The notes under the pieces: model-generated
What the model saw: only the letters and a program-made list of their open reading frames with translations
Database searches by the model: none
Told to the model about the DNA's origin: nothing
Made by a program: the position numbers and the translations under genes
Shown here: positions 1 to 64,000 of the stretch, one piece after another
Position numbering within the stretch: position 1 is the stretch's first letter
Layout of the letters: every line of letters starts with the position of its first letter
Assembly (NCBI RefSeq): GCF_004214835.1
Contig: NZ_PIQJ01000001.1
Location: 1,054,001-1,118,000, forward strand
Length of the DNA: 64,000 nt
Source: Pseudidiomarina tainanensis
GTDB taxonomy: Bacteria; Pseudomonadota; Gammaproteobacteria; Enterobacterales; Alteromonadaceae
Direction of reading: 5' to 3'

Positions 1-564
1 GGCACCGATGATAACGGTAACGAGTACTTGTTCCCATTTTATGAGAACTTCCGTTTAGGTGGTCGTGATAACTTGCGTGGCTTTGAGGGCAACACCATTG
101 GCCCACGTGCGATTTATCGCTATCCACAAACGATTCCTGGTCAGCCAGGATATGATGGTATTCCAACCGGACTGCCAGCATACCCAGGAGCAGATCAACT
201 CGCGGTAAGCCAATATTCGGTTGGTGGTAACGCGATGGCTGTTGGTGGTCTAGAATTAATTGTGCCAACACCGTTTATTTCTGAAGAGAATAAAAACACG
301 GTAAGAACAAGTTTCTATATCGATGTTGGTAACGTTTGGGATACCGAGTTTGACTACGCAACGTATAGTCAACTCGAGCTCATCGGTAACTCAGAAGCAT
401 TGAAGGATTACAGCGAGCCAACGCACTATCGCGCTGCCGCCGGTATTTCTATACAATGGATTTCACCTATGGGACCTATCACGTTATCATTTGGTCGGCC
501 GATTAAATCAGAAGAGACCGATCGTACGCAGACGTTTACGTTCAATATCGGTACAACATTCTAA
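1..564 (+). CDS. bamA: BamA outer-membrane assembly factor, C-terminal part
   Basis: The window opens inside this gene; the reading frame is open from base 1 and about 187 residues remain of a protein usually near 800. BamA is the outer-membrane barrel that folds and inserts other barrel proteins. The visible part is the C-terminal barrel: it has the conserved (V/L)RGF motif (residues LRGFEG near the start) that caps strand interactions, alternating beta-strand pattern, and a C-terminal Phe (NIGTTF) typical of the barrel-assembly signal. The next genes skp, lpxD, fabZ, lpxA and lpxB are the standard neighbours of bamA in gammaproteobacteria, which supports BamA rather than the related TamA. 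Confidence 0.93.
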   Translation, partial: GTDDNGNEYLFPFYENFRLGGRDNLRGFEGNTIGPRAIYRYPQTIPGQPGYDGIPTGLPAYPGADQLAVSQYSVGGNAMAVGGLELIVPTPFISEENKNTVRTSFYIDVGNVWDTEFDYATYSQLELIGNSEALKDYSEPTHYRAAAGISIQWISPMGPITLSFGRPIKSEETDRTQTFTFNIGTTF

Positions 565-584
565 TAAGTATCAAGGAGTTAATA

Positions 585-1100
585 GTGAAAGCTATCGTTA
601 AATCTAGTATCGCAGTGGCTTTGTTGTCATCTGCAATGTTTGCAAATGCTGCTGAAGCACAGCAAAAAATCGGTTTTGTTAGCATGCAAGAAGTTTTTGC
701 GAACTTGCCACAAGCGCGCAACCTTGAACAACAAGTTCAAGACGAATTTAAAGGTCAAATTGACGAAGTGACTAAACTTGAAGAGCAAATGCGTGCTTTG
801 AGTGAAAAAGCACAGCGTGACGCGTCAATCATGTCACCAGCTGAGCGCGTTAAAATGGAACGCGAAATGGAAATGCTCGACACCACTCGTCAACTTAAAA
901 TGAAAGCTTTGCGCGAAGACATGGGCCGTCGTGGTAATGAATTACGTGACAAATTGATGACTGACGTGATGCGCAATGCACAAGCTGTTGCCAGCGAGCA
1001 AAGCTTTGATGTGGTATTACAAAGCAGTGCATTAATTTACGCCGCTGACTCAGCTAATTTGACTGATGAAGTTGTGAAAAAAATGACTGGTGGAAACTAA
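585..1100 (+). CDS. skp: Periplasmic chaperone Skp/OmpH
   Basis: A 171-residue periplasmic chaperone that holds unfolded outer-membrane proteins on their way to BamA. Residues 1-22 form a signal peptide (basic start MKAIVKSS, hydrophobic core, ANA cleavage region). The mature part begins with the family's QQKIGFVSMQEVF segment, followed by a long charged coiled-coil region rich in Glu, Lys and Arg (about residues 45-130) that would form the tentacles. The start is GTG at 585, chosen because AAGGAG lies seven bases upstream (573-578). It follows bamA by 20 bases and precedes lpxD, the usual operon order. Confidence 0.93.
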   Translation: MKAIVKSSIAVALLSSAMFANAAEAQQKIGFVSMQEVFANLPQARNLEQQVQDEFKGQIDEVTKLEEQMRALSEKAQRDASIMSPAERVKMEREMEMLDTTRQLKMKALREDMGRRGNELRDKLMTDVMRNAQAVASEQSFDVVLQSSALIYAADSANLTDEVVKKMTGGN

Positions 1101-1104
1101 GTTA

Positions 1105-2124
1105 ATGCAAACACTCACATTGCAGCAGCTTGCTGACGCAATTGGTGCGCAGGTGCAGGGCGATGCCGCCCTCACGGTAACCGGTGTTGCAACTCTTGCC
1201 TCGGCTCAGCCGGGGCAAATTGCCTTTTTGGCGAATGAAAAATATCGAAGTCAGCTTGATACGTCGAAAGCAAGTGCCGTCATCGTGGCTCCGAATATCG
1301 AGGTTCCGGCAGGCATGTCAGTTTTGTGCACATCAAATCCATATGCGGGATTTGCGAAAGTTGCGCAGCTGTTAGATACCACGCCAAAGGCTGCTGAAAG
1401 CATCCATGCCAGTGCGCAGATTCATCCAAGTGCAAAGATCGGGAAAAATGTCGCCATTGGTGCGAATGCGGTGATTGCTGAAAATGTTGAGCTCGCCGAC
1501 AATGTAACCATTGGTGTTGGCTGCTATGTCGGCCCTGGTACACGCATTGGCGCGCATACGCAGTTATGGCAACACGTGGTGATTTATCACAACTGCGTGA
1601 TTGGTGAGCACTGTTTGGTGCACGCCGGTAGTGTGATTGGAGCCGATGGTTTTGGTTGGGCCAATGAAGGCGGTAAATGGATTAAAATTCCACAGCTTGG
1701 TCGTGTCGTCATCGGCAATCGAGTCGATATTGGTGCGAGCACGACGATTGATCGCGGAGCCCTAGACGATACTGTGATTAGCAATGGTGTGATTATTGAT
1801 AATCAGTGCCAGATTGCGCATAACGTGTTTATCGATGAAGATACTGCGATTGCTGGTTGTACGGTATTAGCTGGTAGTTGTCGTATTGGTAAACGTTGTC
1901 TGATCGGTGGTGCTACCGCAATTAACGGACATATTTCGATTTGCGATGACGTACAAATCAGTGGTTTCTCAATGGTTATCAAAGAGATTACTGAGCCTGG
2001 AGCCTATGCTTCCGGTATTCCAGCTGCGCCACAAAGAGAGTGGCGTCGTAATGGCGCTCGTTATCGTCAGTTAGACGATTTGTTCCAGCGCGTAAAGAAA
2101 ATAGAAAAACAACTCGAACAATAA
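1105..2124 (+). CDS. lpxD: UDP-3-O-acylglucosamine N-acyltransferase LpxD
   Basis: Third acyl-transfer step of lipid A synthesis: adds an N-linked hydroxyacyl chain from acyl-ACP to UDP-3-O-acyl-glucosamine in the cytoplasm. 339 residues, close to the E. coli length. An N-terminal uridine-binding domain (about 1-100) is followed by left-handed beta-helix hexapeptide repeats (about 105-295, e.g. [13 protein letters not shown]) and a C-terminal helix. The catalytic His falls at residue 239 (QIAHN), the same number as in E. coli. I chose ATG at 1105; a GTG at 1090 would overlap skp and adds five unsupported residues. Sits between skp and fabZ, as expected. Confidence 0.95.
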
Positions 2125-2152
2125 TTATTCATGTAAAAACGAGGATGACGCT

Positions 2153-2605
2153 TTGTCTGCAGATGGCGCATTTGATATTAAAGAAGTTCTTCGGTTATTA
2201 CCGCATCGCTATCCATTTTTGTTAGTGGACAAGGTGGTTGCTTGTGACAATCAATCAACCATTCATGCGGTAAAAAATGTTTCAGTCAATGAACCTATTT
2301 TTACTGGGCATTTTCCAGAGAACCCGATTTTCCCTGGCGTATTAATTTTGGAAGCTTTAGCGCAAGCAGCCGGTTTACTTGGCTTCAAGATAACTGCAAG
2401 CAGCCCAGGGTCGAATGACCTATACTTGTTTGCAGGTGTCGATAACGCTCGTTTTAAACGTCAAGTATTACCCGGTGATACCATGAACTTGCACGTCACT
2501 TTTGAAAAAGAACGTCGTGGTATTTGGGTATTCAAAGGCCGCGCAGACGTTGACGGTGAGTTGGCATGTAGCTGCGATATTATTTGTGCAAGAAGGGAAG
2601 TCTAA
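2153..2605 (+). CDS. fabZ: 3-hydroxyacyl-[ACP] dehydratase FabZ
   Basis: Dehydrates beta-hydroxyacyl-ACP in type II fatty acid synthesis and competes with lipid A synthesis for hydroxymyristoyl-ACP, hence its place in the lpx operon. 150 residues with a hot-dog fold. The catalytic pair is visible: His53 in [12 protein letters not shown] and Glu67 in [11 protein letters not shown]. The N-terminus [18 protein letters not shown] is highly typical. The start is TTG at 2153, the only start compatible with full family length; a weak purine-rich stretch (ACGAGG) lies upstream. The stop codon is directly followed by the lpxA start, which points to coupled translation. Confidence 0.95.
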
Positions 2606-3373
2606 GTGATTCATCCAACCGCGATTATTGATGACTCAGCCCGCATTGGCAACAATGTCGAAATTGGTCCGTACTCAATTGTTGGGGCGAATGTCGAAAT
2701 TGGAGACAATTGCGTCATTGGTCCACACGTTGTGCTGCGTGGACCAACGGTTTTGGGCAAAAATAACCGGATTTTTCAATTTGCTTCGGTTGGCGAAGAT
2801 TGCCAAGATAAAAAGTATAACGGTGAGCCAACACGGCTCGTGATCGGTGACAATAATGTTATTCGTGAATGCGTGACAATTCACCGCGGTACTGTCCAAG
2901 ACCAAGGCTTAACTCAAATTGGTAGCAATAATTTGCTCATGGCATACGTTCATGTCGCTCACGACTGTATGGTTGGTGATAACGTCATATTGGCGAACAA
3001 CACGACCTTAGCAGGGCACGTGCATGTTGGCGACTGGGCCATCTTGGGTGGTTTTACCGGTGTGCATCAGTTCTGTCACATTGGTGCGCATGCATTCACC
3101 GCTGTTAATTCGGTTGTGGTACAAGATATTCCACCGTATATCATGGCGCAGGGGCATAATGCCGCACCGCGTACGATAAACGCTGAAGGTTTGAAGCGCC
3201 GTGGCTTCCAACCAAATCAGATTCTGAATATTAAGCGCGCTTTTAAATTACTTTACCGTCAAGGTTTGACGATTAGTGAAGCTGTCGAAAAAATGCGCGA
3301 GCTTGATGCTGACGTTGAACTTACGCCACTGATTGATTTTGTCCAGAACAGTCAGCGGGGCATTATTCGCTAA
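2606..3373 (+). CDS. lpxA: UDP-N-acetylglucosamine acyltransferase LpxA
   Basis: First step of lipid A synthesis: O-acylation of UDP-GlcNAc. 255 residues (E. coli 262), with hexapeptide repeats forming a left-handed beta-helix over about residues 1-185 and a helical C-terminal domain. The catalytic His is at residue 119 in HVAHDCMVGD, equivalent to E. coli His125. The start GTG at 2606 immediately follows the fabZ TAA with no spacer. Conserved order fabZ-lpxA-lpxB supports the call. Confidence 0.95.
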   Translation: MIHPTAIIDDSARIGNNVEIGPYSIVGANVEIGDNCVIGPHVVLRGPTVLGKNNRIFQFASVGEDCQDKKYNGEPTRLVIGDNNVIRECVTIHRGTVQDQGLTQIGSNNLLMAYVHVAHDCMVGDNVILANNTTLAGHVHVGDWAILGGFTGVHQFCHIGAHAFTAVNSVVVQDIPPYIMAQGHNAAPRTINAEGLKRRGFQPNQILNIKRAFKLLYRQGLTISEAVEKMRELDADVELTPLIDFVQNSQRGIIR

Positions 3374-3376
3374 GCT

Positions 3377-3409
3377 ACGGCGAAGTAATGGCGAAGTAGC
3401 GGCGAAGTA
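3377..3409 (+). repeat. Three tandem copies of an 11-bp unit between lpxA and lpxB
   Basis: The 38-bp gap between lpxA and lpxB is almost entirely three 11-bp units: ACGGCGAAGTA, ATGGCGAAGTA and GCGGCGAAGTA, differing only at the first two bases. The last copy ends two bases before the lpxB ATG, so the array occupies the place where the lpxB ribosome binding site should be; GAAG inside the unit could serve weakly. It looks like recent slippage duplication. A change in copy number would move the effective distance between the two genes. Confidence 0.85.
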
Positions 3410-3411
3410 TC

Positions 3412-4557
3412 ATGACCAGTTCAACAGCTCCTCTCATTGCAGTCATTGCCGGCGAACACTCGGGTGATTTGCTCGGCGCTGGCATGCTTCGCGAACTCCG
3501 CAATCGTTATCCTGATGCCGAATTCATTGGTGTCGGCGGTCCGCTCATGCAAGCGCAAGGCCTGACAAGCTTGATTCCGATGGAGGATCTTGCGGTCATG
3601 GGTATTGCAGAGGTGCTGGGGAGTTTGTTCAAGTTACTCGGGCATCGACGGTTGTTGGTCAATACGTTTTTAGAGCGCCGGCCAGACGTGTTTATTGGTA
3701 TTGATGCGCCGGATTTTAATTTACCTATCGCTAAACGCTTAAAAGCTGCAGGTATTAAAACGGTGCACTATGTCAGCCCATCTGTTTGGGCGTGGCGGCA
3801 AGGGCGCATTCACGGCATCAAGCAAGCTGTTGATCACGTATTATGCTTGTTGCCATTTGAAAAAGCCTTTTATGACGAACATGAATTGCCGGCAACTTTT
3901 GTCGGTCATCCGTTAGCAGACAGCATTCCGATGACCTGGTCAAAGCTGGCGGCACGAGAGCATCTTCAGTTAGCTACTGAGCAGCAATGGATTGGTGTGT
4001 TGCCGGGCAGCCGCAAGGGTGAAATCGCACGCATGGCGCCGTTATTTTTAAAGGTTGCTCAACGCCTACACGCAGAGCAGCCCAATTTAAAATTTGTCAC
4101 ACCCATGATCAGCGCTGCTCGAGCCGAGCAGTTTCGAAACTTACAGCAACAGATAGCACCAGATTTACCATTAACCATAATTGATGGGCAATCACGCGAC
4201 ACGATGGCGGCATGTGACGCGCTGTTGCTTACTTCCGGGACGGTGACATTAGAGGCGATGTTAATCAAGCGCCCGATGGTGGTGGCTTATAAATTTAACT
4301 GGCTCACTTATCAACTTATCAAGCGATTATTTAAAGCACCATTCTTCAGCTTGCCAAATCTTCTTGCTAACACCCTGTTGGTGCCTGAGTTTGCGCAACA
4401 TGAAGCGACTGAAGAGAATCTCTGTCAGGCGCTGACAACGCAGTTACAACCTAGCGCTGAGCAAACCATCACTCGTTTTACTGAGCTCCATGAACAGTTA
4501 CAGCAGCGCGCAGACATGCTCAGTGCGGACGTGGTTAGTCAGCTATTAAACAGCTGA
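3412..4557 (+). CDS. lpxB: Lipid-A-disaccharide synthase LpxB
   Basis: A 381-residue GT19 glycosyltransferase that joins UDP-diacylglucosamine and lipid X to give the tetra-acyl disaccharide 1-phosphate at the inner membrane. Diagnostic segments: AGEHSGDLLGAGMLREL near the N-terminus, YVSPSVWAWRQGR (about 122-134), LPGSRKGEI (about 198-206) and the SGTVTLEAML motif (about 275-285) of the nucleotide-sugar site. It closes the lpx run; in E. coli rnhB and dnaE would follow, but here a different set of genes begins after a 138-bp gap. Confidence 0.95.
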   Translation: MTSSTAPLIAVIAGEHSGDLLGAGMLRELRNRYPDAEFIGVGGPLMQAQGLTSLIPMEDLAVMGIAEVLGSLFKLLGHRRLLVNTFLERRPDVFIGIDAPDFNLPIAKRLKAAGIKTVHYVSPSVWAWRQGRIHGIKQAVDHVLCLLPFEKAFYDEHELPATFVGHPLADSIPMTWSKLAAREHLQLATEQQWIGVLPGSRKGEIARMAPLFLKVAQRLHAEQPNLKFVTPMISAARAEQFRNLQQQIAPDLPLTIIDGQSRDTMAACDALLLTSGTVTLEAMLIKRPMVVAYKFNWLTYQLIKRLFKAPFFSLPNLLANTLLVPEFAQHEATEENLCQALTTQLQPSAEQTITRFTELHEQLQQRADMLSADVVSQLLNS

Positions 4558-4652
4558 ATTAGGCTTCAACCGTAACAATAGCTCCATCTAAATTCGATTT
4601 TTTCGAATATAAAGCCGTGATTTTCTCAATAATCATTCGATTACTTACCCGT

Positions 4653-4658
4653 TATACT
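4653..4658 (+). promoter_or_regulatory. Possible promoter -10 element for the quinone/redox genes
   Basis: In the 138-bp gap after lpxB the strongest promoter-like element is TATACT at 4653-4658, followed 38 bases later by the yqjG ATG with a good AAGGAG. The matching -35 position (about 4630-4635, TAATCA) is poor, so an activator or another sigma factor may be needed. A small hairpin (ATTCGA, five T, TCGAAT, 4592-4608) precedes it. Confidence 0.35.
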
Positions 4659-4695
4659 CCTTTTTAAGATTTTAAAATGTTTTAAGGAGAGCGTC

Positions 4696-5655
4696 ATGGG
4701 ATTACTCGTAGACGGCAAATGGCAAGATAAATGGTATGACACCGATAGCACTGGCGGGAAGTTTGAACGCAGTGCAGCGCAGTTTCGTAATTGGATAGAA
4801 GCGGATGCGTCGGCAAGATTCCCAGCTGAATCAGGTCGTTATCATTTATATGTAAGTTATGCGTGCCCTTGGGCGCATCGGACTTTGATATTTCGCAAAC
4901 TGAAGCAATTAGAAGATCATATTTCGGTATCTGTGGTACATCCATTGATGTTAGAGAATGGCTGGGAGTTTGCTGAACAACCGTTGCATGACGAATTATA
5001 TAATTTAGAGTTTTTGTATCAGCTATATCTGAAAGCCGATGCGAACTACAGTGGTCGCGTCACTGTGCCGGTGCTGTGGGACAAGAAAGAGCAAACGATT
5101 GTGAGCAATGAATCTGCTGACATCATTCGTATGTTTAATAGTGCGTTTAATGATCTCACGGGCAATACGTTGGATTTTTATCCAGCGGCCTTGCACAGCG
5201 ACATTGATGCGATTAATGACATGGTTTACGACCGCGTTAATAATGGTGTTTATAAGTGTGGCTTCGCAACCGCACAAGCGGCTTACGAAGAGGCATTCGA
5301 CGCCCTGTTTGATGCGCTCGATTCGCTTGAACAACGTCTTGCTAGCCAACAATTCTTGGTAGGCGATACCTTAACGGAAGCCGACTGGCGGTTATTTACA
5401 ACCTTGGTACGTTTCGATGCGGTTTATGTGGGGCACTTCAAAACCAATAAGCGACGCATTGTTGATTATCCGAATCTTTGGAATTACGTGAAAGCATTGT
5501 ACCAAGTGCCAGGTGTGGCGGAGACCGTGGTGATGGACCATATCAAACAGCATTATTACGGTAGTCATCATATGATCAATCCAACCGGCGTGGTTCCAGT
5601 TGGACCACAACTCGATTTTTCTGCATCGCATACGCGTAAAGAGGTGGTGTTATGA
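4696..5655 (+). CDS. yqjG: Glutathionyl-hydroquinone reductase (YqjG/Xi-class GST family)
   Basis: A 319-residue cytoplasmic enzyme of the Xi-class glutathione transferase family, which reduces glutathionyl-hydroquinones to hydroquinones. The catalytic Cys is residue 57 in YACPWAHR, the family signature; GST-like N-terminal thioredoxin fold to about residue 150 and helical C-terminal domain after it, with the typical ending region around YYGSHHMINPTGVVPVGP. Start ATG at 4696 with AAGGAG at 4684-4689. The stop overlaps the pirin start (ATGA), so the two are co-translated. Together with pirin and a quinone oxidoreductase it suggests a role in quinone handling. Confidence 0.9.
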   Translation: MGLLVDGKWQDKWYDTDSTGGKFERSAAQFRNWIEADASARFPAESGRYHLYVSYACPWAHRTLIFRKLKQLEDHISVSVVHPLMLENGWEFAEQPLHDELYNLEFLYQLYLKADANYSGRVTVPVLWDKKEQTIVSNESADIIRMFNSAFNDLTGNTLDFYPAALHSDIDAINDMVYDRVNNGVYKCGFATAQAAYEEAFDALFDALDSLEQRLASQQFLVGDTLTEADWRLFTTLVRFDAVYVGHFKTNKRRIVDYPNLWNYVKALYQVPGVAETVVMDHIKQHYYGSHHMINPTGVVPVGPQLDFSASHTRKEVVL

Positions 5656-6482
5656 GTCAGGTTATTCTAAGTCGTCACCGTGGTATGCCAGCCCAAGATG
5701 GCGCTGGGGTGAAGCTTACGCGAATTGTGAATCAACCCAGTTTGCGTCATCAAGACCCGTTTTTAATGCTGGATGAGTTTCGTTCGGATAATCCGAATGA
5801 CTATATTGCTGGCTTTCCACCGCATCCGCATCGTGGTTTTGTTACGCTAACTTACATGTTAGCTGGACGTATGGAACATAAAGACTCGAACGGCAATACA
5901 GGTGTGGTTGAGTCTGGCGGTGCACAGTGGATGAAAGCCGCGCGTGGTATTATTCATGCTGAAATGCCAAAGCAAGAAGATGGTTTGATGTGGGGTTTTC
6001 AGTTGTGGATCAATTTGCCGGCTGCACGCAAAATGGAAGCGGCAGATTGGGCTGATTATCCGCAAGATAAATTGGCTCATATTGATTATGAAAAAGCACA
6101 GGTTCGGGTCATCGCGGGCGAGTTTGACGGTGGCATCGGACCAATTCAACAACCTGAACAGCGCTTCTTAATGCTCGACGCGCGATTGGAACCGAATGCC
6201 AAGGTGACAATTCCGAGTCAACAGCAAAAAACACGTTTAGCTTACGTGTACGCCGGTGGCGTGACTATCAACGAAAGTGCGGTTGCTCGTGGTGAGTTGG
6301 TGCGATTGAATGATACTGACGATTTGCATATTGTCGCCGCAGAGGGTTCTGCCGGTGTTATTATTTTAGCTGGTGAACCGATTGGTGAACCAATTGCCCA
6401 ATACGGGCCATTTGTAATGAATTCACAGGCTGAGATAGAGCAGGCATTGCGTGATTATCAAGCAGGTAAACTGACTGCGTAG
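5652..6482 (+). CDS. Pirin family protein (cupin, possible quercetinase)
   Basis: A 276-residue bicupin protein of the pirin family (similar to E. coli YhhW). The N-terminal cupin carries the metal ligands: HPHRGF (two His, about residues 56 and 58) and IIHAEMP (His about 100, Glu about 102). Family members bind Fe, Ni or Co; some cleave flavonoids such as quercetin, others act as redox-dependent regulators, so the exact role is open. Overlaps yqjG by four bases. The stop codon TAG sits at the centre of a perfect inverted repeat, GACTGCGT (6473-6480) and ACGCAGTC (6483-6490). Confidence 0.9.
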   Translation: MSQVILSRHRGMPAQDGAGVKLTRIVNQPSLRHQDPFLMLDEFRSDNPNDYIAGFPPHPHRGFVTLTYMLAGRMEHKDSNGNTGVVESGGAQWMKAARGIIHAEMPKQEDGLMWGFQLWINLPAARKMEAADWADYPQDKLAHIDYEKAQVRVIAGEFDGGIGPIQQPEQRFLMLDARLEPNAKVTIPSQQQKTRLAYVYAGGVTINESAVARGELVRLNDTDDLHIVAAEGSAGVIILAGEPIGEPIAQYGPFVMNSQAEIEQALRDYQAGKLTA

Positions 6483-6525
6483 ACGCAGTCATTGTAGAAA
6501 TTTGTGTGCCTTATAAGGAGATGTT

Positions 6526-7497
6526 ATGTCAACAAACATGCAAGTGATGGTTGCCGGTGAAAACCAGCAGGTTCAGTGGCAACACCGGGCGCGACCAGAA
6601 GTTGGGGCACATGAAGTTCTTATTAAAGTAGCCTATAGCGGCATGAATCGGGCGGATTTGATGCAACTTGCTGGGCATTATCCGCCACCGCCTGGTGCTT
6701 CAGATGTATTGGGTCTTGAAGTCAGCGGTATCGTGTATGCGGTTGGTGCTAAAGTGAGTTCGGTTCAAGTTGGCGATAAAGTTTGTGCTTTGTTGGCTGG
6801 TGGTGGTTACGCTGAATTTGTGGCGGTGCCTGCAAGTCAAGTGTTACCCGTGCCAAACGGTATGGAACTTGCGCAGGCCGCCGGTATTTGCGAAGTCTTT
6901 GCCACCGCTTGGTATAACGTTTATGGCATTGCTTGTGCACAGCCAGGTGAAAAAGTGCTGGTTCATGCAGCCGCTAGTGGTGTGGGGCAAGCGTTGTTGC
7001 AGTTAGCCCGAGAGCGTGGCAACCCGACATTTGCCACCGCTGGCAGTGTTGAGAAACTTACGCAAGCCAAGCAGCTGGGGGCTGAAGCGTGTTGGAACCG
7101 CCGCGACGGGAGTTTTGTTGATGCAGTGAAAGCCTGGGGTGGTGCAGATATTATTTTAGATCCGGTGGCTGGTGATTACCTACACTGGAATCAACAAGTC
7201 TTAAACCAAGATGGTCGCCTTATTGTGATCGGTTTGATGGGGGGCCGAACCGCGGAAATTGATGCCGGGCGTTTGTTGATGAAGCGTCAACGTATTATCG
7301 GTAGCACCTTGCGCAGCCAACCACTCACCGTTAAAGCAAAAATCATGGCAGATTTATACAATCATGTATGGCCATTATTTGAGCAGCAAAAAATAACAGC
7401 AAATATTGACGGTATTGTACCCGTGGGTGAAGTCACCGGCGCGTTTCAGCGTTTACGTGACAATACGACCCAAGGTAAATTAATTCTGGTTTGGTAG
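6526..7497 (+). CDS. NAD(P)H:quinone oxidoreductase, PIG3-like zinc-free MDR family
   Basis: A 323-residue medium-chain dehydrogenase/reductase without the catalytic zinc ligands. N-terminal GroES-like domain with the NRADLMQLAGHYPPPPG segment (about residues 43-59) typical of PIG3/TP53I3-type quinone reductases; Rossmann NADPH site HAAASGVGQALLQLARERG (about 148-166); conserved ending QGKLILVW. Start ATG at 6526 with AAGGAG upstream (6514-6519). It lies 43 bp after the pirin gene, same strand, and probably shares its transcript. Substrate not determinable from sequence; one-electron quinone reduction is the family activity. Confidence 0.87.
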   Translation: MSTNMQVMVAGENQQVQWQHRARPEVGAHEVLIKVAYSGMNRADLMQLAGHYPPPPGASDVLGLEVSGIVYAVGAKVSSVQVGDKVCALLAGGGYAEFVAVPASQVLPVPNGMELAQAAGICEVFATAWYNVYGIACAQPGEKVLVHAAASGVGQALLQLARERGNPTFATAGSVEKLTQAKQLGAEACWNRRDGSFVDAVKAWGGADIILDPVAGDYLHWNQQVLNQDGRLIVIGLMGGRTAEIDAGRLLMKRQRIIGSTLRSQPLTVKAKIMADLYNHVWPLFEQQKITANIDGIVPVGEVTGAFQRLRDNTTQGKLILVW

Positions 7498-7535
7498 TCG
7501 CGAATTAAGCGCAACAAGAAATACCGAAAGAAAAG

Positions 7536-7620
7536 TGGTGGAGGGGGCAGGATTCGAACCTGCGAAGGCTGAGCCGTCAGATTTACAGTCTGATCCCTTT
7601 GACCGCTCGGGAACCCCTCC
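7536..7620 (-). tRNA. tyrT: tRNA-Tyr (anticodon GTA)
   Basis: An 85-base class II tRNA on the minus strand. The acceptor stem GGAGGGG pairs with CCCCTCC (7614-7620 with 7540-7546 on the plus strand); the discriminator is A and the 3' CCA is encoded (7536-7538). The T-loop GGTTCGAATCC and the anticodon loop CTGTAAA are clear; anticodon GTA is at 7584-7586. It has a long variable arm as expected for bacterial tRNA-Tyr. It is a lone tRNA facing the end of the quinone oxidoreductase gene. The T-rich stretch after CCA may help termination. Confidence 0.96.
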
Positions 7621-7633
7621 ACGCGAGGGCGGC

Positions 7634-7661
7634 ATAATAGCAGATTGAGAGTCGCTGTAAA
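7634..7661 (-). promoter_or_regulatory. Promoter of tRNA-Tyr with GC-rich discriminator
   Basis: On the minus strand, -35 TTTACA (7656-7661), a 16-base spacer, and -10 TATTAT (7634-7639) lie 13 bases before the tRNA 5' end. The bases after the -10 read GCCGCCC, a GC-rich discriminator of the kind found at stringently controlled stable-RNA promoters; control by ppGpp is inferred from that. Confidence 0.75.
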
Positions 7662-7685
7662 CCCGTTTATGATGATGCCATTGGA

Positions 7686-8630
7686 ATGAATCAACAAAGT
7701 GAACCAATGAGCTCAGCGAACCAACCGGTCCCAATTCCACCTGCGGTCGATGAAGAAATTGCAAAATTTCTCGATAAGTTATGGTTAAAGCAGGGCGTTA
7801 GTAAACACACGAGTGCGGCTTATCAAACCGACTTGAGAAGTTTTCAACGCTTCTTAACGACGTTTCAAAAAGTCGAGCTATTGCAGGTGACGAGTGATGA
7901 TTTGGAACGTTATTTACTGTGGCGTCGACAACAGGGATTTTCGCCGCGCAGTACCTCTAGAGCGTTAAGTGCACTCAAAAAATTCTACCAATATGCATTA
8001 GCTGAACGCTTGTGCTCCAGTGACCCGACGACACGTTTGGCGCGTCCGAAACAACCACAATCCATTCCGCATAGTTTGTCCGAAGCTGAGGTTGATGATT
8101 TACTTAATGCGCCTGAGGTGGATGACCCTGTGCAGCTTCGCGATAAAGCGATGCTGGAAGTGCTTTATGCAACCGGTTTGCGAGTTACCGAGCTGGTACA
8201 TTTGCAGGTAGACCAAATTCACTTGCAGCAGGAACTGGTGCGGGTGGTCGGTAAAGGCAATAAAGAGCGACTGGTTCCGCTTGGCGAGGAAGCACTGGAG
8301 TGGCTACAACGCTACTTTAAACATGGACGTCAGCAACTGTTTTCGGAACCTGGCGATTGGGTGTTTGTCACCCGACGGGGTGGACCATTGACCCGACAAG
8401 CATTTTGGCATCGAATTCGTTATTATGCGCAACGAGCCGATATTCGTTCGCATTTGTCACCGCACACATTGCGACATGCTTTTGCCACGCATCTATTGAA
8501 TCATGGCGCTGATTTACGTGTGTTACAGATGTTGTTGGGGCATAGCGATTTATCGACAACACAAATATATACACATGTCGCGCGCGAACGGCTGCAGCAA
8601 TTGCATGCAAGCCATCACCCGCGGGCATAA
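7686..8630 (+). CDS. xerD: Site-specific tyrosine recombinase XerD
   Basis: A 314-residue tyrosine recombinase that with XerC resolves chromosome dimers at dif under FtsK control. N-terminal SAM-like core-binding domain (about 25-110), catalytic domain after it. All catalytic residues are present: Arg166, Lys190, His260, Arg263, His286 and Tyr295, the last three in HTLRHAF, LLGHSD and QIYTHV. XerD rather than XerC is supported by the downstream order dsbC-recJ-prfB-lysS, the same as in E. coli. The start ATG at 7686 gives about 15 more residues than E. coli; an in-frame ATG at 7713 is an alternative. Confidence 0.93.
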   Translation: MNQQSEPMSSANQPVPIPPAVDEEIAKFLDKLWLKQGVSKHTSAAYQTDLRSFQRFLTTFQKVELLQVTSDDLERYLLWRRQQGFSPRSTSRALSALKKFYQYALAERLCSSDPTTRLARPKQPQSIPHSLSEAEVDDLLNAPEVDDPVQLRDKAMLEVLYATGLRVTELVHLQVDQIHLQQELVRVVGKGNKERLVPLGEEALEWLQRYFKHGRQQLFSEPGDWVFVTRRGGPLTRQAFWHRIRYYAQRADIRSHLSPHTLRHAFATHLLNHGADLRVLQMLLGHSDLSTTQIYTHVARERLQQLHASHHPRA

Positions 8631-8662
8631 TTTTATTGAACATAGCCAACATAGGATATTTC

Positions 8663-9394
8663 ATGAAGTACTTGGCAGTTTTAGGTTTAAGTATTGTCGC
8701 AGTGGCCTGCTCGCCTGAGCAAGCGTCGACAGTGCCGGTTGAGTCACAAAGTGGACAGGTCGAGTTTGATACCACTCATATGCAACGGATGGGGTTTGTC
8801 GTTGAATCTGCAAAACCAGCACATATTGACGGATTAATGGAAGTTATTACTGATCAAGGACTTGTGTATGCCAGTGACGACGGTCGCCACATTGTCAGTG
8901 GTCGTATATTTAAAATTACTGGCAGTGAGCCTGATAACGTCAGTGAAACGGTGCTTGAAAGTATGCGGGTGAGAGACTTAGAACAGGTGCAAGACAGTGT
9001 GATTGAATTCCAAGCGCCAAATGAAAAACACATTATTCATGTATTTACCGATACGAGCTGTGGCTACTGCCGACAACTGCACGAGCGTATTGATGAATAT
9101 CTCGCAGCCGGCATTACCGTGCGTTATTTGGCATGGCCGCGAAATGGGATGCAAAGTAACGCCGCGAATGATTTGAAGAATGTTTGGTGCGCCGAAGATC
9201 AGCAAGCTGCACTAAGTGCTGCGAAGCACGACGAACCATTCAATTCAACAGAGTGTGATGACCCAGTGGCGCAGCATTTTGCGCTGGGGCAAAAATTTGG
9301 CGTACGCGGCACGCCAGCCATTGTGTTTGAGTCGGGCCGAATGTTACCTGGCTATGTGCCACCTGAGCGCCTCGCAGCGGAACTGAATAAATAA
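8663..9394 (+). CDS. dsbC: Thiol:disulfide isomerase DsbC, possibly a lipoprotein
   Basis: Corrects wrong disulfides in the periplasm; kept reduced by DsbD. 243 residues: export signal, dimerisation domain (about 35-95), then a thioredoxin-like domain with active site CGYC (Cys133, Cys136), a second cysteine pair (WCAEDQ and TECDDP) matching the structural disulfide of DsbC, and the cis-Pro loop RGTPAIVF. Start ATG at 8663 was chosen because it begins the signal peptide MKYLAVLGLSIVAVAC; a TTG at 8636 would place nine residues ahead of it. The signal ends in Ala-Val-Ala-Cys-Ser, resembling a lipobox. It lies between xerD and recJ as in E. coli. Confidence 0.9.
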   Translation: MKYLAVLGLSIVAVACSPEQASTVPVESQSGQVEFDTTHMQRMGFVVESAKPAHIDGLMEVITDQGLVYASDDGRHIVSGRIFKITGSEPDNVSETVLESMRVRDLEQVQDSVIEFQAPNEKHIIHVFTDTSCGYCRQLHERIDEYLAAGITVRYLAWPRNGMQSNAANDLKNVWCAEDQQAALSAAKHDEPFNSTECDDPVAQHFALGQKFGVRGTPAIVFESGRMLPGYVPPERLAAELNK

Positions 9395-9396
9395 TA

Positions 9397-11109
9397 ATGG
9401 CTGAAATTAGCATTCAACGTCGACCTACGGTTACTGTAGGCGATTGGGCTACTGGTATACCGCCTGTGCTGGCGCAAATTTTAGCTCGACGCGGTATTGT
9501 TGACGCACCTCAGCTCGATCTCAGCGCGAAACAACTGCCACACTTTAACTTGCTTCGCGGTGTTGAGACGGCGGCGTGCATTCTGGCAGATGCTATTGTA
9601 CAGCAGCAGGCCATATGTATCTGTGGTGACTTTGATGCTGATGGCGCCACTTCCACGGCGTTGATGGTATCGGTATTACAAGCGCTGGGCGCCGAACGCG
9701 TTGGTTATATTGTGCCGAATCGTTTCGCAGATGGTTATGGTTTATCACCAGCGGTTGTTGCACAAGCGCAACAACAAGACGCTGAGGTGATTGTGACGGT
9801 GGATAGTGGCATCTCGTGTCATGCTGGCGTTGCTGCGGCAAAAGCAGCAGGGATGACAGTGATTATTACCGACCATCACTTACCCGGACCACAATTACCG
9901 CCAGCTGATGTGATTGTAAACCCGAACCAACCCGCTTGCGATTTCCCCAGCCCCAATATTGCCGGAGTTGGTGTCGCATTTTATGTACTTTTAGCGTTAC
10001 GACATGAATTGCGCGAACGCGGCATAGATACACCTAACTTGGCTCAGTGGTTGGATTTGGTGGCTGTTGGCACGGTTGCCGACGTGGTCAAACTCGATGG
10101 CGTCAACCGTATTTTGGTGCAACAAGGTTTGCAGCGGATTCGAGCCGGTTACTGTCGCCCAGGTATTGCCGCGTTGTTGCAAGTTGCCAATCGCGATCCG
10201 CAACAGTTACAGGCCAGCGATCTCGGCTTTGCGATAGGACCACGTATTAATGCTGCGGGACGATTAGATGATATGGCCGCCGGCATTGAATGTCTGTTGG
10301 CAACAAATTTGACGCAAGCGCAACAACTTGCGGCAAAGCTGGATGAATTAAATAAAGCGCGCCGCAGTATTGAAACTGAAATGCGCGAAGAAGCTGAAGC
10401 CTATGTCGCACAATTAAATGCTGACAGCGACCAACTGCCAGCCGCACTGGTTCTCTATCAAGCTGGGTGGCACCAAGGTGTGGTTGGTATTGTCGCTGGG
10501 CGGGTCAAAGAACAATGTCATCGACCGGTTATCGCATTTGCCGATAGCGATGATGGCTTCCTCAAAGGTTCCGCTCGGTCAATTCCCGGATTACATATTC
10601 GTGATGTATTAGAACGCGTGCACAGTCTGCATCCACAATTAATTGAACGCTTTGGTGGTCACGCAATGGCGGCAGGTTTGACGCTAGCGCGGGAAAACTT
10701 AGGGGCATTTCGTGAAGCATTTACGCAACAAGTGGCTGACTGGTTAGGTGCAGATGACTTGACTCATACCATCTGGTCAGATGGTGAACTGGATGCCGAA
10801 TATTTGCAAGAACCGTTTGTGCGTCAACTTGAAGCATATGGCCCTTGGGGGCAAGGGTTTCCTGAGCCGATTTTTGATGGGGAATTTCGTATAGCGCAGC
10901 AACGTTTGGTGGGTGAGCGACACTTGAAATTAGTATTGGAAACACCACAACGTGTCGTCATTGATGCAATAGCGTTTAACGTTGATTTACAAGTGTGGCC
11001 AGATACCTCCATCGAACGCATGCATGCTGCATACAAAGTTCAATTAAATCACTTTCGTGGTCGCACTTCGGTGCAGCTACAACTAGAGCATTTTTACGCT
11101 TTGCGGTAG
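9397..11109 (+). CDS. recJ: Single-stranded-DNA exonuclease RecJ
   Basis: A 570-residue 5'-3' ssDNA exonuclease of the DHH phosphoesterase family, acting in RecF-pathway recombination, mismatch repair and base excision repair. Metal-binding motifs are present: CGDFDADGATSTALM (about 75-89), VTVDSGISCHAG, and TDHHLPGP carrying the DHH triad (about 158-160). The DHHA1 domain has GRINAAGRLDDM-type and GGHAMAAG signatures. It starts two bases after dsbC and precedes prfB. Confidence 0.95.
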   Translation: MAEISIQRRPTVTVGDWATGIPPVLAQILARRGIVDAPQLDLSAKQLPHFNLLRGVETAACILADAIVQQQAICICGDFDADGATSTALMVSVLQALGAERVGYIVPNRFADGYGLSPAVVAQAQQQDAEVIVTVDSGISCHAGVAAAKAAGMTVIITDHHLPGPQLPPADVIVNPNQPACDFPSPNIAGVGVAFYVLLALRHELRERGIDTPNLAQWLDLVAVGTVADVVKLDGVNRILVQQGLQRIRAGYCRPGIAALLQVANRDPQQLQASDLGFAIGPRINAAGRLDDMAAGIECLLATNLTQAQQLAAKLDELNKARRSIETEMREEAEAYVAQLNADSDQLPAALVLYQAGWHQGVVGIVAGRVKEQCHRPVIAFADSDDGFLKGSARSIPGLHIRDVLERVHSLHPQLIERFGGHAMAAGLTLARENLGAFREAFTQQVADWLGADDLTHTIWSDGELDAEYLQEPFVRQLEAYGPWGQGFPEPIFDGEFRIAQQRLVGERHLKLVLETPQRVVIDAIAFNVDLQVWPDTSIERMHAAYKVQLNHFRGRTSVQLQLEHFYALR

Positions 11110-11168
11110 AATACGCCCCCTTTGTAAACAACCTTGCAAACAACGATTGCTATTGAGATTGAAAAACT

Positions 11169-12267
11169 ATGTTCGAAACGAATGCTACATATGTTGCGAT
11201 AAAAGAAATGCGAAAACGCAGCGAGCTACTTCGGGGGTATCTTTGACTACGCTCAGAAAGTAGAGCGTCTTGAAGAAGTCACTCGTGAGCTGGAAGATCC
11301 AGGTGTGTGGAATGATCAAGAGCGCGCGCAGGCGTTAGGAAAAGAACGCTCGAGCTTAGAGCAAGTCGTTGAAACATTGAACAATCTGGCTCAAGGGCTG
11401 GACGATGTTGAAGGTTTGGTTGAGTTAGCCGTCGAGGCTGACGATGAAGACACCTACAACGAAGCCGTAGCCGAACTTGACCAATTAGAAGGACAACTGG
11501 CAACACTTGAGTTCCGTCGCATGTTCTCTGGTGACCACGATGCGTCTGATTGCTATTTAGATATTCAAGCCGGTTCCGGCGGGACTGAAGCGCAAGATTG
11601 GGCAAATATGCTGTTGCGTATGTATTTACGCTGGGCCGAATCACATGATTTTAAAGCTGAAATCACTGAGCTTTCTGAAGGTGAAGTGGCCGGCATCAAA
11701 TCGGTAACAGTGCGGGTGCAAGGTGAATACGCTTATGGGTGGTTACGCACCGAAACGGGTGTTCATCGATTAGTGCGCAAATCACCATTTGACTCAGGTA
11801 ATCGTCGGCATACGTCGTTTGCTTCGGTGTTTGTCTATCCGGAAGTCGATGACTCAATTGAAATTGAGATCAATCCAGCAGACTTGCGCGTAGACACGTA
11901 TCGAGCGTCAGGTGCTGGTGGTCAGCACGTTAACCGTACTGACTCGGCGATTCGTATTACGCACGAGCCCACAGGTGTTGTGGTGCAGTGTCAGAGCGAC
12001 CGTTCACAGCATAAAAACCGCGATGCCGCGATGAAACAATTACGCGCGAAATTGTTTGAGTTAGAATTGCAAAAGCAACTCGCTGAAAAACAAGCGCTCG
12101 AAGATTCGAAATCAGATATTGGTTGGGGCAGTCAAATCCGCTCATACGTGCTTGATGATGCGCGTATCAAAGATTTGCGTACCGGTGTTGAAAACCGTAA
12201 TACGCAAGCGGTACTCGATGGTGCTCTTGACCCATTTATTGAAGCAAGTTTGAAATCAGGTTTATAA
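11169..12267 (+). CDS. prfB: Peptide chain release factor 2, programmed +1 frameshift
   Basis: RF2 releases peptides at UAA and UGA codons. The gene begins at ATG 11169; 25 codons are read in frame zero to a UGA at 11244-11246, then reading continues in the +1 frame from 11245, giving 365 residues, the E. coli length. Codon-recognition tripeptide Ser-Pro-Phe is at residues 205-207 and the catalytic GGQ at 250-252. Residue 246 is Ala, as in most bacteria, rather than the Thr of E. coli K-12. Downstream lysS is the usual partner. Expression is autoregulated: low RF2 favours frameshifting. Confidence 0.96.
11231..11247 (+). promoter_or_regulatory. RF2 programmed frameshift site
   Basis: The site reads GGGGG, UAU, CUU, UGA, C. 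The purine-rich GGGGG acts as an internal Shine-Dalgarno stimulator just upstream of the slippery CUU; UGA followed by C is a weak stop context. Peptidyl-tRNA-Leu slips from CUU to UUU, and reading resumes at GAC (11245-11247). This is the same layout as the E. coli prfB site. Confidence 0.95.
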
Positions 12268-12314
12268 ATTGAAGTTGCAGGGCGAACGGCTCTGCGTAAA
12301 GAGGAAACTTACCG

Positions 12315-13823
12315 ATGAACGATAAAACGCAAGCCCCTGAGTTGGACGTCAATGAACAAATCGCCCAGCGCAAGGCTAAGCTTGCTGCGTTGCGCGAGCG
12401 AGGCGTAGCATTCCCGAATGATTTCCGTCGCGACAGCTTAGCAGCTGAGTTGCACGAGCAATATGACGGTTCGGAAAAAGAAGAGCTAGCAGCGAAAGGC
12501 ATTCGTGTCAGTGTGGCTGGTCGGATGATGACGCGTCGGATTATGGGTAAGGCAAGCTTTGCAACCATTCAGGATATGTCGGGCCAAATTCAATTGTATG
12601 TGGCGCGTGATAATCTGCCTGAGGGTTTTTACAACGAAGAATTTAAAAAATGGGATTTAGGTGACATTGTTGGTGCCTCAGGAACCTTGTTTATTACTGG
12701 AACAGGTGAGTTGAGTGTGCAAGTGGATGACGTGCGCTTATTAACTAAGGCGTTGCGCCCGTTACCAGATAAATTCCACGGTTTGTCTGACCAAGAAATG
12801 CGTTATCGTCAGCGTTACTTGGATTTAATCACCAATCAAGAATCGCGTAATACGTTTATTGTTCGCTCCAAAGTGGTTGATTATATTCGCCGCTATTTGG
12901 CGAATAAGCAGTTCTTGGAAGTTGAAACACCAATGATGCAAACCATTCCAGGTGGTGCAGCCGCACGTCCGTTTGTGACGCATCATAATGCGTTAGATAT
13001 GCAGTTATATTTACGTATTGCACCGGAGTTGTACCTGAAGCGTTTAGTTGTAGGCGGATTCGAGAAAGTATTTGAAATCAACCGCAATTTCCGTAACGAA
13101 GGTTTATCAACGCGTCACAATCCAGAATTCACCATGCTTGAGTTCTATTGGGCTTATGCTGATTATCAAGACTTGATGGACTTAACGGAAGACATGCTGC
13201 GCGGCATGACCACGGAAATCCTCGGTTCAGCGCAGTTTGAAAGCGAAGGCGTGCAGTATGACTTTAGTAAGCCATTTGCGCGAATGACGGTAAAAGAAGC
13301 GATTTTAGAACATCTACCTTCAGCAACCGAAGCGCAATTGGATAGTATTGAACAAGCGACTGAACTCGCGGAATCTCTGGGCATTAAAGTCAAACCGGTT
13401 TGGGGCTTAGGTAAAATCCAAATTGAAATCTTTGAAGAGGTTGCCGAGCATAAATTAATGCAGCCAACCTTTATTACTGCGTACCCAGCAGAAGTATCAC
13501 CGTTAGCGCGTCGTAACGATAACGACCCGTTTATTACCGACCGTTTTGAGTTTTTTGTCGGTGGTCGCGAGTTGGCGAATGGTTTCTCTGAGCTGAATGA
13601 CGCCGAAGATCAAGCCGAACGCTTCCGTGAACAAGTGCAGCAAAAAGAAGCGGGTGATGACGAAGCGATGTTCTATGACGAAGATTATGTGACAGCGTTA
13701 GAACACGGCTTGCCACCGACTGCGGGCGAAGGTATTGGCATTGATCGGTTGGTGATGTTGTTGACTGATTCGCCATCGATTCGTGATGTGTTGCTGTTCC
13801 CACACATGCGTCCACGGAAATAA
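12315..13823 (+). CDS. lysS: Lysyl-tRNA synthetase, class II
   Basis: Charges tRNA-Lys. 502 residues: N-terminal OB-fold anticodon-binding domain (about 60-150) and a class II catalytic core with motif 2 ([20 protein letters not shown], about 262-281) and motif 3 ([13 protein letters not shown], about 473-485), ending FPHMRP. Start ATG at 12315, preceded by AGAGGAAA. It follows prfB by 47 bp, as in E. coli, and is followed by a terminator flanked by heptamer repeats. Confidence 0.96.
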
Positions 13824-13832
13824 CAGCAAAAG

Positions 13833-13862
13833 CGATATTAGTTGTTAGATATTGGATATTAG
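13833..13862 (+). repeat. Heptad repeat arm, copy A (after lysS)
   Basis: Beginning nine bases after the lysS stop: CG followed by four 7-bp units, ATATTAG, TTGTTAG, ATATTGG, ATATTAG. The same 30-bp block, with one unit changed, follows the patatin-like gene at 48199 and a three-unit version follows tyrR at 62163. Here it sits just upstream of the lysS terminator. Unlike the copy at 48199 there is no matching inverted arm beyond the terminator; a GATTAAC array stands there instead. Confidence 0.85.
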
Positions 13863-13867
13863 AGGTA

Positions 13868-13897
13868 GCCCGGCGTTATACGCCGGGTTATTTTTTT
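13868..13897 (+). terminator. Intrinsic terminator of lysS
   Basis: Stem CCCGGCG (13869-13875), loop TTATA, CGCCGGG (13881-13887), followed by TTA and seven T. It ends the xerD-to-lysS transcription direction and faces the convergent transsulfuration-family gene. Confidence 0.9.
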
Positions 13898-13900
13898 AAC

Positions 13901-13942
13901 GATTAACGATTAACGATTAACGATTAACGATTAACGATTAAC
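13901..13942. repeat. Six perfect tandem copies of GATTAAC
   Basis: A simple-sequence array of six identical 7-bp units, with a partial seventh (TTAAC) running back into the T-tract of the lysS terminator. Read on the minus strand it is (GTTAATC)6, and the stop codon of the minus-strand gene (13938-13940) lies inside its first unit, so copy-number change would lengthen only the 3' untranslated region. The 7-bp period matches the heptads of the arm at 13833. Confidence 0.95.
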
Positions 13943-15086
13943 GCATTGCTTGCAATAAATCGGCGAGTAATTCGTGTTTGTCCTCAATACCGGCTGATAA
14001 ACGTAACAAATCAGGCGGGCAGGGCGTCCCTTCGCCTTCAACGCTGGCGCGATGTTCAATTAAGCTTTCCACGCCACCAAGTGACGTTGCGCGTTTCCAT
14101 AATTTGGTGTTGGCGGCCAAATGCACCGCTGCTTGCTCACCACCTTTAACGCGAATCGAAAGCATGCCACCGAAGCCGCCGTGCATTTGTTTGCGAGCGA
14201 CGTTATGGCCTGCAAAACTTGGTAAGCCTGGGTACAAGACTTCGAGAATTTGTGGATGTTGTTGCAGTTGCTCAGCTAGAAACATCGCGTTGCTACAACT
14301 TTCACGGACCCGCAAGTGCATGGTGCGCATGCCGCGTAATAACTGCGCGGCGTCGTGTGGGCTTGGAACTGCGCCACCTTGCGCTCGTACCGCACGAATA
14401 CGTTGCCAATAGGCTGAATCTTGTTTCGTTACTAACGCACCCGCGATAACATCAGAGTGACCATTGAGATACTTCGTGGCACTATGCATGACAATATCTG
14501 CGCCAATGGCCAGCGGTTGGGTTAATAGTGGTGTGGCACAGGTTGAATCAACCGCAACGGCGGCGCCTGCTGATTTCGCTAGCTCACTGATAGCGGCAAT
14601 ATCGCTGATTGTCCACATCGGGTTGCCTGGGGTTTCTAACCAGACCAGCTTGGTTTGTTTAGGTTTGATCGCCGCGGCAACTGCATTCAAATCAGTCATG
14701 TCGACAAAGTCGATTCGTAAACCCCAGTCAGTCGCAAAATTTAGTAACCAGTTACGCAGCGCCCAATACATCACTATAGGTGCAACAACATGATCGCCGG
14801 GCTTTAAGCCTAAAAATACTGCGGTTGCAGCAGCCATGCCCGAACCAAATAATAGCGCTTGTTCGCCACCCTCGAGTTGGCATAATAACTGCTCAACTGG
14901 TTTGTAGGTTGGATTGTCAGCGCGCGAATAAACATTGCCGGTTGGATAAGTATTATCGGCGCCACGAATGTAGGTGGTGGCAACATGAATCGGCAATACA
15001 ACGCCTTGGCTTTCTTGGTCTATTTTACCAAGCGCTTGCGCGAGAGCGGTGGCAGAGCTATATGGATAGGCTTTGTTGTTCGTCAT
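13938..15086 (-). CDS. PLP-dependent Cys/Met-metabolism (transsulfuration family) enzyme
   Basis: 382 residues of the cystathionine gamma-synthase / beta-lyase / methionine gamma-lyase family. The PLP-binding Lys is in HSATKYLNGHSD (about residue 202); the upstream segment YSRADNPTYKPVEQLL and the GSGMAAATAV phosphate-binding loop are typical. At the position where most members have Tyr-Gly, this protein has VMYWAL, keeping Tyr but replacing Gly by Trp, and it lacks the Tyr-Gly-Cys of methionine gamma-lyase. That points to a cystathionine synthase or lyase, but substrate cannot be assigned. Start ATG at 15086 is preferred; a GTG at 15098 adds four residues. Its end overlaps the GATTAAC array. 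Confidence 0.85.
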   Translation of the reverse strand: MTNNKAYPYSSATALAQALGKIDQESQGVVLPIHVATTYIRGADNTYPTGNVYSRADNPTYKPVEQLLCQLEGGEQALLFGSGMAAATAVFLGLKPGDHVVAPIVMYWALRNWLLNFATDWGLRIDFVDMTDLNAVAAAIKPKQTKLVWLETPGNPMWTISDIAAISELAKSAGAAVAVDSTCATPLLTQPLAIGADIVMHSATKYLNGHSDVIAGALVTKQDSAYWQRIRAVRAQGGAVPSPHDAAQLLRGMRTMHLRVRESCSNAMFLAEQLQQHPQILEVLYPGLPSFAGHNVARKQMHGGFGGMLSIRVKGGEQAAVHLAANTKLWKRATSLGGVESLIEHRASVEGEGTPCPPDLLRLSAGIEDKHELLADLLQAMR

Positions 15087-15145
15087 GGCTGATGTCACTT
15101 GTCAAATAAGCAGTTGTGACCATCAGTATACGCTGATTTGCGCAT

Positions 15146-15170
15146 AAAAAAACGCACCCGGAGGTGCGTT
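15146..15170 (-). terminator. Intrinsic terminator of the ygfZ-slyD operon
   Basis: Stem AACGCACC (15151-15158) and GGTGCGTT (15163-15170) with loop CGGA. On the minus strand the stem is followed by a run of T (15146-15152), ending slyD transcription before the next minus-strand gene. Confidence 0.88.
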
Positions 15171-15191
15171 TTTATCGCAAATTCATGCGGA

Positions 15192-15680
15192 TTAACCGTG
15201 GTTGTGGTTACCATCGGCATGAACGTGACCGTGGTCCAATTCGCTTGGATCAGCATCACGAACTTCAACAACTTCAACGTCAAAGTTTAACGCAGTACCT
15301 GCTAACGGATGATTACCGTCTACAGTAACTTCGTCGTCGCTTACGTCAACAATCATGACTGATTGCTCACCAGCGTCAGTGCTTGCACGGAACTGCATAC
15401 CAACAGCTACTTCGTTGTCGCCAAACAAGCTACGTGGAACGGTTTGAATAAGACCTTCATGACGTTCGCCATAGGCGTCAGCTGGTTGAATTTCAGCTTC
15501 AAATTTGTCGCCAGTCGCTTTGCCGTCAAGTGCGTTCTCAAGACCTTTGATCAACATTCCGCGACCAAAGATAAATTGTAGCGGTTGACCTTCTTTTGAT
15601 TGATCCAGAACTTGGCCTTCGGCGGTTTTCACGGTGTAGTGAATTCCAACAACTTTGTCCTGGCTAATAGTTTGACTCAT
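15192..15680 (-). CDS. slyD: FKBP-type peptidyl-prolyl isomerase SlyD
   Basis: A 162-residue prolyl isomerase and chaperone. The FKBP domain is split by an insert-in-flap domain (about residues 70-130), the SlyD/SlpA arrangement; FGRGMLIKGLENALDG is the conserved segment before the insert. The C-terminus is His-rich (HGHVHADGNHNHG), which in SlyD binds nickel and aids hydrogenase or urease maturation; this favours SlyD over SlpA/FkpB, though the tail is short. Its start overlaps the ygfZ stop by four bases, so the two are translationally coupled. Confidence 0.88.
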   Translation of the reverse strand: MSQTISQDKVVGIHYTVKTAEGQVLDQSKEGQPLQFIFGRGMLIKGLENALDGKATGDKFEAEIQPADAYGERHEGLIQTVPRSLFGDNEVAVGMQFRASTDAGEQSVMIVDVSDDEVTVDGNHPLAGTALNFDVEVVEVRDADPSELDHGHVHADGNHNHG

Positions 15681-16621
15681 GATTCATCCAAGTTATAAGG
15701 CAGTGGGTAAATTTCCAAGAGACTCGCGTCATCATCTTTCACTCTCAGCTTGGTATCTGCCTCGATATCGCTTGGCAGTACAGCTAAAAGATCGAGTTGA
15801 TTGTCAGCACGGCTCACTGCATTAATTACCGTGCCGGCACGTCGCCAATTGTCACCAAGTTGCTGTTCTAGCGTGGCGCCGGCGTTAACCGACGGCCCTT
15901 GGCCAACTAAACGAAACAGTGCTCGCTTCTGCTTGCCCAGATATTTCATCCGAGCGATGGTCTCCTGGCCGATATAACACCCCTTGGTAAAGCTAATACC
16001 ATGTAACGCCTGAACGTTAAGCATTTGGGGCACATACTCTAATAGTGTACCTGAAATGAGGGTCGGTCGACCACGTTCAATTTCAAGTGCATTCCAAGCA
16101 TCCATTGGTGCGTTGGTTGGAAAGTTATCACGTTCGGTGATAAGCAAGTACTGATCGGGGTGACTGCCTAGGGTTAAGGTCACGCCATCAGCAACTTTGG
16201 TTACCGCTTGTGATTCATCGACATTCAACGGTTGCTCAAGCCATTCAGCTAAACGCGCAGGCGCCGCCGTACCGAAAACACCAAAGAGTGATAACTGTTC
16301 AGAAGCATCGACGATGTCAGTTTTGCTAAATACCCCAAACTTTTGTAACTGCGCCAAACTGGCGGCAATTGCGTCTTTATGACTCAGCAATAGCACACTG
16401 TCAGCGAAGCGGGTGACAAACAATGTACTCATCGCTTTGCCTTTGTTGTCACAGTGCGCGGCGTACAGCCAATTGCGATCCGTCAACTGCTTCATGTCGC
16501 AGGTTAATTGGCCCTGCAAAAATTCGTCAGTTTGTGGACCCGTCAGACGAATAACGCCGTAATCTGTTAATGAAACCGTTACGTATTCAGGCTGAGCTTT
16601 GGTAAACTCTGTATCTAACAC
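15677..16621 (-). CDS. ygfZ: Folate-binding tRNA-modification protein YgfZ
   Basis: A 314-residue GcvT-like protein that uses tetrahydrofolate and supports Fe-S enzymes such as the tRNA thiotransferase MiaB. The hallmark KGCYIGQE with its essential Cys is present (FTKGCYIGQETIARM, about residues 219-233). Start ATG at 16621. It is divergent from sdhE, an arrangement widespread in gammaproteobacteria; both affect Fe-S or flavin enzyme assembly. Confidence 0.93.
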   Translation of the reverse strand: MLDTEFTKAQPEYVTVSLTDYGVIRLTGPQTDEFLQGQLTCDMKQLTDRNWLYAAHCDNKGKAMSTLFVTRFADSVLLLSHKDAIAASLAQLQKFGVFSKTDIVDASEQLSLFGVFGTAAPARLAEWLEQPLNVDESQAVTKVADGVTLTLGSHPDQYLLITERDNFPTNAPMDAWNALEIERGRPTLISGTLLEYVPQMLNVQALHGISFTKGCYIGQETIARMKYLGKQKRALFRLVGQGPSVNAGATLEQQLGDNWRRAGTVINAVSRADNQLDLLAVLPSDIEADTKLRVKDDDASLLEIYPLPYNLDES

Positions 16622-16671
16622 AAGAAACCTCGCTTTCTCATCGATATTCGAATAGATGGGGATGTTTTTTC

Positions 16672-16705
16672 ATTATACAAGCCGTTTTATTTCGCGACGT
16701 ATAAT
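16672..16705. promoter_or_regulatory. Back-to-back promoter -10 elements, ygfZ and sdhE
   Basis: The 108-bp gap between ygfZ and sdhE has two perfect -10 hexamers: TATAAT on plus (16700-16705), 25 bases before the sdhE ATG, and TATAAT on minus (reverse complement of 16672-16677), 51 bases before the ygfZ start. The hexamers lie 22 bases apart, so polymerases would compete. The -35 regions are weak on both strands. Confidence 0.6.
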
Positions 16706-16729
16706 TTTTGTCGTAAAAGAAGGATTCGC

Positions 16730-17002
16730 ATGGAAAAGTTGCAACAAAATGCCGATACATTGAAAGATAAAAATCGACTTCGTTGGGCGTGTCGTCGTGG
16801 CATGTTAGAACTTGATGTTTTATTTATGCCATTCGTCGAAGAAGCCTACGACGATTTGAATGCGCAGCAACAAGATGCATTTCGGCGCTTACTGACTTGT
16901 GATGACCCTGACTTATTTGCTTGGTTTATGGGGCATCAAAAATGCGAAGACGAGGAATTAGCAGCCATGGTGGCGTACATTCTCAGTCGCGTAAAAGTTT
17001 AG
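16730..17002 (+). CDS. sdhE: Succinate dehydrogenase FAD assembly factor SdhE
   Basis: A 90-residue small acidic protein that promotes covalent FAD attachment to SdhA and FrdA. The essential RGxxE motif is present (RRGMLELD, about residues 22-29), with the following helices FMPFVEEAY and LLTCDDPDLFAWFMG typical of the family. Start ATG at 16730 with AAGGA upstream. Divergent from ygfZ and followed directly by a ygfX-like frame, the gene order known from enterobacteria. Confidence 0.95.
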   Translation: MEKLQQNADTLKDKNRLRWACRRGMLELDVLFMPFVEEAYDDLNAQQQDAFRRLLTCDDPDLFAWFMGHQKCEDEELAAMVAYILSRVKV

Positions 17003-17302
17003 TTGCTGTCGCAATTCACCGTGCAACCTTGGGCTTGGCTGCGGTTGCGGCAGCAAGTTTGGGGTGTCGATCAGCAGCGGGGCGTCTGGGTACAACTGAA
17101 TGACCTTGATCAGGTCTGTTGGCACCTGCAACCATTATCGTGGGTGACGCCGTGGGGCGCTTTGCTCATTTTGCAGCGTCCAGATACTGCACGGCGTTGG
17201 TTATGGTTGCCGCGCAGTTGGTTAGGTGATGCGCAATATCGCCGTTTAGCTCGATTTTTGCTGCGCTGGCGTCAGTACGGTCGGCTGAGCTTCAGCAAGT
17301 AA
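17003..17302 (+). CDS. YgfX/CptA-like protein lacking the membrane segments
   Basis: A 99-residue protein that starts with TTG immediately after the sdhE stop. Its second half (about residues 40-95: [19 protein letters not shown], then [24 protein letters not shown]) aligns well by eye with the cytoplasmic C-terminal part of E. coli YgfX, the membrane protein encoded next to sdhE. The two N-terminal membrane helices of YgfX are missing and there is no room upstream to encode them. Very Trp-rich. Its last 57 bases overlap the convergent end of nadB. No function should be assumed from E. coli YgfX. Confidence 0.65.
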
Positions 17303-18847
17303 TTCTGGATAATCGAGATTGTAGTGCAAGCCACGACTTTCGTGACGTGCCATGGCGCTACGGACAATGAGTTCAGCAACTTGTACCAAGTTACGCAACT
17401 CTAATAAATTATTGCTAACTTTAAAGTTACTGTAATATTCGTGAATTTCCTGCTGCAGCAATTCAATGCGGCGCAGCGCTCGTTGTAACCGTTTGTTCGT
17501 GCGCACAATACCCACGTAGTCCCACATAAACAAGCGTAACTCATGCCAGTTATGCTGAATAATAACTTCTTCATCTGAATCGTTGACCTGACTTTCATCC
17601 CACGCCGGGAGGTTGGTGCGCAGTGACACCTGATCAAGCTGAGCGATGATGTCAGAAGCTGCAGCGCGAGCAAAAACTAAGCACTCTAATAGAGAGTTGC
17701 TCGCCATGCGATTCGCACCGTGTAAGCCAGTGTAGGCAACTTCGCCAATGGCATAGAGATTATTCACGGCTGTTCTAGCCTGCAGATCTGTTTTCACACC
17801 GCCGCAGGTGTAGTGGGCGGCAGGAACGACTGGCATCGGTTCGCGGCTGATATCAATGCCTAAACTCAAGCATTTATCATAGATATTCGGGAAATGCTCT
17901 TGGATAAACTCCTTAGGCTTATGCGAAATATCTAAGTACATACAATCCGCGCCCAAGCGTTTCATTTCGTAGTCAATGGCGCGTGCAACCACGTCGCGTG
18001 GTGCCAACTCTGCGGCCGGATGAAATTCTGGCATAAAACGGCTGCCATCAGGACGACGTAATACTGCCCCTTCACCGCGTAGCGCTTCAGTTAGCAGGAA
18101 TGACTGTGCATTGGGATGGAATAAACAGGTTGGATGGAATTGATTGAATTCCATGTTGGCAACCTGACAGCCAGCGCGCCACGCCATAGCGATGCCGTCA
18201 CCACTGGCGACATCTGGATTACTGGTGTACTGATAAACTTTACTGGCACCGCCTGTGCAAAGTGCGACAAAACGCGCTGAAATCGTTTCGACACGCTGAT
18301 TGATCCGATTTAAAATATAAGCGCCATAGCAACGTTGTTCGCCACCGACGTGCTTATTTGTGATTAAATCAACCGCATTCACGCGTTCTAAAATGGTGAT
18401 ATTTGGATGTTGCTTGGTTTGTTCTACCAGCGTAGTTTGCACCGCGCGACCAGTCGCATCGGCTGCGTGTAGAATGCGGCGATGACTATGGCCACCTTCT
18501 TGGTTAAGATGAAACTGGCCATCATCAATACGATCGAAGCCAACCCCAATATCAATAAGCCATTGCAGACTTTCTTTTGCGTGACTTGTGGTAAACTTCA
18601 CTGCCTCGATGTCACATAAACCGGCACCCGCAACTAAAGTGTCTTCAATGTGGCTTTCAATGCTATCATTCTCGTCGAATACAGCAGCGATACCACCTTG
18701 TGCGTAGTATGTTGAGCCTTCGGTTAACGGACCTTTCGAAAGTACCGTAACGCGGGCATGGTCAGCGAGTTGTAAAGCTAAGGTTAAACCAGCAGCGCCG
18801 CTACCAATAATAAGTACATCGCATTGATAATGTGACATTTGTTCCAT
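17246..18847 (-). CDS. nadB: L-aspartate oxidase NadB
   Basis: A 533-residue FAD enzyme that oxidises L-aspartate to iminoaspartate for quinolinate and NAD synthesis. N-terminal FAD-binding GSGAAGL (about residues 14-20), the [11 protein letters not shown] segment (about 46-56) conserved in the fumarate reductase/aspartate oxidase family, HYTCGG (about 353-358) and [16 protein letters not shown] (about 377-392), plus a helical C-terminal domain. It is divergent from rpoE, exactly as in E. coli. Confidence 0.95.
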
Positions 18848-18930
18848 AAAGTATGTGGGATATTTAGCGTGCTAACACGCTGATCTGCTAAAGGAATAGA
18901 GGCGATTTTACTCTTTTGAATTTTTTTTGC

Positions 18931-18957
18931 GAACTTTTTACGCACACATAGGTCATA
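18931..18957 (+). promoter_or_regulatory. Candidate sigma-E promoter of rpoE
   Basis: GAACTT at 18931-18936, a 16-base spacer, then TCATA at 18953-18957, in the nadB-rpoE gap. This fits the sigma-E pattern of a GAACTT -35 and a TC-type -10, and lies 65 bases before the rpoE ATG. It would give the autoregulation known for rpoE. The -10 is not the best consensus (TCTGA). Confidence 0.6.
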
Positions 18958-19021
18958 GTTTGCAAGTACGCAACGGGCCTATATATCTGACGTAGCTAGG
19001 GGTTGAGGAGAGCGGGCTCGG

Positions 19022-19600
19022 ATGAGCGAACAAGAAACAGATAAAGCCCTGGTAGAACGAGTGCAACAGGGCGACCAAAGAGCCTTTGATTTGTTGGTAA
19101 AGAAATATCAGCACAAAGTGATGAGTCTGATATCGCGCTACGTTAAACAACAGGCAGATGTGCCAGACGTAGCGCAGGAAACATTTGTAAAAGCTTATCG
19201 TGCCTTAGCGAATTTCCGTGGCGATAGCGCTTTTTATACTTGGTTGTACCGAATTGCGGTGAATACAGCGAAAAACTATTTGGTTGCACAAGGGCGAAAG
19301 CCGCCAGCCAATGATGTTGATGCTGACGAAGCCGAGTTTTATGAAGGTAGTGGCGCATTGAAAGATAGCGCTTCGCCAGAAAGTATGTTGTTAACGGATG
19401 AGATTCGTGACGTCGTAATGCGAACCATCGATGACTTACCGGAAGATTTACGTCGTGCTATAACGCTACGTGAAATTGAAGGTTTGGGTTATGAAGAAAT
19501 AGCCATTGAAATGGATTGTCCTATTGGCACCGTGCGGTCACGAATTTTTCGAGCGCGTGAGGCGATAGATCAACAATTACGGCCGTTATTAGAGCGCTAA
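19022..19600 (+). CDS. rpoE: Envelope-stress sigma factor RpoE (sigma-E)
   Basis: A 192-residue ECF sigma factor that directs transcription of outer-membrane biogenesis and periplasmic quality-control genes. Region 2 (DLLVKKYQHKVMSLISRY, about 21-38, and DVAQETFVKAYRAL, about 49-62) and region 4 with helix-turn-helix (GLGYEEIAIEMDCPIGTVRSR) are clear. Start ATG at 19022 preceded by GAGGAGAG. Followed by rseA, rseB and rseC, its normal regulators. Confidence 0.96.
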   Translation: MSEQETDKALVERVQQGDQRAFDLLVKKYQHKVMSLISRYVKQQADVPDVAQETFVKAYRALANFRGDSAFYTWLYRIAVNTAKNYLVAQGRKPPANDVDADEAEFYEGSGALKDSASPESMLLTDEIRDVVMRTIDDLPEDLRRAITLREIEGLGYEEIAIEMDCPIGTVRSRIFRAREAIDQQLRPLLER

Positions 19601-19620
19601 ACTGAATTTGAGGAAGCTTT

Positions 19621-20250
19621 ATGTCTGATCGTTGCAAACAAAATGCCTCAGCATTGTTAGATAATCACTTCGGTGATTCAGGTGCTGATGCTGAACGTCC
19701 TTTTAATGCTGAGTTGTCAGCATTGTTGGACGATGAACAGGCACGTGCCACATGGCAACGCTACGCGTTGATGGGACATGTGATGCGTGGCGATGCACAG
19801 GCGAATCAACACATTGATATTAGTGCTCGCGTAGCGCTACAAATTTCTCAGGAATCGGTGGTGGTTCAACCGTCAATTCAGCAAGGCGGAGCTATGGCGC
19901 GAGCCGCTAGCCGTTGGTTAAAACCGGCGGGTAGTATTGCGATTGCAGCAAGTGTTGCATTAGTTGCGGTACTGTCGGTGCAACAGCCGGTAGTTGAAAC
20001 AGAGCAAGCTACCCCAAGCGTGACATCACCAGCTTTAATTACCAATCCGTTCGGTGGTCGTAATCCGGTGAGTTATAACACGGTAATTGAGTCACAAGCT
20101 CCGTCCGCGGCTGAAGTTGCGCAGCAACGCCAGTTACTGCATTCCTATATGCTTGATCACCAACGCCAGTTACAGCTTTCCTTACAGGCGGATAAAGAAC
20201 AGCAGCAAGAATCATCAACCGTTGAGAAGTTAAACGAACAGAATGATTAA
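19621..20250 (+). CDS. rseA: Anti-sigma-E factor RseA
   Basis: A 209-residue inner-membrane protein that sequesters sigma-E until cleaved by DegS and RseP. The cytoplasmic sigma-binding domain (about residues 28-70, with ELSALLDDEQARATWQRYALMGHVMRG) is followed by one membrane segment (about 99-119) and a periplasmic domain of about 90 residues rich in Gln. The N-terminus has about 25 residues more than E. coli RseA before the conserved start of the sigma-binding helix. Overlaps rseB by eight bases. Confidence 0.92.
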   Translation: MSDRCKQNASALLDNHFGDSGADAERPFNAELSALLDDEQARATWQRYALMGHVMRGDAQANQHIDISARVALQISQESVVVQPSIQQGGAMARAASRWLKPAGSIAIAASVALVAVLSVQQPVVETEQATPSVTSPALITNPFGGRNPVSYNTVIESQAPSAAEVAQQRQLLHSYMLDHQRQLQLSLQADKEQQQESSTVEKLNEQND

Positions 20251-21235
20251 ATATGTCGCCGCGATTGCTCTTTGGTTTGTAGCAATCGCTCCTTTTGGCG
20301 CTTCTGGACAATCCGAAGTGAGCGTAGAACGCGCCGCCAATATGGGCCAGATTTGGTTTGACCGCATGGCTCGTTCATTGCGTGACCTCAATTTCGAAGC
20401 AACTCTCGTGCAGAGCCAAGGCCAACGTATACAACCGTTGGTATGGTTACATGGTAACTATGATCATCAAACCGATCTTGAACTTCTTATTTATTTAAAC
20501 GGCGCGGATAACCGAGCTTTACGGGTCGGTGATCAAACATACTATTATTCGCAAATCGGCGGTTCCTACACGTTACAATCAGATGTGACGGTTGGATTAA
20601 TCCCTCCAGCCTTTTATGAACCGTTTGCTAACATCGCTCAACACTACCAAGTTATCGCCAGCGGTGGTATGCGTGTTACTGGCCGACCAGCACAATATCT
20701 GCGGCTGATTAGCCGTGATGATTACCGTTACCATTATGATCTATGGGTTGACCGCGACTCGGGCATGTTATTAAAACTGCAGATGATGACGCCCCAAGGT
20801 GAAGTGTTAGAACAATTACAGCTCACGTCGATTATGTTTTCCGACGAAATTCCTGAACAACTCACTGAAGTTAGCGCTATTCAACGTCCTCCAAAGCTTT
20901 ACGATACACAACAACTGAGTGAATTACGCTTCGCGTTGCGGCCGAATTGGTTACCGGGTGGATTTGATTTGCGTCGCGCTCATCATCGTCAACTATATGA
21001 TACCCAGTTGCCGACCGATTACTTTTTGTTTAGTGATGGGCTGACCGAAGTATCAATTTATGTCACCGAGCAACAAGCACAGAAATTGCCAAGTTTGGCC
21101 TATCAAGGGCCAGAGTCACTCGTGAATACGTTTGTTGAAGGTTATGCGGTTACCGTTGTTGGTAAATTACCAGCGGACACGTTACAACGTATTGCTGAAA
21201 ACATGGTCATTACCACTGAGAGTGCGCAGCAGTGA
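20243..21235 (+). CDS. rseB: Sigma-E regulatory protein RseB
   Basis: A 330-residue periplasmic protein (MucB/RseB family) that binds RseA and blocks its cleavage until displaced by lipopolysaccharide signals. A signal peptide covers about residues 1-22 (ending GASGQ); the large lipoprotein-like N-terminal fold and smaller C-terminal domain follow, with MLLKLQMMTPQGEVLEQLQL typical of the family. Start overlaps the rseA end; stop overlaps the rseC start. Confidence 0.92.
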   Translation: MIKYVAAIALWFVAIAPFGASGQSEVSVERAANMGQIWFDRMARSLRDLNFEATLVQSQGQRIQPLVWLHGNYDHQTDLELLIYLNGADNRALRVGDQTYYYSQIGGSYTLQSDVTVGLIPPAFYEPFANIAQHYQVIASGGMRVTGRPAQYLRLISRDDYRYHYDLWVDRDSGMLLKLQMMTPQGEVLEQLQLTSIMFSDEIPEQLTEVSAIQRPPKLYDTQQLSELRFALRPNWLPGGFDLRRAHHRQLYDTQLPTDYFLFSDGLTEVSIYVTEQQAQKLPSLAYQGPESLVNTFVEGYAVTVVGKLPADTLQRIAENMVITTESAQQ

Positions 21236-21666
21236 TTCGAGAGCTAGCAGAAGTTGTCAGTGTGGAAAGTGACTTTTTGTTGGTCTCAACTGAGTTAAAA
21301 ACCGGTTGTAGCGGTTGTGCGCAGCAAAATACTTGTGGTGCAGGGGTCATCTCGAAAGCATTCTCTGATCGTCGCGCTGAATTTCGTGTCCATAAGCCGC
21401 AAGGGCACTTTCGTCCAGGTCAACAAATCGAACTTTTACTTCCAGAGCAAGCGCTAACACGCTATTCGTTACTGGTATACATGGTTCCTCTCTTCGCTTT
21501 ACTGGTGATGGCCATATTCACCGGCCAGCTATTGTCGTGGTCAGAAGGCTGGGTGATTCTGAGCGCCTTTAGTGGCTTCGCAGTGAGCTTTTATTTGCTT
21601 AAACGCTGGTTGCAACATCGTGATATTCAGGTTGCGCAACTGTTGAGCGTGCAACAAATCGATTAA
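21232..21666 (+). CDS. rseC: SoxR-reducing / sigma-E regulatory protein RseC
   Basis: A 144-residue inner-membrane protein. The N-terminal cytoplasmic part has the Cys cluster typical of RseC (CSGCAQQNTCGAG, about residues 26-38), followed by two membrane helices (about 80-98 and 102-121). E. coli RseC has been linked to SoxR reduction and modulates sigma-E. GTG start at 21232 overlaps the rseB stop. Confidence 0.9.
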   Translation: MIRELAEVVSVESDFLLVSTELKTGCSGCAQQNTCGAGVISKAFSDRRAEFRVHKPQGHFRPGQQIELLLPEQALTRYSLLVYMVPLFALLVMAIFTGQLLSWSEGWVILSAFSGFAVSFYLLKRWLQHRDIQVAQLLSVQQID

Positions 21667-21758
21667 ATTTACCCGAAATTCTTTGTCCCGAACCGCATAA
21701 ATCAGTATGATCAGCGGTTAGTATTTATTCCTTATTTTTTGTTGTTGCGGGGGCATTA

Positions 21759-23570
21759 ATGCCAGAGAAGGCGTTTAAGCAAGCAAATATTCGCAATTTT
21801 TCGATTATTGCGCACATCGACCATGGTAAGTCGACTCTTTCTGATCGTCTCATTCAGCATTGTGGCGGGTTAACCGATCGTGAAATGGCTGAGCAAGTCC
21901 TTGATTCAATGGATCTTGAGCGCGAACGCGGGATTACTATCAAAGCGCAGAGTGTGACGTTGCACTATACCGCGCAAGATGGCGAAACTTATCAGTTGAA
22001 CTTCATCGATACACCGGGACACGTTGACTTCTCTTACGAGGTTTCACGTAGCTTGGCGGGTTGTGAGGGTGCGTTGTTGGTGGTTGATGCCGCCCAAGGC
22101 GTTGAAGCGCAAACATTGGCGAACTGCTATACCGCAATTGAAATGGACCTTGAAGTGGTTCCGGTATTAAACAAAATCGATTTGCCGCAGGCTGATCCGA
22201 TGCGCGTTGCCGAAGAGATTGAAGATATTGTTGGTATCCAAGCGATTGACGCCGTGCAATGTTCAGCGAAAACAGGGATTGGTATCGACGAAGTCCTCGA
22301 ACGCATTGTCACACAAATTCCACCGCCGCAGGGCGATCCTGAAGAGCCATTGCAGGCACTGATTATCGATTCTTGGTTTGATAATTACCAAGGCGTGGTA
22401 AGTCTCGTACGCGTGAAAAACGGCGTGTTACGTGCTGGTGACAAAATGAAAGTCATGTCAACTGGACAAACGCACCAGATTGATAAAGTTGGATTTTTCT
22501 CACCAAAACCAACCGAAACCGGTATTTTACGCTGCGGTGAAGTAGGCTTCGTCATTGCCGGCATTAAAGAAATTCATGGTGCGCCGGTGGGTGACACCTT
22601 GACCTTGGCAAAACAGCCAGCGCCGCAGCCGCTGCCGGGCTTTAAAAAAGTAAAACCGCAGGTTTATGCGGGTATGTTCCCAATTTCATCGGACGATTAT
22701 GAAAACTTCCGCGATGCATTAGCGAAGTTGTCATTAAATGATGCGTCGCTATTTTATGAACCAGAAAACTCAGCGGCACTCGGGTTTGGTTTCCGCGTCG
22801 GCTTTTTGGGGATGCTCCACATGGAGATTATCCAAGAGCGATTGGAACGTGAATACGATATCGATTTGATTACCACGGCACCAACGGTTGTGTATAAGGT
22901 CATCACTAAAGATGGCAAAGAGCACAAGGTTGATAACCCAGCTAACTTGCCCGCAGTGAACGATATCGAAACAATTTACGAACCAATTGTTGAAGCGAAT
23001 ATTTTGGTGCCACAAGAGTACCTTGGTAACGTGATTACACTGTGTGTTGATAAGCGTGGTGTACAAACCAAAATGGCTTATCACGGCAACCAAGTGGCAG
23101 TGACCTACGAATTGCCAATGGCTGAAGTGGTGATGGACTTCTTTGATCGCTTAAAATCAACGAGTCGCGGTTATGCGTCGTTGGATTATAACTTTAAGCG
23201 CTTCCAAGAAGCCGACATGGTGCGTGTTGATGTATTGATTAACGGCGATAAGGTGGATGCCTTAGCGATGATTACGCACCGCGATAATTCACAAGGTCGT
23301 GGTCGTGAGTTGGTTGATAAAATGCGTGAACTCATACCACGTCAAATGTTTGATATCGCCATTCAGGCAACTATCGGCACTCACGTTATCGCGCGTTCGA
23401 CAGTGAAGCAATTACGTAAGAACGTTACCGCTAAATGTTATGGTGGTGACGTGAGTCGTAAGAAAAAACTCTTACAAAAACAAAAAGAAGGTAAAAAGCG
23501 AATGAAGCAACTTGGTAACGTTGAAGTTCCGCAAGAAGCATTTCTTGCCGTTCTCAAAGTTGGTAAGTAA
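21759..23570 (+). CDS. lepA: Elongation factor 4 (LepA)
   Basis: A 603-residue ribosome-associated GTPase implicated in back-translocation and 30S biogenesis. G1 motif [10 protein letters not shown]3 DTPGHVDF, G4 NKIDLP, then EF-G-like domains and the LepA-specific C-terminal domain ending in the basic [18 protein letters not shown]. It begins the lepA-lepB-rnc-era-recO-pdxJ run, as in E. coli. The 92-bp gap before it holds a weak inverted repeat (AACCGC 21691-21696, GCGGTT 21714-21719) and no convincing promoter. Confidence 0.97.
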
Positions 23571-23605
23571 CGCTGTTTGCTTGATGCGCTAGGAATCTAA
23601 ATTAC

Positions 23606-24541
23606 ATGGCAAACTTTTACTCGATTGTGCTGACGTTGGTGACCATCGCGGCAGGTTTGATTTGGCTCTACGATGCCAAAATGAAGAAGCCTGGGCGTTT
23701 GGCTACTATCGCTAAACTAGAAGAGCAGACCAGCAAAAAACTCGATGATGAAGAACGTGAACGGGTAGCCCCGCAAGGCCGTGTGGCTGAATTTGCGCAA
23801 AGCGTGTTCCCGATTTTATTCATCATTTTAATTGTGCGCTCGTTCTTTTATGAGCCGTTTCGGATTCCGTCTGCATCAATGATGCCAACCATGTTAGCGG
23901 GCGACTTTGTGCTGGTTGAAAAGTTTAGTTATGGCGTGCGTGACCCACTATTCCGAACTGAGTTGTTTGAAACTGGAACGCCGCAGCGGGGCGACGTCGC
24001 GGTATTTAAATTCCCATTGAATCCGCAAGTGGACTTCATTAAACGTATTGTTGCGACACCGGGTGACCGCATTATTTATCGTAATAAGACGCTTTATTTA
24101 GAGCCAGCATGCGTAGCCGAATCAGCTCAGTGTCCGCAATTGCAAGTTATTGAACGTAATGTGCAACAACAAGACGAGGTGTATTTTAGCCGCACGACGC
24201 CGTTGCAGCGTTATTCAGAGCAACTTGGTGAGATAGAACACGAAATCTTGATTGATCCAACCGTGGCACCACGTACGGCATATTATTTCCAGCAGGCGGG
24301 CACCGCAGCTGATGAGTGGATTGTGCCAGAAGGGCATTATTTTGCGATGGGCGATAACCGTGATAATTCGGAAGATAGCCGTTATTGGGGCTTTGTTCCG
24401 TATGAGAATTTAGTTGGCCAAGCGACGTTTATTTGGATGAGTTTAGAATTCAAGCGCGGTGCTGATTCATGGGTGCCTGATTGGTTGCCTGACTGGGTTC
24501 CATCCGGCGTGCGTTGGCATCGTCTAGGCACTGTGGAGTAA
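23606..24541 (+). CDS. lepB: Signal peptidase I LepB
   Basis: A 311-residue inner-membrane protease that removes signal peptides. Two N-terminal membrane helices (about residues 5-22 and 64-79); catalytic Ser91 in PSASMMPT and general-base Lys in FIKRIVATPGDR (about 147); the family box GDNRDNSEDSRYWG near residue 250. Lies between lepA and rnc. Confidence 0.96.
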   Translation: MANFYSIVLTLVTIAAGLIWLYDAKMKKPGRLATIAKLEEQTSKKLDDEERERVAPQGRVAEFAQSVFPILFIILIVRSFFYEPFRIPSASMMPTMLAGDFVLVEKFSYGVRDPLFRTELFETGTPQRGDVAVFKFPLNPQVDFIKRIVATPGDRIIYRNKTLYLEPACVAESAQCPQLQVIERNVQQQDEVYFSRTTPLQRYSEQLGEIEHEILIDPTVAPRTAYYFQQAGTAADEWIVPEGHYFAMGDNRDNSEDSRYWGFVPYENLVGQATFIWMSLEFKRGADSWVPDWLPDWVPSGVRWHRLGTVE

Positions 24542-24544
24542 GGC

Positions 24545-25240
24545 GTGAGTTTACCAAAACCACCACTGAAACAACTTGAGAAATCTTTTGGTTATACGTT
24601 TAAAAATCGTGATGCCCTGATGCAAGCGTTAACGCATCGAAGTGCCGCAGCCAAACATAATGAACGTTTGGAATTTTTAGGTGATTCGGTACTCGGCATC
24701 ATCATCAGCGAAGCGCTGTTCGAGCAGTTTCCAAATATTGATGAAGGTGATTTGAGCCGCATGCGCGCTACCTTGGTGTGCGGGCGTAGTTTGGCTAAAT
24801 TAGCGCAACGCTTCGAGTTAGGTAAATTTTTGGTACTTGGCCCCGGCGAGATGAAAAGTGGCGGTCATCGCCGCGAATCTATCCTTGCGGACGCCATGGA
24901 AGCGTTGCTCGGCGCTATGTATATTGAAAGTGATTTAACCACTTGTCGCACGGTTGTACTAAACTGGTTTGCAAACCAACTGGCCGCAATTAAGCCCGGA
25001 GCAAGTCACAAAGATCCGAAGACTCGGCTTCAGGAATATTTACAAGGCCGCCAGCGCGGGCTGCCTGTTTATGAAGTTGTGGCAACACAAGGGCAGGCGC
25101 ACAACCAACAATTTACTGTAAGTTGCCAAGTTGACGGGTTAGAACAACCGATTCGTGGTACCGGCACTAGCCGGCGTAAGGCCGAACAACAGGCGGCTAC
25201 CGCAGCACTTGAACAACTTCTTCAGCAGGATAATTCATGA
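24545..25240 (+). CDS. rnc: Ribonuclease III
   Basis: A 231-residue double-stranded-RNA endonuclease for rRNA maturation and antisense regulation. Catalytic signature [12 protein letters not shown] (about residues 39-50) with the acidic metal ligands, the second acidic site [12 protein letters not shown] (about 116-127), and a C-terminal dsRNA-binding domain (about 157-226). GTG start at 24545, four bases after the lepB stop; its stop overlaps era, the classical rnc-era operon. Confidence 0.96.
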
Positions 25241-26145
25241 CTGAACCGCAATACAGCTCAGAATCAGCGTTTGTTGCCATTGTCGGGCGTCCAAATGTAG
25301 GTAAATCAACGTTACTGAATCGTATTCTTGGGCAAAAAATTAGTATTACCTCGAGTAAACCGCAAACGACACGTCACCGCATTTTAGGTATAGAAACCGA
25401 AGGTGACAGACAAATCGTGTACGTTGATACGCCGGGGTTACATCAAGATGAAAAACGCGCTATTAACCGTTTAATGAATCGTGCTGCGGCAAGTTCATTA
25501 AGTGGTGTGGAAGTCGTATTATTTGTCGTAGAGGCTGGTAAGTGGGCCAGTGATGATGAAATGGTGCTGAATAAACTTAAAAAATCGGCACGCCCAGTTA
25601 TTTTAGTGATCAATAAAATTGATCAATTTAAAGACAAAACAGAGCTATTGCCGTATCTGCAGCAATTAGCAGAGAAGCATGATTTCGCTGAAATTATTCC
25701 ATTATCTGCGGCGACTGGTGCTCAAGTAGAAGCATTACGCGATATCGTGCATAAATACGCGCGGCCGGGCGTTCACCATTTTCCTGAAGATTACGTCACC
25801 GATCGGTCGCTCCGTTTCATGGTTGCTGAGATCATTCGTGAAAAACTCATGCGCTTTACGGGTGATGAATTACCTTACAGTACGACAGTTGAAATTGAGC
25901 AATTTAAAACAGCACCATCAGGAACCACGCATATACACGCTCTTATATTAGTTGAGCGTGATGGACAGAAACGGATGGTGATTGGTGCTGGTGGTAGCAA
26001 ATTAAAAACGATTGGCTCTGAAGCGCGACGCGATATCGAACCCTTGGTTGGTGGCAAAGTACACCTGCAACTTTGGGTCAAAGTGAAATCCGGTTGGGCT
26101 GATGATGAGCGCGCTCTGCGTAGCTTAGGCTACGGCGAGGATTAA
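25237..26145 (+). CDS. era: GTPase Era
   Basis: A 302-residue essential GTPase that binds 16S rRNA 3' end during 30S assembly. G1 GRPNVGKST (about residues 17-25), G3 DTPG, G4 NKID, followed by a C-terminal KH domain with the [12 protein letters not shown] loop (about 248-259). Overlaps rnc by four bases and is followed by recO. Confidence 0.97.
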
Positions 26146-26148
26146 GCT

Positions 26149-26850
26149 GTGGAACCGGCGTTTGTCCTGCATCGCTGGCCCTACCAAGACAGCAGTTTAT
26201 TGCTTGAGTTATTTTCTGCTGAACAGGGGCGTTTTCGCGCAATTGCTAAAGGTGCAAAACGCCCTAAAAGTCCGTGGCGCAGTATTCTACAGCCCTTTAC
26301 ACCACTGCAAATCAGCACACGTGGCCGTCACGAGTTACAAACCTTAGTGGCAGCAGAGGCGCTCGATTCCAGTCTTAAGTTAAGCGGGACAGCCCTATAC
26401 AGCGGCTTTTACGTGAATGAGTTGGTACAACGACTGACCACGCCATATCACCTGGTTGACGGGCTATTTCAGGATTACCGCGAAACCCTCGAACTACTGA
26501 CCCAAGTTACCCATGTTGAGCCTATTTTACGACGCTTCGAATGGCAGTTATTGTGTCATTTAGGGCACGGTTTTGATTGGCATATGGACACGCAGGAGCA
26601 ACCCATTAGTGCCACACAAACGTATCAATTTATTCCCGAAGCAGGATTTAGCTTAACCAATGCCGAAGAACAGGCCGATGTGCTGTTGTTGAGTGGTGCT
26701 GATATTATTCGTTTGAGCGACTTTGCTGTGTCTGAACAGCGCTTGCTAAACTTATTTAAACGACTCATGCGCGTGGCATTGCAACCTTATCTTGGGCCGC
26801 AACCACTGCGGAGTCGGCAATTATTTGTTCAATTTAAGGATTTGTCATGA
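26149..26850 (+). CDS. recO: DNA repair protein RecO
   Basis: A 233-residue RecF-pathway mediator that helps load RecA onto SSB-coated ssDNA. N-terminal OB-fold (about 1-80) with the [11 protein letters not shown] segment, and helical C-terminal domain. GTG start at 26149; overlaps pdxJ by four bases. No zinc-finger cysteines are seen, as in enterobacterial RecO. Confidence 0.93.
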
Positions 26851-27611
26851 ATTCAAGCGTAGGAATTCCACCGATTTACTTAGGTGTCAACATTGACCAT
26901 GTCGCCACCGTTCGTAATGCCCGGGGCGTAAGTTATCCTGATCCTGTGTCAGCGGCCGCACTAGCCGAGCAAGCTGGAGCCGATGGGATCACGGTGCATT
27001 TGCGCGAAGATCGTCGTCATATCAAAGATCGCGATGTTGAAATTCTTGCGCAAACGTTGCAAACCCGCATGAATTTGGAAATGGCGGTCACTGAAGAGAT
27101 GCTCGGTATTGCGTGTCGTATTAAACCAACATTTTGTTGTTTGGTACCCGAAAAACGAGAAGAGTTAACAACAGAAGGTGGTTTAGACGTCGCCGGGCAG
27201 CAACAGAAAATTACTGCGGCAGTGACGCAGCTTGCCGAACATGGTATCGCCACGAGTTTGTTTATTGATGCCGATAAACGGCAGATTGATGCCGCTGTTG
27301 CGACAGGTGCGCCGATTATCGAGCTTCATACGGGACATTACGCTGAGCAAACTAACGAGCAGGCGCAGTTACAAGCGTTGGCGCAGTTACGCGATGCCGC
27401 TGAATACGCTCAAGCAGCGGGTATTCAGGTAAATGCTGGACATGGTTTGCACTATCACAATACGGCGCCGATAGCGGCAATTCCGCAGTTAGTGGAACTT
27501 AATATTGGCCATGCCATTATCGCGCGTGCAGTATTAGTAGGGCTTGAGCAAGCAGTGCGAGATATGAAAGCGATCATGCAACAGGCGCGGTTACATGGCT
27601 CAGTTTTATAA
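26847..27611 (+). CDS. pdxJ: Pyridoxine 5'-phosphate synthase PdxJ
   Basis: A 254-residue TIM-barrel enzyme that condenses 1-deoxy-D-xylulose 5-phosphate with amino-acetone phosphate in vitamin B6 synthesis. N-terminal [15 protein letters not shown] with the active-site His, HLREDRRHI, and the ELHTGHYAE and [10 protein letters not shown] segments are all present. In E. coli acpS follows; here rlmD overlaps instead. Confidence 0.96.
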
Positions 27612-28902
27612 GCCGCAGGCACGAACGAGTCAACCGCAACGCTTAACGGATCAGCTCGTCGTCGGGCTGGACCACCAGGGGCGCGGTGTAGTTCGTACAC
27701 CGAAAGGGGTTAAGTTTGTAGCCGGAGCGTTACCGACAGAACGTATCGCAATTACCGTTCAGGGTAAGCATGAGGCGCATTTAGATCGCATTCAAACATC
27801 GAGCACACAGCGAATTGAACCACCATGCGCATTTTATGAGCAATGTGGTGGTTGTGACCTACAGCATCTTGAGCTTGACGCTCAGCGCGCGCACAAACAG
27901 CAAGTTGTGATTGAGATGTTGGCGAAGTTTGCGCAGGTAGAAGCACAGCAGTGGCTTCCGCCGTTAACGGGTGATGCCTGGAACTATCGCCGGCGCGCCC
28001 GTTTAGCCGTGCATTATGACGCGAAGCGGCACCAACTCAAGGTGGGTTTTCGGGCACCTAAAAGCAAACAAATATGCGTGATTGATCACTGTTTAGTGTT
28101 AGCCGAGAGTTTGAATAAGTTGCTGCAGCCCTTGCAGCAACTCTTGCCGCAGCTAGCACTCGTTAAACAACTCGGCCATGTTGAACTGATTGAATTTGAG
28201 CATCAGGTGGTGGTGTTACTGCGCGTCAAACAATGGCCAGACGAACAAGACCTAAACCAACTGCAAGAGTTTGCAACAGCGCATCAAGTCAGTCTGTGGT
28301 GTGAATCTGATCAGCAGTTGGCGCCATTAGTTGCGAATGAACCGCTCAGCTATCGCACGGTGGGTACGAGTATTAGCTGTTTACCGACTAATTTTATGCA
28401 GGCGCATCGCCAATTGAGCGAGCAAATGGTGAAGCAAGCGTTAGTTTGGCTAGATATTCAACCTAATGAAAAAGTGCTTGAACTCTACGCCGGTAGTGGA
28501 AACTTTACGCTACCGTTGGCGTTAGCTGGGGCGCAAGTTACGGCTATTGAAGGTGTTGCGACAATGGTTGAGCAACTCAAAGCCAATGCTCAGAATGCGC
28601 AGGTGAGTATTGAGGCTTTTTGTTGCGACCTTGAGCAGCCATGGCATCGTCAAAGCTGGCGGCAGGATGGTTACGGTAAAGTGTTACTGGATCCTGCTCG
28701 GGCGGGAGCTCCGCACGCGATTCATGAAGTGGCGCAACTGCGACCACAGCGAATTGTTTATATTTCCTGCGCACCGGATACACTAGCACGCGATGCAAAA
28801 GTTTTAAAAGAACATGGCTACCAGTTAAAGCAAGCACAAGTAGTTGACATGTTTCCGCAGACCCATCACATTGAGGTCATGACACGATTCGAAAGGGAGT
28901 AA
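27595..28902 (+). CDS. rlmD: 23S rRNA (uracil-1939-C5)-methyltransferase RlmD
   Basis: A 435-residue SAM-dependent RNA methyltransferase with an N-terminal TRAM domain (about 15-70), a four-Cys [4Fe-4S] site ([14 protein letters not shown] plus a later Cys in ICVIDHCLV) and the RlmD/TrmA catalytic core: SAM motif [24 protein letters not shown] and the nucleophilic Cys in YISCAP. Starts inside pdxJ (17-bp overlap) and is followed by relA, a common gammaproteobacterial pair. Confidence 0.94.
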
Positions 28903-28906
28903 CGCG

Positions 28907-31096
28907 GTGGTTTGGGTGCGCAGTACGCATGTTGATAAGCCAAATCAACATGGCGATTGGCTAGCAGAATTAGATTCAAAAGAACGCTGCGCACAACTGC
29001 GCGAACACGCTGAGCGGCTAAAACTGATTTGTGAACGTGCGAAACAGCCCCAACTGCTGGTGAAAGGTGAAGAGATGGTTGAGATCCTTATCGGTCTCAA
29101 TCTCGATCAAGAATCGCTTGTTGCCGCTTTATATAGTCCCGCATTTGAAGCGCAATTGATTGACTTAGAAGAAGCGCAACAGTGGGGCGGCAAGAGTTTG
29201 CCGATTCTGCTGGAAGCGGTTCAGCAAATGCAAACCATCAGCGCCTTACAACACTTCCAGCATGGTAAACCCAGCTTAGTTCAGATTGATAATGTGCGGC
29301 GCATGCTACTTGCTATGGTCACTGATGTGCGCGCCGTGCTCATCAAGTTGGCCGAGCGTATCTGTTTTTTACGCGAAGTGAAAACGCTGGATGAAGAAAC
29401 TCGTGTTTTAGTTGCGAAAGAATGTAATGAGATTTATGCCCCGTTAGCGAATCGGCTTGGTATCGGTCAGTTAAAATGGGAGCTTGAGGATTTAGCCTTT
29501 CGCTATTTACATCCGAGCACCTATAAAACAATCGCCACACAGTTGCACGAACGACGCATTGATCGGGAAACTTACATAACTGATTTTGTGCAAAGCTTAC
29601 AGCAGGCATTGGATAATGAAGGTGTGAAGGCCACTGTTTATGGGCGGCCGAAACATATTTATTCCATTTGGCGTAAGATGCAGAAGAAGCATCTTAGCTT
29701 TGAGCAACTCTATGATATCCGTGCCGTACGCATCATTACCGATTCACTCAAAGATTGTTATGCCGCTTTAGGTGTCGTCCATAGTTTATGGCGCCATATT
29801 GGGTCTGAATTTGATGATTATATTGCCACTCCTAAGGCAAATGGCTATCAGTCGATTCATACCGTTGTATTAGGCCCACAAGAAAAGCATGTCGAGATTC
29901 AAATTCGAACGCAAGCGATGCACGATGATGCGGAGCTCGGGGTAGCTGCGCATTGGATGTACAAAGAAGGTACAAGCGCTGGTAAAGGTTCAGGATTTGA
30001 AGAGAAAATTGCTTGGTTGCGTAAGTTACTGGCATGGCACGATGACATGGCTGGCAATGACGGGTTAGTCGATGAAATTCGCTCGCAAGTATTTGAAGAC
30101 CGAGTTTATGTTTTTACGCCGAAAGGTGAAGTGATTGATTTACCGGCTGGCGCGACACCGCTCGATTTCGCTTATTATATTCATTCGCAAGTTGGTCACC
30201 GTTGCGTGGGAGCGAAAGTAGATGGACATATTGTGCCGTTTACTTATCAATTGAAAAACGGCGAACGAGTCGAAATACTGACCCAAAAAAATGCGCAACC
30301 ACGGCGTGATTGGCTTAATCCAGCAAGCGGTTATTTGCAGACCGCTCGTGCCCGTAGCAAGGTGATCACTTATTTTAAAAAGCTCGATCGCGATAAAAAC
30401 TTAAAAGCCGGTAAAGAATTACTCGAGACCGAGCTCGCCAAACATAACGTTCCATTAGCGCAGGCCGAAAGCGTGTTAGAACGCTTTAATATGATGCATT
30501 TAGATGATTTGTTAGCCGCTATTGGTGCAGGTGATGTACGTCTGCAGCAGGTTGTGAATCAATTGCGACCAGAAACCGATAGTGCTGCTGAGCGCATTGA
30601 ACGGTTAACTGCGCGCAAGACGAAACCCACGCGCAGTGGCAAACAAAGTGATGTCACCGTTGAGGGTATCGGCAACTTGTTAGTGCAGTTTGCCAAATGT
30701 TGTCAGCCTGTGCCTGGTGATTCAATTTTAGGATTTGTAACGCAGGGGCGCGGGGTATCGGTACATCGAACCGATTGCGAGCAACTGAAACATTTGCTTG
30801 AGCAACATCCTGAACGTGCTTTGGAAGTGAGTTGGAGCCAAGCGAAACGTGGTAATTATCGCGTTAACTTGCGTATTGATGCGGATGATCATCAAGGGTT
30901 GTTACATGACATTACGAGCGTGCTTGCTAATGAAAAGGTCAACGTGGCGCAACTTGATTCGCGTTTAGATACCAACACTCGTCAAGCTTTTGTCACCGTC
31001 GGTATTATAGTTGCTGACGCCGATGACGTGCAGCGTTTGCTGAGCCGTCTCGGTCAATTAAAAGGAATTCATAAGGTAGTAAGGGTGACACAATGA
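28907..31096 (+). CDS. relA: (p)ppGpp synthetase RelA
   Basis: A 729-residue ribosome-dependent stringent-response enzyme. The N-terminal hydrolase-like domain lacks the HD metal motif (ALYSPAF where SpoT has an HD), so it is expected to be synthesis-only. The synthetase domain has YGRPKHIYSIWRKM and the acidic EFDDY motif characteristic of RelA rather than SpoT; then TGS (VYVFTPKGEVIDLPAGATP), zinc-finger-like (CCQPVPGD) and ACT domains. GTG start at 28907. Followed by mazG with a four-base overlap. Confidence 0.96.
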   Translation: MVWVRSTHVDKPNQHGDWLAELDSKERCAQLREHAERLKLICERAKQPQLLVKGEEMVEILIGLNLDQESLVAALYSPAFEAQLIDLEEAQQWGGKSLPILLEAVQQMQTISALQHFQHGKPSLVQIDNVRRMLLAMVTDVRAVLIKLAERICFLREVKTLDEETRVLVAKECNEIYAPLANRLGIGQLKWELEDLAFRYLHPSTYKTIATQLHERRIDRETYITDFVQSLQQALDNEGVKATVYGRPKHIYSIWRKMQKKHLSFEQLYDIRAVRIITDSLKDCYAALGVVHSLWRHIGSEFDDYIATPKANGYQSIHTVVLGPQEKHVEIQIRTQAMHDDAELGVAAHWMYKEGTSAGKGSGFEEKIAWLRKLLAWHDDMAGNDGLVDEIRSQVFEDRVYVFTPKGEVIDLPAGATPLDFAYYIHSQVGHRCVGAKVDGHIVPFTYQLKNGERVEILTQKNAQPRRDWLNPASGYLQTARARSKVITYFKKLDRDKNLKAGKELLETELAKHNVPLAQAESVLERFNMMHLDDLLAAIGAGDVRLQQVVNQLRPETDSAAERIERLTARKTKPTRSGKQSDVTVEGIGNLLVQFAKCCQPVPGDSILGFVTQGRGVSVHRTDCEQLKHLLEQHPERALEVSWSQAKRGNYRVNLRIDADDHQGLLHDITSVLANEKVNVAQLDSRLDTNTRQAFVTVGIIVADADDVQRLLSRLGQLKGIHKVVRVTQ

Positions 31097-31908
31097 CGAA
31101 TTCACTGAGCCAAACAGAAAATTTCTCCGGCGTTGCTGCGTTATTGGAAGTAATGCGTCGTTTACGCGACCCTAAAAACGGTTGCCCGTGGGATTTGAAG
31201 CAATCGATGACCAGTTTAATTCCCTATACTATCGAAGAGGCTTATGAAGTTGCTGCCGCTATCACTGAAGGCAACAGTGCCGAGATTAAGGATGAACTGG
31301 GAGATTTGTTATTTCAGGTAGTGTTTTATACGCAACTGACCACAGAGCAACAGCAGTTTACTTTCGATGAAGTTGCGCAGCAAACGGCGGACAAGTTGAT
31401 TCGACGCCACCCGCATGTTTTCGGTGACAGCACGACGCAAACCGATGAAGAGATAAAAGCACAGTGGGAGCAAATTAAAGCAGAGGAACGCGCTAAAAAA
31501 GGTGAGCAAGACAGTGTTTTTAACGGTATACCAGATAATTTGCCGAGTATTCTACTAGCTCTCAAGCTACAAAAACGCGCTGCCAATGTTGGCTTTGATT
31601 GGCCTACAATCCAACCGGTGCTGGCTAAAATCCGTGAAGAAATAGCCGAAGTTGAAGAGGAACTTGCACGCAGTGAACGCGATCAAACCGCGCTTGAAGC
31701 GGAGATTGGCGATGTGTTATTTGCGGTAGTGAATTTAGCCCGCCACGCACAAGTTAATCCAGAGCATGCGTTGCGGCGAACTAATCTGAAATTTAAACAA
31801 CGTTTTCAAGCGATTGAACAACGTTTGCGTGAATTAAATAAACATCCAGAGGAACTGAATCTGGATGAACTTGAAAGCCATTGGCAAGCAGTGAAGGCCA
31901 AAGATTGA
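31093..31908 (+). CDS. mazG: Nucleoside triphosphate pyrophosphohydrolase MazG
   Basis: A 271-residue two-domain all-alpha NTP pyrophosphatase. First domain with DPKNGCPWDLKQ and the EExxE metal motif in EEAYEV..DELGDLLFQVVFY; second domain repeats the pattern in EEIAEVEEEL and EIGDVLFAVVNLARH. In E. coli MazG lowers cellular (p)ppGpp, consistent with coupling to relA. In the 146-bp gap to pyrG is a short inverted repeat (GACAAT 31957-31962, ATTGTC 31973-31978). Confidence 0.95.
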   Translation: MTNSLSQTENFSGVAALLEVMRRLRDPKNGCPWDLKQSMTSLIPYTIEEAYEVAAAITEGNSAEIKDELGDLLFQVVFYTQLTTEQQQFTFDEVAQQTADKLIRRHPHVFGDSTTQTDEEIKAQWEQIKAEERAKKGEQDSVFNGIPDNLPSILLALKLQKRAANVGFDWPTIQPVLAKIREEIAEVEEELARSERDQTALEAEIGDVLFAVVNLARHAQVNPEHALRRTNLKFKQRFQAIEQRLRELNKHPEELNLDELESHWQAVKAKD

Positions 31909-31973
31909 TTGGTTGATTGAGTTGACGGGTTGGTGTCAGCAGGGGCAAATGTTACTGACAATGCGATTTTAAA

Positions 31974-32002
31974 TTGTCGGCAAGCGATGCTTCAGGTATA
32001 CT
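31974..32002 (+). promoter_or_regulatory. Promoter of pyrG-eno
   Basis: TTGTCG (31974-31979), an exact 17-base spacer, and TATACT (31997-32002), 53 bases before the pyrG ATG. The leader then contains a small stem AACCT/AGGTT close to the start codon. Confidence 0.75.
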
Positions 32003-32039
32003 GTTTTCCCGTCTTGAAGCAAATCCCTTTTTAACCTGA

Positions 32040-33692
<1,653 letters not shown>

Positions 33693-33717
33693 GCGTTGCG
33701 TGTATTAACAGGAGTAG

Positions 33718-35025
<1,308 letters not shown>

Positions 35026-35043
35026 GCTGAGCTGGTCACAGTT

Positions 35044-35670
35044 GTGACACATCAAAGTGATATTTTTCAGCAGCTCACATCTACCAACGCGGTAGGTGTG
35101 AGCTCTGCTGTTTTTGCAGAGCTGTGCATGGCGCTGTATGAGCGCGAATTGAAACAACTTGCGCAACAGCCGCAAGCTTCAATATCACTGCTACAAAGGC
35201 GCTTACAAAGTCTGCCGTATCATGTCAAAAACGCCGCTCAAGGCATGTTAGAAAGCGATGCACCGTACACACTTGATGTGCAGAATGCGAGTTGGCAAGC
35301 TCCGCAAAAACGTCAGCTGAGTATTAGTGCAACTCAACCAAGCAAACTGCAGCGTTGGCTAAGACATTCGGCACGTTTAGGCGACACTGTTCCGATTGTT
35401 GATTTGCGATTGCCACTGCAACAAGTTCGTCTCGACTCCATTGATCGTATTGACCACGAGCAACAGCGCGTGCACTGTAATATGCACGGTTGGTTTTCTT
35501 TCCAAGGGGAATGTTTAGAGCCAGACGGAGAGTTGCTGCATCTCGTTCGCCCAGATAACTCAAATTTGGCTCCAGCCTTTTGCGGTCACCAGTGGAATCA
35601 CAAAGGCCGTATTGACCCGCGCACGTTGTCGCTACGTGAAGTGTTATTGGCAACCACTGTTGAATTTTAA
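35044..35670 (+). CDS. Unrecognised protein downstream of enolase
   Basis: 208 residues from GTG 35044, or 180 from ATG 35128. I do not recognise a family. The N-terminal third is helical and Gln/Leu-rich (YERELKQLAQQPQ, SLLQRRLQSL); the middle looks like beta strands with Trp (NASWQAPQKRQLSISA); the end has HGWFSFQGECLEPDGEL and CGHQWNHKGRIDPRTLSLREVLL. No signal peptide or membrane segment. The choice of start matters because a strong terminator-like hairpin (35068-35115) lies between the two candidate starts; neither has a good ribosome binding site. The stop overlaps the convergent TSUP gene by four bases. Confidence 0.62.
   Translation: MTHQSDIFQQLTSTNAVGVSSAVFAELCMALYERELKQLAQQPQASISLLQRRLQSLPYHVKNAAQGMLESDAPYTLDVQNASWQAPQKRQLSISATQPSKLQRWLRHSARLGDTVPIVDLRLPLQQVRLDSIDRIDHEQQRVHCNMHGWFSFQGECLEPDGELLHLVRPDNSNLAPAFCGHQWNHKGRIDPRTLSLREVLLATTVEF
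35068..35115 (+). terminator. Strong terminator-like hairpin after enolase, with overlapping alternative stem
   Basis: CAGCAG (35068-35073) pairs with CTGCTG (35105-35110) and CTCACATCTACC (35074-35085) with GGTAGGTGTGAG (35091-35102), with one G-U pair, a two-base bulge (35103-35104) and loop AACGC; five T follow (35111-35115). That is an 18-bp stem plus T-tract, a plausible enolase terminator. A second perfect stem, AGCTCTGC (35101-35108) with GCAGAGCT (35116-35123), uses the same bases and cannot form at the same time, so the region could also be an attenuator for the next gene. Confidence 0.7.
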
Positions 35671-36392
35671 GCGTTCCAAGCGCCCACAAAAGCAATCAAG
35701 CCGGCAATTATCACGAGAAGCAGACTGATTTTACGAAACAGCTGTTCTGATAACTTGTCACTAATGCGATGCCCCAGCCAAGCACCACCGATAGCGCCGA
35801 TGAGCAGGCAAATAACAATTGGGAAGTGATCTGCTTCATAGCGACGCTGAACGCCAAACGACACAATATTTGTGAGTGCCAGAGCCCAGAAAAACACGGT
35901 GAGGGTGGCACGAAAGGCAATACGATCGAGCCCATTGCCGGTGAGAAATAAAACGACGGGTGGACCGCCTAAGGTTAATGCGCCGTTACTAAAACCAGCT
36001 AATAACCCACTAAAGCTTTGTAGAGTTGGGGTGCTCCGGTGCTTGAATTGCACCCCAAACCAAAATAATGCCGCAACACTAATTACTAGTACAGCCATGC
36101 CCATTTGCAACCAATCAAGACGAATATGGTTAAGCAGCCAGTTACCAACTAAAGTACCGATAATGCCAGTGGCTAGCAACCAACGCCATTGCTGAATGCG
36201 TACCGCATGACGAAGCATCCAAGCAAGGTAGGTTGCCATGGCAAAATTAATAATTGATAAGGTTGGTGTGATCACGCTTAAGGGCAACAGTAAGGTCAAT
36301 AGAGGGACGGCAATTAAGCCTGAACCGAAGCCAGTAATACCTTGTAAACACGCGCCAACAAAAATAATCAACGTGATCAGTGTGTAATCCAT
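35667..36392 (-). CDS. TSUP (TauE/SafE) family permease
   Basis: A 241-residue integral membrane protein with about seven to eight hydrophobic helices. The family segment FVGACLQGITGFGSGLIAVP near the N-terminus and NGALTLGGPPVVLFLTGNG in the middle mark the TSUP group, whose known members move sulfite, sulfoacetate or other organosulfur anions. Substrate unknown. ATG at 36392 preferred; an in-frame TTG at 36398 adds two residues. Divergent from ftsB, convergent with the unrecognised gene. Confidence 0.88.
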   Translation of the reverse strand: MDYTLITLIIFVGACLQGITGFGSGLIAVPLLTLLLPLSVITPTLSIINFAMATYLAWMLRHAVRIQQWRWLLATGIIGTLVGNWLLNHIRLDWLQMGMAVLVISVAALFWFGVQFKHRSTPTLQSFSGLLAGFSNGALTLGGPPVVLFLTGNGLDRIAFRATLTVFFWALALTNIVSFGVQRRYEADHFPIVICLLIGAIGGAWLGHRISDKLSEQLFRKISLLLVIIAGLIAFVGAWNA

Positions 36393-36417
36393 AGACAAAG
36401 ACGCTCTCGATTAATCG

Positions 36418-36446
36418 TTGGGCTTTATGATAAAGGTCGATATACT
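36418..36446 (+). promoter_or_regulatory. Promoter of the ftsB-ispD operon
   Basis: TTGGGC (36418-36423), 17-base spacer, TATACT (36441-36446), 54 bases before the ftsB ATG. A perfect 12-bp palindrome, AGCAGTACTGCT (36447-36458), begins directly after the -10 and covers the expected transcription start. Confidence 0.6.
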
Positions 36447-36458
36447 AGCAGTACTGCT
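36447..36458. promoter_or_regulatory. 12-bp palindrome at the ftsB transcription start
   Basis: AGCAGTACTGCT is a perfect inverted repeat lying immediately downstream of a -10 element and within the divergent TSUP/ftsB gap. The position would suit a repressor operator. No known regulator is assigned. Confidence 0.45.
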
Positions 36459-36500
36459 GCAATTATTTATAATAACGAACAACAGCAATTGGGGACAGCT

Positions 36501-36788
36501 ATGCGATTATTGAAACTCATCTTTATTGTCGCTTTGATTGCGCTGCAATATCGGCTGTGGTTCGGTAAAAACAGCTTACCAGATTATTGGCATTTGCAGT
36601 CAGACGTGGTGCGACAAGCTGAAACCAATACACGATTAATGCAGCGCAACCAGGTACTCGCGGCAGATATCGCTGATTTACGTGAAGGGCAGGTTGCACT
36701 TGAAGAGCGCGCTCGTAACGAACTTGGTTTAATCAAGCGGCATGAAACGTTTTTTCGCATAGTGCCTGTAAAACAACCAACCAACTAA
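36501..36788 (+). CDS. ftsB: Cell division protein FtsB
   Basis: A 95-residue bitopic divisome protein that forms the FtsQLB complex. N-terminal membrane segment (residues 3-20, LLKLIFIVALIALQYRLW), then a leucine-zipper-like coiled coil (about 28-68) and the GLIKRHETFFRIV ending. ATG at 36501 gives the family N-terminus; an upstream TTG adds four residues without support. Followed by ispD six bases later, as in E. coli. Confidence 0.94.
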   Translation: MRLLKLIFIVALIALQYRLWFGKNSLPDYWHLQSDVVRQAETNTRLMQRNQVLAADIADLREGQVALEERARNELGLIKRHETFFRIVPVKQPTN

Positions 36789-36793
36789 TAGAC

Positions 36794-37501
36794 ATGATGC
36801 AGAACCAGATTCGGATTGCCGCGGTGATTCCTGCTGCCGGTATTGGCAGCCGCATGGGCTTGACTGAACCCAAACAATATCTTCACATTGCCGGTAAAAC
36901 CGTTCTTGAGCATAGTGTTGCTGCGGTAGCCGCTGATCCGCGGGTTGAAGCCATTTATATTGCGGTTGCGGCAAATGATACGTGGATTAAAACGTTAAAC
37001 TTTACTGAGCGCTGCCCGGTGCGTTTGGTGGTGGGTGGCGCTAGTCGAGCAAGTTCAGTCTATGCCGGCGTCAGTGCTGCAAAAACGGATGGCTTTGCCT
37101 GGGTACTGGTGCACGATGCGGCGCGTCCGTGTTTGCAATCCGACGAGCTCAAAGCTGTTATTGATGCGGGCGTTACGCATGAAGATGGCGCTATTTTAGC
37201 GCTCCCCATTGCCGATACCATCAAACAAGCGCAAGCCTCAGGGCCACAGGATATCGCTCAAAGTATTCCGCGCGACAGGCTTTGGCGAGCATTAACTCCG
37301 CAAGTGTTTAACACGGTACAGCTGAGCAATGCGTTAACCAAACTTGGGGTCGACAACGCAGCCATTACCGACGAAGCGTCAGCAATTGAATTAACTGGCG
37401 GGCATCCTAAGTTAGTGGTGGGGCGGCAAACGAACATTAAAATTACGCAGCCGGGCGATGAACAGCTGGCTGCAAGCTTTATTGCTCTTATGAAACAGTA
37501 A
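36794..37501 (+). CDS. ispD: 2-C-methyl-D-erythritol 4-phosphate cytidylyltransferase
   Basis: A 235-residue MEP-pathway enzyme making CDP-methylerythritol for isoprenoids. N-terminal CTP loop AVIPAAGIGSRMG, active VLVHDAARPCL, and TPQVF segment are all present. A second ATG directly follows the first (36797). Sits between ftsB and ispF, the usual order. Confidence 0.96.
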   Translation: MMQNQIRIAAVIPAAGIGSRMGLTEPKQYLHIAGKTVLEHSVAAVAADPRVEAIYIAVAANDTWIKTLNFTERCPVRLVVGGASRASSVYAGVSAAKTDGFAWVLVHDAARPCLQSDELKAVIDAGVTHEDGAILALPIADTIKQAQASGPQDIAQSIPRDRLWRALTPQVFNTVQLSNALTKLGVDNAAITDEASAIELTGGHPKLVVGRQTNIKITQPGDEQLAASFIALMKQ

Positions 37502-37528
37502 CGGCAAACAAAGGATAAAGGAGAAAGC

Positions 37529-38014
37529 ATGCGAATCGGGCACGGCTATGATGTGCATAAATTTGGTGGCGAAGGGCCGTTAACACTCGGCGGGATTCAG
37601 GTCCCGTATGAACAAGGTTTGCTTGCGCACTCCGACGGTGATGTGATTTTGCATGCGGTGGCTGATGCACTGCTTGGTGCTGTTGCTTTAGGCGATATTG
37701 GTCAACATTTCCCCGACACCGACGCGCGATATGCCGGCGCTGACAGTGGTCAATTACTCCAACATGTATACAAACTGGTACAAGAACAAGGTTTTGAATT
37801 AGGTAACCTTGACGTTACGGTGGTTGCGCAAGCCCCTAAATTAGCAGCCCATATTCCAGCCATGCGTGAGCGTATTGCCAGCTTATTAGCTACCCCAGTA
37901 AGTCATATTAACGTCAAGGCAACCACCACCGAGAAGCTCGGCTTTGTTGGTCGCAAAGAAGGCATTGCCTGCCATGCTGTCGTACTCGTGATGCCGAGCG
38001 TTGCCCGTGACTGA
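37529..38014 (+). CDS. ispF: 2-C-methyl-D-erythritol 2,4-cyclodiphosphate synthase
   Basis: A 161-residue trimeric MEP-pathway enzyme. Zinc ligands in [11 protein letters not shown] (Asp8, His10) and [11 protein letters not shown] (His about 42), and the [13 protein letters not shown] phosphate loop are intact. Good AAGGAG before ATG 37529. Overlaps truD by 14 bases. Confidence 0.97.
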
Positions 38015-39077
38015 AGCGTATCTCCATGGAATACCGTTGTGTCACGGCCAATTTAAAGCCTCAGCTGAGGATTTTCAGGTTACCGAACTGTTAGAGTTGC
38101 CGGTTACCGAGGCCAGTCAACAAGTTGGCGAACATCAGTGGCTATGGGTCAAGAAAACTGGCGCGAATACCGCGTTTGTGGCAGGGCAAATAGCCAAATT
38201 TGCTGGCGTTAAAGAACGCGATGTTAGCTTTTCTGGCCTAAAAGATCGTCATGCAATAACTTTTCAATGGTTCTCAGTGCAGTTGCCTGGTCAGGCACTC
38301 TTGCCGTGGAACACCCTTGAACATCCTGAATTTGAGGTTCTGCAAGCGGCGCTGCAACCCAAAAAGCTGAAAATAGGGACGCACCGCGCCAATCATTTCG
38401 TATTAAAAATCAGACAAATCGATGACGCGGCAGCATTTGAAAAGCGCTGGCAACAGATTATAGAAACTGGCGTACCGAACTATTTCGGTGCGCAACGGTT
38501 TGGGCACAACGGTCAAAATATCGAGCAAGCCAAGCGTTGGTTTGGCGGCCAGCTGAAACGCCGACTCAACCGCAATCAAATGGGGCTGTACTTATCTGCC
38601 GCCCGGTCGTTTTTGTTTAACCAAGTGGTGAGTGAACGGATTACTCAGCAGCGGTTAACACCAGAAGTTGGCGATGCCGTTATGCTCCGTGGTAGCCAAT
38701 CGTTTTTCGTGGTAGAAGCGGTCGATGCAAGTTTGCTTGAGCGCTACTCGCAGGGTGATATTATGTTGACAGCACCGTTGCCAGGAAGCGACAAATGGGC
38801 GAGTTCCGGTGCCATTGCAGAATTTGAACAGGCGATTTGCCAGCAGCATCAGGACTTGATGAGTGGCTTAGTCAAGCAACGTGTTGATCATGCACGGCGC
38901 CCTCTATTACTGAAACTCCAAACGCCGCAGTTGCGCTGGTTAGCAGAGGATTGCGCCGAGCTCGAATTCACGTTACCGCGTGGCGCTTTTGCGACCAGCG
39001 TGTTACGTGAGCTCGTCCTTGAATTAAATAATGATTTGAGTAACGACCTAAATAGTGAATCAATACAAGGTAATTAA
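38001..39077 (+). CDS. truD: tRNA pseudouridine synthase D (U13)
   Basis: A 358-residue TruD-family pseudouridine synthase. Catalytic Asp lies in [17 protein letters not shown] (about residue 80); the [17 protein letters not shown] and [12 protein letters not shown] blocks are also typical. Start is TTG 38001 or GTG 38007, inside ispF, giving full family length; there is no ATG in the right place. Confidence 0.94.
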
Positions 39078-39081
39078 ACCC

Positions 39082-39837
39082 ATGATGAAGTTGTTAGTTA
39101 GTAACGACGATGGTGTTCATGCTCCGGGCATCGAAGCACTCTATATGCGCTTAAAAGATATTGCCCAAGTGCGCGTTATTGCACCAGACAGAAATTGTAG
39201 TGGTGCGAGTAATTCATTAACGCTACACAATCCGCTACGAATGCAACGCTTACCGAATGGCTTTTATTCGCTTAACGGTACGCCAACCGATTGCGTTCAT
39301 CTCGGTACTAATTCGCCACTTGCTGATGATGTTGATTTGGTTGTATCCGGAATTAACGATGGCCCGAATATGGGCGATGACGTTCTGTATTCCGGTACTG
39401 TTGCTGCAGCGATGGAAGGGCGTTTCATGGGATTACCTGCTATTGCCGTCTCGATGGGTTCGCGTAGCGATGAGTTTTATGATACTGCCGCTTTGGTCGT
39501 TGCTAATATCGTGAACCGTATGGCTGATCAACCGTTACGCTTAGATACGATTTTAAACATTAATGTACCAGCGGTACCGTTTGAAGAGCTGAAAGGCTAT
39601 AAGGTTACCCGTCTGGGGCGTCGCCACCGCGCAGAAACCATGGTCCAGAGCAAAGATCCGTTCGGCCGTGACATTTTTTGGTATGGCCCGATTGGCGGTC
39701 ATCAAGATGATGCAGAAGGCACTGACTTTCATGCGGTGCGTGAAGGTTATGTTTCAATCACGCCACTGAGCTTAGATATGACCGCACGAAGTCACCAAGA
39801 CACGCTTTCTAACTGGTTAACGAAAACGACAACATGA
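39082..39837 (+). CDS. surE: 5'/3'-nucleotidase SurE
   Basis: A 251-residue survival protein that dephosphorylates nucleoside 5'- and 3'-monophosphates. Metal site [13 protein letters not shown] at the N-terminus, [17 protein letters not shown] and [21 protein letters not shown] segments. ATG 39082 (or 39085) puts the conserved start in place; an upstream GTG at 39055 would overlap truD and adds nine unrelated residues. Overlaps pcm by four bases. Confidence 0.95.
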
Positions 39838-40469
39838 TTCAGAATTTTCAAGGTATGGCGCGTAAGCTCGCTGACAAATTACGTGCTGAAGGGATTACCA
39901 ATGCGGCAGTACTCGATGTGATTCAATCGACACCGCGGCATTTATTTATGCCTGAATCATTAGCGCATAAAGCATACGAGAATACTGCTTTGCCGATTGG
40001 GCAAGGGCAAACCATTTCTCAACCGTTGATGGTTGCATCAATGACTCAGTTGTTAATGCAGCATCATTGCCAAAAAGTGTTAGAAATTGGTACAGGTAGT
40101 GGTTATCAGACGGCAATTTTGGCACAGTTGGTCAATCACGTGTATTCAGTTGAGCGTATTGCTGAATTGCAATATCAAGCCAAACGTCGTTTGAAGAAGC
40201 TTGATTTACACAATGTATCCATGCGCCATGGCGATGGTTGGCAGGGCTGGGCAAGTAAAGCGCCTTTTGATGGTATTATCGTGACAGCAGCGGCAAGCTC
40301 GATGCCAATGGAATTATTACAGCAATTGACTGATGGGGGGGTTATGGTGATTCCTGTCGGTACCACAATACAACGTTTAATTGTGGTGCGCCGTTTTGGC
40401 GACGAATTTGAGCAAAAGGAATTGGGTGAAGTGAAATTTGTACCGCTCGTACCTGGAGCGACCATATGA
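39834..40469 (+). CDS. pcm: Protein-L-isoaspartate O-methyltransferase
   Basis: A 211-residue SAM-dependent repair enzyme that methylates isoaspartyl residues. N-terminal [23 protein letters not shown] motif [18 protein letters not shown] and DGIIVTAAA. Located surE-pcm-yqaA-nlpD-rpoS, the standard stationary-phase cluster. Overlaps neighbours by four bases on both sides. Confidence 0.96.
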
Positions 40470-41044
40470 AAATCTTTGGTTGGCTCTATGACAAAGTATT
40501 AAGTTGGTCGCAGCATCGTCGTGCGCCAACTATTCTCGCCGGCTTGAGTTTCTCAGAATCGGTTATTTTCCCAATTCCACCCGATGTTATGTTAGCCCCA
40601 ATGGCGATGACACAACCGCAACGGGCTTGGCAATTTGCTTGGATTACGACCATTGCATCCGTGCTCGGTGGTATCGCCGGCTATTGGCTGGGTTATTTCT
40701 TATTTGACCCGGTGGTATTGCCACTGGTGGAGTGGGCTGGCTATGAGGATAAATTAGCACGCGTCACGGCGTGGTTTCACGCCTATGGGTTTTGGATTAT
40801 TTTCATTGCTGGCTTCTCACCGTTGCCGTATAAATTATTCACGGTTACTGGAGGCATGCTTAGTGTCGCGTTTATCCCCTTTGTGATGGGGTCAGTGATT
40901 AGTCGCGGGTTACGGTTTTTCCTTGTCGCATGGTTGTTAAAAACTGGCGGTCCGAAAATGGCTGTGCACTTGCGAACTTATGTTGATCGAATTGGTTGGG
41001 GGATGGTGATTGTGGCCATCATTGCCTATGTGTGGACGCGTTAA
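40466..41044 (+). CDS. yqaA: YqaA-like inner-membrane protein (VTT/DedA family)
   Basis: A 192-residue integral membrane protein of the VTT/DedA domain family with four to five hydrophobic segments. Conserved pieces include [26 protein letters not shown] and [16 protein letters not shown]. Found between pcm and nlpD in many gammaproteobacteria. Function unknown; DedA relatives affect membrane lipid transport and envelope integrity. Its last 17 bases overlap the start of nlpD. Confidence 0.88.
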
Positions 41045-41885
41045 ACAGCTTAGTGTATTGGCCTTCGCGCTATTATTAGTGCTATCGGGTTGTGCCCAGC
41101 GCACCGCGCCAGCACCAGTAACGAAGTTGTACAAAGGTAAATCAATCCACGACTTCGAACCGGCTAGCTTGTCTGCCAAGACCTACACGGTCGAACCAGG
41201 GGATACGCTTTATTCAATCGCCTTTCGCGCGAACGAAGATGTGCGAACACTCGCGCAGTGGAATGACATTTCTGCGCCCTACACGATTGTCCCTGGGCAA
41301 GAATTACGGCTCGTAGCAAAGACTTCTCGAACAACGCCGACCAGACCATCTCGAACAACACAAACCGTTGCGTCAGCGCCAAAGACAGGGTATCGTGACC
41401 AACAGGTTAAACAAAATAAAAGCAAACCGTTAACAGTAAAGCAACAGGCGGTGGCAAGCCGACCGTTACCACCGCAAAAAGCCGAGCCAACACTACCAGC
41501 AAGTAAAGATATAGCATGGCAGTGGCCTTCAGGTGGTCGTGTATTGCGAGAGTTTTCTACTGCTGAAACCGGCAGTAAAGGGCTTGACCTTGCGGGAAGC
41601 CGCGGTGATCCGATTTATGCCGCAGCAGCTGGAAAAGTAGTGTATGCAGGGAATGCATTGAAAGGGTATGGTCAATTAATTATTTTGAAACATAACGATG
41701 ACTATATTACTGCTTATGCCCATAACCAGCAGCTGTTAGTGAAAGAACAACAATGGGTTAACAAAGGCGATGAAATCGCCGCCATGGGGGATACCGATGC
41801 AGAGCGTGTGAAATTGCATTTTCAAGTGCGGTTTCGTGGCAAATCGGTTAACCCACGGCATTATTTGCCTCGGGGGACACAGTGA
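41028..41885 (+). CDS. nlpD: Lipoprotein NlpD, LysM and degenerate M23 domains
   Basis: A 285-residue outer-membrane lipoprotein that activates the amidase AmiC at the septum. Lipobox LSGC (Cys about residue 22), LysM peptidoglycan-binding domain ([20 protein letters not shown], about 45-90), a Gln/Lys/Pro-rich linker, and an M23 fold. The metal-binding His of active M23 peptidases is replaced (GSKGLDLAG), as in E. coli NlpD, so it is a regulator, not a hydrolase. Start ATG 41028 yields a proper lipoprotein signal. rpoS promoters usually lie inside nlpD. Confidence 0.94.
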
Positions 41886-42850
41886 GTCGAGATCAGGAAG
41901 ACATAGACGAAGTTGATGAGCAAGAACTGCTATCAATGGAGCAATCCGCGTCCGAAGATAGTGATGAGGCGTTTGAAGAAATTCTCGCTAATCGCGTCAA
42001 TTATCAAAAGAAGATGGACGCGACTCAGCTGTATTTGAGCGAAATTGGTTACTCACCACTTTTGAGTGCCGAAGAAGAAGTACATTTTTCGCGACTCGCT
42101 CGTAAAGGCGATGCTAAAGCACGTGCACGGATGATCGAGAGTAATTTACGTCTTGTCGTGAAGATTGCTCGTCGTTATACCAATCGTGGCTTGGCGTTAC
42201 TTGATTTAGTGGAAGAGGGTAACCTTGGCCTAATTCGCGCCGTTGAAAAATTCGATCCAGAGCGCGGATTTCGCTTCTCGACTTATGCGACTTGGTGGAT
42301 TCGTCAAACCATTGAACGCGCCATAATGAATCAAACGCGCACGATTCGATTACCGATTCATGTGGTCAAAGAGTTAAACAGCTATTTACGTGCCGCGCGC
42401 GAACTCGCGCATACCCTCGATCATGAACCAACCGCTGAAGATATAGCTGAAAAGTTAGATGTTTCTGTTGCTGACGTGAGCCGGATGCTAAGGCTGAATG
42501 AGCGTGTCACGTCGGTAGACACGCCAATGGGTGGCAGCGATAACGACAAAGCTCTAGTAGACATGCTAACGGACGATAGTGATTATGGTCCGGAAGGTGA
42601 CATGCAAGAAGAAGACGTGCGTGATCACATCATGACTTGGCTAGAAAATCTCAATGAAAAACAGCGTGAAGTTCTAGCGCGTCGATTCGGCTTGTTGGGT
42701 TACGAACCAGCCACACTTGAGGATGTTGGCCGTGAAATTGGGTTAACTCGAGAGCGGGTTCGCCAGATACAAGTTGAAGCGCTGCGTCGTTTACGAGATA
42801 TGCTCAGACAGCAAGGGCTGAGCCTTGATTCTTTATTTCACCGGGATTAA
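41882..42850 (+). CDS. rpoS: RNA polymerase sigma factor RpoS
   Basis: A 322-residue group 2 sigma-70 factor for stationary phase and general stress. Conserved regions 1.2 ([19 protein letters not shown]), 2 ([22 protein letters not shown] and [14 protein letters not shown]), 3 and 4 (helix-turn-helix [20 protein letters not shown]). GTG start at 41882 overlaps nlpD by four bases. Acidic N-terminal 40 residues. Terminator follows at 42871. Confidence 0.96.
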
Positions 42851-42870
42851 TCCGTTGTATTGAACAAAAT

Positions 42871-42904
42871 GCGACACCAACTTATTTGTTGGTGCGCACT
42901 TTTT
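42871..42904. terminator. rpoS terminator overlapping the mutS stop
   Basis: Stem CACCAAC (42875-42881), loop TTATTT, GTTGGTG (42888-42894), extended by GCG/CGC with one bulged A, followed by ACTTTTT. It ends rpoS; its loop contains the TAA of convergent mutS, so the last mutS codons form one arm. The minus-strand T-run is weaker. Confidence 0.82.
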
Positions 42905-45464
42905 GTTGCCATTGTGCCAACCACGTCAACGCTTCTATCGGTGTCAGTTGGTTCACATCTAAATCTGCTAAAGCTTGTTCTAATGCACTCGGTTGCGCTT
43001 CAAATAAAGGCGTTTGAACCGGTTCAGCTACCTTACTTGAATCTGCTTTCGTGACAATGCCATGATGGTCATGCTCAAGTTGACGCAGGTATTGCTTGGC
43101 TTGCTGCAATACTGAGCTCGGTAGCCCGGCAAGTTGTGCCACTTGCACACCAAAGCTTCGGCTGGCAGCACCAGTTTTTACTTTATGCTGAAAAGCTATA
43201 GTGTCGCCGTGCTCCGTAGCTTCAACGTGAACATTTAGCGCACCATGATGCTCGCCGATGGTTTGTGTCAACTCAAAATAGTGGGTGGCAAATAACGTGA
43301 GTGCGCGGTTTTTATCTAATAGAGCTTCAGCGCAGGCCCAGGCGAGGGCTAAGCCATCATAGGTTGATGTACCGCGACCAATTTCGTCCATTAATACCAG
43401 ACTCTGTTCAGTCGCATTATGCAAAATATTCGCCGCTTCCGTCATTTCAACCATAAAGGTTGAACGGCCCGAGGCAAGATCATCAGAAGCACCGATACGC
43501 GTAAAAATGCGGTCAATTGGACCAAATATCGCTTTGCTCGCTGGTACGAAACTGCCGCAGTGCGCCATAATCGTAAGCAGTGCAGCTTGGCGCATGTAGG
43601 TGGATTTACCACCCATGTTGGGGCCGGTAATCAGCAGTAAGCGTTGCTGCGGTGTCAAACTCATGTCGTTGGCAATAAACGGCTCTTGCTGCAAGCGTTC
43701 AATGACTGGGTGCCGTGCTTCACTGAGCTCAATCAGGATGTGTTCAACTAATTCAGGGCGCTGATACTGATAGGTAATGGCCTGTTCAGCAAAGCTACGG
43801 AGCACGTCCAACTCAGCTAAAGCCGTGGCTGTGCGCTGTAACGCCGGGAGTTGTTCAGCAATTTGCTCAATTAAATTGTCATACAACCATTTTTCACGCG
43901 CCAGCGCTCGACTCTGACTTTGTAGCACCTTATCCTCGTAAGTCTTTAACTCAGGAATAATGTAGCGTTCAGCATTTTTTAAAGTTTGTCGACGCTGATA
44001 GTCAGCTGGGATCTGAGCGCTTGCCGCTCGGCTTGCTTCCAGATAGTAACCGTGAACTTTGTTATAGCCGATTTTAAGCGTCATGATGCCGGTACGTTGC
44101 CGTTCACGTGCTTCAATTTGCTGTAGAAAATCAGTTGCGCCAGCAGCAAGCTGTCGTTGCTCATCGAGCTCGTCGTCAAAGCCATCACAAATAACGCCGC
44201 CATCACGAATCAACATGGGCGGTTGCTCAACAATCGCTTGCTCGAGCAAGTCAGCAAGCTCTGGAAAGGTCGCAATCGATTCTTGCCATGGCGCTAAATC
44301 CGAGTGTTCAGTAAGCTGTTGAAGCGTAGGAAGCGTTTGTAGTGCGAGACGCAATCGTGCGAGATCGCGCGGGCGAGCGCTGCGCAAACCAATGCGCGTG
44401 AGAATGCGTTCGATATCGCCAATATGACGCAGTTGCTGGTGCAATTCGCTGTAATCAAGTTGTTGTAGGGCGCTCACTGCGCTGTAGCGTTGATTCAATT
44501 GTTGCTGATTGCGTAACGGGCGCTGTAACCAACGTTGCAACAAACGGCTCCCCATTGCTGTGCTGGTGCTATCAAGAACATTGAGTAATGCGGTTTTCTG
44601 GCCACTTAACGAACGTACCAGCTCTAAATTTCGACGTGTTGCGGCATCGAGCATAATAGCGTCGTCGTAACGCTCGGCAATGATTGAGGTGATATGCGGG
44701 AGCGCTGCCCGCTGCGTCGTTTTAACGTAGTTTAAGATAGCGCCAGCTGCACCGATGGCGCTGTGCAAGTGATTAATGCCAAAACCATCAAGATGGGCAA
44801 CTTGAAACTGTCGTAACAACAGTTGTTTAGCACTCGCCTGGTCAAATTCCCATTCCGGACGACGTCGACAACAACTGCAATTCAACTCCTTTTCGCTAAA
44901 TTGCCACATTTCGGGATACAACACTTCGGCCGGTTGTAAACGTTCAAGTTCGGCACGTAATTGTTCACGACCGTTGGCCTCGAGCACACTAAAACGACCA
45001 CTAGCCATATCCAAGCAGGCAATACCGAAGTTGTCACCTGGATTAACGGCAACTAACAAATTTTCTTGCGCTGCGGGCAGTAACGCTTCATCGGTGAGTG
45101 TACCTGGCGTTAGGATGCGCACGACTTGCCGTTCTACTGGGCCCTTACTGGTCGCCGGATCGCCAATTTGCTCGCAAATGGCGACCGACTCACCGAGCTC
45201 GAGTAAACGCGCCAAGTAGTTTTCGGCGGCGTGATAGGGCACTCCAGCCATGGGAATCGGTTGACCATTGCTACTGCCCCGTGCGGTGAGTGAAATATCG
45301 AGCAATTCTGCTGCACGTTTGGCATCATCATAGAATAGTTCGTAAAAGTCCCCCATACGATAGAATAACAAGGTGTCAGCATGTTCTGCTTTAATACGCA
45401 GATATTGCTGCATCATGGGCGTATGAGTTGAAATTTTTTGTGAGTTATTTTGTGCGTTCGACAT
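42882..45464 (-). CDS. mutS: DNA mismatch repair protein MutS
   Basis: An 860-residue mismatch-recognition ATPase. The mismatch-binding Phe-Tyr-Glu motif is in [12 protein letters not shown] near residue 38; connector, lever and clamp domains follow; Walker [14 protein letters not shown] and Walker [13 protein letters not shown] are intact; C-terminal tail with the beta-clamp region. Start ATG 45464, divergent from pncC. The rpoS-mutS pairing is common in gammaproteobacteria. Confidence 0.96.
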
Positions 45465-45516
45465 GCCTGTTATTATCCGTATAGAGTCGATATACCGCGT
45501 ATAAAGGAATAGTCAG

Positions 45517-45999
45517 ATGGTATCACAAACACGTCATGATTTAGCAGTAGATTTAGGCAAGTGGTTGCAACAACGGCAGTGGCAAATCGTTACTGCTGAG
45601 TCCTGCACTGGTGGTGGAATCGGTTATGCTATCAGCTCGATTCCAGGAAGCTCAGCGTGGTTTGCTGGTGGCTTTATTACCTATACCAATACGTTAAAAC
45701 ACGAATTACTTAATGTGCCTACTGTTACTTTGGCTCGCTACGGTGCGGTTTCCAGTGAAACAGCGGCGGCTATGGCAACTGGCGCATTAGCAAATAGTGG
45801 TGCGGACGTTGCTATTGCGGTAACCGGTATTGCTGGGCCAGATGGCGGAACGCCGGATAAACCGGTCGGTTTAGTTTGGTTTGGTTTAGCTTGGGAAAAC
45901 CACTGTATAACTTGGCACGAAGTGTTTGAAGGGAGTCGAACACAAGTTCGCAAGGCCACAATTCACGCGGCTTTACGAAGTTTTGAAAAAATTACTTGA
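45517..45999 (+). CDS. pncC: Nicotinamide-nucleotide amidase PncC (CinA C-terminal domain)
   Basis: A 160-residue enzyme that deamidates NMN to nicotinate mononucleotide, recycling the NMN released by DNA ligase. Signature TAESCTGGGIGYAISSIPGSS and AVTGIAGPDGGTPDKPVG are present. It is the stand-alone C-terminal domain, without the N-terminal CinA half. The recA LexA box begins two bases after its stop codon. Confidence 0.94.
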   Translation: MVSQTRHDLAVDLGKWLQQRQWQIVTAESCTGGGIGYAISSIPGSSAWFAGGFITYTNTLKHELLNVPTVTLARYGAVSSETAAAMATGALANSGADVAIAVTGIAGPDGGTPDKPVGLVWFGLAWENHCITWHEVFEGSRTQVRKATIHAALRSFEKIT

Positions 46000-46019
46000 T
46001 ACTGTATAAATTTACAGTA
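45983..46019 (+). promoter_or_regulatory. recA promoter with LexA (SOS) box
   Basis: -35 TTGAAA (45983-45988), 16-base spacer, -10 TATAAA (46005-46010). The -10 lies inside a perfect LexA operator: CTG (46002-46004), ten bases, CAG (46015-46017), flanked by TA on both sides in a near-palindrome. LexA binding would block polymerase, the classical SOS arrangement. Confidence 0.93.
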
Positions 46020-46057
46020 CACTTAGTTACAACATGACCAACAGAACGGACATTAAC

Positions 46058-47125
46058 ATGAGCAACGATAAACAAAAAGCACTCGACGCCGCATTAGGGC
46101 AAATTGAACGTCAATTCGGTAAAGGTTCCATCATGCGCTTAGGTGATAACCAAGCAATGGACATCGAGTCAGTTTCAACCGGTTCATTAACATTGGATAT
46201 CGCCCTTGGTATTGGCGGTCTGCCATTTGGCCGTGTCGTTGAGATTTACGGTCCTGAATCTAGCGGTAAAACCACGCTAACTTTACAAGTCATTGCTGAA
46301 GCGCAGAAGAAGGGTAAAACTTGTGCGTTCGTTGATGCTGAGCATGCACTTGACCCAATCTATGCGGAAAAGCTCGGTGTTAACGTTGATGAATTGCTTG
46401 TGTCACAGCCTGACACCGGTGAACAAGCGCTTGAGATTTGTGACATGTTAGTGCGTTCAGGTGCTGTTGATGTTGTTGTTGTCGACTCTGTTGCGGCATT
46501 AACACCTCGAGCTGAAATTGAAGGTGAAATGGGTGATAGTCACGTTGGCCTTCAGGCGCGTCTGATGTCGCAAGCATTGCGTAAATTGACTGCAAATATC
46601 AAAAAATCAAACAGCATGTGTATTTTCATTAACCAAATTCGTATGAAGATTGGTGTGATGTTTGGTAACCCAGAAACTACCACTGGTGGTAACGCGCTTA
46701 AATTCTACTCGTCAGTACGTTTGGATATTCGTCGTACTGGTGCAGTGAAAGAAGGCGACGAGGTAGTTGGTAATGAGACGCGCGTGAAAGTTGTGAAGAA
46801 CAAAGTTGCACCGCCATTCAAGCAAGCTGAATTCCAAATTATGTATGGCGCTGGCATTTCAAAAGAGGGCGAGTTGATTGATCTTGGCGTGAAGCAGAAG
46901 ATCATTGACAAAGCTGGCGCATGGTATAGCTACAAAGGTGACAAGATTGGCCAAGGTAAAGCGAATGCCATGAAGTTTATGATAGAAAATCCAGCTGTTG
47001 CAGCTGATATTGAACAGCAGATCCGCGAGCAATTATTAGCGAAGCCGGTAAAAGGTAGTAAGTCGGCAGCGGCGGAAGTTGCTGATGAGAAAGATGATGT
47101 TATGATGGACGACGATCTCATCTAA
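46058..47125 (+). CDS. recA: Recombinase RecA
   Basis: A 355-residue strand-exchange protein and SOS co-protease. Walker [10 protein letters not shown] (residues 65-73), Walker [14 protein letters not shown]-binding loops around [19 protein letters not shown] and [18 protein letters not shown], and an acidic C-terminal tail ([13 protein letters not shown]). Start ATG 46058 reproduces the usual RecA N-terminus; an in-frame ATG at 46034 would add eight residues and lies only about 17 bases from the expected transcription start. recX does not follow. Confidence 0.97.
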
Positions 47126-47150
47126 TTCTCTTTTTCAGGACAATGTCACC

Positions 47151-48188
47151 ATGAGTCAGTATGTTCAAGTCGCATTAGCGCTTGGTTCCGGCGCAGCCCG
47201 CGGTTGGTCACACATTGGTGTGATCAAAGCCCTACAAGATATGGGCATTGAAATTAACATGGTCGCAGGCACATCAATCGGCTCCCTTGTGGGAGCCGGT
47301 TTTGCTTCTGGGCGACTAACCGAGCTTGAGGAATGGGTTCGCGATATGGGGCGTTGGCAAGTCTTTAATTTATTAGATTTTGGCTTCAGTCATGGTGGTT
47401 TAATTCAAGGCGAAAAAGTTTTCAGTCATGCCAGAGAATTATTCGGCGCCATTAATATTGAAGACATGCCAATCACCTATGGCGCTGTGGCTACCGATTT
47501 ATTTACTGGTCGTGAAATTTGGCTACGTAAAGGCGATGTCTACGATGCATCTCGTGCGTCCTGTTCGATGCCAGGTTTATTAGCGCCTACGGGGGTAAAA
47601 GGGCGTTGGTTAGTCGATGGCGGTCTTGTGAATCCGGTGCCTGTTTCATTATGTCGAGCCCTTGGCTCTGACTTTGTTATTGCAGTGAATTTGAATTCAC
47701 AACTTACCACAACGGCTATTGAAGCACGTAATAAGTACGTTGCCCCTGGGCATGAGCAGCTTGATAATCAACAAGCAGAGCCGCAAGCTGACGTGCATGG
47801 TCATAATACGCCAACAACGACAGAAGCGTCTGACGAGAGCACACGGCCAACCGACGAAGCCGAGCAGGGCTTCTTTAAGAGTTTTCTTTCGAGCAGCCAG
47901 CAATACTGGGATTCAATGAAAGACAAATTCAATGGACAATCCTATAAATCGCCAGGCATGTTAGGTGTGATGGCAGGCTCGATCGATATTATGCAGGAAC
48001 GTATTACGAAAGCGCGCTTAGCCGGTGATCCCCCAGATATCTTAATTCAGCCGAAGCTTGGTCATATTAGTCTTATGGAATTTGAGCGCGGCAATGAGGC
48101 GATTGATGTTGGTTATGAAACGACGATGCGAATGAAAGATTTCATTTTGTCCGAATTGCAACTCTTTGCTGAACGTCGCGGCGTGTAA
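47151..48188 (+). CDS. Patatin-like phospholipase / esterase (RssA-like)
   Basis: A 345-residue patatin-family serine hydrolase. Oxyanion-hole GSGAARGWSHIG (residues 12-23), nucleophile Ser42 in GTSIG, catalytic Asp156 in VDGGLVNPVPV. It resembles E. coli RssA up to about residue 190; a Gln/Glu/Thr-rich low-complexity stretch (about 195-245, TPTTTEASDESTRPTDEAEQ) is inserted before the last segment. No signal peptide. It occupies the place after recA where recX is often found. Followed by the heptad element and terminator at 48199-48303. Confidence 0.88.
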   Translation: MSQYVQVALALGSGAARGWSHIGVIKALQDMGIEINMVAGTSIGSLVGAGFASGRLTELEEWVRDMGRWQVFNLLDFGFSHGGLIQGEKVFSHARELFGAINIEDMPITYGAVATDLFTGREIWLRKGDVYDASRASCSMPGLLAPTGVKGRWLVDGGLVNPVPVSLCRALGSDFVIAVNLNSQLTTTAIEARNKYVAPGHEQLDNQQAEPQADVHGHNTPTTTEASDESTRPTDEAEQGFFKSFLSSSQQYWDSMKDKFNGQSYKSPGMLGVMAGSIDIMQERITKARLAGDPPDILIQPKLGHISLMEFERGNEAIDVGYETTMRMKDFILSELQLFAERRGV

Positions 48189-48198
48189 AAGGCAAATA

Positions 48199-48303
48199 CG
48201 ATATTAGCTATTAGATATTGGATATTAGACAGAGAAAAGGCGCCTTTCGGCGCCTTTTGTTTTGGGTTTTTAGCTAATATCCAATATCTAATAGCTATTA
48301 TCG
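48199..48303. repeat. Heptad inverted-repeat element, copy B (complete)
   Basis: Left arm 48199-48228: CG, then heptads ATATTAG, CTATTAG, ATATTGG, ATATTAG. Right arm 48274-48303 is its reverse complement with a single mismatch. Between the arms is an intrinsic terminator. The left arm starts ten bases after the patatin-like gene's stop; the right arm, read on minus, starts nine bases after the putP stop. The 105-bp unit is thus fitted symmetrically between two convergent genes. Related copies lie at 13833 and 62163. Confidence 0.9.
48235..48261. terminator. Bidirectional terminator inside heptad element B
   Basis: AAAAGGCGCC (48235-48244), loop TTTC, GGCGCCTTTT (48249-48258), then GTTTT. Ten-base-pair stem with A-tract on one side and T-tract on the other, serving the convergent patatin-like gene and putP. 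Confidence 0.92.
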
Positions 48304-48312
48304 CTCTCGCAC

Positions 48313-49836
48313 TTATGAGTGAATAACTTTTTCCATTTCATCGAAAGTTTCTTGTAAGTTGCTGGTTGGCTCAGCTGTTAACAAGCTAACCACCACAACC
48401 GCTAAACTACAAACGATAAAGCCTGGAATAATTTCATAAACGACGCTGCTTAATGCTGTACCATCGGCTAATACTGGCGCATAAATCCAGAACAGTACGG
48501 TAGCGGCACCTAACACCATTCCAGCAAGTGCGCCGTGGCGGTTCATACGCTTCCAGAACAGGCTTAGTATGATAACTGGTCCGAAGGCTGCACCGAATCC
48601 TGCCCAAGCGTTAGCTACTAGGCCTAAAATGGTGTTGTTTGGATCCCATGCAAGTGCAATGGCTACTAACGAGACCACCAATACCGAAATACGACCGACA
48701 GTAACAAGCTCTCGGTCGCTCGCGTCGCGACGTAAAAAGGCCTTGTAGAAGTCCTCAGTCAACGAGCTTGATGTCACCAATAGTTGTGATGAAATGGTGC
48801 TCATAATCGCGGCCAAAATAGCGGCTAACAGGAAACCTGAAATTAGCGGATGGAATAAGAACTGCGAGAAAATAATAAAGATAGTTTCCGCGTCCTTCAG
48901 TTGCATTTTGGTTTCTGCGACGTACGCAATACCAACAAAACCGGTCACCATGGCACCGATAATTGAAACGAGCATCCAGCTAATACCAATGCGGCGAGCC
49001 GTTGGAATGTCTTTCACTGAACGAATGGCCATAAAGCGCACAATAATATGTGGCTGACCAAAGTAACCTAGACCCCACGCCAACAAAGAAATAATACCGA
49101 GAAAGGATAGCTGATTGAGCATTGGATCGGCAATCGACGCATCTCGGAAGAACTCAAGGAAGTCTGGGTTAATTGATTCCACCGTGCTTGTTACCTGTGT
49201 CATACCGCCCAAATCGAAAATTGCGACGATAGGCACGAGCACAAGTGCGACAAACATGATGCAGCCTTGCACAAAGTCAGTCATAGATACTGCGAGAAAG
49301 CCACCAAATAGGGTGTAGGCACAAACCACACCAGCAGTGACCCAAAGCCCTAAGCTGTAATCAAGGCCGAACGCTGAGCTCGCAAAAAGCTTACCACCGG
49401 CAACCAAACTGGCCGAGGTATAAAGCGTAAAGAAAATGATGATAACGACTGACGAGAACACGCGTAACACCCGCGTTTTATCATCAAACCGATTCGCGAA
49501 GTAATCCGGAATCGTAATCGAATCGTTGGCAACTTCGGTGTAAGTACGTAATCGCGGCGCTACAATCAAATAGTTTAAATAGGCGCCGATTAATAAACCA
49601 ACGGCTATCCACAATTGTGAAACGCCGGAAACATAAATTGCACCGGGAAGACCCATGAGCATCCAGCCACTCATGTCCGATGCACCCGCCGAAAGTGCAG
49701 TGACACCGGGACCTAAAGCTCTTCCGCCAAGCATGTAGCCGGAAACATCATCGGTTGATTTTTTATAGGCATATAAACCAATGCCTAACATGACAATAAA
49801 ATAGAGTGCTAATGAAACGAGCGTACCTGTTTCCAA
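48313..49836 (-). CDS. putP: Sodium/proline symporter PutP
   Basis: A 507-residue SSS-family transporter with about 13 membrane helices. N-terminal GLYAYKKSTDDVSGYMLGGR and SAGASDMSGWMLMGLPGA (Ser and Asp of the sodium site) and the GYFGQPHIIVRFMAI segment are PutP-like. The start is TTG 49836, supported by AGGAG seven bases before it; that site overlaps the sapF stop, so putP is probably translated from the same message as the sap genes. Confidence 0.92.
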   Translation of the reverse strand: METGTLVSLALYFIVMLGIGLYAYKKSTDDVSGYMLGGRALGPGVTALSAGASDMSGWMLMGLPGAIYVSGVSQLWIAVGLLIGAYLNYLIVAPRLRTYTEVANDSITIPDYFANRFDDKTRVLRVFSSVVIIIFFTLYTSASLVAGGKLFASSAFGLDYSLGLWVTAGVVCAYTLFGGFLAVSMTDFVQGCIMFVALVLVPIVAIFDLGGMTQVTSTVESINPDFLEFFRDASIADPMLNQLSFLGIISLLAWGLGYFGQPHIIVRFMAIRSVKDIPTARRIGISWMLVSIIGAMVTGFVGIAYVAETKMQLKDAETIFIIFSQFLFHPLISGFLLAAILAAIMSTISSQLLVTSSSLTEDFYKAFLRRDASDRELVTVGRISVLVVSLVAIALAWDPNNTILGLVANAWAGFGAAFGPVIILSLFWKRMNRHGALAGMVLGAATVLFWIYAPVLADGTALSSVVYEIIPGFIVCSLAVVVVSLLTAEPTSNLQETFDEMEKVIHS

Positions 49837-49840
49837 AGCC

Positions 49841-50641
49841 TTACTCCTGTGTTGTTGTGTGTTTAAGCGCTTTATTCAATTGTTCCGACTGCAGCAATAT
49901 TTTCGTTAATTGCTCTTTCGGATTTGTTAGTAGCGCCTGTGTCGAATCAAACTCAATCATTTTACCACGATGCATTATTAAGATCTTGTCAGCTAGGTGA
50001 CGCACGATCTCCGGCGAATGTGACACGAAAATGAATGAAATACCCATATCTTCTTGAAGATCGAGTATTAGGTTAATAATTTGAGCTCTAATTGATGGGT
50101 CCAATGAGGCGAATGCTTCATCTGCCACGATAATTTGCGGTTCGAGGATAATTGCACGGGCAATGCACACGCGCTGCTGTTGCCCACTTGAGAGCATATG
50201 TGGATAAAAATCAAAATGGTCAGGGAGTAAGCCGACCTTTTGCAGCGTCACGTAAACGTGTTCTTGTTTTTCCGCAGGCGTCCAAGCGGTATTGAACCGC
50301 AATGGTTCGAGTAACTGCTTGCCTATCGTCAGTTGCGGATTTAATGACCCCAAACTGTCCTGAAAAATCATACGTATTTCACGGCAGCGTTGTTGGTAGT
50401 TAGTTGGATCGAGGCGCTCACCATTTAAGAAAATTTCACCAGAACTGGGAATTTCGGCGCCAGCAATGAGTTTTGCTAACGTGGATTTACCCGAGCCAGT
50501 CTCACCCATGATTGCAATCGTTTCACCACGCTTGACCGAAAAATTAATTGGTTCCAGTGCGCAAGCACGAGTCGGGCGCAACCAACCATTTTTGAAGCTG
50601 TAATATTTACTTAAGTTGCGAACTTCCAGTAGATCAGTCAT
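49841..50641 (-). CDS. sapF: ABC transporter ATPase SapF
   Basis: A 266-residue ATPase of the dipeptide/Sap importer class. Walker A GETGSGKST, signature LSSGQQQRVCIARA, Walker B IIVADEAFASLD, and the H-loop FVSHSPE. ATG at 50641 was chosen; a TTG at 50656 is further upstream. Overlaps sapD by eight bases. With SapD it powers the SapBC permease; Sap systems handle antimicrobial peptides or, in E. coli, putrescine export. Confidence 0.92.
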   Translation of the reverse strand: MTDLLEVRNLSKYYSFKNGWLRPTRACALEPINFSVKRGETIAIMGETGSGKSTLAKLIAGAEIPSSGEIFLNGERLDPTNYQQRCREIRMIFQDSLGSLNPQLTIGKQLLEPLRFNTAWTPAEKQEHVYVTLQKVGLLPDHFDFYPHMLSSGQQQRVCIARAIILEPQIIVADEAFASLDPSIRAQIINLILDLQEDMGISFIFVSHSPEIVRHLADKILIMHRGKMIEFDSTQALLTNPKEQLTKILLQSEQLNKALKHTTTQE

Positions 50642-51632
50642 GCGTTTCCACCTCAATTAGTGGGAAGTGACATGCATATTGATGTTGTTTTAATTTGCTC
50701 AAACGCGGTGAATGAATACATGCACGTCGCGCATTGGGGCATCGTGGCCCGAGACGACAACCAATTGGCATATGTTGCAACGTCGGTATCGCTCCGGTAA
50801 GCGTTGGCAAACGAGTTTTCGGCGCGACATCCTGATTGAAAAAGCTCATTTTCAACATTGCATCGGTATAGGGATGAAAGGGCTCACTCATGATTTTTTC
50901 TGTGGGCCCCGTTTCCATCAACTGACCACAATAAACCAAACTCATCCGCTGAGTTTCTGGAATGATTGCCGTTAAATCCTGTGTAATCATGAGAATACTC
51001 ATGCCTTGGCTAGAACTTAGCTTGGCGAGTAACCGATAAATTTGATTACGGGTATTGGGCTCCATTGCAGTAGTCGGTTCGTCGGCAATTAATAACTTGG
51101 GGTTATGAGCAATTGCCATGGCAATACTGACTTTCTGCGCAATACCTTCCGAGAGTTGTTGTGGATAGCTGTTCATTACTTTTTCAGCATCTTTAATGCC
51201 AACGCGATGTAATAAGCGCTCGGCGCGAACCGTACGCGTTGCCTTGCGACGTAAGTAAACACCCTTCAGTTCGCTTTGTGGAATTGTTTCGCGTAATTGT
51301 TCGCCGATTTTTGTGTTGGGATCGAGATAACTACCTGGATTTTGAAAAATCATGGCCATATCACGCCCAGTAACCAAGCGTCTTTGAACGGGATTGAGCG
51401 CCAATAAGTCATAGTGTCGCCACCACAGTCGGTCGGCGGTTATTTTCCAGCGCGGATTGATAAATCCCATAATTGCTTTGGCGAGCAAGCTCTTACCGGA
51501 ACCTGACTCACCGACCAGTGTATGAATTTCGCCCTCAGCAAGCTGTAAACTCAATTTATCCAGAACTTTCACGGTGCCCGCACTGGTTTCGAGTTCAATG
51601 GTTAGATTGCGAATATCTAAAATATTGCTCAT
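50634..51632 (-). CDS. sapD: ABC transporter ATPase SapD
   Basis: A 332-residue ATPase with Walker A GESGSGKSL, signature LSEGIAQKVSIAMA and Walker B LLIADEPTTAMEP, plus the C-terminal oligopeptide-transporter-type extension containing a Cys cluster (GCRLGPRCPNARRAC). The ABC signature has Glu-Gly-Ile (LSEGIAQ) where LSGGQ is usual, a known SapD feature. Overlaps sapC by four bases. Confidence 0.92.
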   Translation of the reverse strand: MSNILDIRNLTIELETSAGTVKVLDKLSLQLAEGEIHTLVGESGSGKSLLAKAIMGFINPRWKITADRLWWRHYDLLALNPVQRRLVTGRDMAMIFQNPGSYLDPNTKIGEQLRETIPQSELKGVYLRRKATRTVRAERLLHRVGIKDAEKVMNSYPQQLSEGIAQKVSIAMAIAHNPKLLIADEPTTAMEPNTRNQIYRLLAKLSSSQGMSILMITQDLTAIIPETQRMSLVYCGQLMETGPTEKIMSEPFHPYTDAMLKMSFFNQDVAPKTRLPTLTGAIPTLQHMPIGCRLGPRCPNARRACIHSPRLSKLKQHQYACHFPLIEVETHD

Positions 51633-52528
51633 GTGCCACGTATCCGTTCTTGAATCGCTGCTCGTAAACTATCGCCGAGTACGTTAATGGAAAGCACGGT
51701 TAAGAATAATGCTACACCAGGAAGCACCATTGTCCATGGTAACAGGTAGACCTGATCAAGGCTGCGTGCAAGCATCGTTCCCCATTCTGGGGCTGGAGCT
51801 TGAACGCCGAGACCGAGAAATCCAAGTGCTGCTATATCGAGAATTGCAGTTGATAATGCAAAAGTGACTTGCATAACCACAACGGAGGTAATATTCGGGA
51901 AAATAACCCGTGTAAGGATATACCAACGCGAGCACCCGTTGAGTTTGGATGCGATGACATATTCTTTACTACGTTCCTCATAAAAGGCGTTATGGACGCT
52001 ATGAATAAATTGTGGAATCAACACCAAAGTGATGGCAATCATCACGGTATGTAAAGCTGGCCCAAGAATCGCAATGATGATCAGGGCTAATAATAATGAA
52101 GGAATCGACAATACCACATCGAGCAAGTGGTTGAGAGTAGAGGATTGTACTCCTCGGCTCATACCAGCCCAGGCGCCGATAGCAATGCCGATGATTGCAG
52201 CTGTAGCGGTTGCAATAAGCGGGTATCCAAGACTATAGACTGCGCCGCTAATTACCCGCGAAAGCAAATCTCGACCTAAGTCGTCGGTACCAAATAGAAA
52301 TCGAATTTGCCCGTCATCATGCCAAGCCGGTGGTTGAGAAATCGCATCACTAAACTGAGCATCTGGGCTGTATGGCGCAATAAGTGGTGATAACACCATA
52401 ATCAACAGCAAAAAACTAAAAATATAGAATGCTGCGACGGCAAATGGATTGGTGTTCATGTGCAGCCACAACGCCCGCAATGGCGAGGGTTCGCGATATT
52501 GATAATAGATGCTGCGATTATTCGGCAT
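51629..52528 (-). CDS. sapC: Permease SapC
   Basis: A 299-residue inner-membrane permease of the DppC/OppC family with an N-terminal helix (about 28-48) and a five-helix transport domain. FGTDDLGRDLLSRVISGA and the EAA-type loop (YVIASKLNGCSRWYILTRVI) are typical. Overlaps sapB by 11 bases. Confidence 0.92.
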   Translation of the reverse strand: MPNNRSIYYQYREPSPLRALWLHMNTNPFAVAAFYIFSFLLLIMVLSPLIAPYSPDAQFSDAISQPPAWHDDGQIRFLFGTDDLGRDLLSRVISGAVYSLGYPLIATATAAIIGIAIGAWAGMSRGVQSSTLNHLLDVVLSIPSLLLALIIIAILGPALHTVMIAITLVLIPQFIHSVHNAFYEERSKEYVIASKLNGCSRWYILTRVIFPNITSVVVMQVTFALSTAILDIAALGFLGLGVQAPAPEWGTMLARSLDQVYLLPWTMVLPGVALFLTVLSINVLGDSLRAAIQERIRGT

Positions 52529-53549
52529 CGATCTCTTTCCTCACTTGCGGATAACGCCAGGCATGTAATAAATCGACAAGAACATTCACGAGAAGAATTA
52601 ACGAGGCTAGGATTAACAAGCCAGCCTGAATAACAGGGAAGTCTCGCTCATAAATACTTTTTACCAACCAACTGCCAAGCCCTGGCCAATTAAAGATAAC
52701 TTCGGTAATTACGATATTAGTCATCAGTACGCTAAATTGTAGGCCGAGTTGCCGTACAACAGGCTGCAAAGCGTTGGGCAGGGTATGGCGAAGCATAATC
52801 GTTGAATCACTCAAGCCCCGCGCGCGCGCTGCCTTGATATAGTTTTGTTGCAGGGTATCGAGTACAGCGTTACGCATAATACGAATTAACATCGTTAATG
52901 GCATCATCGCCAATACAATGACGGGTACCCATAAGTGATTGAGGGCATCGTAGAATGCCGCTGATTTAAATGGCGAGTCACTGAGCCAAATATCGATCAG
53001 TATGGAACCAGTTTGCGTTTCAATCGCATAAAGCGGATTAATTTGACCCGAAATAGGGCTCCAACCGAGTTTGATTGCGAATAATAAAATGAAGAGCTGA
53101 GCCAGCCAAAACACTGGAATCGAATACGCGCTTAAGCTAATCCCCATAATAATGCGATCGATAGGGCCGCGTTGTTGCGCTGCAGCATAGACGCCCAGCG
53201 GGATACCTAATACCATTGCTAGCAACATTGCTAGCAAACCAAGCTCTATGGTCGCTCCTAACAATGGCTTTATCTCTGCAAACACCGGTTGTTGAGTGAC
53301 CAGCGACAGACCCCAATCGCTACTCAATAAGTGCCGAATAAACTCGCCATATTGCGTCATCAAGCCGTCGTTAAAACCACGCGCAACGTAGGCTTCTTGA
53401 TACGCCAGAGAATGCGTGTCGGCAATGCCCGTCATGTTGGTAAGCGTATCGCCTGGATACCAGTAGTTCAGCGAAAATATTAACAGCGATAACAACCATA
53501 AGGTAACCAATAATAATACGATACGGCGCAAGCTATAACGGAGCATCAC
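52518..53549 (-). CDS. sapB: Permease SapB
   Basis: A 343-residue permease of the DppB/OppB family: one N-terminal helix (RRIVLLLVTLWLLSLLIFS) and a five-helix domain with the coupling loop NYIKAARARGLSDSTIMLRH. Pairs with SapC. Overlaps sapA by 17 bases. Confidence 0.92.
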   Translation of the reverse strand: MMLRYSLRRIVLLLVTLWLLSLLIFSLNYWYPGDTLTNMTGIADTHSLAYQEAYVARGFNDGLMTQYGEFIRHLLSSDWGLSLVTQQPVFAEIKPLLGATIELGLLAMLLAMVLGIPLGVYAAAQQRGPIDRIIMGISLSAYSIPVFWLAQLFILLFAIKLGWSPISGQINPLYAIETQTGSILIDIWLSDSPFKSAAFYDALNHLWVPVIVLAMMPLTMLIRIMRNAVLDTLQQNYIKAARARGLSDSTIMLRHTLPNALQPVVRQLGLQFSVLMTNIVITEVIFNWPGLGSWLVKSIYERDFPVIQAGLLILASLILLVNVLVDLLHAWRYPQVRKEIDAE

Positions 53550-55155
53550 TTACCCTCCGCGCATAGCGAAAATTAATGCCACCGTAAGGTGGTAGTTCAA
53601 CGCCCTCGATATCGCCGCGGTGCGCTTGAAAACGCAGTGAGTTAGCAATGGGCACAAGAGGTGCTTGCTGCATCACGAAGTCTTCAATCGCTTGATACAG
53701 GTGCTTGCGTTGGTCGAGGTCGCTTTCAGTAATGGCATCAATCAATAGTTGGTCAAACAGCGGATTGCACCATTGTGCGCGGTTATTACCCGAGCGAGCG
53801 GCGGCACAACTTAAGGTTGGTCTAAAAAAGTTATCCGGGTCTGCATTATCAGCGACCCAGCCAATCAATACGCTGTCGTGTTGTCCTGCAACCAGCCGTT
53901 GGCGAAATGTATTCCATTCATAGCTGACAATATTCGCTTGAACACCGACTTGGGCCAAATCAGACTGGATTAATTCAGCCATGCGTTGCGCATTGGGGTT
54001 GTACGCGCGCTGCACCGGCATCGCCCAAATATCCATACTAAAACCATTTGGATAGCCGGCTTCAGCGAGCAACTCTCGTGCTTTGCCGGGGTTATAAGGA
54101 TAGGTTTGCTGCACTGGGCTATATGCCCATGAGGTTTCCGGTAACATGCCAGTCGCTAAACGCGCATTACCGTTATAGATGGTTTGTATAATCGCTGGGC
54201 GATTAATAGCGAGAGCTAAAGCCCGCCGTACCAACACGTTATCGAAGGGCGGATGCTGAGTATTGAACGCCCAGAATGATACGTTCGGACTGACTGAACT
54301 ACCGACTTGAATTTCTGCGCCTTGATCAAGTTGTGATAATTCATCGACCAATGGATAAGGAATGACATCGCATTCGCCAGTCACTAGCTTGAGCATACGC
54401 TTATTAGCGTTTGGCGTAATGACATAAACTAAGGTTTTGATTTCAGGCTGTTCGCGCCAATAGCCTTCGTGAGCGCTGTAACGAATCACGAAATCTTTTC
54501 GAAATAGCTCAAATTCAAAAGGGCCTGTGCCAATTGGTAGGCGGTCAATTTGCTCAGGCTTCCCCGTTTCAAGTAGCTGTTCGGCATACTCCTGCGATAA
54601 TACAACGGCGAAGTCAGTGGCTAAATTGGCTAAAAATGAACTATCCGATTGAGTTAAATGAAAATCGACGGTGTAATCGTCTACTTTTTCAACTTTTTCA
54701 ATGAGTTTGATCAAGCCGCTCGAGCGAAAAAACGGATAACGCCCGCCATTTACTTGATGATAAGGGTGTTGTTCATTGAGCCAACGTTGAAAACTAAACA
54801 GCACATCGTCAGCATTAAATGTGCGTGTTGGCGTGAACCACTCGGTAGTATGAAATTGGACATTTTCACGCAAGTTAAAGCGATAGCGTTGGCCTTGCTC
54901 AAATGCCTGCCAACCGCGTGCAAGCGCTGGCACAAATTGTTGTTGCTTGGCATCATAATCTAAGAGTCGATCATAAAGCTGCGCCGAAGTCGCATCAACG
55001 GTGGTACCCGAAGTCACTAATTGAGGGTTAAAGATTTCCGGATTACCCTCTGAGCAATAGACTAAGCCATCTTGATAAACTTCACTGTCTGTTTGCACTG
55101 GGCCGCATGCGGCCAGTACTAACGTACTTGACGCTATCATGAGCTGTTTAAGCAT
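53533..55155 (-). CDS. sapA: Substrate-binding protein SapA, lipoprotein form
   Basis: A 540-residue family 5 extracellular solute-binding protein. The N-terminus MLKQLMIASSTLVLAACG ends in a perfect lipobox (LAAC, Cys17), so it is predicted to be lipid-anchored, unlike the soluble E. coli SapA. YCSEGNPEIFNPQLVTSGTT is the SapA-type N-terminal segment. Its ATG overlaps the pspF stop by one base (TAATG), coupling the two genes. Confidence 0.92.
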   Translation of the reverse strand: MLKQLMIASSTLVLAACGPVQTDSEVYQDGLVYCSEGNPEIFNPQLVTSGTTVDATSAQLYDRLLDYDAKQQQFVPALARGWQAFEQGQRYRFNLRENVQFHTTEWFTPTRTFNADDVLFSFQRWLNEQHPYHQVNGGRYPFFRSSGLIKLIEKVEKVDDYTVDFHLTQSDSSFLANLATDFAVVLSQEYAEQLLETGKPEQIDRLPIGTGPFEFELFRKDFVIRYSAHEGYWREQPEIKTLVYVITPNANKRMLKLVTGECDVIPYPLVDELSQLDQGAEIQVGSSVSPNVSFWAFNTQHPPFDNVLVRRALALAINRPAIIQTIYNGNARLATGMLPETSWAYSPVQQTYPYNPGKARELLAEAGYPNGFSMDIWAMPVQRAYNPNAQRMAELIQSDLAQVGVQANIVSYEWNTFRQRLVAGQHDSVLIGWVADNADPDNFFRPTLSCAAARSGNNRAQWCNPLFDQLLIDAITESDLDQRKHLYQAIEDFVMQQAPLVPIANSLRFQAHRGDIEGVELPPYGGINFRYARRVSDAPL

Positions 55156-56255
55156 TAACCTTGTCCCTCAAGCAACGCGTACTTTTTTAAGTAACCACGC
55201 AATTGATGATAGGTGAGTCCCAGCAGGTCTGCTGTTTTCTTTTGGTTAAATTGCGCATGTTGCAGTGCACGTTGAATAACTTCGATTTCAAACTCAGCGG
55301 TAATTTCTTTGAAATCAATGCCGCCGTTATCAAAATCAACACAGACACCAACCGCTTCTGAGCCGTTATTCGCGCTTGCCACAGGTGCAGGTACTCGCGT
55401 ATCTGGTTCGGCTTTTGTAACCTTAGTTTCAGTTTGCGGGGTGGCATCACGATGCGGCGCAGCAGCTGGGCGGTAGGGGCTATGAAATGGATCAATAACA
55501 ATGTCATTTACTGGCACATGACCGTTACCGATTCGATAAACAGAGCGTTCGACAACGTTTTTTAATTCACGGACATTGCCTGGCCATTGATAATCGAGCA
55601 ACGTTTTGCGCGCTTGTTCGGTAAAGCCACTAAACAGTTCGTAGTCAAGTTCACGCGCCATTTGTATGGCAAAGTGTTCAGCGAGTACCAAAATATCTTC
55701 ACGACGCTCACGCAGTGGCGGTAAGGTAATCACATCAAAAGCTAAGCGATCAAGTAAATCGGCTCGAAACTTTCCCGAATCTGCCAAGCTTGGGAGATCC
55801 TCATTGGTTGCTGCAATTAAGCGCGTATCAACGCGGACTGTTTTAGTGCCGCCAACGCGCTCAAATTCACCGTACTCGATAACGCGCAAGATTTTTTCCT
55901 GCACCAACGCCGAGGTGTTGGCTAACTCGTCAAGAAATAAGCTACCGCCGTCGGCGCGCTCAAATCGACCCTCGTGGCGTTTCTGGGCGCCGGTAAAAGC
56001 TCCCGCCTCATGACCAAACAGTTCACTTTCGAGCAGACTCTCGCTCAGGGCAGCACAATTAAGCTTAATGTAGTTTTGCTCCCAACGCTTCGAAAGAAAG
56101 TGCAAGCGCGCGGCTATGAGTTCTTTACCGGTACCGCGTTCGCCAATAATGAGTACTGGTTTGTTTAAAGGAGCGATTTGAGAAACTTGCTCAAGAACGG
56201 CGAGAAAGCTGTTGGCTTGTCCGATTAAATTATCAGCTTCGCGGAAGCGGCTCAT
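55155..56255 (-). CDS. pspF: Psp operon transcriptional activator PspF
   Basis: A 366-residue sigma-54 enhancer-binding protein without a receiver domain. AAA+ core with Walker A GERGTGKE (38-45), the sigma-54-contacting GAFTGA (85-90), Walker B GGSLFLDEL, and a C-terminal Fis-type helix-turn-helix (KKTADLLGLTYHQLRGYLKK). A linker of about 80 residues before the HTH is longer and more charged than in E. coli (325 residues). ATG 56255 restores the known N-terminus. PspA would hold it inactive until membrane stress. Divergent from pspA, upstream of sapA. Confidence 0.95.
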   Translation of the reverse strand: MSRFREADNLIGQANSFLAVLEQVSQIAPLNKPVLIIGERGTGKELIAARLHFLSKRWEQNYIKLNCAALSESLLESELFGHEAGAFTGAQKRHEGRFERADGGSLFLDELANTSALVQEKILRVIEYGEFERVGGTKTVRVDTRLIAATNEDLPSLADSGKFRADLLDRLAFDVITLPPLRERREDILVLAEHFAIQMARELDYELFSGFTEQARKTLLDYQWPGNVRELKNVVERSVYRIGNGHVPVNDIVIDPFHSPYRPAAAPHRDATPQTETKVTKAEPDTRVPAPVASANNGSEAVGVCVDFDNGGIDFKEITAEFEIEVIQRALQHAQFNQKKTADLLGLTYHQLRGYLKKYALLEGQG

Positions 56256-56283
56256 GGTTAGCACCACGCTGTTATTATCGTTA

Positions 56284-56319
56284 TTGGTGAATTTGACTAA
56301 TTATTAGTGTATTTCATAA
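56284..56319 (+). promoter_or_regulatory. Two PspF-type upstream activating sequences
   Basis: Two related sequences in direct repeat 20 bases apart, two helical turns: TTGGTGAATTTGACTAA (56284-56300) and TTAGTGTATTTCATAA (56304-56319). Both resemble the TTAGTGTA-type core I recall for PspF sites in E. coli, and they sit 80-115 bases upstream of the sigma-54 promoter. They also overlap the pspF promoter region, allowing self-repression. Confidence 0.6.
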
Positions 56320-56357
56320 GCAGGTTGCGTCAAATTATTTTTTGCTCAAAACGGAAA

Positions 56358-56370
56358 AATCAATATATTT
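56358..56370 (+). promoter_or_regulatory. Candidate IHF site in the psp control region
   Basis: AATCAATATATTT matches the IHF pattern WATCAA-N4-TTR at all but the last base. It lies between the activator sites and the sigma-54 promoter, where IHF bending is expected to bring PspF to the polymerase. Confidence 0.6.
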
Positions 56371-56397
56371 AAATAGGTTAGAGCATTTTTAAAAAGT

Positions 56398-56413
56398 TGG
56401 CACGGTATCTGCA
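56398..56413 (+). promoter_or_regulatory. Sigma-54 promoter of pspABC
   Basis: TGGCAC (56398-56403), five bases, CTGCA (56409-56413): the -24/-12 pattern TGGCAC-N5-TTGCA with one mismatch. Expected transcription start is about 12 bases further; the pspA ATG is at 56470. Confidence 0.88.
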
Positions 56414-56469
56414 TAATATTCCAGCGAACAATAACTAAATTTCTATTGACGCTTTATGAGGACACAAAC

Positions 56470-57147
56470 ATGGGTATCTTTACACGTTTTACAGATATCG
56501 TAAATTCAAACCTGAATGCTTTATTGGATAAGGCAGAAGATCCAGAAAAAATGGTTCGTTTGATTATCCAAGAAATGGAAGACACATTGGTTGAAGTTCG
56601 TTCAACATCAGCGCGTCTTATTGCTGAGAAGAAAGACACTGAACGCCAACTCGCACGCTTTGAAAAAGAAGTTGCGGAATGGGAAGCGAAAGCTGAACTC
56701 GCCTTAAGTAAAGAACGTGAAGACCTAGCGCGCTTAGCGTTGGTTGAGAAGCAAAAAGCAACCGCAGATGCGGAAAGCTTGCAAGCTGATATCACTCGTA
56801 TCGATGAGCACTTGAATCGTTTAAGTGAAGAAGTAGGGCAGTTGCAAGAAAAATTGGCCGACGCGAAAGCGCGCCAGAAAACCATTATCATGCGTCAACG
56901 CGCTGTTAGCAGCCGTTTGGAAGTTAAAAAACGCATTGATAGCGGAAAAATCGATGACGCGATGTTGCGCTTTGAGCGATTTGAATCAAAAATTGATGAC
57001 TTAGAGTCGCAAGTTGAAGCTTACGATCTTGGCAAGAAGACATTGCGCGATGAGTTTGCGCAGTTAGAAACTGACGACAAGATTACCGATGAGCTAGAAG
57101 CATTAAAAGCTCGCGTTAAAAAAGATAAAACTGATAAGAACGCGTAA
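56470..57147 (+). CDS. pspA: Phage shock protein A
   Basis: A 225-residue peripheral membrane protein, ESCRT-III-like, that binds stressed inner membrane and inhibits PspF. Starts with the amphipathic helix MGIFTRFTDIVNSNLNALLD; the rest is almost wholly coiled coil. AEDPEKMVRLIIQEMEDTLVEVR is strongly conserved. ATG at 56470 gives the exact family N-terminus; the upstream ATG at 56455 lies too near the promoter and adds unrelated residues. GAGGA precedes the chosen start. Confidence 0.96.
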   Translation: MGIFTRFTDIVNSNLNALLDKAEDPEKMVRLIIQEMEDTLVEVRSTSARLIAEKKDTERQLARFEKEVAEWEAKAELALSKEREDLARLALVEKQKATADAESLQADITRIDEHLNRLSEEVGQLQEKLADAKARQKTIIMRQRAVSSRLEVKKRIDSGKIDDAMLRFERFESKIDDLESQVEAYDLGKKTLRDEFAQLETDDKITDELEALKARVKKDKTDKNA

Positions 57148-57165
57148 TGAGTGGCACTAAGTGAG

Positions 57166-57187
57166 CGGGTGTCGAACCTGACACCCG
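57166..57187 (+). other. Hairpin between pspA and pspB
   Basis: CGGGTGTC (57166-57173), loop GAACCT, GACACCCG (57180-57187): a perfect 8-bp stem followed by AACCTTTT. The short T-tract makes it at best a partial terminator; it could reduce pspBC relative to pspA or protect the pspA message from 3' decay. Confidence 0.75.
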
Positions 57188-57218
57188 AACCTTTTGAACG
57201 ACGAGAGACGAGAAGCAT

Positions 57219-57455
57219 ATGGATATTATAGCCCCACTGATTGGCGCACCGATTATTTTATTTATGATTTTTGTGGCGCCGATTTGGATCATCATGCATT
57301 ACCGTAGCCAGCGTAAAATTGGTCAAGGCTTAAGCCAAGATGAATTGCTGCAGCTACAGGAGCTTGCTCATCAAGCTGAGCGCATGCGTGATCGGATAAA
57401 AACGCTAGAGTCAATTCTAGATGCGGAGTCACCAAAGTGGAGAGACCGCGTATGA
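57219..57455 (+). CDS. pspB: Phage shock protein B
   Basis: A 78-residue inner-membrane protein: one membrane helix (residues 3-27, IIAPLIGAPIILFMIFVAPIWII) followed by a cytoplasmic coiled coil (about 40-70, ELLQLQELAHQAERMRDRIKTLE). With PspC it senses envelope stress and recruits PspA. Overlaps pspC by four bases. Confidence 0.94.
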   Translation: MDIIAPLIGAPIILFMIFVAPIWIIMHYRSQRKIGQGLSQDELLQLQELAHQAERMRDRIKTLESILDAESPKWRDRV

Positions 57456-57847
57456 ACCAGGATAACTGTCAACGCAGAACATTAATGCGCGATAAAGCCA
57501 AAGGCAAAATTGCCGGGGTATGCGCAGGTATCGCTGAATATTTTAATATTGAGGTGTGGTTGGTTCGCATTATCGCGGTAACAGCACTTATTTTTAGTTC
57601 GAGCTTTGTTGCCGTCATTTATATTGCCATGTGGTTTATTCTTGACGAAAAAAAGCCGAATCCAGCCGCCCAGCCGTCGCATCATCTTGGCGTTAAAACG
57701 AAGGTCTGGCAGGCTGGTGAACCACCGCAACGCGCGTTTCGAGAGATAAACCAAGAGTTCAGTGAACTCGAGCAATCATTGCAGCGCATTGAACGCTACA
57801 TTACCTCAAACGCCTATAAAATTGATCGTGAACTCGATCGATTGTAA
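57452..57847 (+). CDS. pspC: Phage shock protein C
   Basis: A 131-residue PspC-domain protein: KGKIAGVCAGIAEYFNIEVW leads into a membrane helix (about 38-62, VRIIAVTALIFSSSFVAVIYIAMWFIL) and a C-terminal coiled coil (about 95-131). ATG 57452 overlaps the pspB stop (ATGA); an in-frame GTG at 57437 is less likely. pspD and pspE do not follow. Confidence 0.94.
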   Translation: MNQDNCQRRTLMRDKAKGKIAGVCAGIAEYFNIEVWLVRIIAVTALIFSSSFVAVIYIAMWFILDEKKPNPAAQPSHHLGVKTKVWQAGEPPQRAFREINQEFSELEQSLQRIERYITSNAYKIDRELDRL

Positions 57848-57893
57848 TCGTACCGAATAAGTTACGACACAGCGCACAAATACACCGTGAGTA

Positions 57894-57929
57894 CCCCGTT
57901 GTTCGGATTTGCCGGCAACGGGGTTTTTT
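57894..57929 (+). terminator. Intrinsic terminator of pspABC
   Basis: CCCCGTTG (57894-57901) pairs with CAACGGGG (57916-57923); six T follow (57924-57929). Clear end to the psp operon before the aromatic amino acid genes. Confidence 0.92.
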
Positions 57930-57936
57930 ATGTCAG

Positions 57937-57954
57937 TGGCAAATTTCCGTTACA
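57937..57954 (+). promoter_or_regulatory. TyrR-box-like site upstream of the mgl-phhA-phhB genes
   Basis: TGGCAA, six bases, GTTACA, matching the TyrR box TGTAAA-N6-TTTACA at 9 of 12 positions. It lies 90 bases before the first gene of the operon. Weaker than the sites at tyrR and hpd; support comes mainly from the location. Confidence 0.4.
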
Positions 57955-58043
57955 GCAAAACATGATCAACATCAAAGTTAGCTGTTGCGTTCACTTCAGC
58001 AGAAATGCAATCTGATGCGCAACTACAAGGAGATATTCTGCCA

Positions 58044-59285
58044 ATGCGCACTAACAACAAAGATAAATCGCAATGGCAGCCAGCGACGGTGACGATTCAC
58101 GGCGGTAAGCGCCGTGATGAACATGGCGCTTTGGTTGCACCACTTTATCAAACAGCGACGTTTTCGTTTGAAAATACGGCGCAAGGTTCAGCTCGTTTTG
58201 CGGGTGAAGAAGCCGGTTATATCTACAGCCGGTTAGGGAACCCGACCGTCACCGAGCTTGAAGAGCGCGTTGCTGCGTTGGAGGGCTTTCCAGCTGCAGC
58301 TGCGGCCGCCACCGGAATGGGGGCGGTATCAGCAACCATGCTGGCATTCGTTGAGCAAGGTGATCATGTGCTGGTATCTGATGCGATTTACGGCTGCAGT
58401 TTTGCGTTGTTCTCGCATTTGTTCACCAAGTTTGGCATCACAGTCGACTTTGTTGATATGGCAGATCTCGCGAAAACGCGGGCTGCGATACGCTCAAATA
58501 CCAAGTTGGTATTTCTTGAATCGCCAGTAAATCCGCATTTGAAGGTGATTGATATTCAAGCCATTGCTGATGTTGCACATGAAGTGAACGCGCGCCTAGT
58601 GGTCGATAATACGTTTATGACACCATTATTGCAGCAGCCACGCCAACAGGGCGCTGATTTGGTTTTGCATAGCGCAACCAAATATCTCAACGGACACGGT
58701 GATGTGGTGGCCGGTATTGTCTGTGGTAGCGAAGATGATATTGAGCTGATTAAACTCACTACGCTAAAAGATATGGGCGCGACCATGAGCCCGCACGACG
58801 CGTGGCTGATCTTGCGTGGTCTAAAAACCCTAGATGTTCGTATGGAACGTCATTGCGCGAATGCAGTCAAAGTAGCTGAGTATTTGCGTGCAAAAGACTT
58901 GGTTAAAACAATCTATTTTCCGGGTTTTGCTGATCATCCAGCGCAAGCATTGATGGGTACGCAAATGCACGGGGCTGGCGCGGTCATCGCATTTGAGCTG
59001 CATGGTGATATCAATACCGCGCGTCAATTGTTAGATAGTTTGCAATTGATCACGATAGCGGTGAGTTTAGGCGACGCTGAAACGTTAATTCAGCATCCGG
59101 CGTCAATGACACACTCTCCGTATACACCGGAAGCTCGAGCCGCTGCGGGTATTACGGATACACTGATACGAATTTCAGTTGGGCTTGAGGCGGTAGAAGA
59201 TATTATTGCTGATTTGGAACAGGCATTTGCTGCCTGCAGTAACAGCCAAATGACAACAACAGGGGAACAAGTACGCTATGGGTAA
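58044..59285 (+). CDS. Methionine gamma-lyase-like PLP enzyme
   Basis: A 413-residue transsulfuration-family enzyme. PLP Lys in HSATKYLNGHGD (about residue 215). The segment DAIYGCSFALFSHLF carries the Tyr-Gly-Cys that marks methionine gamma-lyases (Cys116 in the Pseudomonas enzyme), and YSRLGNPTVTELEERVAALEG is also closest to that group. Expected reaction: L-methionine to methanethiol, 2-oxobutyrate and ammonia. ATG 58044 chosen because AAGGAG stands at 58027-58032; ATG 58005 adds 13 residues without a binding site. Overlaps phhA by eight bases, so the two are translated together. Confidence 0.8.
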   Translation: MRTNNKDKSQWQPATVTIHGGKRRDEHGALVAPLYQTATFSFENTAQGSARFAGEEAGYIYSRLGNPTVTELEERVAALEGFPAAAAAATGMGAVSATMLAFVEQGDHVLVSDAIYGCSFALFSHLFTKFGITVDFVDMADLAKTRAAIRSNTKLVFLESPVNPHLKVIDIQAIADVAHEVNARLVVDNTFMTPLLQQPRQQGADLVLHSATKYLNGHGDVVAGIVCGSEDDIELIKLTTLKDMGATMSPHDAWLILRGLKTLDVRMERHCANAVKVAEYLRAKDLVKTIYFPGFADHPAQALMGTQMHGAGAVIAFELHGDINTARQLLDSLQLITIAVSLGDAETLIQHPASMTHSPYTPEARAAAGITDTLIRISVGLEAVEDIIADLEQAFAACSNSQMTTTGEQVRYG

Positions 59286-60081
59286 ACAAAGCAACTATGT
59301 TTCACGACAACCGGACGATAACGGTATTATCGCGTGGAGTGATGAAGAAAACGCGGTTTGGCATGACCTTGTAGAACGCCAACTTAAGCATATTCCGGGT
59401 AAAGCCTGTGACGAATATATGCATGGTCTCGATTTACTCAATCTGCCGCATGATCGTATTCCACAACTTCATGAAATTAATGAAGTGTTGCAAGCAACGA
59501 CGGGTTGGCAAGTTGCTCAAGTGCCTGCGCTAATTCCGTTTGACGAATTCTTTCGTCTATTGGCGAATAAGCAATTTCCAGTTGCGACATTTATTCGTAC
59601 GCGCGAAGAATTTGATTACTTGCAAGAACCGGATATTTTTCATGAGATTTTCGGTCACTGCCCGTTGTTAACGAATCCAGCGTTCGCTCATTTTACCCAT
59701 CAATACGGTAAATTGGGATTAAACGCGACGCCAAAAGAGCGCGTATATCTGGCCAGATTATATTGGTTCACAGTTGAGTTCGGGTTGTTACAAACCGAAG
59801 ATGGTTTGCGTATCTATGGTGGCGGAATTTTATCTTCACCAGGCGAGACGGAATACGCAATATACAGCGATAAACCAGAACGTAAACCGCTGGTGCCTTT
59901 GGATGCGCTAAGAACACCTTATCGTATCGATATTATGCAACCGATTTACTACACCATTGAAAGTACCGACCGGTTATTTGAAATCGCCGATTTAGATATT
60001 ATGGCGCTAGTTCGTGAGGCAATGGAACTTGGTTTATTTGAACCGAAGTTTCCGCCAAAACCGAAAACTGACGCTGCTTAA
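59278..60081 (+). CDS. phhA: Phenylalanine 4-monooxygenase
   Basis: A 267-residue pterin-dependent hydroxylase converting Phe to Tyr. Iron ligands are in PDIFHEIFGHCP (two His, about 121 and 126) with the Glu in the following YWFTVEFGL (about 166); the pterin-binding region is intact. Length matches bacterial single-domain enzymes. Followed by phhB, which regenerates its cofactor. Confidence 0.95.
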   Translation: MGKQSNYVSRQPDDNGIIAWSDEENAVWHDLVERQLKHIPGKACDEYMHGLDLLNLPHDRIPQLHEINEVLQATTGWQVAQVPALIPFDEFFRLLANKQFPVATFIRTREEFDYLQEPDIFHEIFGHCPLLTNPAFAHFTHQYGKLGLNATPKERVYLARLYWFTVEFGLLQTEDGLRIYGGGILSSPGETEYAIYSDKPERKPLVPLDALRTPYRIDIMQPIYYTIESTDRLFEIADLDIMALVREAMELGLFEPKFPPKPKTDAA

Positions 60082-60117
60082 TTATTGTTTGATAAATAAA
60101 GTTAAATCGAGGACAGA

Positions 60118-60462
60118 ATGTCAGAATTAAAACAACAAACTTGTGAAGCCTGCAATGCCGATGCACCGAAAGTAAGTGATGCTGAATTGGCTGAATTAAT
60201 TCGTGAAATTCCTGAATGGACGCCGGTTGTTCGTGACGGTGTGATGCAATTAGAGCGTGAGTTCAAGTTTAAGAACTTCAAGTTGGCGCTGGCGTTTACT
60301 AATAAAGTCGGCGAAATTGCCGAAGCTGAATTTCATCATCCGACTCTGGTGACTGAATGGGGCAAGGTAACCGTTACTTGGTGGACGCATGCAATCAATG
60401 GTCTACATAAGAATGATTTTATTATGGCAGCACGTACGGACGCTGTATTGAACGACGCTTGA
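60118..60462 (+). CDS. phhB: Pterin-4-alpha-carbinolamine dehydratase
   Basis: A 114-residue enzyme that recycles the pterin cofactor of PhhA. Active-site pattern [20 protein letters not shown], the expected H-H-P with a later His, is clear. Start ATG 60118, GAGGACAG upstream. Ends the phh operon before the terminator at 60521. Confidence 0.95.
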
Positions 60463-60520
60463 TTGATGCATACCTGATGCGCAACAAAAAACGAGTCGGT
60501 CAGAACTGCTCGGACGACTA

Positions 60521-60559
60521 AAAAAAGCCCTTGAGGATGGTTATCCCAAGGGCTTTTTT
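60521..60559. terminator. Intrinsic terminator after phhB
   Basis: AAAAAAGCCCTTG (60521-60533) pairs with CAAGGGCTTTTTT (60547-60559), loop of 13 bases. A- and T-tracts on both sides make it efficient in either direction. It lies immediately before the TyrR box of tyrR. The 60463-60520 stretch before it holds nothing else I recognise. Confidence 0.93.
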
Positions 60560-60560
60560 G

Positions 60561-60578
60561 TGTATACTTTGCTTTACA
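60561..60578 (+). promoter_or_regulatory. TyrR box in front of tyrR (autoregulation)
   Basis: TGTATA, CTTTGC, TTTACA: 11 of 12 conserved positions of TGTAAA-N6-TTTACA, with the exact six-base spacing. It begins one base after the phhB terminator and lies 24 bases before the tyrR ATG, overlapping a -10-like TATACT (60563-60568). Repression of tyrR by its own product is the simplest reading. Confidence 0.8.
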
Positions 60579-60602
60579 CATAGACTAATAAAGCGGCTAT
60601 TT

Positions 60603-62153
60603 ATGCGTTTGGAAATAACCTGCGATGATCGTCTGGGCATTGCTCAAGACGTGCTACAGATTCTGCGCGACCACGAAATTGACCTACGTGGTATAGAAGT
60701 CGATCCGAAAGGAAAGATCTTTCTTAACTTCCCTGAGTTAGAGTTTAAGGATTTCCAACACCTGATGCCGGAGATCCGTCGCATCCCGAATGTGAAAGAC
60801 GTAAAAACGATCGCAATAATGCCGTCTGAACGCGAGCACTTTGAATTTAAACTATTGCTGAGCAAGCTACCTGATCCAATTCTCTCAGTTGATAGCCGCG
60901 GTATGATCGATATCGCCAACGATGCTGCACAGCAAGTTCTTAGCGATAACCGAACCGAATTAGTGGGCACTTCGATAGGTCAGTGGCTTACTGGTTTTGC
61001 CGTTCAACGATGGCTTGAGAAGCAACCCACAGACCCAACCGTACAGCAAATAAGTGCAGGTGGTTCGAAATACTTTGCTGATTTGTTACCCATTTGGGTT
61101 GCCGATGACTCGGGCAAAAATAGCTTTGCTGGTGCCGTGATTACCTGTAAACCACAGCCGTTAGTCGAGCAATGGCAACGCGGCGGAAATCATGATGTGT
61201 TTACGCAAGTACTCGGTGAACATGCCAGTATGAAGCGGTTAGTGAAAGAAGCTGCACGTATGGCTGAGCTCAACGTACCCTTGCTGATTCAGGGCGAAAC
61301 AGGCGTGGGTAAAGAGTTATTAGCGCGTGCCTGCCATCAAGCCAGTCAGCGAGCTGACAAGCCTTTCTTAGCCATTAACTGCGCTGCGTTACCGGACAAT
61401 GTGGCCGAAAGCGAATTGTTTGGCCACGGCAAAGGTAGTTTAGGGCCGTATACGGAAGCTAAGAAAGGCATCTTTGAACAGGCCAATGGCGGTACTGTAT
61501 TACTCGATGCTGTTGGTGAGATGTCCAATGGTCTGCAAGCGAAATTACTACGTTTTATTCAGGACGGTCGTTTTCGACGTATTGGCGAAGAGCAAGAAGT
61601 GACTGTCGATGTGCGTATTATTTGCTCTGCGCAAGATGATTTGATTGAGCGTGTGGAAGCTGGAACGTTTCGCGAAGATTTATTTTACCGCCTGAACGTT
61701 TTAACGTTGCAAGTTCCACCTTTACGCGAGCGCAAATCGGATATTAATTTGTTAACCGAGCATTTCACCGTGCAAGCTTGCCAGAGATTAGGACGCAGTT
61801 TAGTGATGCTCACTCGGACTGCGCGTGAGGCCTTACAGCGCTATCAATGGCCGGGCAACGTTCGCCAACTCGAAAATGTGTTGTTTCGTTCCATTTCAAT
61901 GACTGAGGGAGATACCCTCGATGTTAGCGATATTCATTTACCAGGCGCTGATAGCTTACAAGAGAATGTCGCTATTGATCTGGAAGAAGGAAGCCTAGAC
62001 GAGGCGGTGAAAAAATTCGAAGCGACGATTCTGCGTCGGCTTTATCCAAGTTATCCGAGCACGCGGCAACTGGCTAAGAAGTTGGGATTATCGCATACGG
62101 CGGTAGCAAATAAGTTGCGTGACTACGGCATCGGCAAAACCCGCAAACGCTGA
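60603..62153 (+). CDS. tyrR: Aromatic amino acid regulator TyrR/PhhR
   Basis: A 516-residue regulator: N-terminal ACT domain (MRLEITCDDRLGIAQDVLQI), PAS domain (about 85-190), AAA+ domain with Walker A GETGVGKE (231-238), and C-terminal helix-turn-helix (TRQLAKKLGLSHTAVANKLRDY). The sigma-54 GAFTGA motif is absent (GSLGPY at 278-283), so it should work with sigma-70 like E. coli TyrR. Walker B reads LLDAVGEM: Asp302 is followed by Ala303 where Glu is normal, suggesting impaired ATP hydrolysis. ATG 60603 gives the family N-terminus. Neighbours are its likely targets. Confidence 0.93.
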   Translation: MRLEITCDDRLGIAQDVLQILRDHEIDLRGIEVDPKGKIFLNFPELEFKDFQHLMPEIRRIPNVKDVKTIAIMPSEREHFEFKLLLSKLPDPILSVDSRGMIDIANDAAQQVLSDNRTELVGTSIGQWLTGFAVQRWLEKQPTDPTVQQISAGGSKYFADLLPIWVADDSGKNSFAGAVITCKPQPLVEQWQRGGNHDVFTQVLGEHASMKRLVKEAARMAELNVPLLIQGETGVGKELLARACHQASQRADKPFLAINCAALPDNVAESELFGHGKGSLGPYTEAKKGIFEQANGGTVLLDAVGEMSNGLQAKLLRFIQDGRFRRIGEEQEVTVDVRIICSAQDDLIERVEAGTFREDLFYRLNVLTLQVPPLRERKSDINLLTEHFTVQACQRLGRSLVMLTRTAREALQRYQWPGNVRQLENVLFRSISMTEGDTLDVSDIHLPGADSLQENVAIDLEEGSLDEAVKKFEATILRRLYPSYPSTRQLAKKLGLSHTAVANKLRDYGIGKTRKR

Positions 62154-62162
62154 AATCAAAAA

Positions 62163-62258
62163 CGATATTAGCTGTTGGATATTAGAGGGCGTCGATGAGG
62201 ATTCAATCCTTTTGGTTTCGGGTTTTTACGAATATCTAATATCTAAGAGCTAATAGCG
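62163..62258. repeat. Heptad inverted-repeat element, copy C (after tyrR)
   Basis: Left arm 62163-62185, starting nine bases after the tyrR stop: CG, ATATTAG, CTGTTGG, ATATTAG (one heptad fewer than copies A and B). Right arm 62231-62258, read on minus: CG, CTATTAG, CTCTTAG, ATATTAG, ATATT. Between them is a weak hairpin (AGGAT 62198-62202, ATCCT 62206-62210, then TTT), apparently the tyrR terminator. More diverged than copy B. Confidence 0.78.
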
Positions 62259-62268
62259 CACTTGCCTT

Positions 62269-62368
62269 TGTATTGTTTTCTTTACAGTGTTTCTAGCTTC
62301 TGTAATGAAATCATGACAGCACAGACTCCACGTGCCAGCCTTTCTTCAACTGTATCAATTAGTTTACA
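62269..62368 (+). promoter_or_regulatory. Three TyrR-box-like sites upstream of hpd
   Basis: Site 1, 62269-62286: TGTATT-N6-TTTACA (10 of 12). Site 2, 62301-62318: TGTAAT-N6-ATGACA (9 of 12). Site 3, 62351-62368: TGTATC-N6-TTTACA (10 of 12). Starts are 32 and 50 bases apart. They lie 147-246 bases before the hpd ATG, in the 361-bp gap after tyrR. The rest of the gap (62369-62514) shows no convincing -35/-10 pair; the hpd ribosome binding site is GAGGA at 62506-62510. Confidence 0.65.
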
Positions 62369-62514
62369 CCTTGCTGTTTTTCTGACCTCCCCATTGATTG
62401 TGGGTTGCAGCTGGCGCTGAAGAGCAACAGTGCGCATAGTAGTATCGATACATTCTTTGATGTGCGTCACTTTATTTAGAACAGAACGCACGAAATGCGA
62501 ACAACGAGGACATT

Positions 62515-63579
62515 ATGACTGATATTAATTACAACCCATTACAAACCGACGGCTTCGAGTTTGTTGAATACTCAGCGCCAGATGCAGCCGGTATTGCGGC
62601 ATTAAAAGATTTGTTCACCAAGCTTGGTTTTACTGAAGTTGCAAAGCACAAGAGCAAAGAAGTTTGGTTGTTTAAGCAAAATGACATTAACTTTATTGTG
62701 AATGCGGAAACGGGCGGTCAAGCCGAAGAATTTGCTAAAGCACACGGCCCGAGTGTCTGTGGTATGGCGTGGCGCGTAAAGGACGCTAAACATGCATTTG
62801 AGCATGCGGTAGCAAATGGTGCCAAGCCGTTCCAGCGTCATACTGGCTCAGGCGAAGAGCAATTCCCAGGTGTCTATGGCATTGGTGAGAGCGTGCTGTA
62901 CTTCGTGGATAAAGATATTTATACCAATGACTTCGACTTCTATGAAAACTGGGAAGCGAAAATGAAAGATCACGCCGCCGGTTTGTATGAAGTCGACCAT
63001 TTAACGCACAACGTATTCCGTGGCAACATGGACACTTGGGCTGGCTTCTATGAGCGCATCGGTAACTTCCGCGAAATTCGTTACTTTGACATTGAAGGTA
63101 AGTTAACTGGCTTGTTAAGCCGCGCAATGACTGCGCCTTGTGGCAAGATTCGTATTCCAATCAACGAGTCTCATGATGACAAATCGCAAATCGAAGAATA
63201 CTTGCGTGAATACAACGGCGAAGGCATTCAGCACATTGCATTAACTTCTGACGATATTTACAAAACGGTCCGTGACTTACGTGCTATCGGGATGGACTTC
63301 ATGCCGACGCCTGATACCTATTATGCGAAAGTTGATGAACGCGTCGAAGGTCATGAAGAAGACGTTGATAAATTGCGCGAACTGCAGATCCTCATTGATG
63401 GCGCGCCAATGAAAGACGGTATTTTGCTACAGATTTTCACGCAAACCGTTATTGGCCCAGTATTCTTCGAAATCATTCAACGTAAAGGTAATGAAGGCTT
63501 CGGTGAAGGTAACTTCAAAGCCTTGTTTGAATCGATTGAAGAAGATCAAATCCGTCGTGGAGTATTAAGCGATGCGTAA
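62515..63579 (+). CDS. hpd: 4-hydroxyphenylpyruvate dioxygenase
   Basis: A 354-residue Fe(II) dioxygenase converting 4-hydroxyphenylpyruvate to homogentisate. Two vicinal-oxygen-chelate domains; iron ligands are in VDHLTHNV (about residue 162), GIQHIAL (about 241) and FFEIIQRKG (Glu about 323). Start ATG 62515 with GAGGACATT upstream. Its stop overlaps the hmgA start by eight bases. Confidence 0.96.
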   Translation: MTDINYNPLQTDGFEFVEYSAPDAAGIAALKDLFTKLGFTEVAKHKSKEVWLFKQNDINFIVNAETGGQAEEFAKAHGPSVCGMAWRVKDAKHAFEHAVANGAKPFQRHTGSGEEQFPGVYGIGESVLYFVDKDIYTNDFDFYENWEAKMKDHAAGLYEVDHLTHNVFRGNMDTWAGFYERIGNFREIRYFDIEGKLTGLLSRAMTAPCGKIRIPINESHDDKSQIEEYLREYNGEGIQHIALTSDDIYKTVRDLRAIGMDFMPTPDTYYAKVDERVEGHEEDVDKLRELQILIDGAPMKDGILLQIFTQTVIGPVFFEIIQRKGNEGFGEGNFKALFESIEEDQIRRGVLSDA

Positions 63580-64000
63580 ATGGATTAGCTTTCCGAAACA
63601 AGTCGGTGTGGCCTCTAAGCAGGCCCACGCTGATTTTCCGGAGCAAGCGATCTTTGAACGCGAAGTAGGGCGTAGTGGTTTCTTTGGGCCCGCAACGCAC
63701 TTCCATCATCGCCATGCTCCAACCGGTTGGAGTGATTGGGAAGGCGAGTTACGTCCACGTAACTTCGACTTCAATAAACTAGATAATGTTGCCACGGAAT
63801 CACCATGGCAAGTACCGATGTTGCTGCATAATGCTCAGTGTAAATTCCGTATTTGGCATTGCCAGGAGCGCATGAACTTTTTGGTGCGTAATGCTGACGG
63901 TGATGAATTGCTCTTTGTTCATGAAGGACGTGGTGAGCTATTCTGTGACTATGGTCACATTACGCTTGAGAAAGGCGACTATTTCGCGATTCCACGCTCA
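63572..64000 (+). CDS. hmgA: Homogentisate 1,2-dioxygenase, N-terminal part
   Basis: The first 143 residues of a protein cut by the window end. The segment MRKWISFPKQVGVASKQAHA and FFGPATHFHHRHAPTGWSDWEG, LRPRNFD, LLHNAQCKFR, VRNADGDELLFVHEGRGELF match the bacterial homogentisate dioxygenase cupin family, which opens the ring of homogentisate to maleylacetoacetate. Overlap with hpd supports the pathway assignment. Iron ligands lie beyond the window. Confidence 0.9.
   Translation, partial: MRKWISFPKQVGVASKQAHADFPEQAIFEREVGRSGFFGPATHFHHRHAPTGWSDWEGELRPRNFDFNKLDNVATESPWQVPMLLHNAQCKFRIWHCQERMNFLVRNADGDELLFVHEGRGELFCDYGHITLEKGDYFAIPRS

Follow-up and report, generated by a model that had tools for sequence, protein, structure and literature searches.

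The 105-bp feature at 48199-48303 of the window, the whole 64,000-nucleotide stretch of Pseudidiomarina tainanensis DNA that was analysed, is probably a short copy without a gene, belonging to a family of palindromic repeats that is coupled to the four-helix-bundle protein S23. This S23-coupled family is best read as related to the intervening sequences (IVS) of 23S rRNA genes. Within the genus, the presence of S23 goes with the abundance of 7-bp repeats (heptads), and S23 genes of distant bacteria are mostly flanked by heptad arrays, often in inverted orientation. The coupling is an association, from which we infer that S23 may drive mobilisation of the copies and that these may function in RNA. 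To our knowledge, S23 proteins form a common family without known function or catalytic activity. Comparisons with published work below draw on excerpts of the cited papers.

The element at the rssA-putP junction and its family

The feature consists of two 30-bp heptad arms, with one mismatch between them, inverted around a terminator with a 10-bp stem (Table 1), just as the preliminary description stated. The fixed spacing from stop codons reported there also stands: the CG that opens each arm lies 10 nt from the stop of the rssA-like patatin gene and 9 nt from that of putP, and the arms after lysS and tyrR keep a distance of 9 nt (gene names were assigned by NCBIfam). Measured against a 23S rRNA IVS, this copy has the terminal inverted-repeat stem, lies between protein genes and not in an rRNA gene, and holds no S23 gene, which its full-length relative in the same genome has. 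Terminator hairpins are visible by eye at the same junction in species of the genus without arms; the hairpin is therefore not part of the element, and the arms were probably added around a pre-existing terminator.

Within the window, a degenerate heptad-pair pattern (up to two mismatches) gives 17 matches against 4.7 expected, a few of them at unrelated sites, and 17 matches were reached in 0 of 100 shuffles. The copies described earlier after lysS and tyrR are arms as stated, but the inverted partner of the tyrR arm at 62229 had been overlooked, as had the heptad array (13896-13943) in which the gene facing lysS ends. The lysS junction holds this second heptad type, TTAATCG, besides ATATTAG, and its terminator is a GTAG-REP in form.

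Table 1. Coordinates of the elements in the window and of the full-length element on contig C1 of the same genome
Feature	Position	Strand	Remark
Outer tail AAGGCAAATACG	48189-48200	+	between the rssA-like stop (TAA 48186-48188) and heptad 1
First arm, four heptads ATATTAG CTATTAG ATATTGG ATATTAG	48201-48228	+	48199-48228 with CG
Core, intrinsic-terminator hairpin AAAAGGCGCC TTTC GGCGCCTTTT	48229-48273	.	10-bp stem
Second arm, inverted heptads ATAATAG CTATTAG ATATTGG ATATTAG	48274-48301	-	48274-48303 with CG
Outer tail	48302-48312	-	reaches the putP stop codon (48313-48315)
Lone ATATTAG arm after lysS, CG + four heptads	13833-13862	+	starts 9 nt past the stop
GTAG-REP-like hairpin GTAGCCCGGCG...CGCCGGG, then a T run	13865-13890	+	beside the lysS arm; by eye
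About seven perfect TTAATCG heptads	13896-13943	-	array overlaps the stop codon of a PLP-enzyme gene that converges on lysS
Arm after tyrR, CG + three heptads	62163-62185	+	9 nt past the stop
Inverted partner of the tyrR arm, four heptads + CG	62229-62258	-
Full-length element, heptads	C1:649090-649117
Full-length element, S23 ORF	C1:about 649157-649513
Full-length element, heptads	C1:649524-649551

Genome-wide counts bear out the suspicion of a dispersed, REP-like family beside the stop codons of unrelated genes. Over the five contigs (2.37 Mb) of the own genome, the heptad pair has 356 overlapping matches and its reversed control has none. Copies are thus many rather than only three, and orthologous loci occur both with and without the element rather than sharing conserved gene-specific arms. 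Two stretches totalling 804 kb, the window included, contain 119 arms, with controls of 0 in one Markov shuffle per stretch and 8 in reversed sequence. By the gene calls of a simple longest-ORF script, 114 of these arms are intergenic and 5 lie inside predicted ORFs. Exactly four units make up 83 of the 119, and neighbouring arms form 44 inward-facing, 8 direct and 0 outward pairs, the inward ones being 29 bp apart in 14 cases. A sense gene lies upstream of 57 arms; 26 of these start 11 or 12 nt past its stop and 17 more than 70 nt from it, some of the latter probably arising from genes that the simple caller missed. The share of junctions with arms is highest for convergent ones (17 of 47), compared with 38 of 264 for codirectional and 11 of 81 for divergent junctions.

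The arms belong to a longer unit of about 41 bp, a half-element made of an 11-13-nt tail and four position-specific 7-bp repeats. Its consensus joins the tail AAANNCAANNRCG to ATATTAG-CTATTRG-ATATTRG-ATATTAG; among 70 four-unit arms selected for starting with CG, the consensus is AAARNCAARNRCG ATATTAG CTATTRG ATATTRG ATATTAG, with C opening unit 2 in 61. The consensus half-element barely folds (-2.5 kcal/mol) and, having no G runs, lacks G-quadruplex potential. Two inward-facing half-elements around a short core occupy gene junctions, most often right at stop codons, and at some sites half-elements stand in tandem with a period of 41 bp. One intergenic site (L288:4714-5003; C5:244.7-245.0 kb of the own genome) contains six tandem half-elements at this spacing and then a single arm in inverse orientation. 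The two stretches differ about threefold in how densely arms are placed, C1:340-740 kb having 89 and C1:894-1298 kb having 30. Placement near the replication terminus was considered and rejected, since GC skew flips near C1:1.196 Mb and the arms are denser elsewhere.

The family shares 7-bp tandem units, intergenic position and a preference for four units with heptameric simple repeats of the GGGAATC type, and could in principle consist of microsatellites that grew as the polymerase slipped. Bacteria have an excess of heptamers, for which slippage has been proposed and no function was settled on (PMC4692102); there are also some long pure arrays. Slippage nevertheless sits poorly with units that differ by position, as the C of the second heptad does, with a conserved non-repeat tail, with the complete absence of outward pairs beside 44 inward ones, and with an identical unit at very many unlinked loci, all of which makes it a very improbable origin.

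A four-heptad pattern finds at least 94 stretches across the genome collection, 80 of which were taken as loci. Among the matches listed are P. marina, P. woesei, P. donghaiensis, P. gelatinasegens, two MAGs and one Caldilineales scaffold, and the two-arm pattern is present in 8 of 26 genomes of the genus. The match on the scaffold binned as Caldilineales (L204:2861-2888) may reflect a binning error or a transfer; blastn gave no match between this scaffold and the G000 and G022 stretches compared. The literature search found no published account of intergenic repeats in Pseudidiomarina.

Gene-end slots stay filled while the repeat family changes

Comparison with the outgroup G021 shows the elements to be inserted at gene junctions: its gaps at eight element junctions are 5, 36, 1, -4, -29, 9, 165 and 3 bp, most of them close to zero, and the gap difference between G000 and G021 has a median of 106 bp at element junctions versus 0 at 58 element-free ones. 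One empty site, in P. gelatinasegens, leaves 5 bp between the stops against 107 in G000, with no target-site duplication seen at this single site; terminal inverted repeats, as in MITEs, are present. Genes have mostly kept their C-termini: among 575 orthologues, the overhang difference is 0 for 25 of the 31 that carry arms and for 492 of the other 544.

Between species, the slots stay filled and the family inside them (ATATTAG, TTATTCG or GTAG-REP) is exchanged, its identity being at chance. Across 194 orthologous gene ends, 37 of the 41 occupied in G000 are filled in the sister species G022, compared with 6 of the other 153 (Fisher p=6e-29). Among the 34 ends with heptads in both genomes, the family agrees at 14 and differs at 20, with about 13.5 agreements expected and with ATATTAG and TTATTCG as overlapping classes. 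Five slots read by eye in six species show the three families in changing order, with 28 of 30 cells readable and none empty, and swaps occur even among G011, G017 and G019, which are 88-90% identical in nucleotides over the stretch compared. With a further 80 loci, selected for carrying ATATTAG arms, 51 junctions are filled in both genomes, 4 in G000 alone, 3 in the other alone and 46 in neither. Too few elements for a comparison lie in the 37-42 kb that surround rssA in 22 genomes.

GTAG-REPs are present in 9 of 26 genomes of the genus, and in G011 some have a Y1 gene nearby (C9:392.2-393.8 kb). REPs lie near 36 gene ends and at 32 of these start right on the stop codon; TAG serves as the stop at 33 of the 36, compared with 180 of 1345 element-free ends; REPs that supply stop codons have been reported before (PMC3733652).

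Such exchange also suits a purely functional account, in which gene ends need an RNA hairpin as a 3'-end stabiliser, terminator or translation damper, selection keeps any palindrome that provides one, and S23 is irrelevant to function. Conserved occupancy with family identity at chance and the swaps of the six-species table favour this account, as does the strong folding of the intergenic regions of all three families (median z -6.2, -5.5 and -4.8 versus -1.8 without an element, against mononucleotide shuffles). REPs at most 15 nt from a stop are moreover reported to stall ribosomes (PMC12306157). Pairing within loci is hardly above that between loci, which goes against such selection: partner arms have a likeness of 0.849 versus 0.834 for random partners (p=0.008, 61 pairs), or 0.856 versus 0.851 in G000 alone (p=0.20). 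Stem pairing is thus not strongly maintained. The rssA-putP copy of G022 had hinted that the arms evolve in concert or compensate one another in pairing, an effect likewise too weak across the 61 pairs to be kept.

The orientation of the core is also independent of the genes, its T-rich side following them at 14 codirectional loci and opposing them at 12, with 2 undecided. Terminators, called by a simple scorer for GC-rich hairpins downstream of gene ends, stand in G000 at 5 of the 23 convergent ATATTAG ends and 2 of the 18 others, as opposed to 18 of 50 element-free convergent ends; the target preference for terminators that had been proposed earlier is accordingly not seen there. G022 has one at 1 of 12 other ATATTAG ends. 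Given how rare scored terminators are and how mixed the core orientation is, terminator targeting was dropped as a general rule, yet 3 of 4 convergent ATATTAG ends in G022 do have a terminator. The functional account, which leaves the S23 association unaccounted for, is unlikely to suffice alone; a functional slot and an S23-coupled family may both be true together.

The S23 gene in the genus and beyond

The link to S23 lies outside the window and was absent from the preliminary description. The own genome has a single S23 gene ("23S rRNA-intervening-sequence protein"; PF05635/TIGR02436), which is enclosed by an arm pair in a full-length element of 462 bp between outer heptad ends; in P. marina, a PF05635 gene lies inside an arm pair. 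In the search for a partner gene of the kind a MITE has in its cognate transposase, S23 is the one gene found between an arm pair, and the transposase searches covered Y1.

One S23 match per genome is found in 17 of 26 genomes of the genus, that of G011 being a fragment. The gene lies directly upstream of murJ in 13 of the 17 (flanks read by eye; murJ identified by Pfam in P. marina), and heptads are visible by eye on at least one side in 16, with G016 ambiguous. Most of these flanking heptads have a tail like AAAGTCAAGNRCG. Their units vary: ATATTAG in G000, G022 and G023, TTATTCG types in eight genomes, ATGTTTG in G004, TTGCTAG in G005, TTACTAG in G009, TTATTGG in G010 and a mixture in G002.

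Heptad matches, as overlapping hits of two patterns summed without subtracting the reversed control, number 15-519 in the 17 genomes with S23 versus 0-17 in the nine without (Mann-Whitney p=2.6e-5); one pattern has a control count almost equal to its matches in G010 and G025, and G004 and G005 are under-counted because their heptads differ from the two patterns. The TTATTCG pattern alone gives 0-336 with S23 versus 0-17 without (p=1.3e-4). G011, G017, G019 and G024 hold many ATATTAG matches though their resident S23 is flanked by TTATTCG types, so the matching of S23 and heptad is not one to one.

Two enzymes that might have taken the part of S23 show no such relation to the heptads. Reverse transcriptase, which could have made the heptads in the manner of a diversity-generating retroelement (DGR) with an Avd-like partner, was rejected for lack of correlation with S23: it is present in 4 of 17 genomes with S23 and 3 of 9 others, and it was not found in G000, G022 or G023. 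PF05635 has been noted to resemble the DGR protein Avd (PMC10053308), and one of two S23 proteins gave a weak Avd match. A REP- or REPIN-type element moved by a Y1 (RAYT) transposase would share with the feature its size, inverted halves and placement at stop codons, and GTAG-REPs occupy the same slots as the heptad elements. This origin is scarcely credible here, for the half-element, with its tail AAANNCAANNRCG and a fold of -2.5 kcal/mol, carries no GTAG/CGTC tag; Y1 occurs in 11 of 17 genomes with S23 and 8 of 9 without, showing no correlation; and no Y1 match was found in the heptad-rich G022, G023 (88% complete) and G024. RptR, reported to bind TAGCTA (PMC12255303), was considered as well.

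Genome mining beyond the genus extends the coupling of S23 to heptads. Of 369 Gammaproteobacteria sampled, 77 have an S23 match, 71 of them above the curated cut-off. At one array threshold for all three locus sets, 7-bp arrays lie on at least one side of 46 of 61 S23 loci: 11 of 16 in the genus (16 of its 17 loci, G023 being cut by a contig end), 24 of 29 in the class (the loci among the matches listed, besides the own) and 11 of 16 on plasmids (16 of 35 matching records). Such arrays occupy 71 of 122 flank windows versus 8 of 112 distal windows (p=8e-18), a value, uncorrected for phylogeny, that overstates independence because the loci are partly related, those of the genus being largely orthologous and some class and plasmid loci close relatives. 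Periods of 4, 5, 6, 9, 10 and 11 give no array in the flank windows, and period 8 gives three. Where arrays lie on both sides, the unit recurs in inverted orientation at 22 of 25 loci. The remaining 15 of 61 loci have no array at the threshold, and short heptads are visible by eye at 4 of the 5 threshold-negative class loci.

The plasmid matches are mostly cyanobacterial, with Nostoc supplying 15 of 35 records. Two cyanobacterial plasmid genes lie inside CRISPR loci, one between cas10 and a cmr3-family gene (L362) and one between cas6 and cas4 (L349). An S23-like gene of Gemmatirosa (L363) is flanked, by eye, by arrays of 8-bp period, and lag 8 appears in three plasmid flank windows. The flanking unit is dispersed in G182 (117 matches) and found only at the S23 locus in G194 (8 matches); the latter case, like the 15 loci without an array, counts against the S23-coupled reading. 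The only solved protein that S23 matches is XCC0516 (PDB 2GSC, E=1.6e-22). XCC is presumably the strain in which the GGGAATC heptamers of Xanthomonas were studied.

These loci also bear on whether S23 is merely a passenger in slots already decorated by heptads of other origin. Slots do accept other inserts, and the four clade genomes whose S23 flank is unlike their abundant ATATTAG family fit a passenger. Such a role is nonetheless decidedly improbable, as the presence and absence of S23 track heptads throughout the genus, distant lineages have S23-flanking arrays of different heptads, and the G194 array was found only at S23.

Relation to known systems and a proposed mechanism

Among published systems, the IVS of 23S rRNA genes come closest to the full-length element. 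In an IVS of 428-444 nt, a terminal stem of 28 bp is accompanied by heptameric repeats that stand immediately ahead of the S23p gene, which was judged probably not expressed in vivo; XCC0516 is the S23p of Xanthomonas campestris (PMC4990558). Both have terminal inverted repeats of about 28 bp, an S23-family gene inside, adjacent heptameric repeats and a stem-loop RNA. The Pseudidiomarina elements differ in lying between protein genes and in comprising one full-length and many short, gene-less copies. A link between S23 and heptads appears in the literature searched, which covers few subscription journals, only as an unconnected remark in PMC4990558.

The GGGAATC and GGGGA(C/T)T repeats of Xanthomonas and Nostoc resemble the family in their 7-bp units, four-unit preference, occurrence singly or in inverted pairs, position near stop codons on the coding strand, and gene context mostly kept in relatives (PMC4692102). 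In contrast, the Pseudidiomarina units are AT-rich, without G runs, and cannot form G-quadruplexes; since they share the layout of GGGAATC, the G-quadruplex explanation of the four-unit preference weighed in that paper fails for them. PMC4692102 uses none of the terms S23, four helix and intervening. The TAACTGA repeats of Beggiatoaceae are likewise dispersed intergenic heptamers of several lineages, but they are mostly direct repeats upstream of start codons, and the paper that describes them makes no mention of S23 (PMC4679880). REPINs and GTAG-REPs with their RAYT share inverted pairs, high copy number, placement near 3' ends and a repeat-flanked, single-copy partner gene. The heptad arms differ in lacking the GTAG/CGTC tag or a stable hairpin of their own, and the partner is a four-helix bundle in place of a Y1 transposase (PMC3116915; PMC3733652).

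Taken with the coupling, these likenesses suggest how the S23-linked family might work. S23 may recognise the heptads as putative binding sites. RAYT is thought to be needed for the spread or upkeep of REPINs, and S23 would be needed for those of the heptads in the same way. Copies would persist at sites that tolerate or profit from an RNA hairpin, as just past a stop codon or at the tips of rRNA helices, and different repeat families could replace one another in such slots. In mRNA, the element would fold, close to the edge of the ribosome at termination, into a long hairpin, which may tune the 3' end or be a putative target of RNase III.

A wider reading, which we hold only tentatively and as a whole, takes S23 to define widespread palindromic mobile or selfish elements without an encoded transposase or reverse transcriptase. 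S23 would set the 7-nt period and the heptad sequence, and one full-length copy would maintain the short ones. The rRNA IVS, the heptamers of Xanthomonas and Nostoc and the gene-end hairpins of Pseudidiomarina would then be one system, in which an exchange of S23 refills the slots with a new heptad, so that position is inherited and sequence rewritten.

Collectively, these findings give a concrete, testable context to the S23 or "four helix bundle protein" family and to heptamer repeats whose function had been left open (PMC4692102). Junctions with swapping palindromic families also offer a clean system for separating selection for 3'-end hairpins from insertion hot spots. Moreover, the findings lend support to a long-standing idea, cited in PMC4990558, that the IVS of rRNA was once a mobile element whose gene served its mobility.
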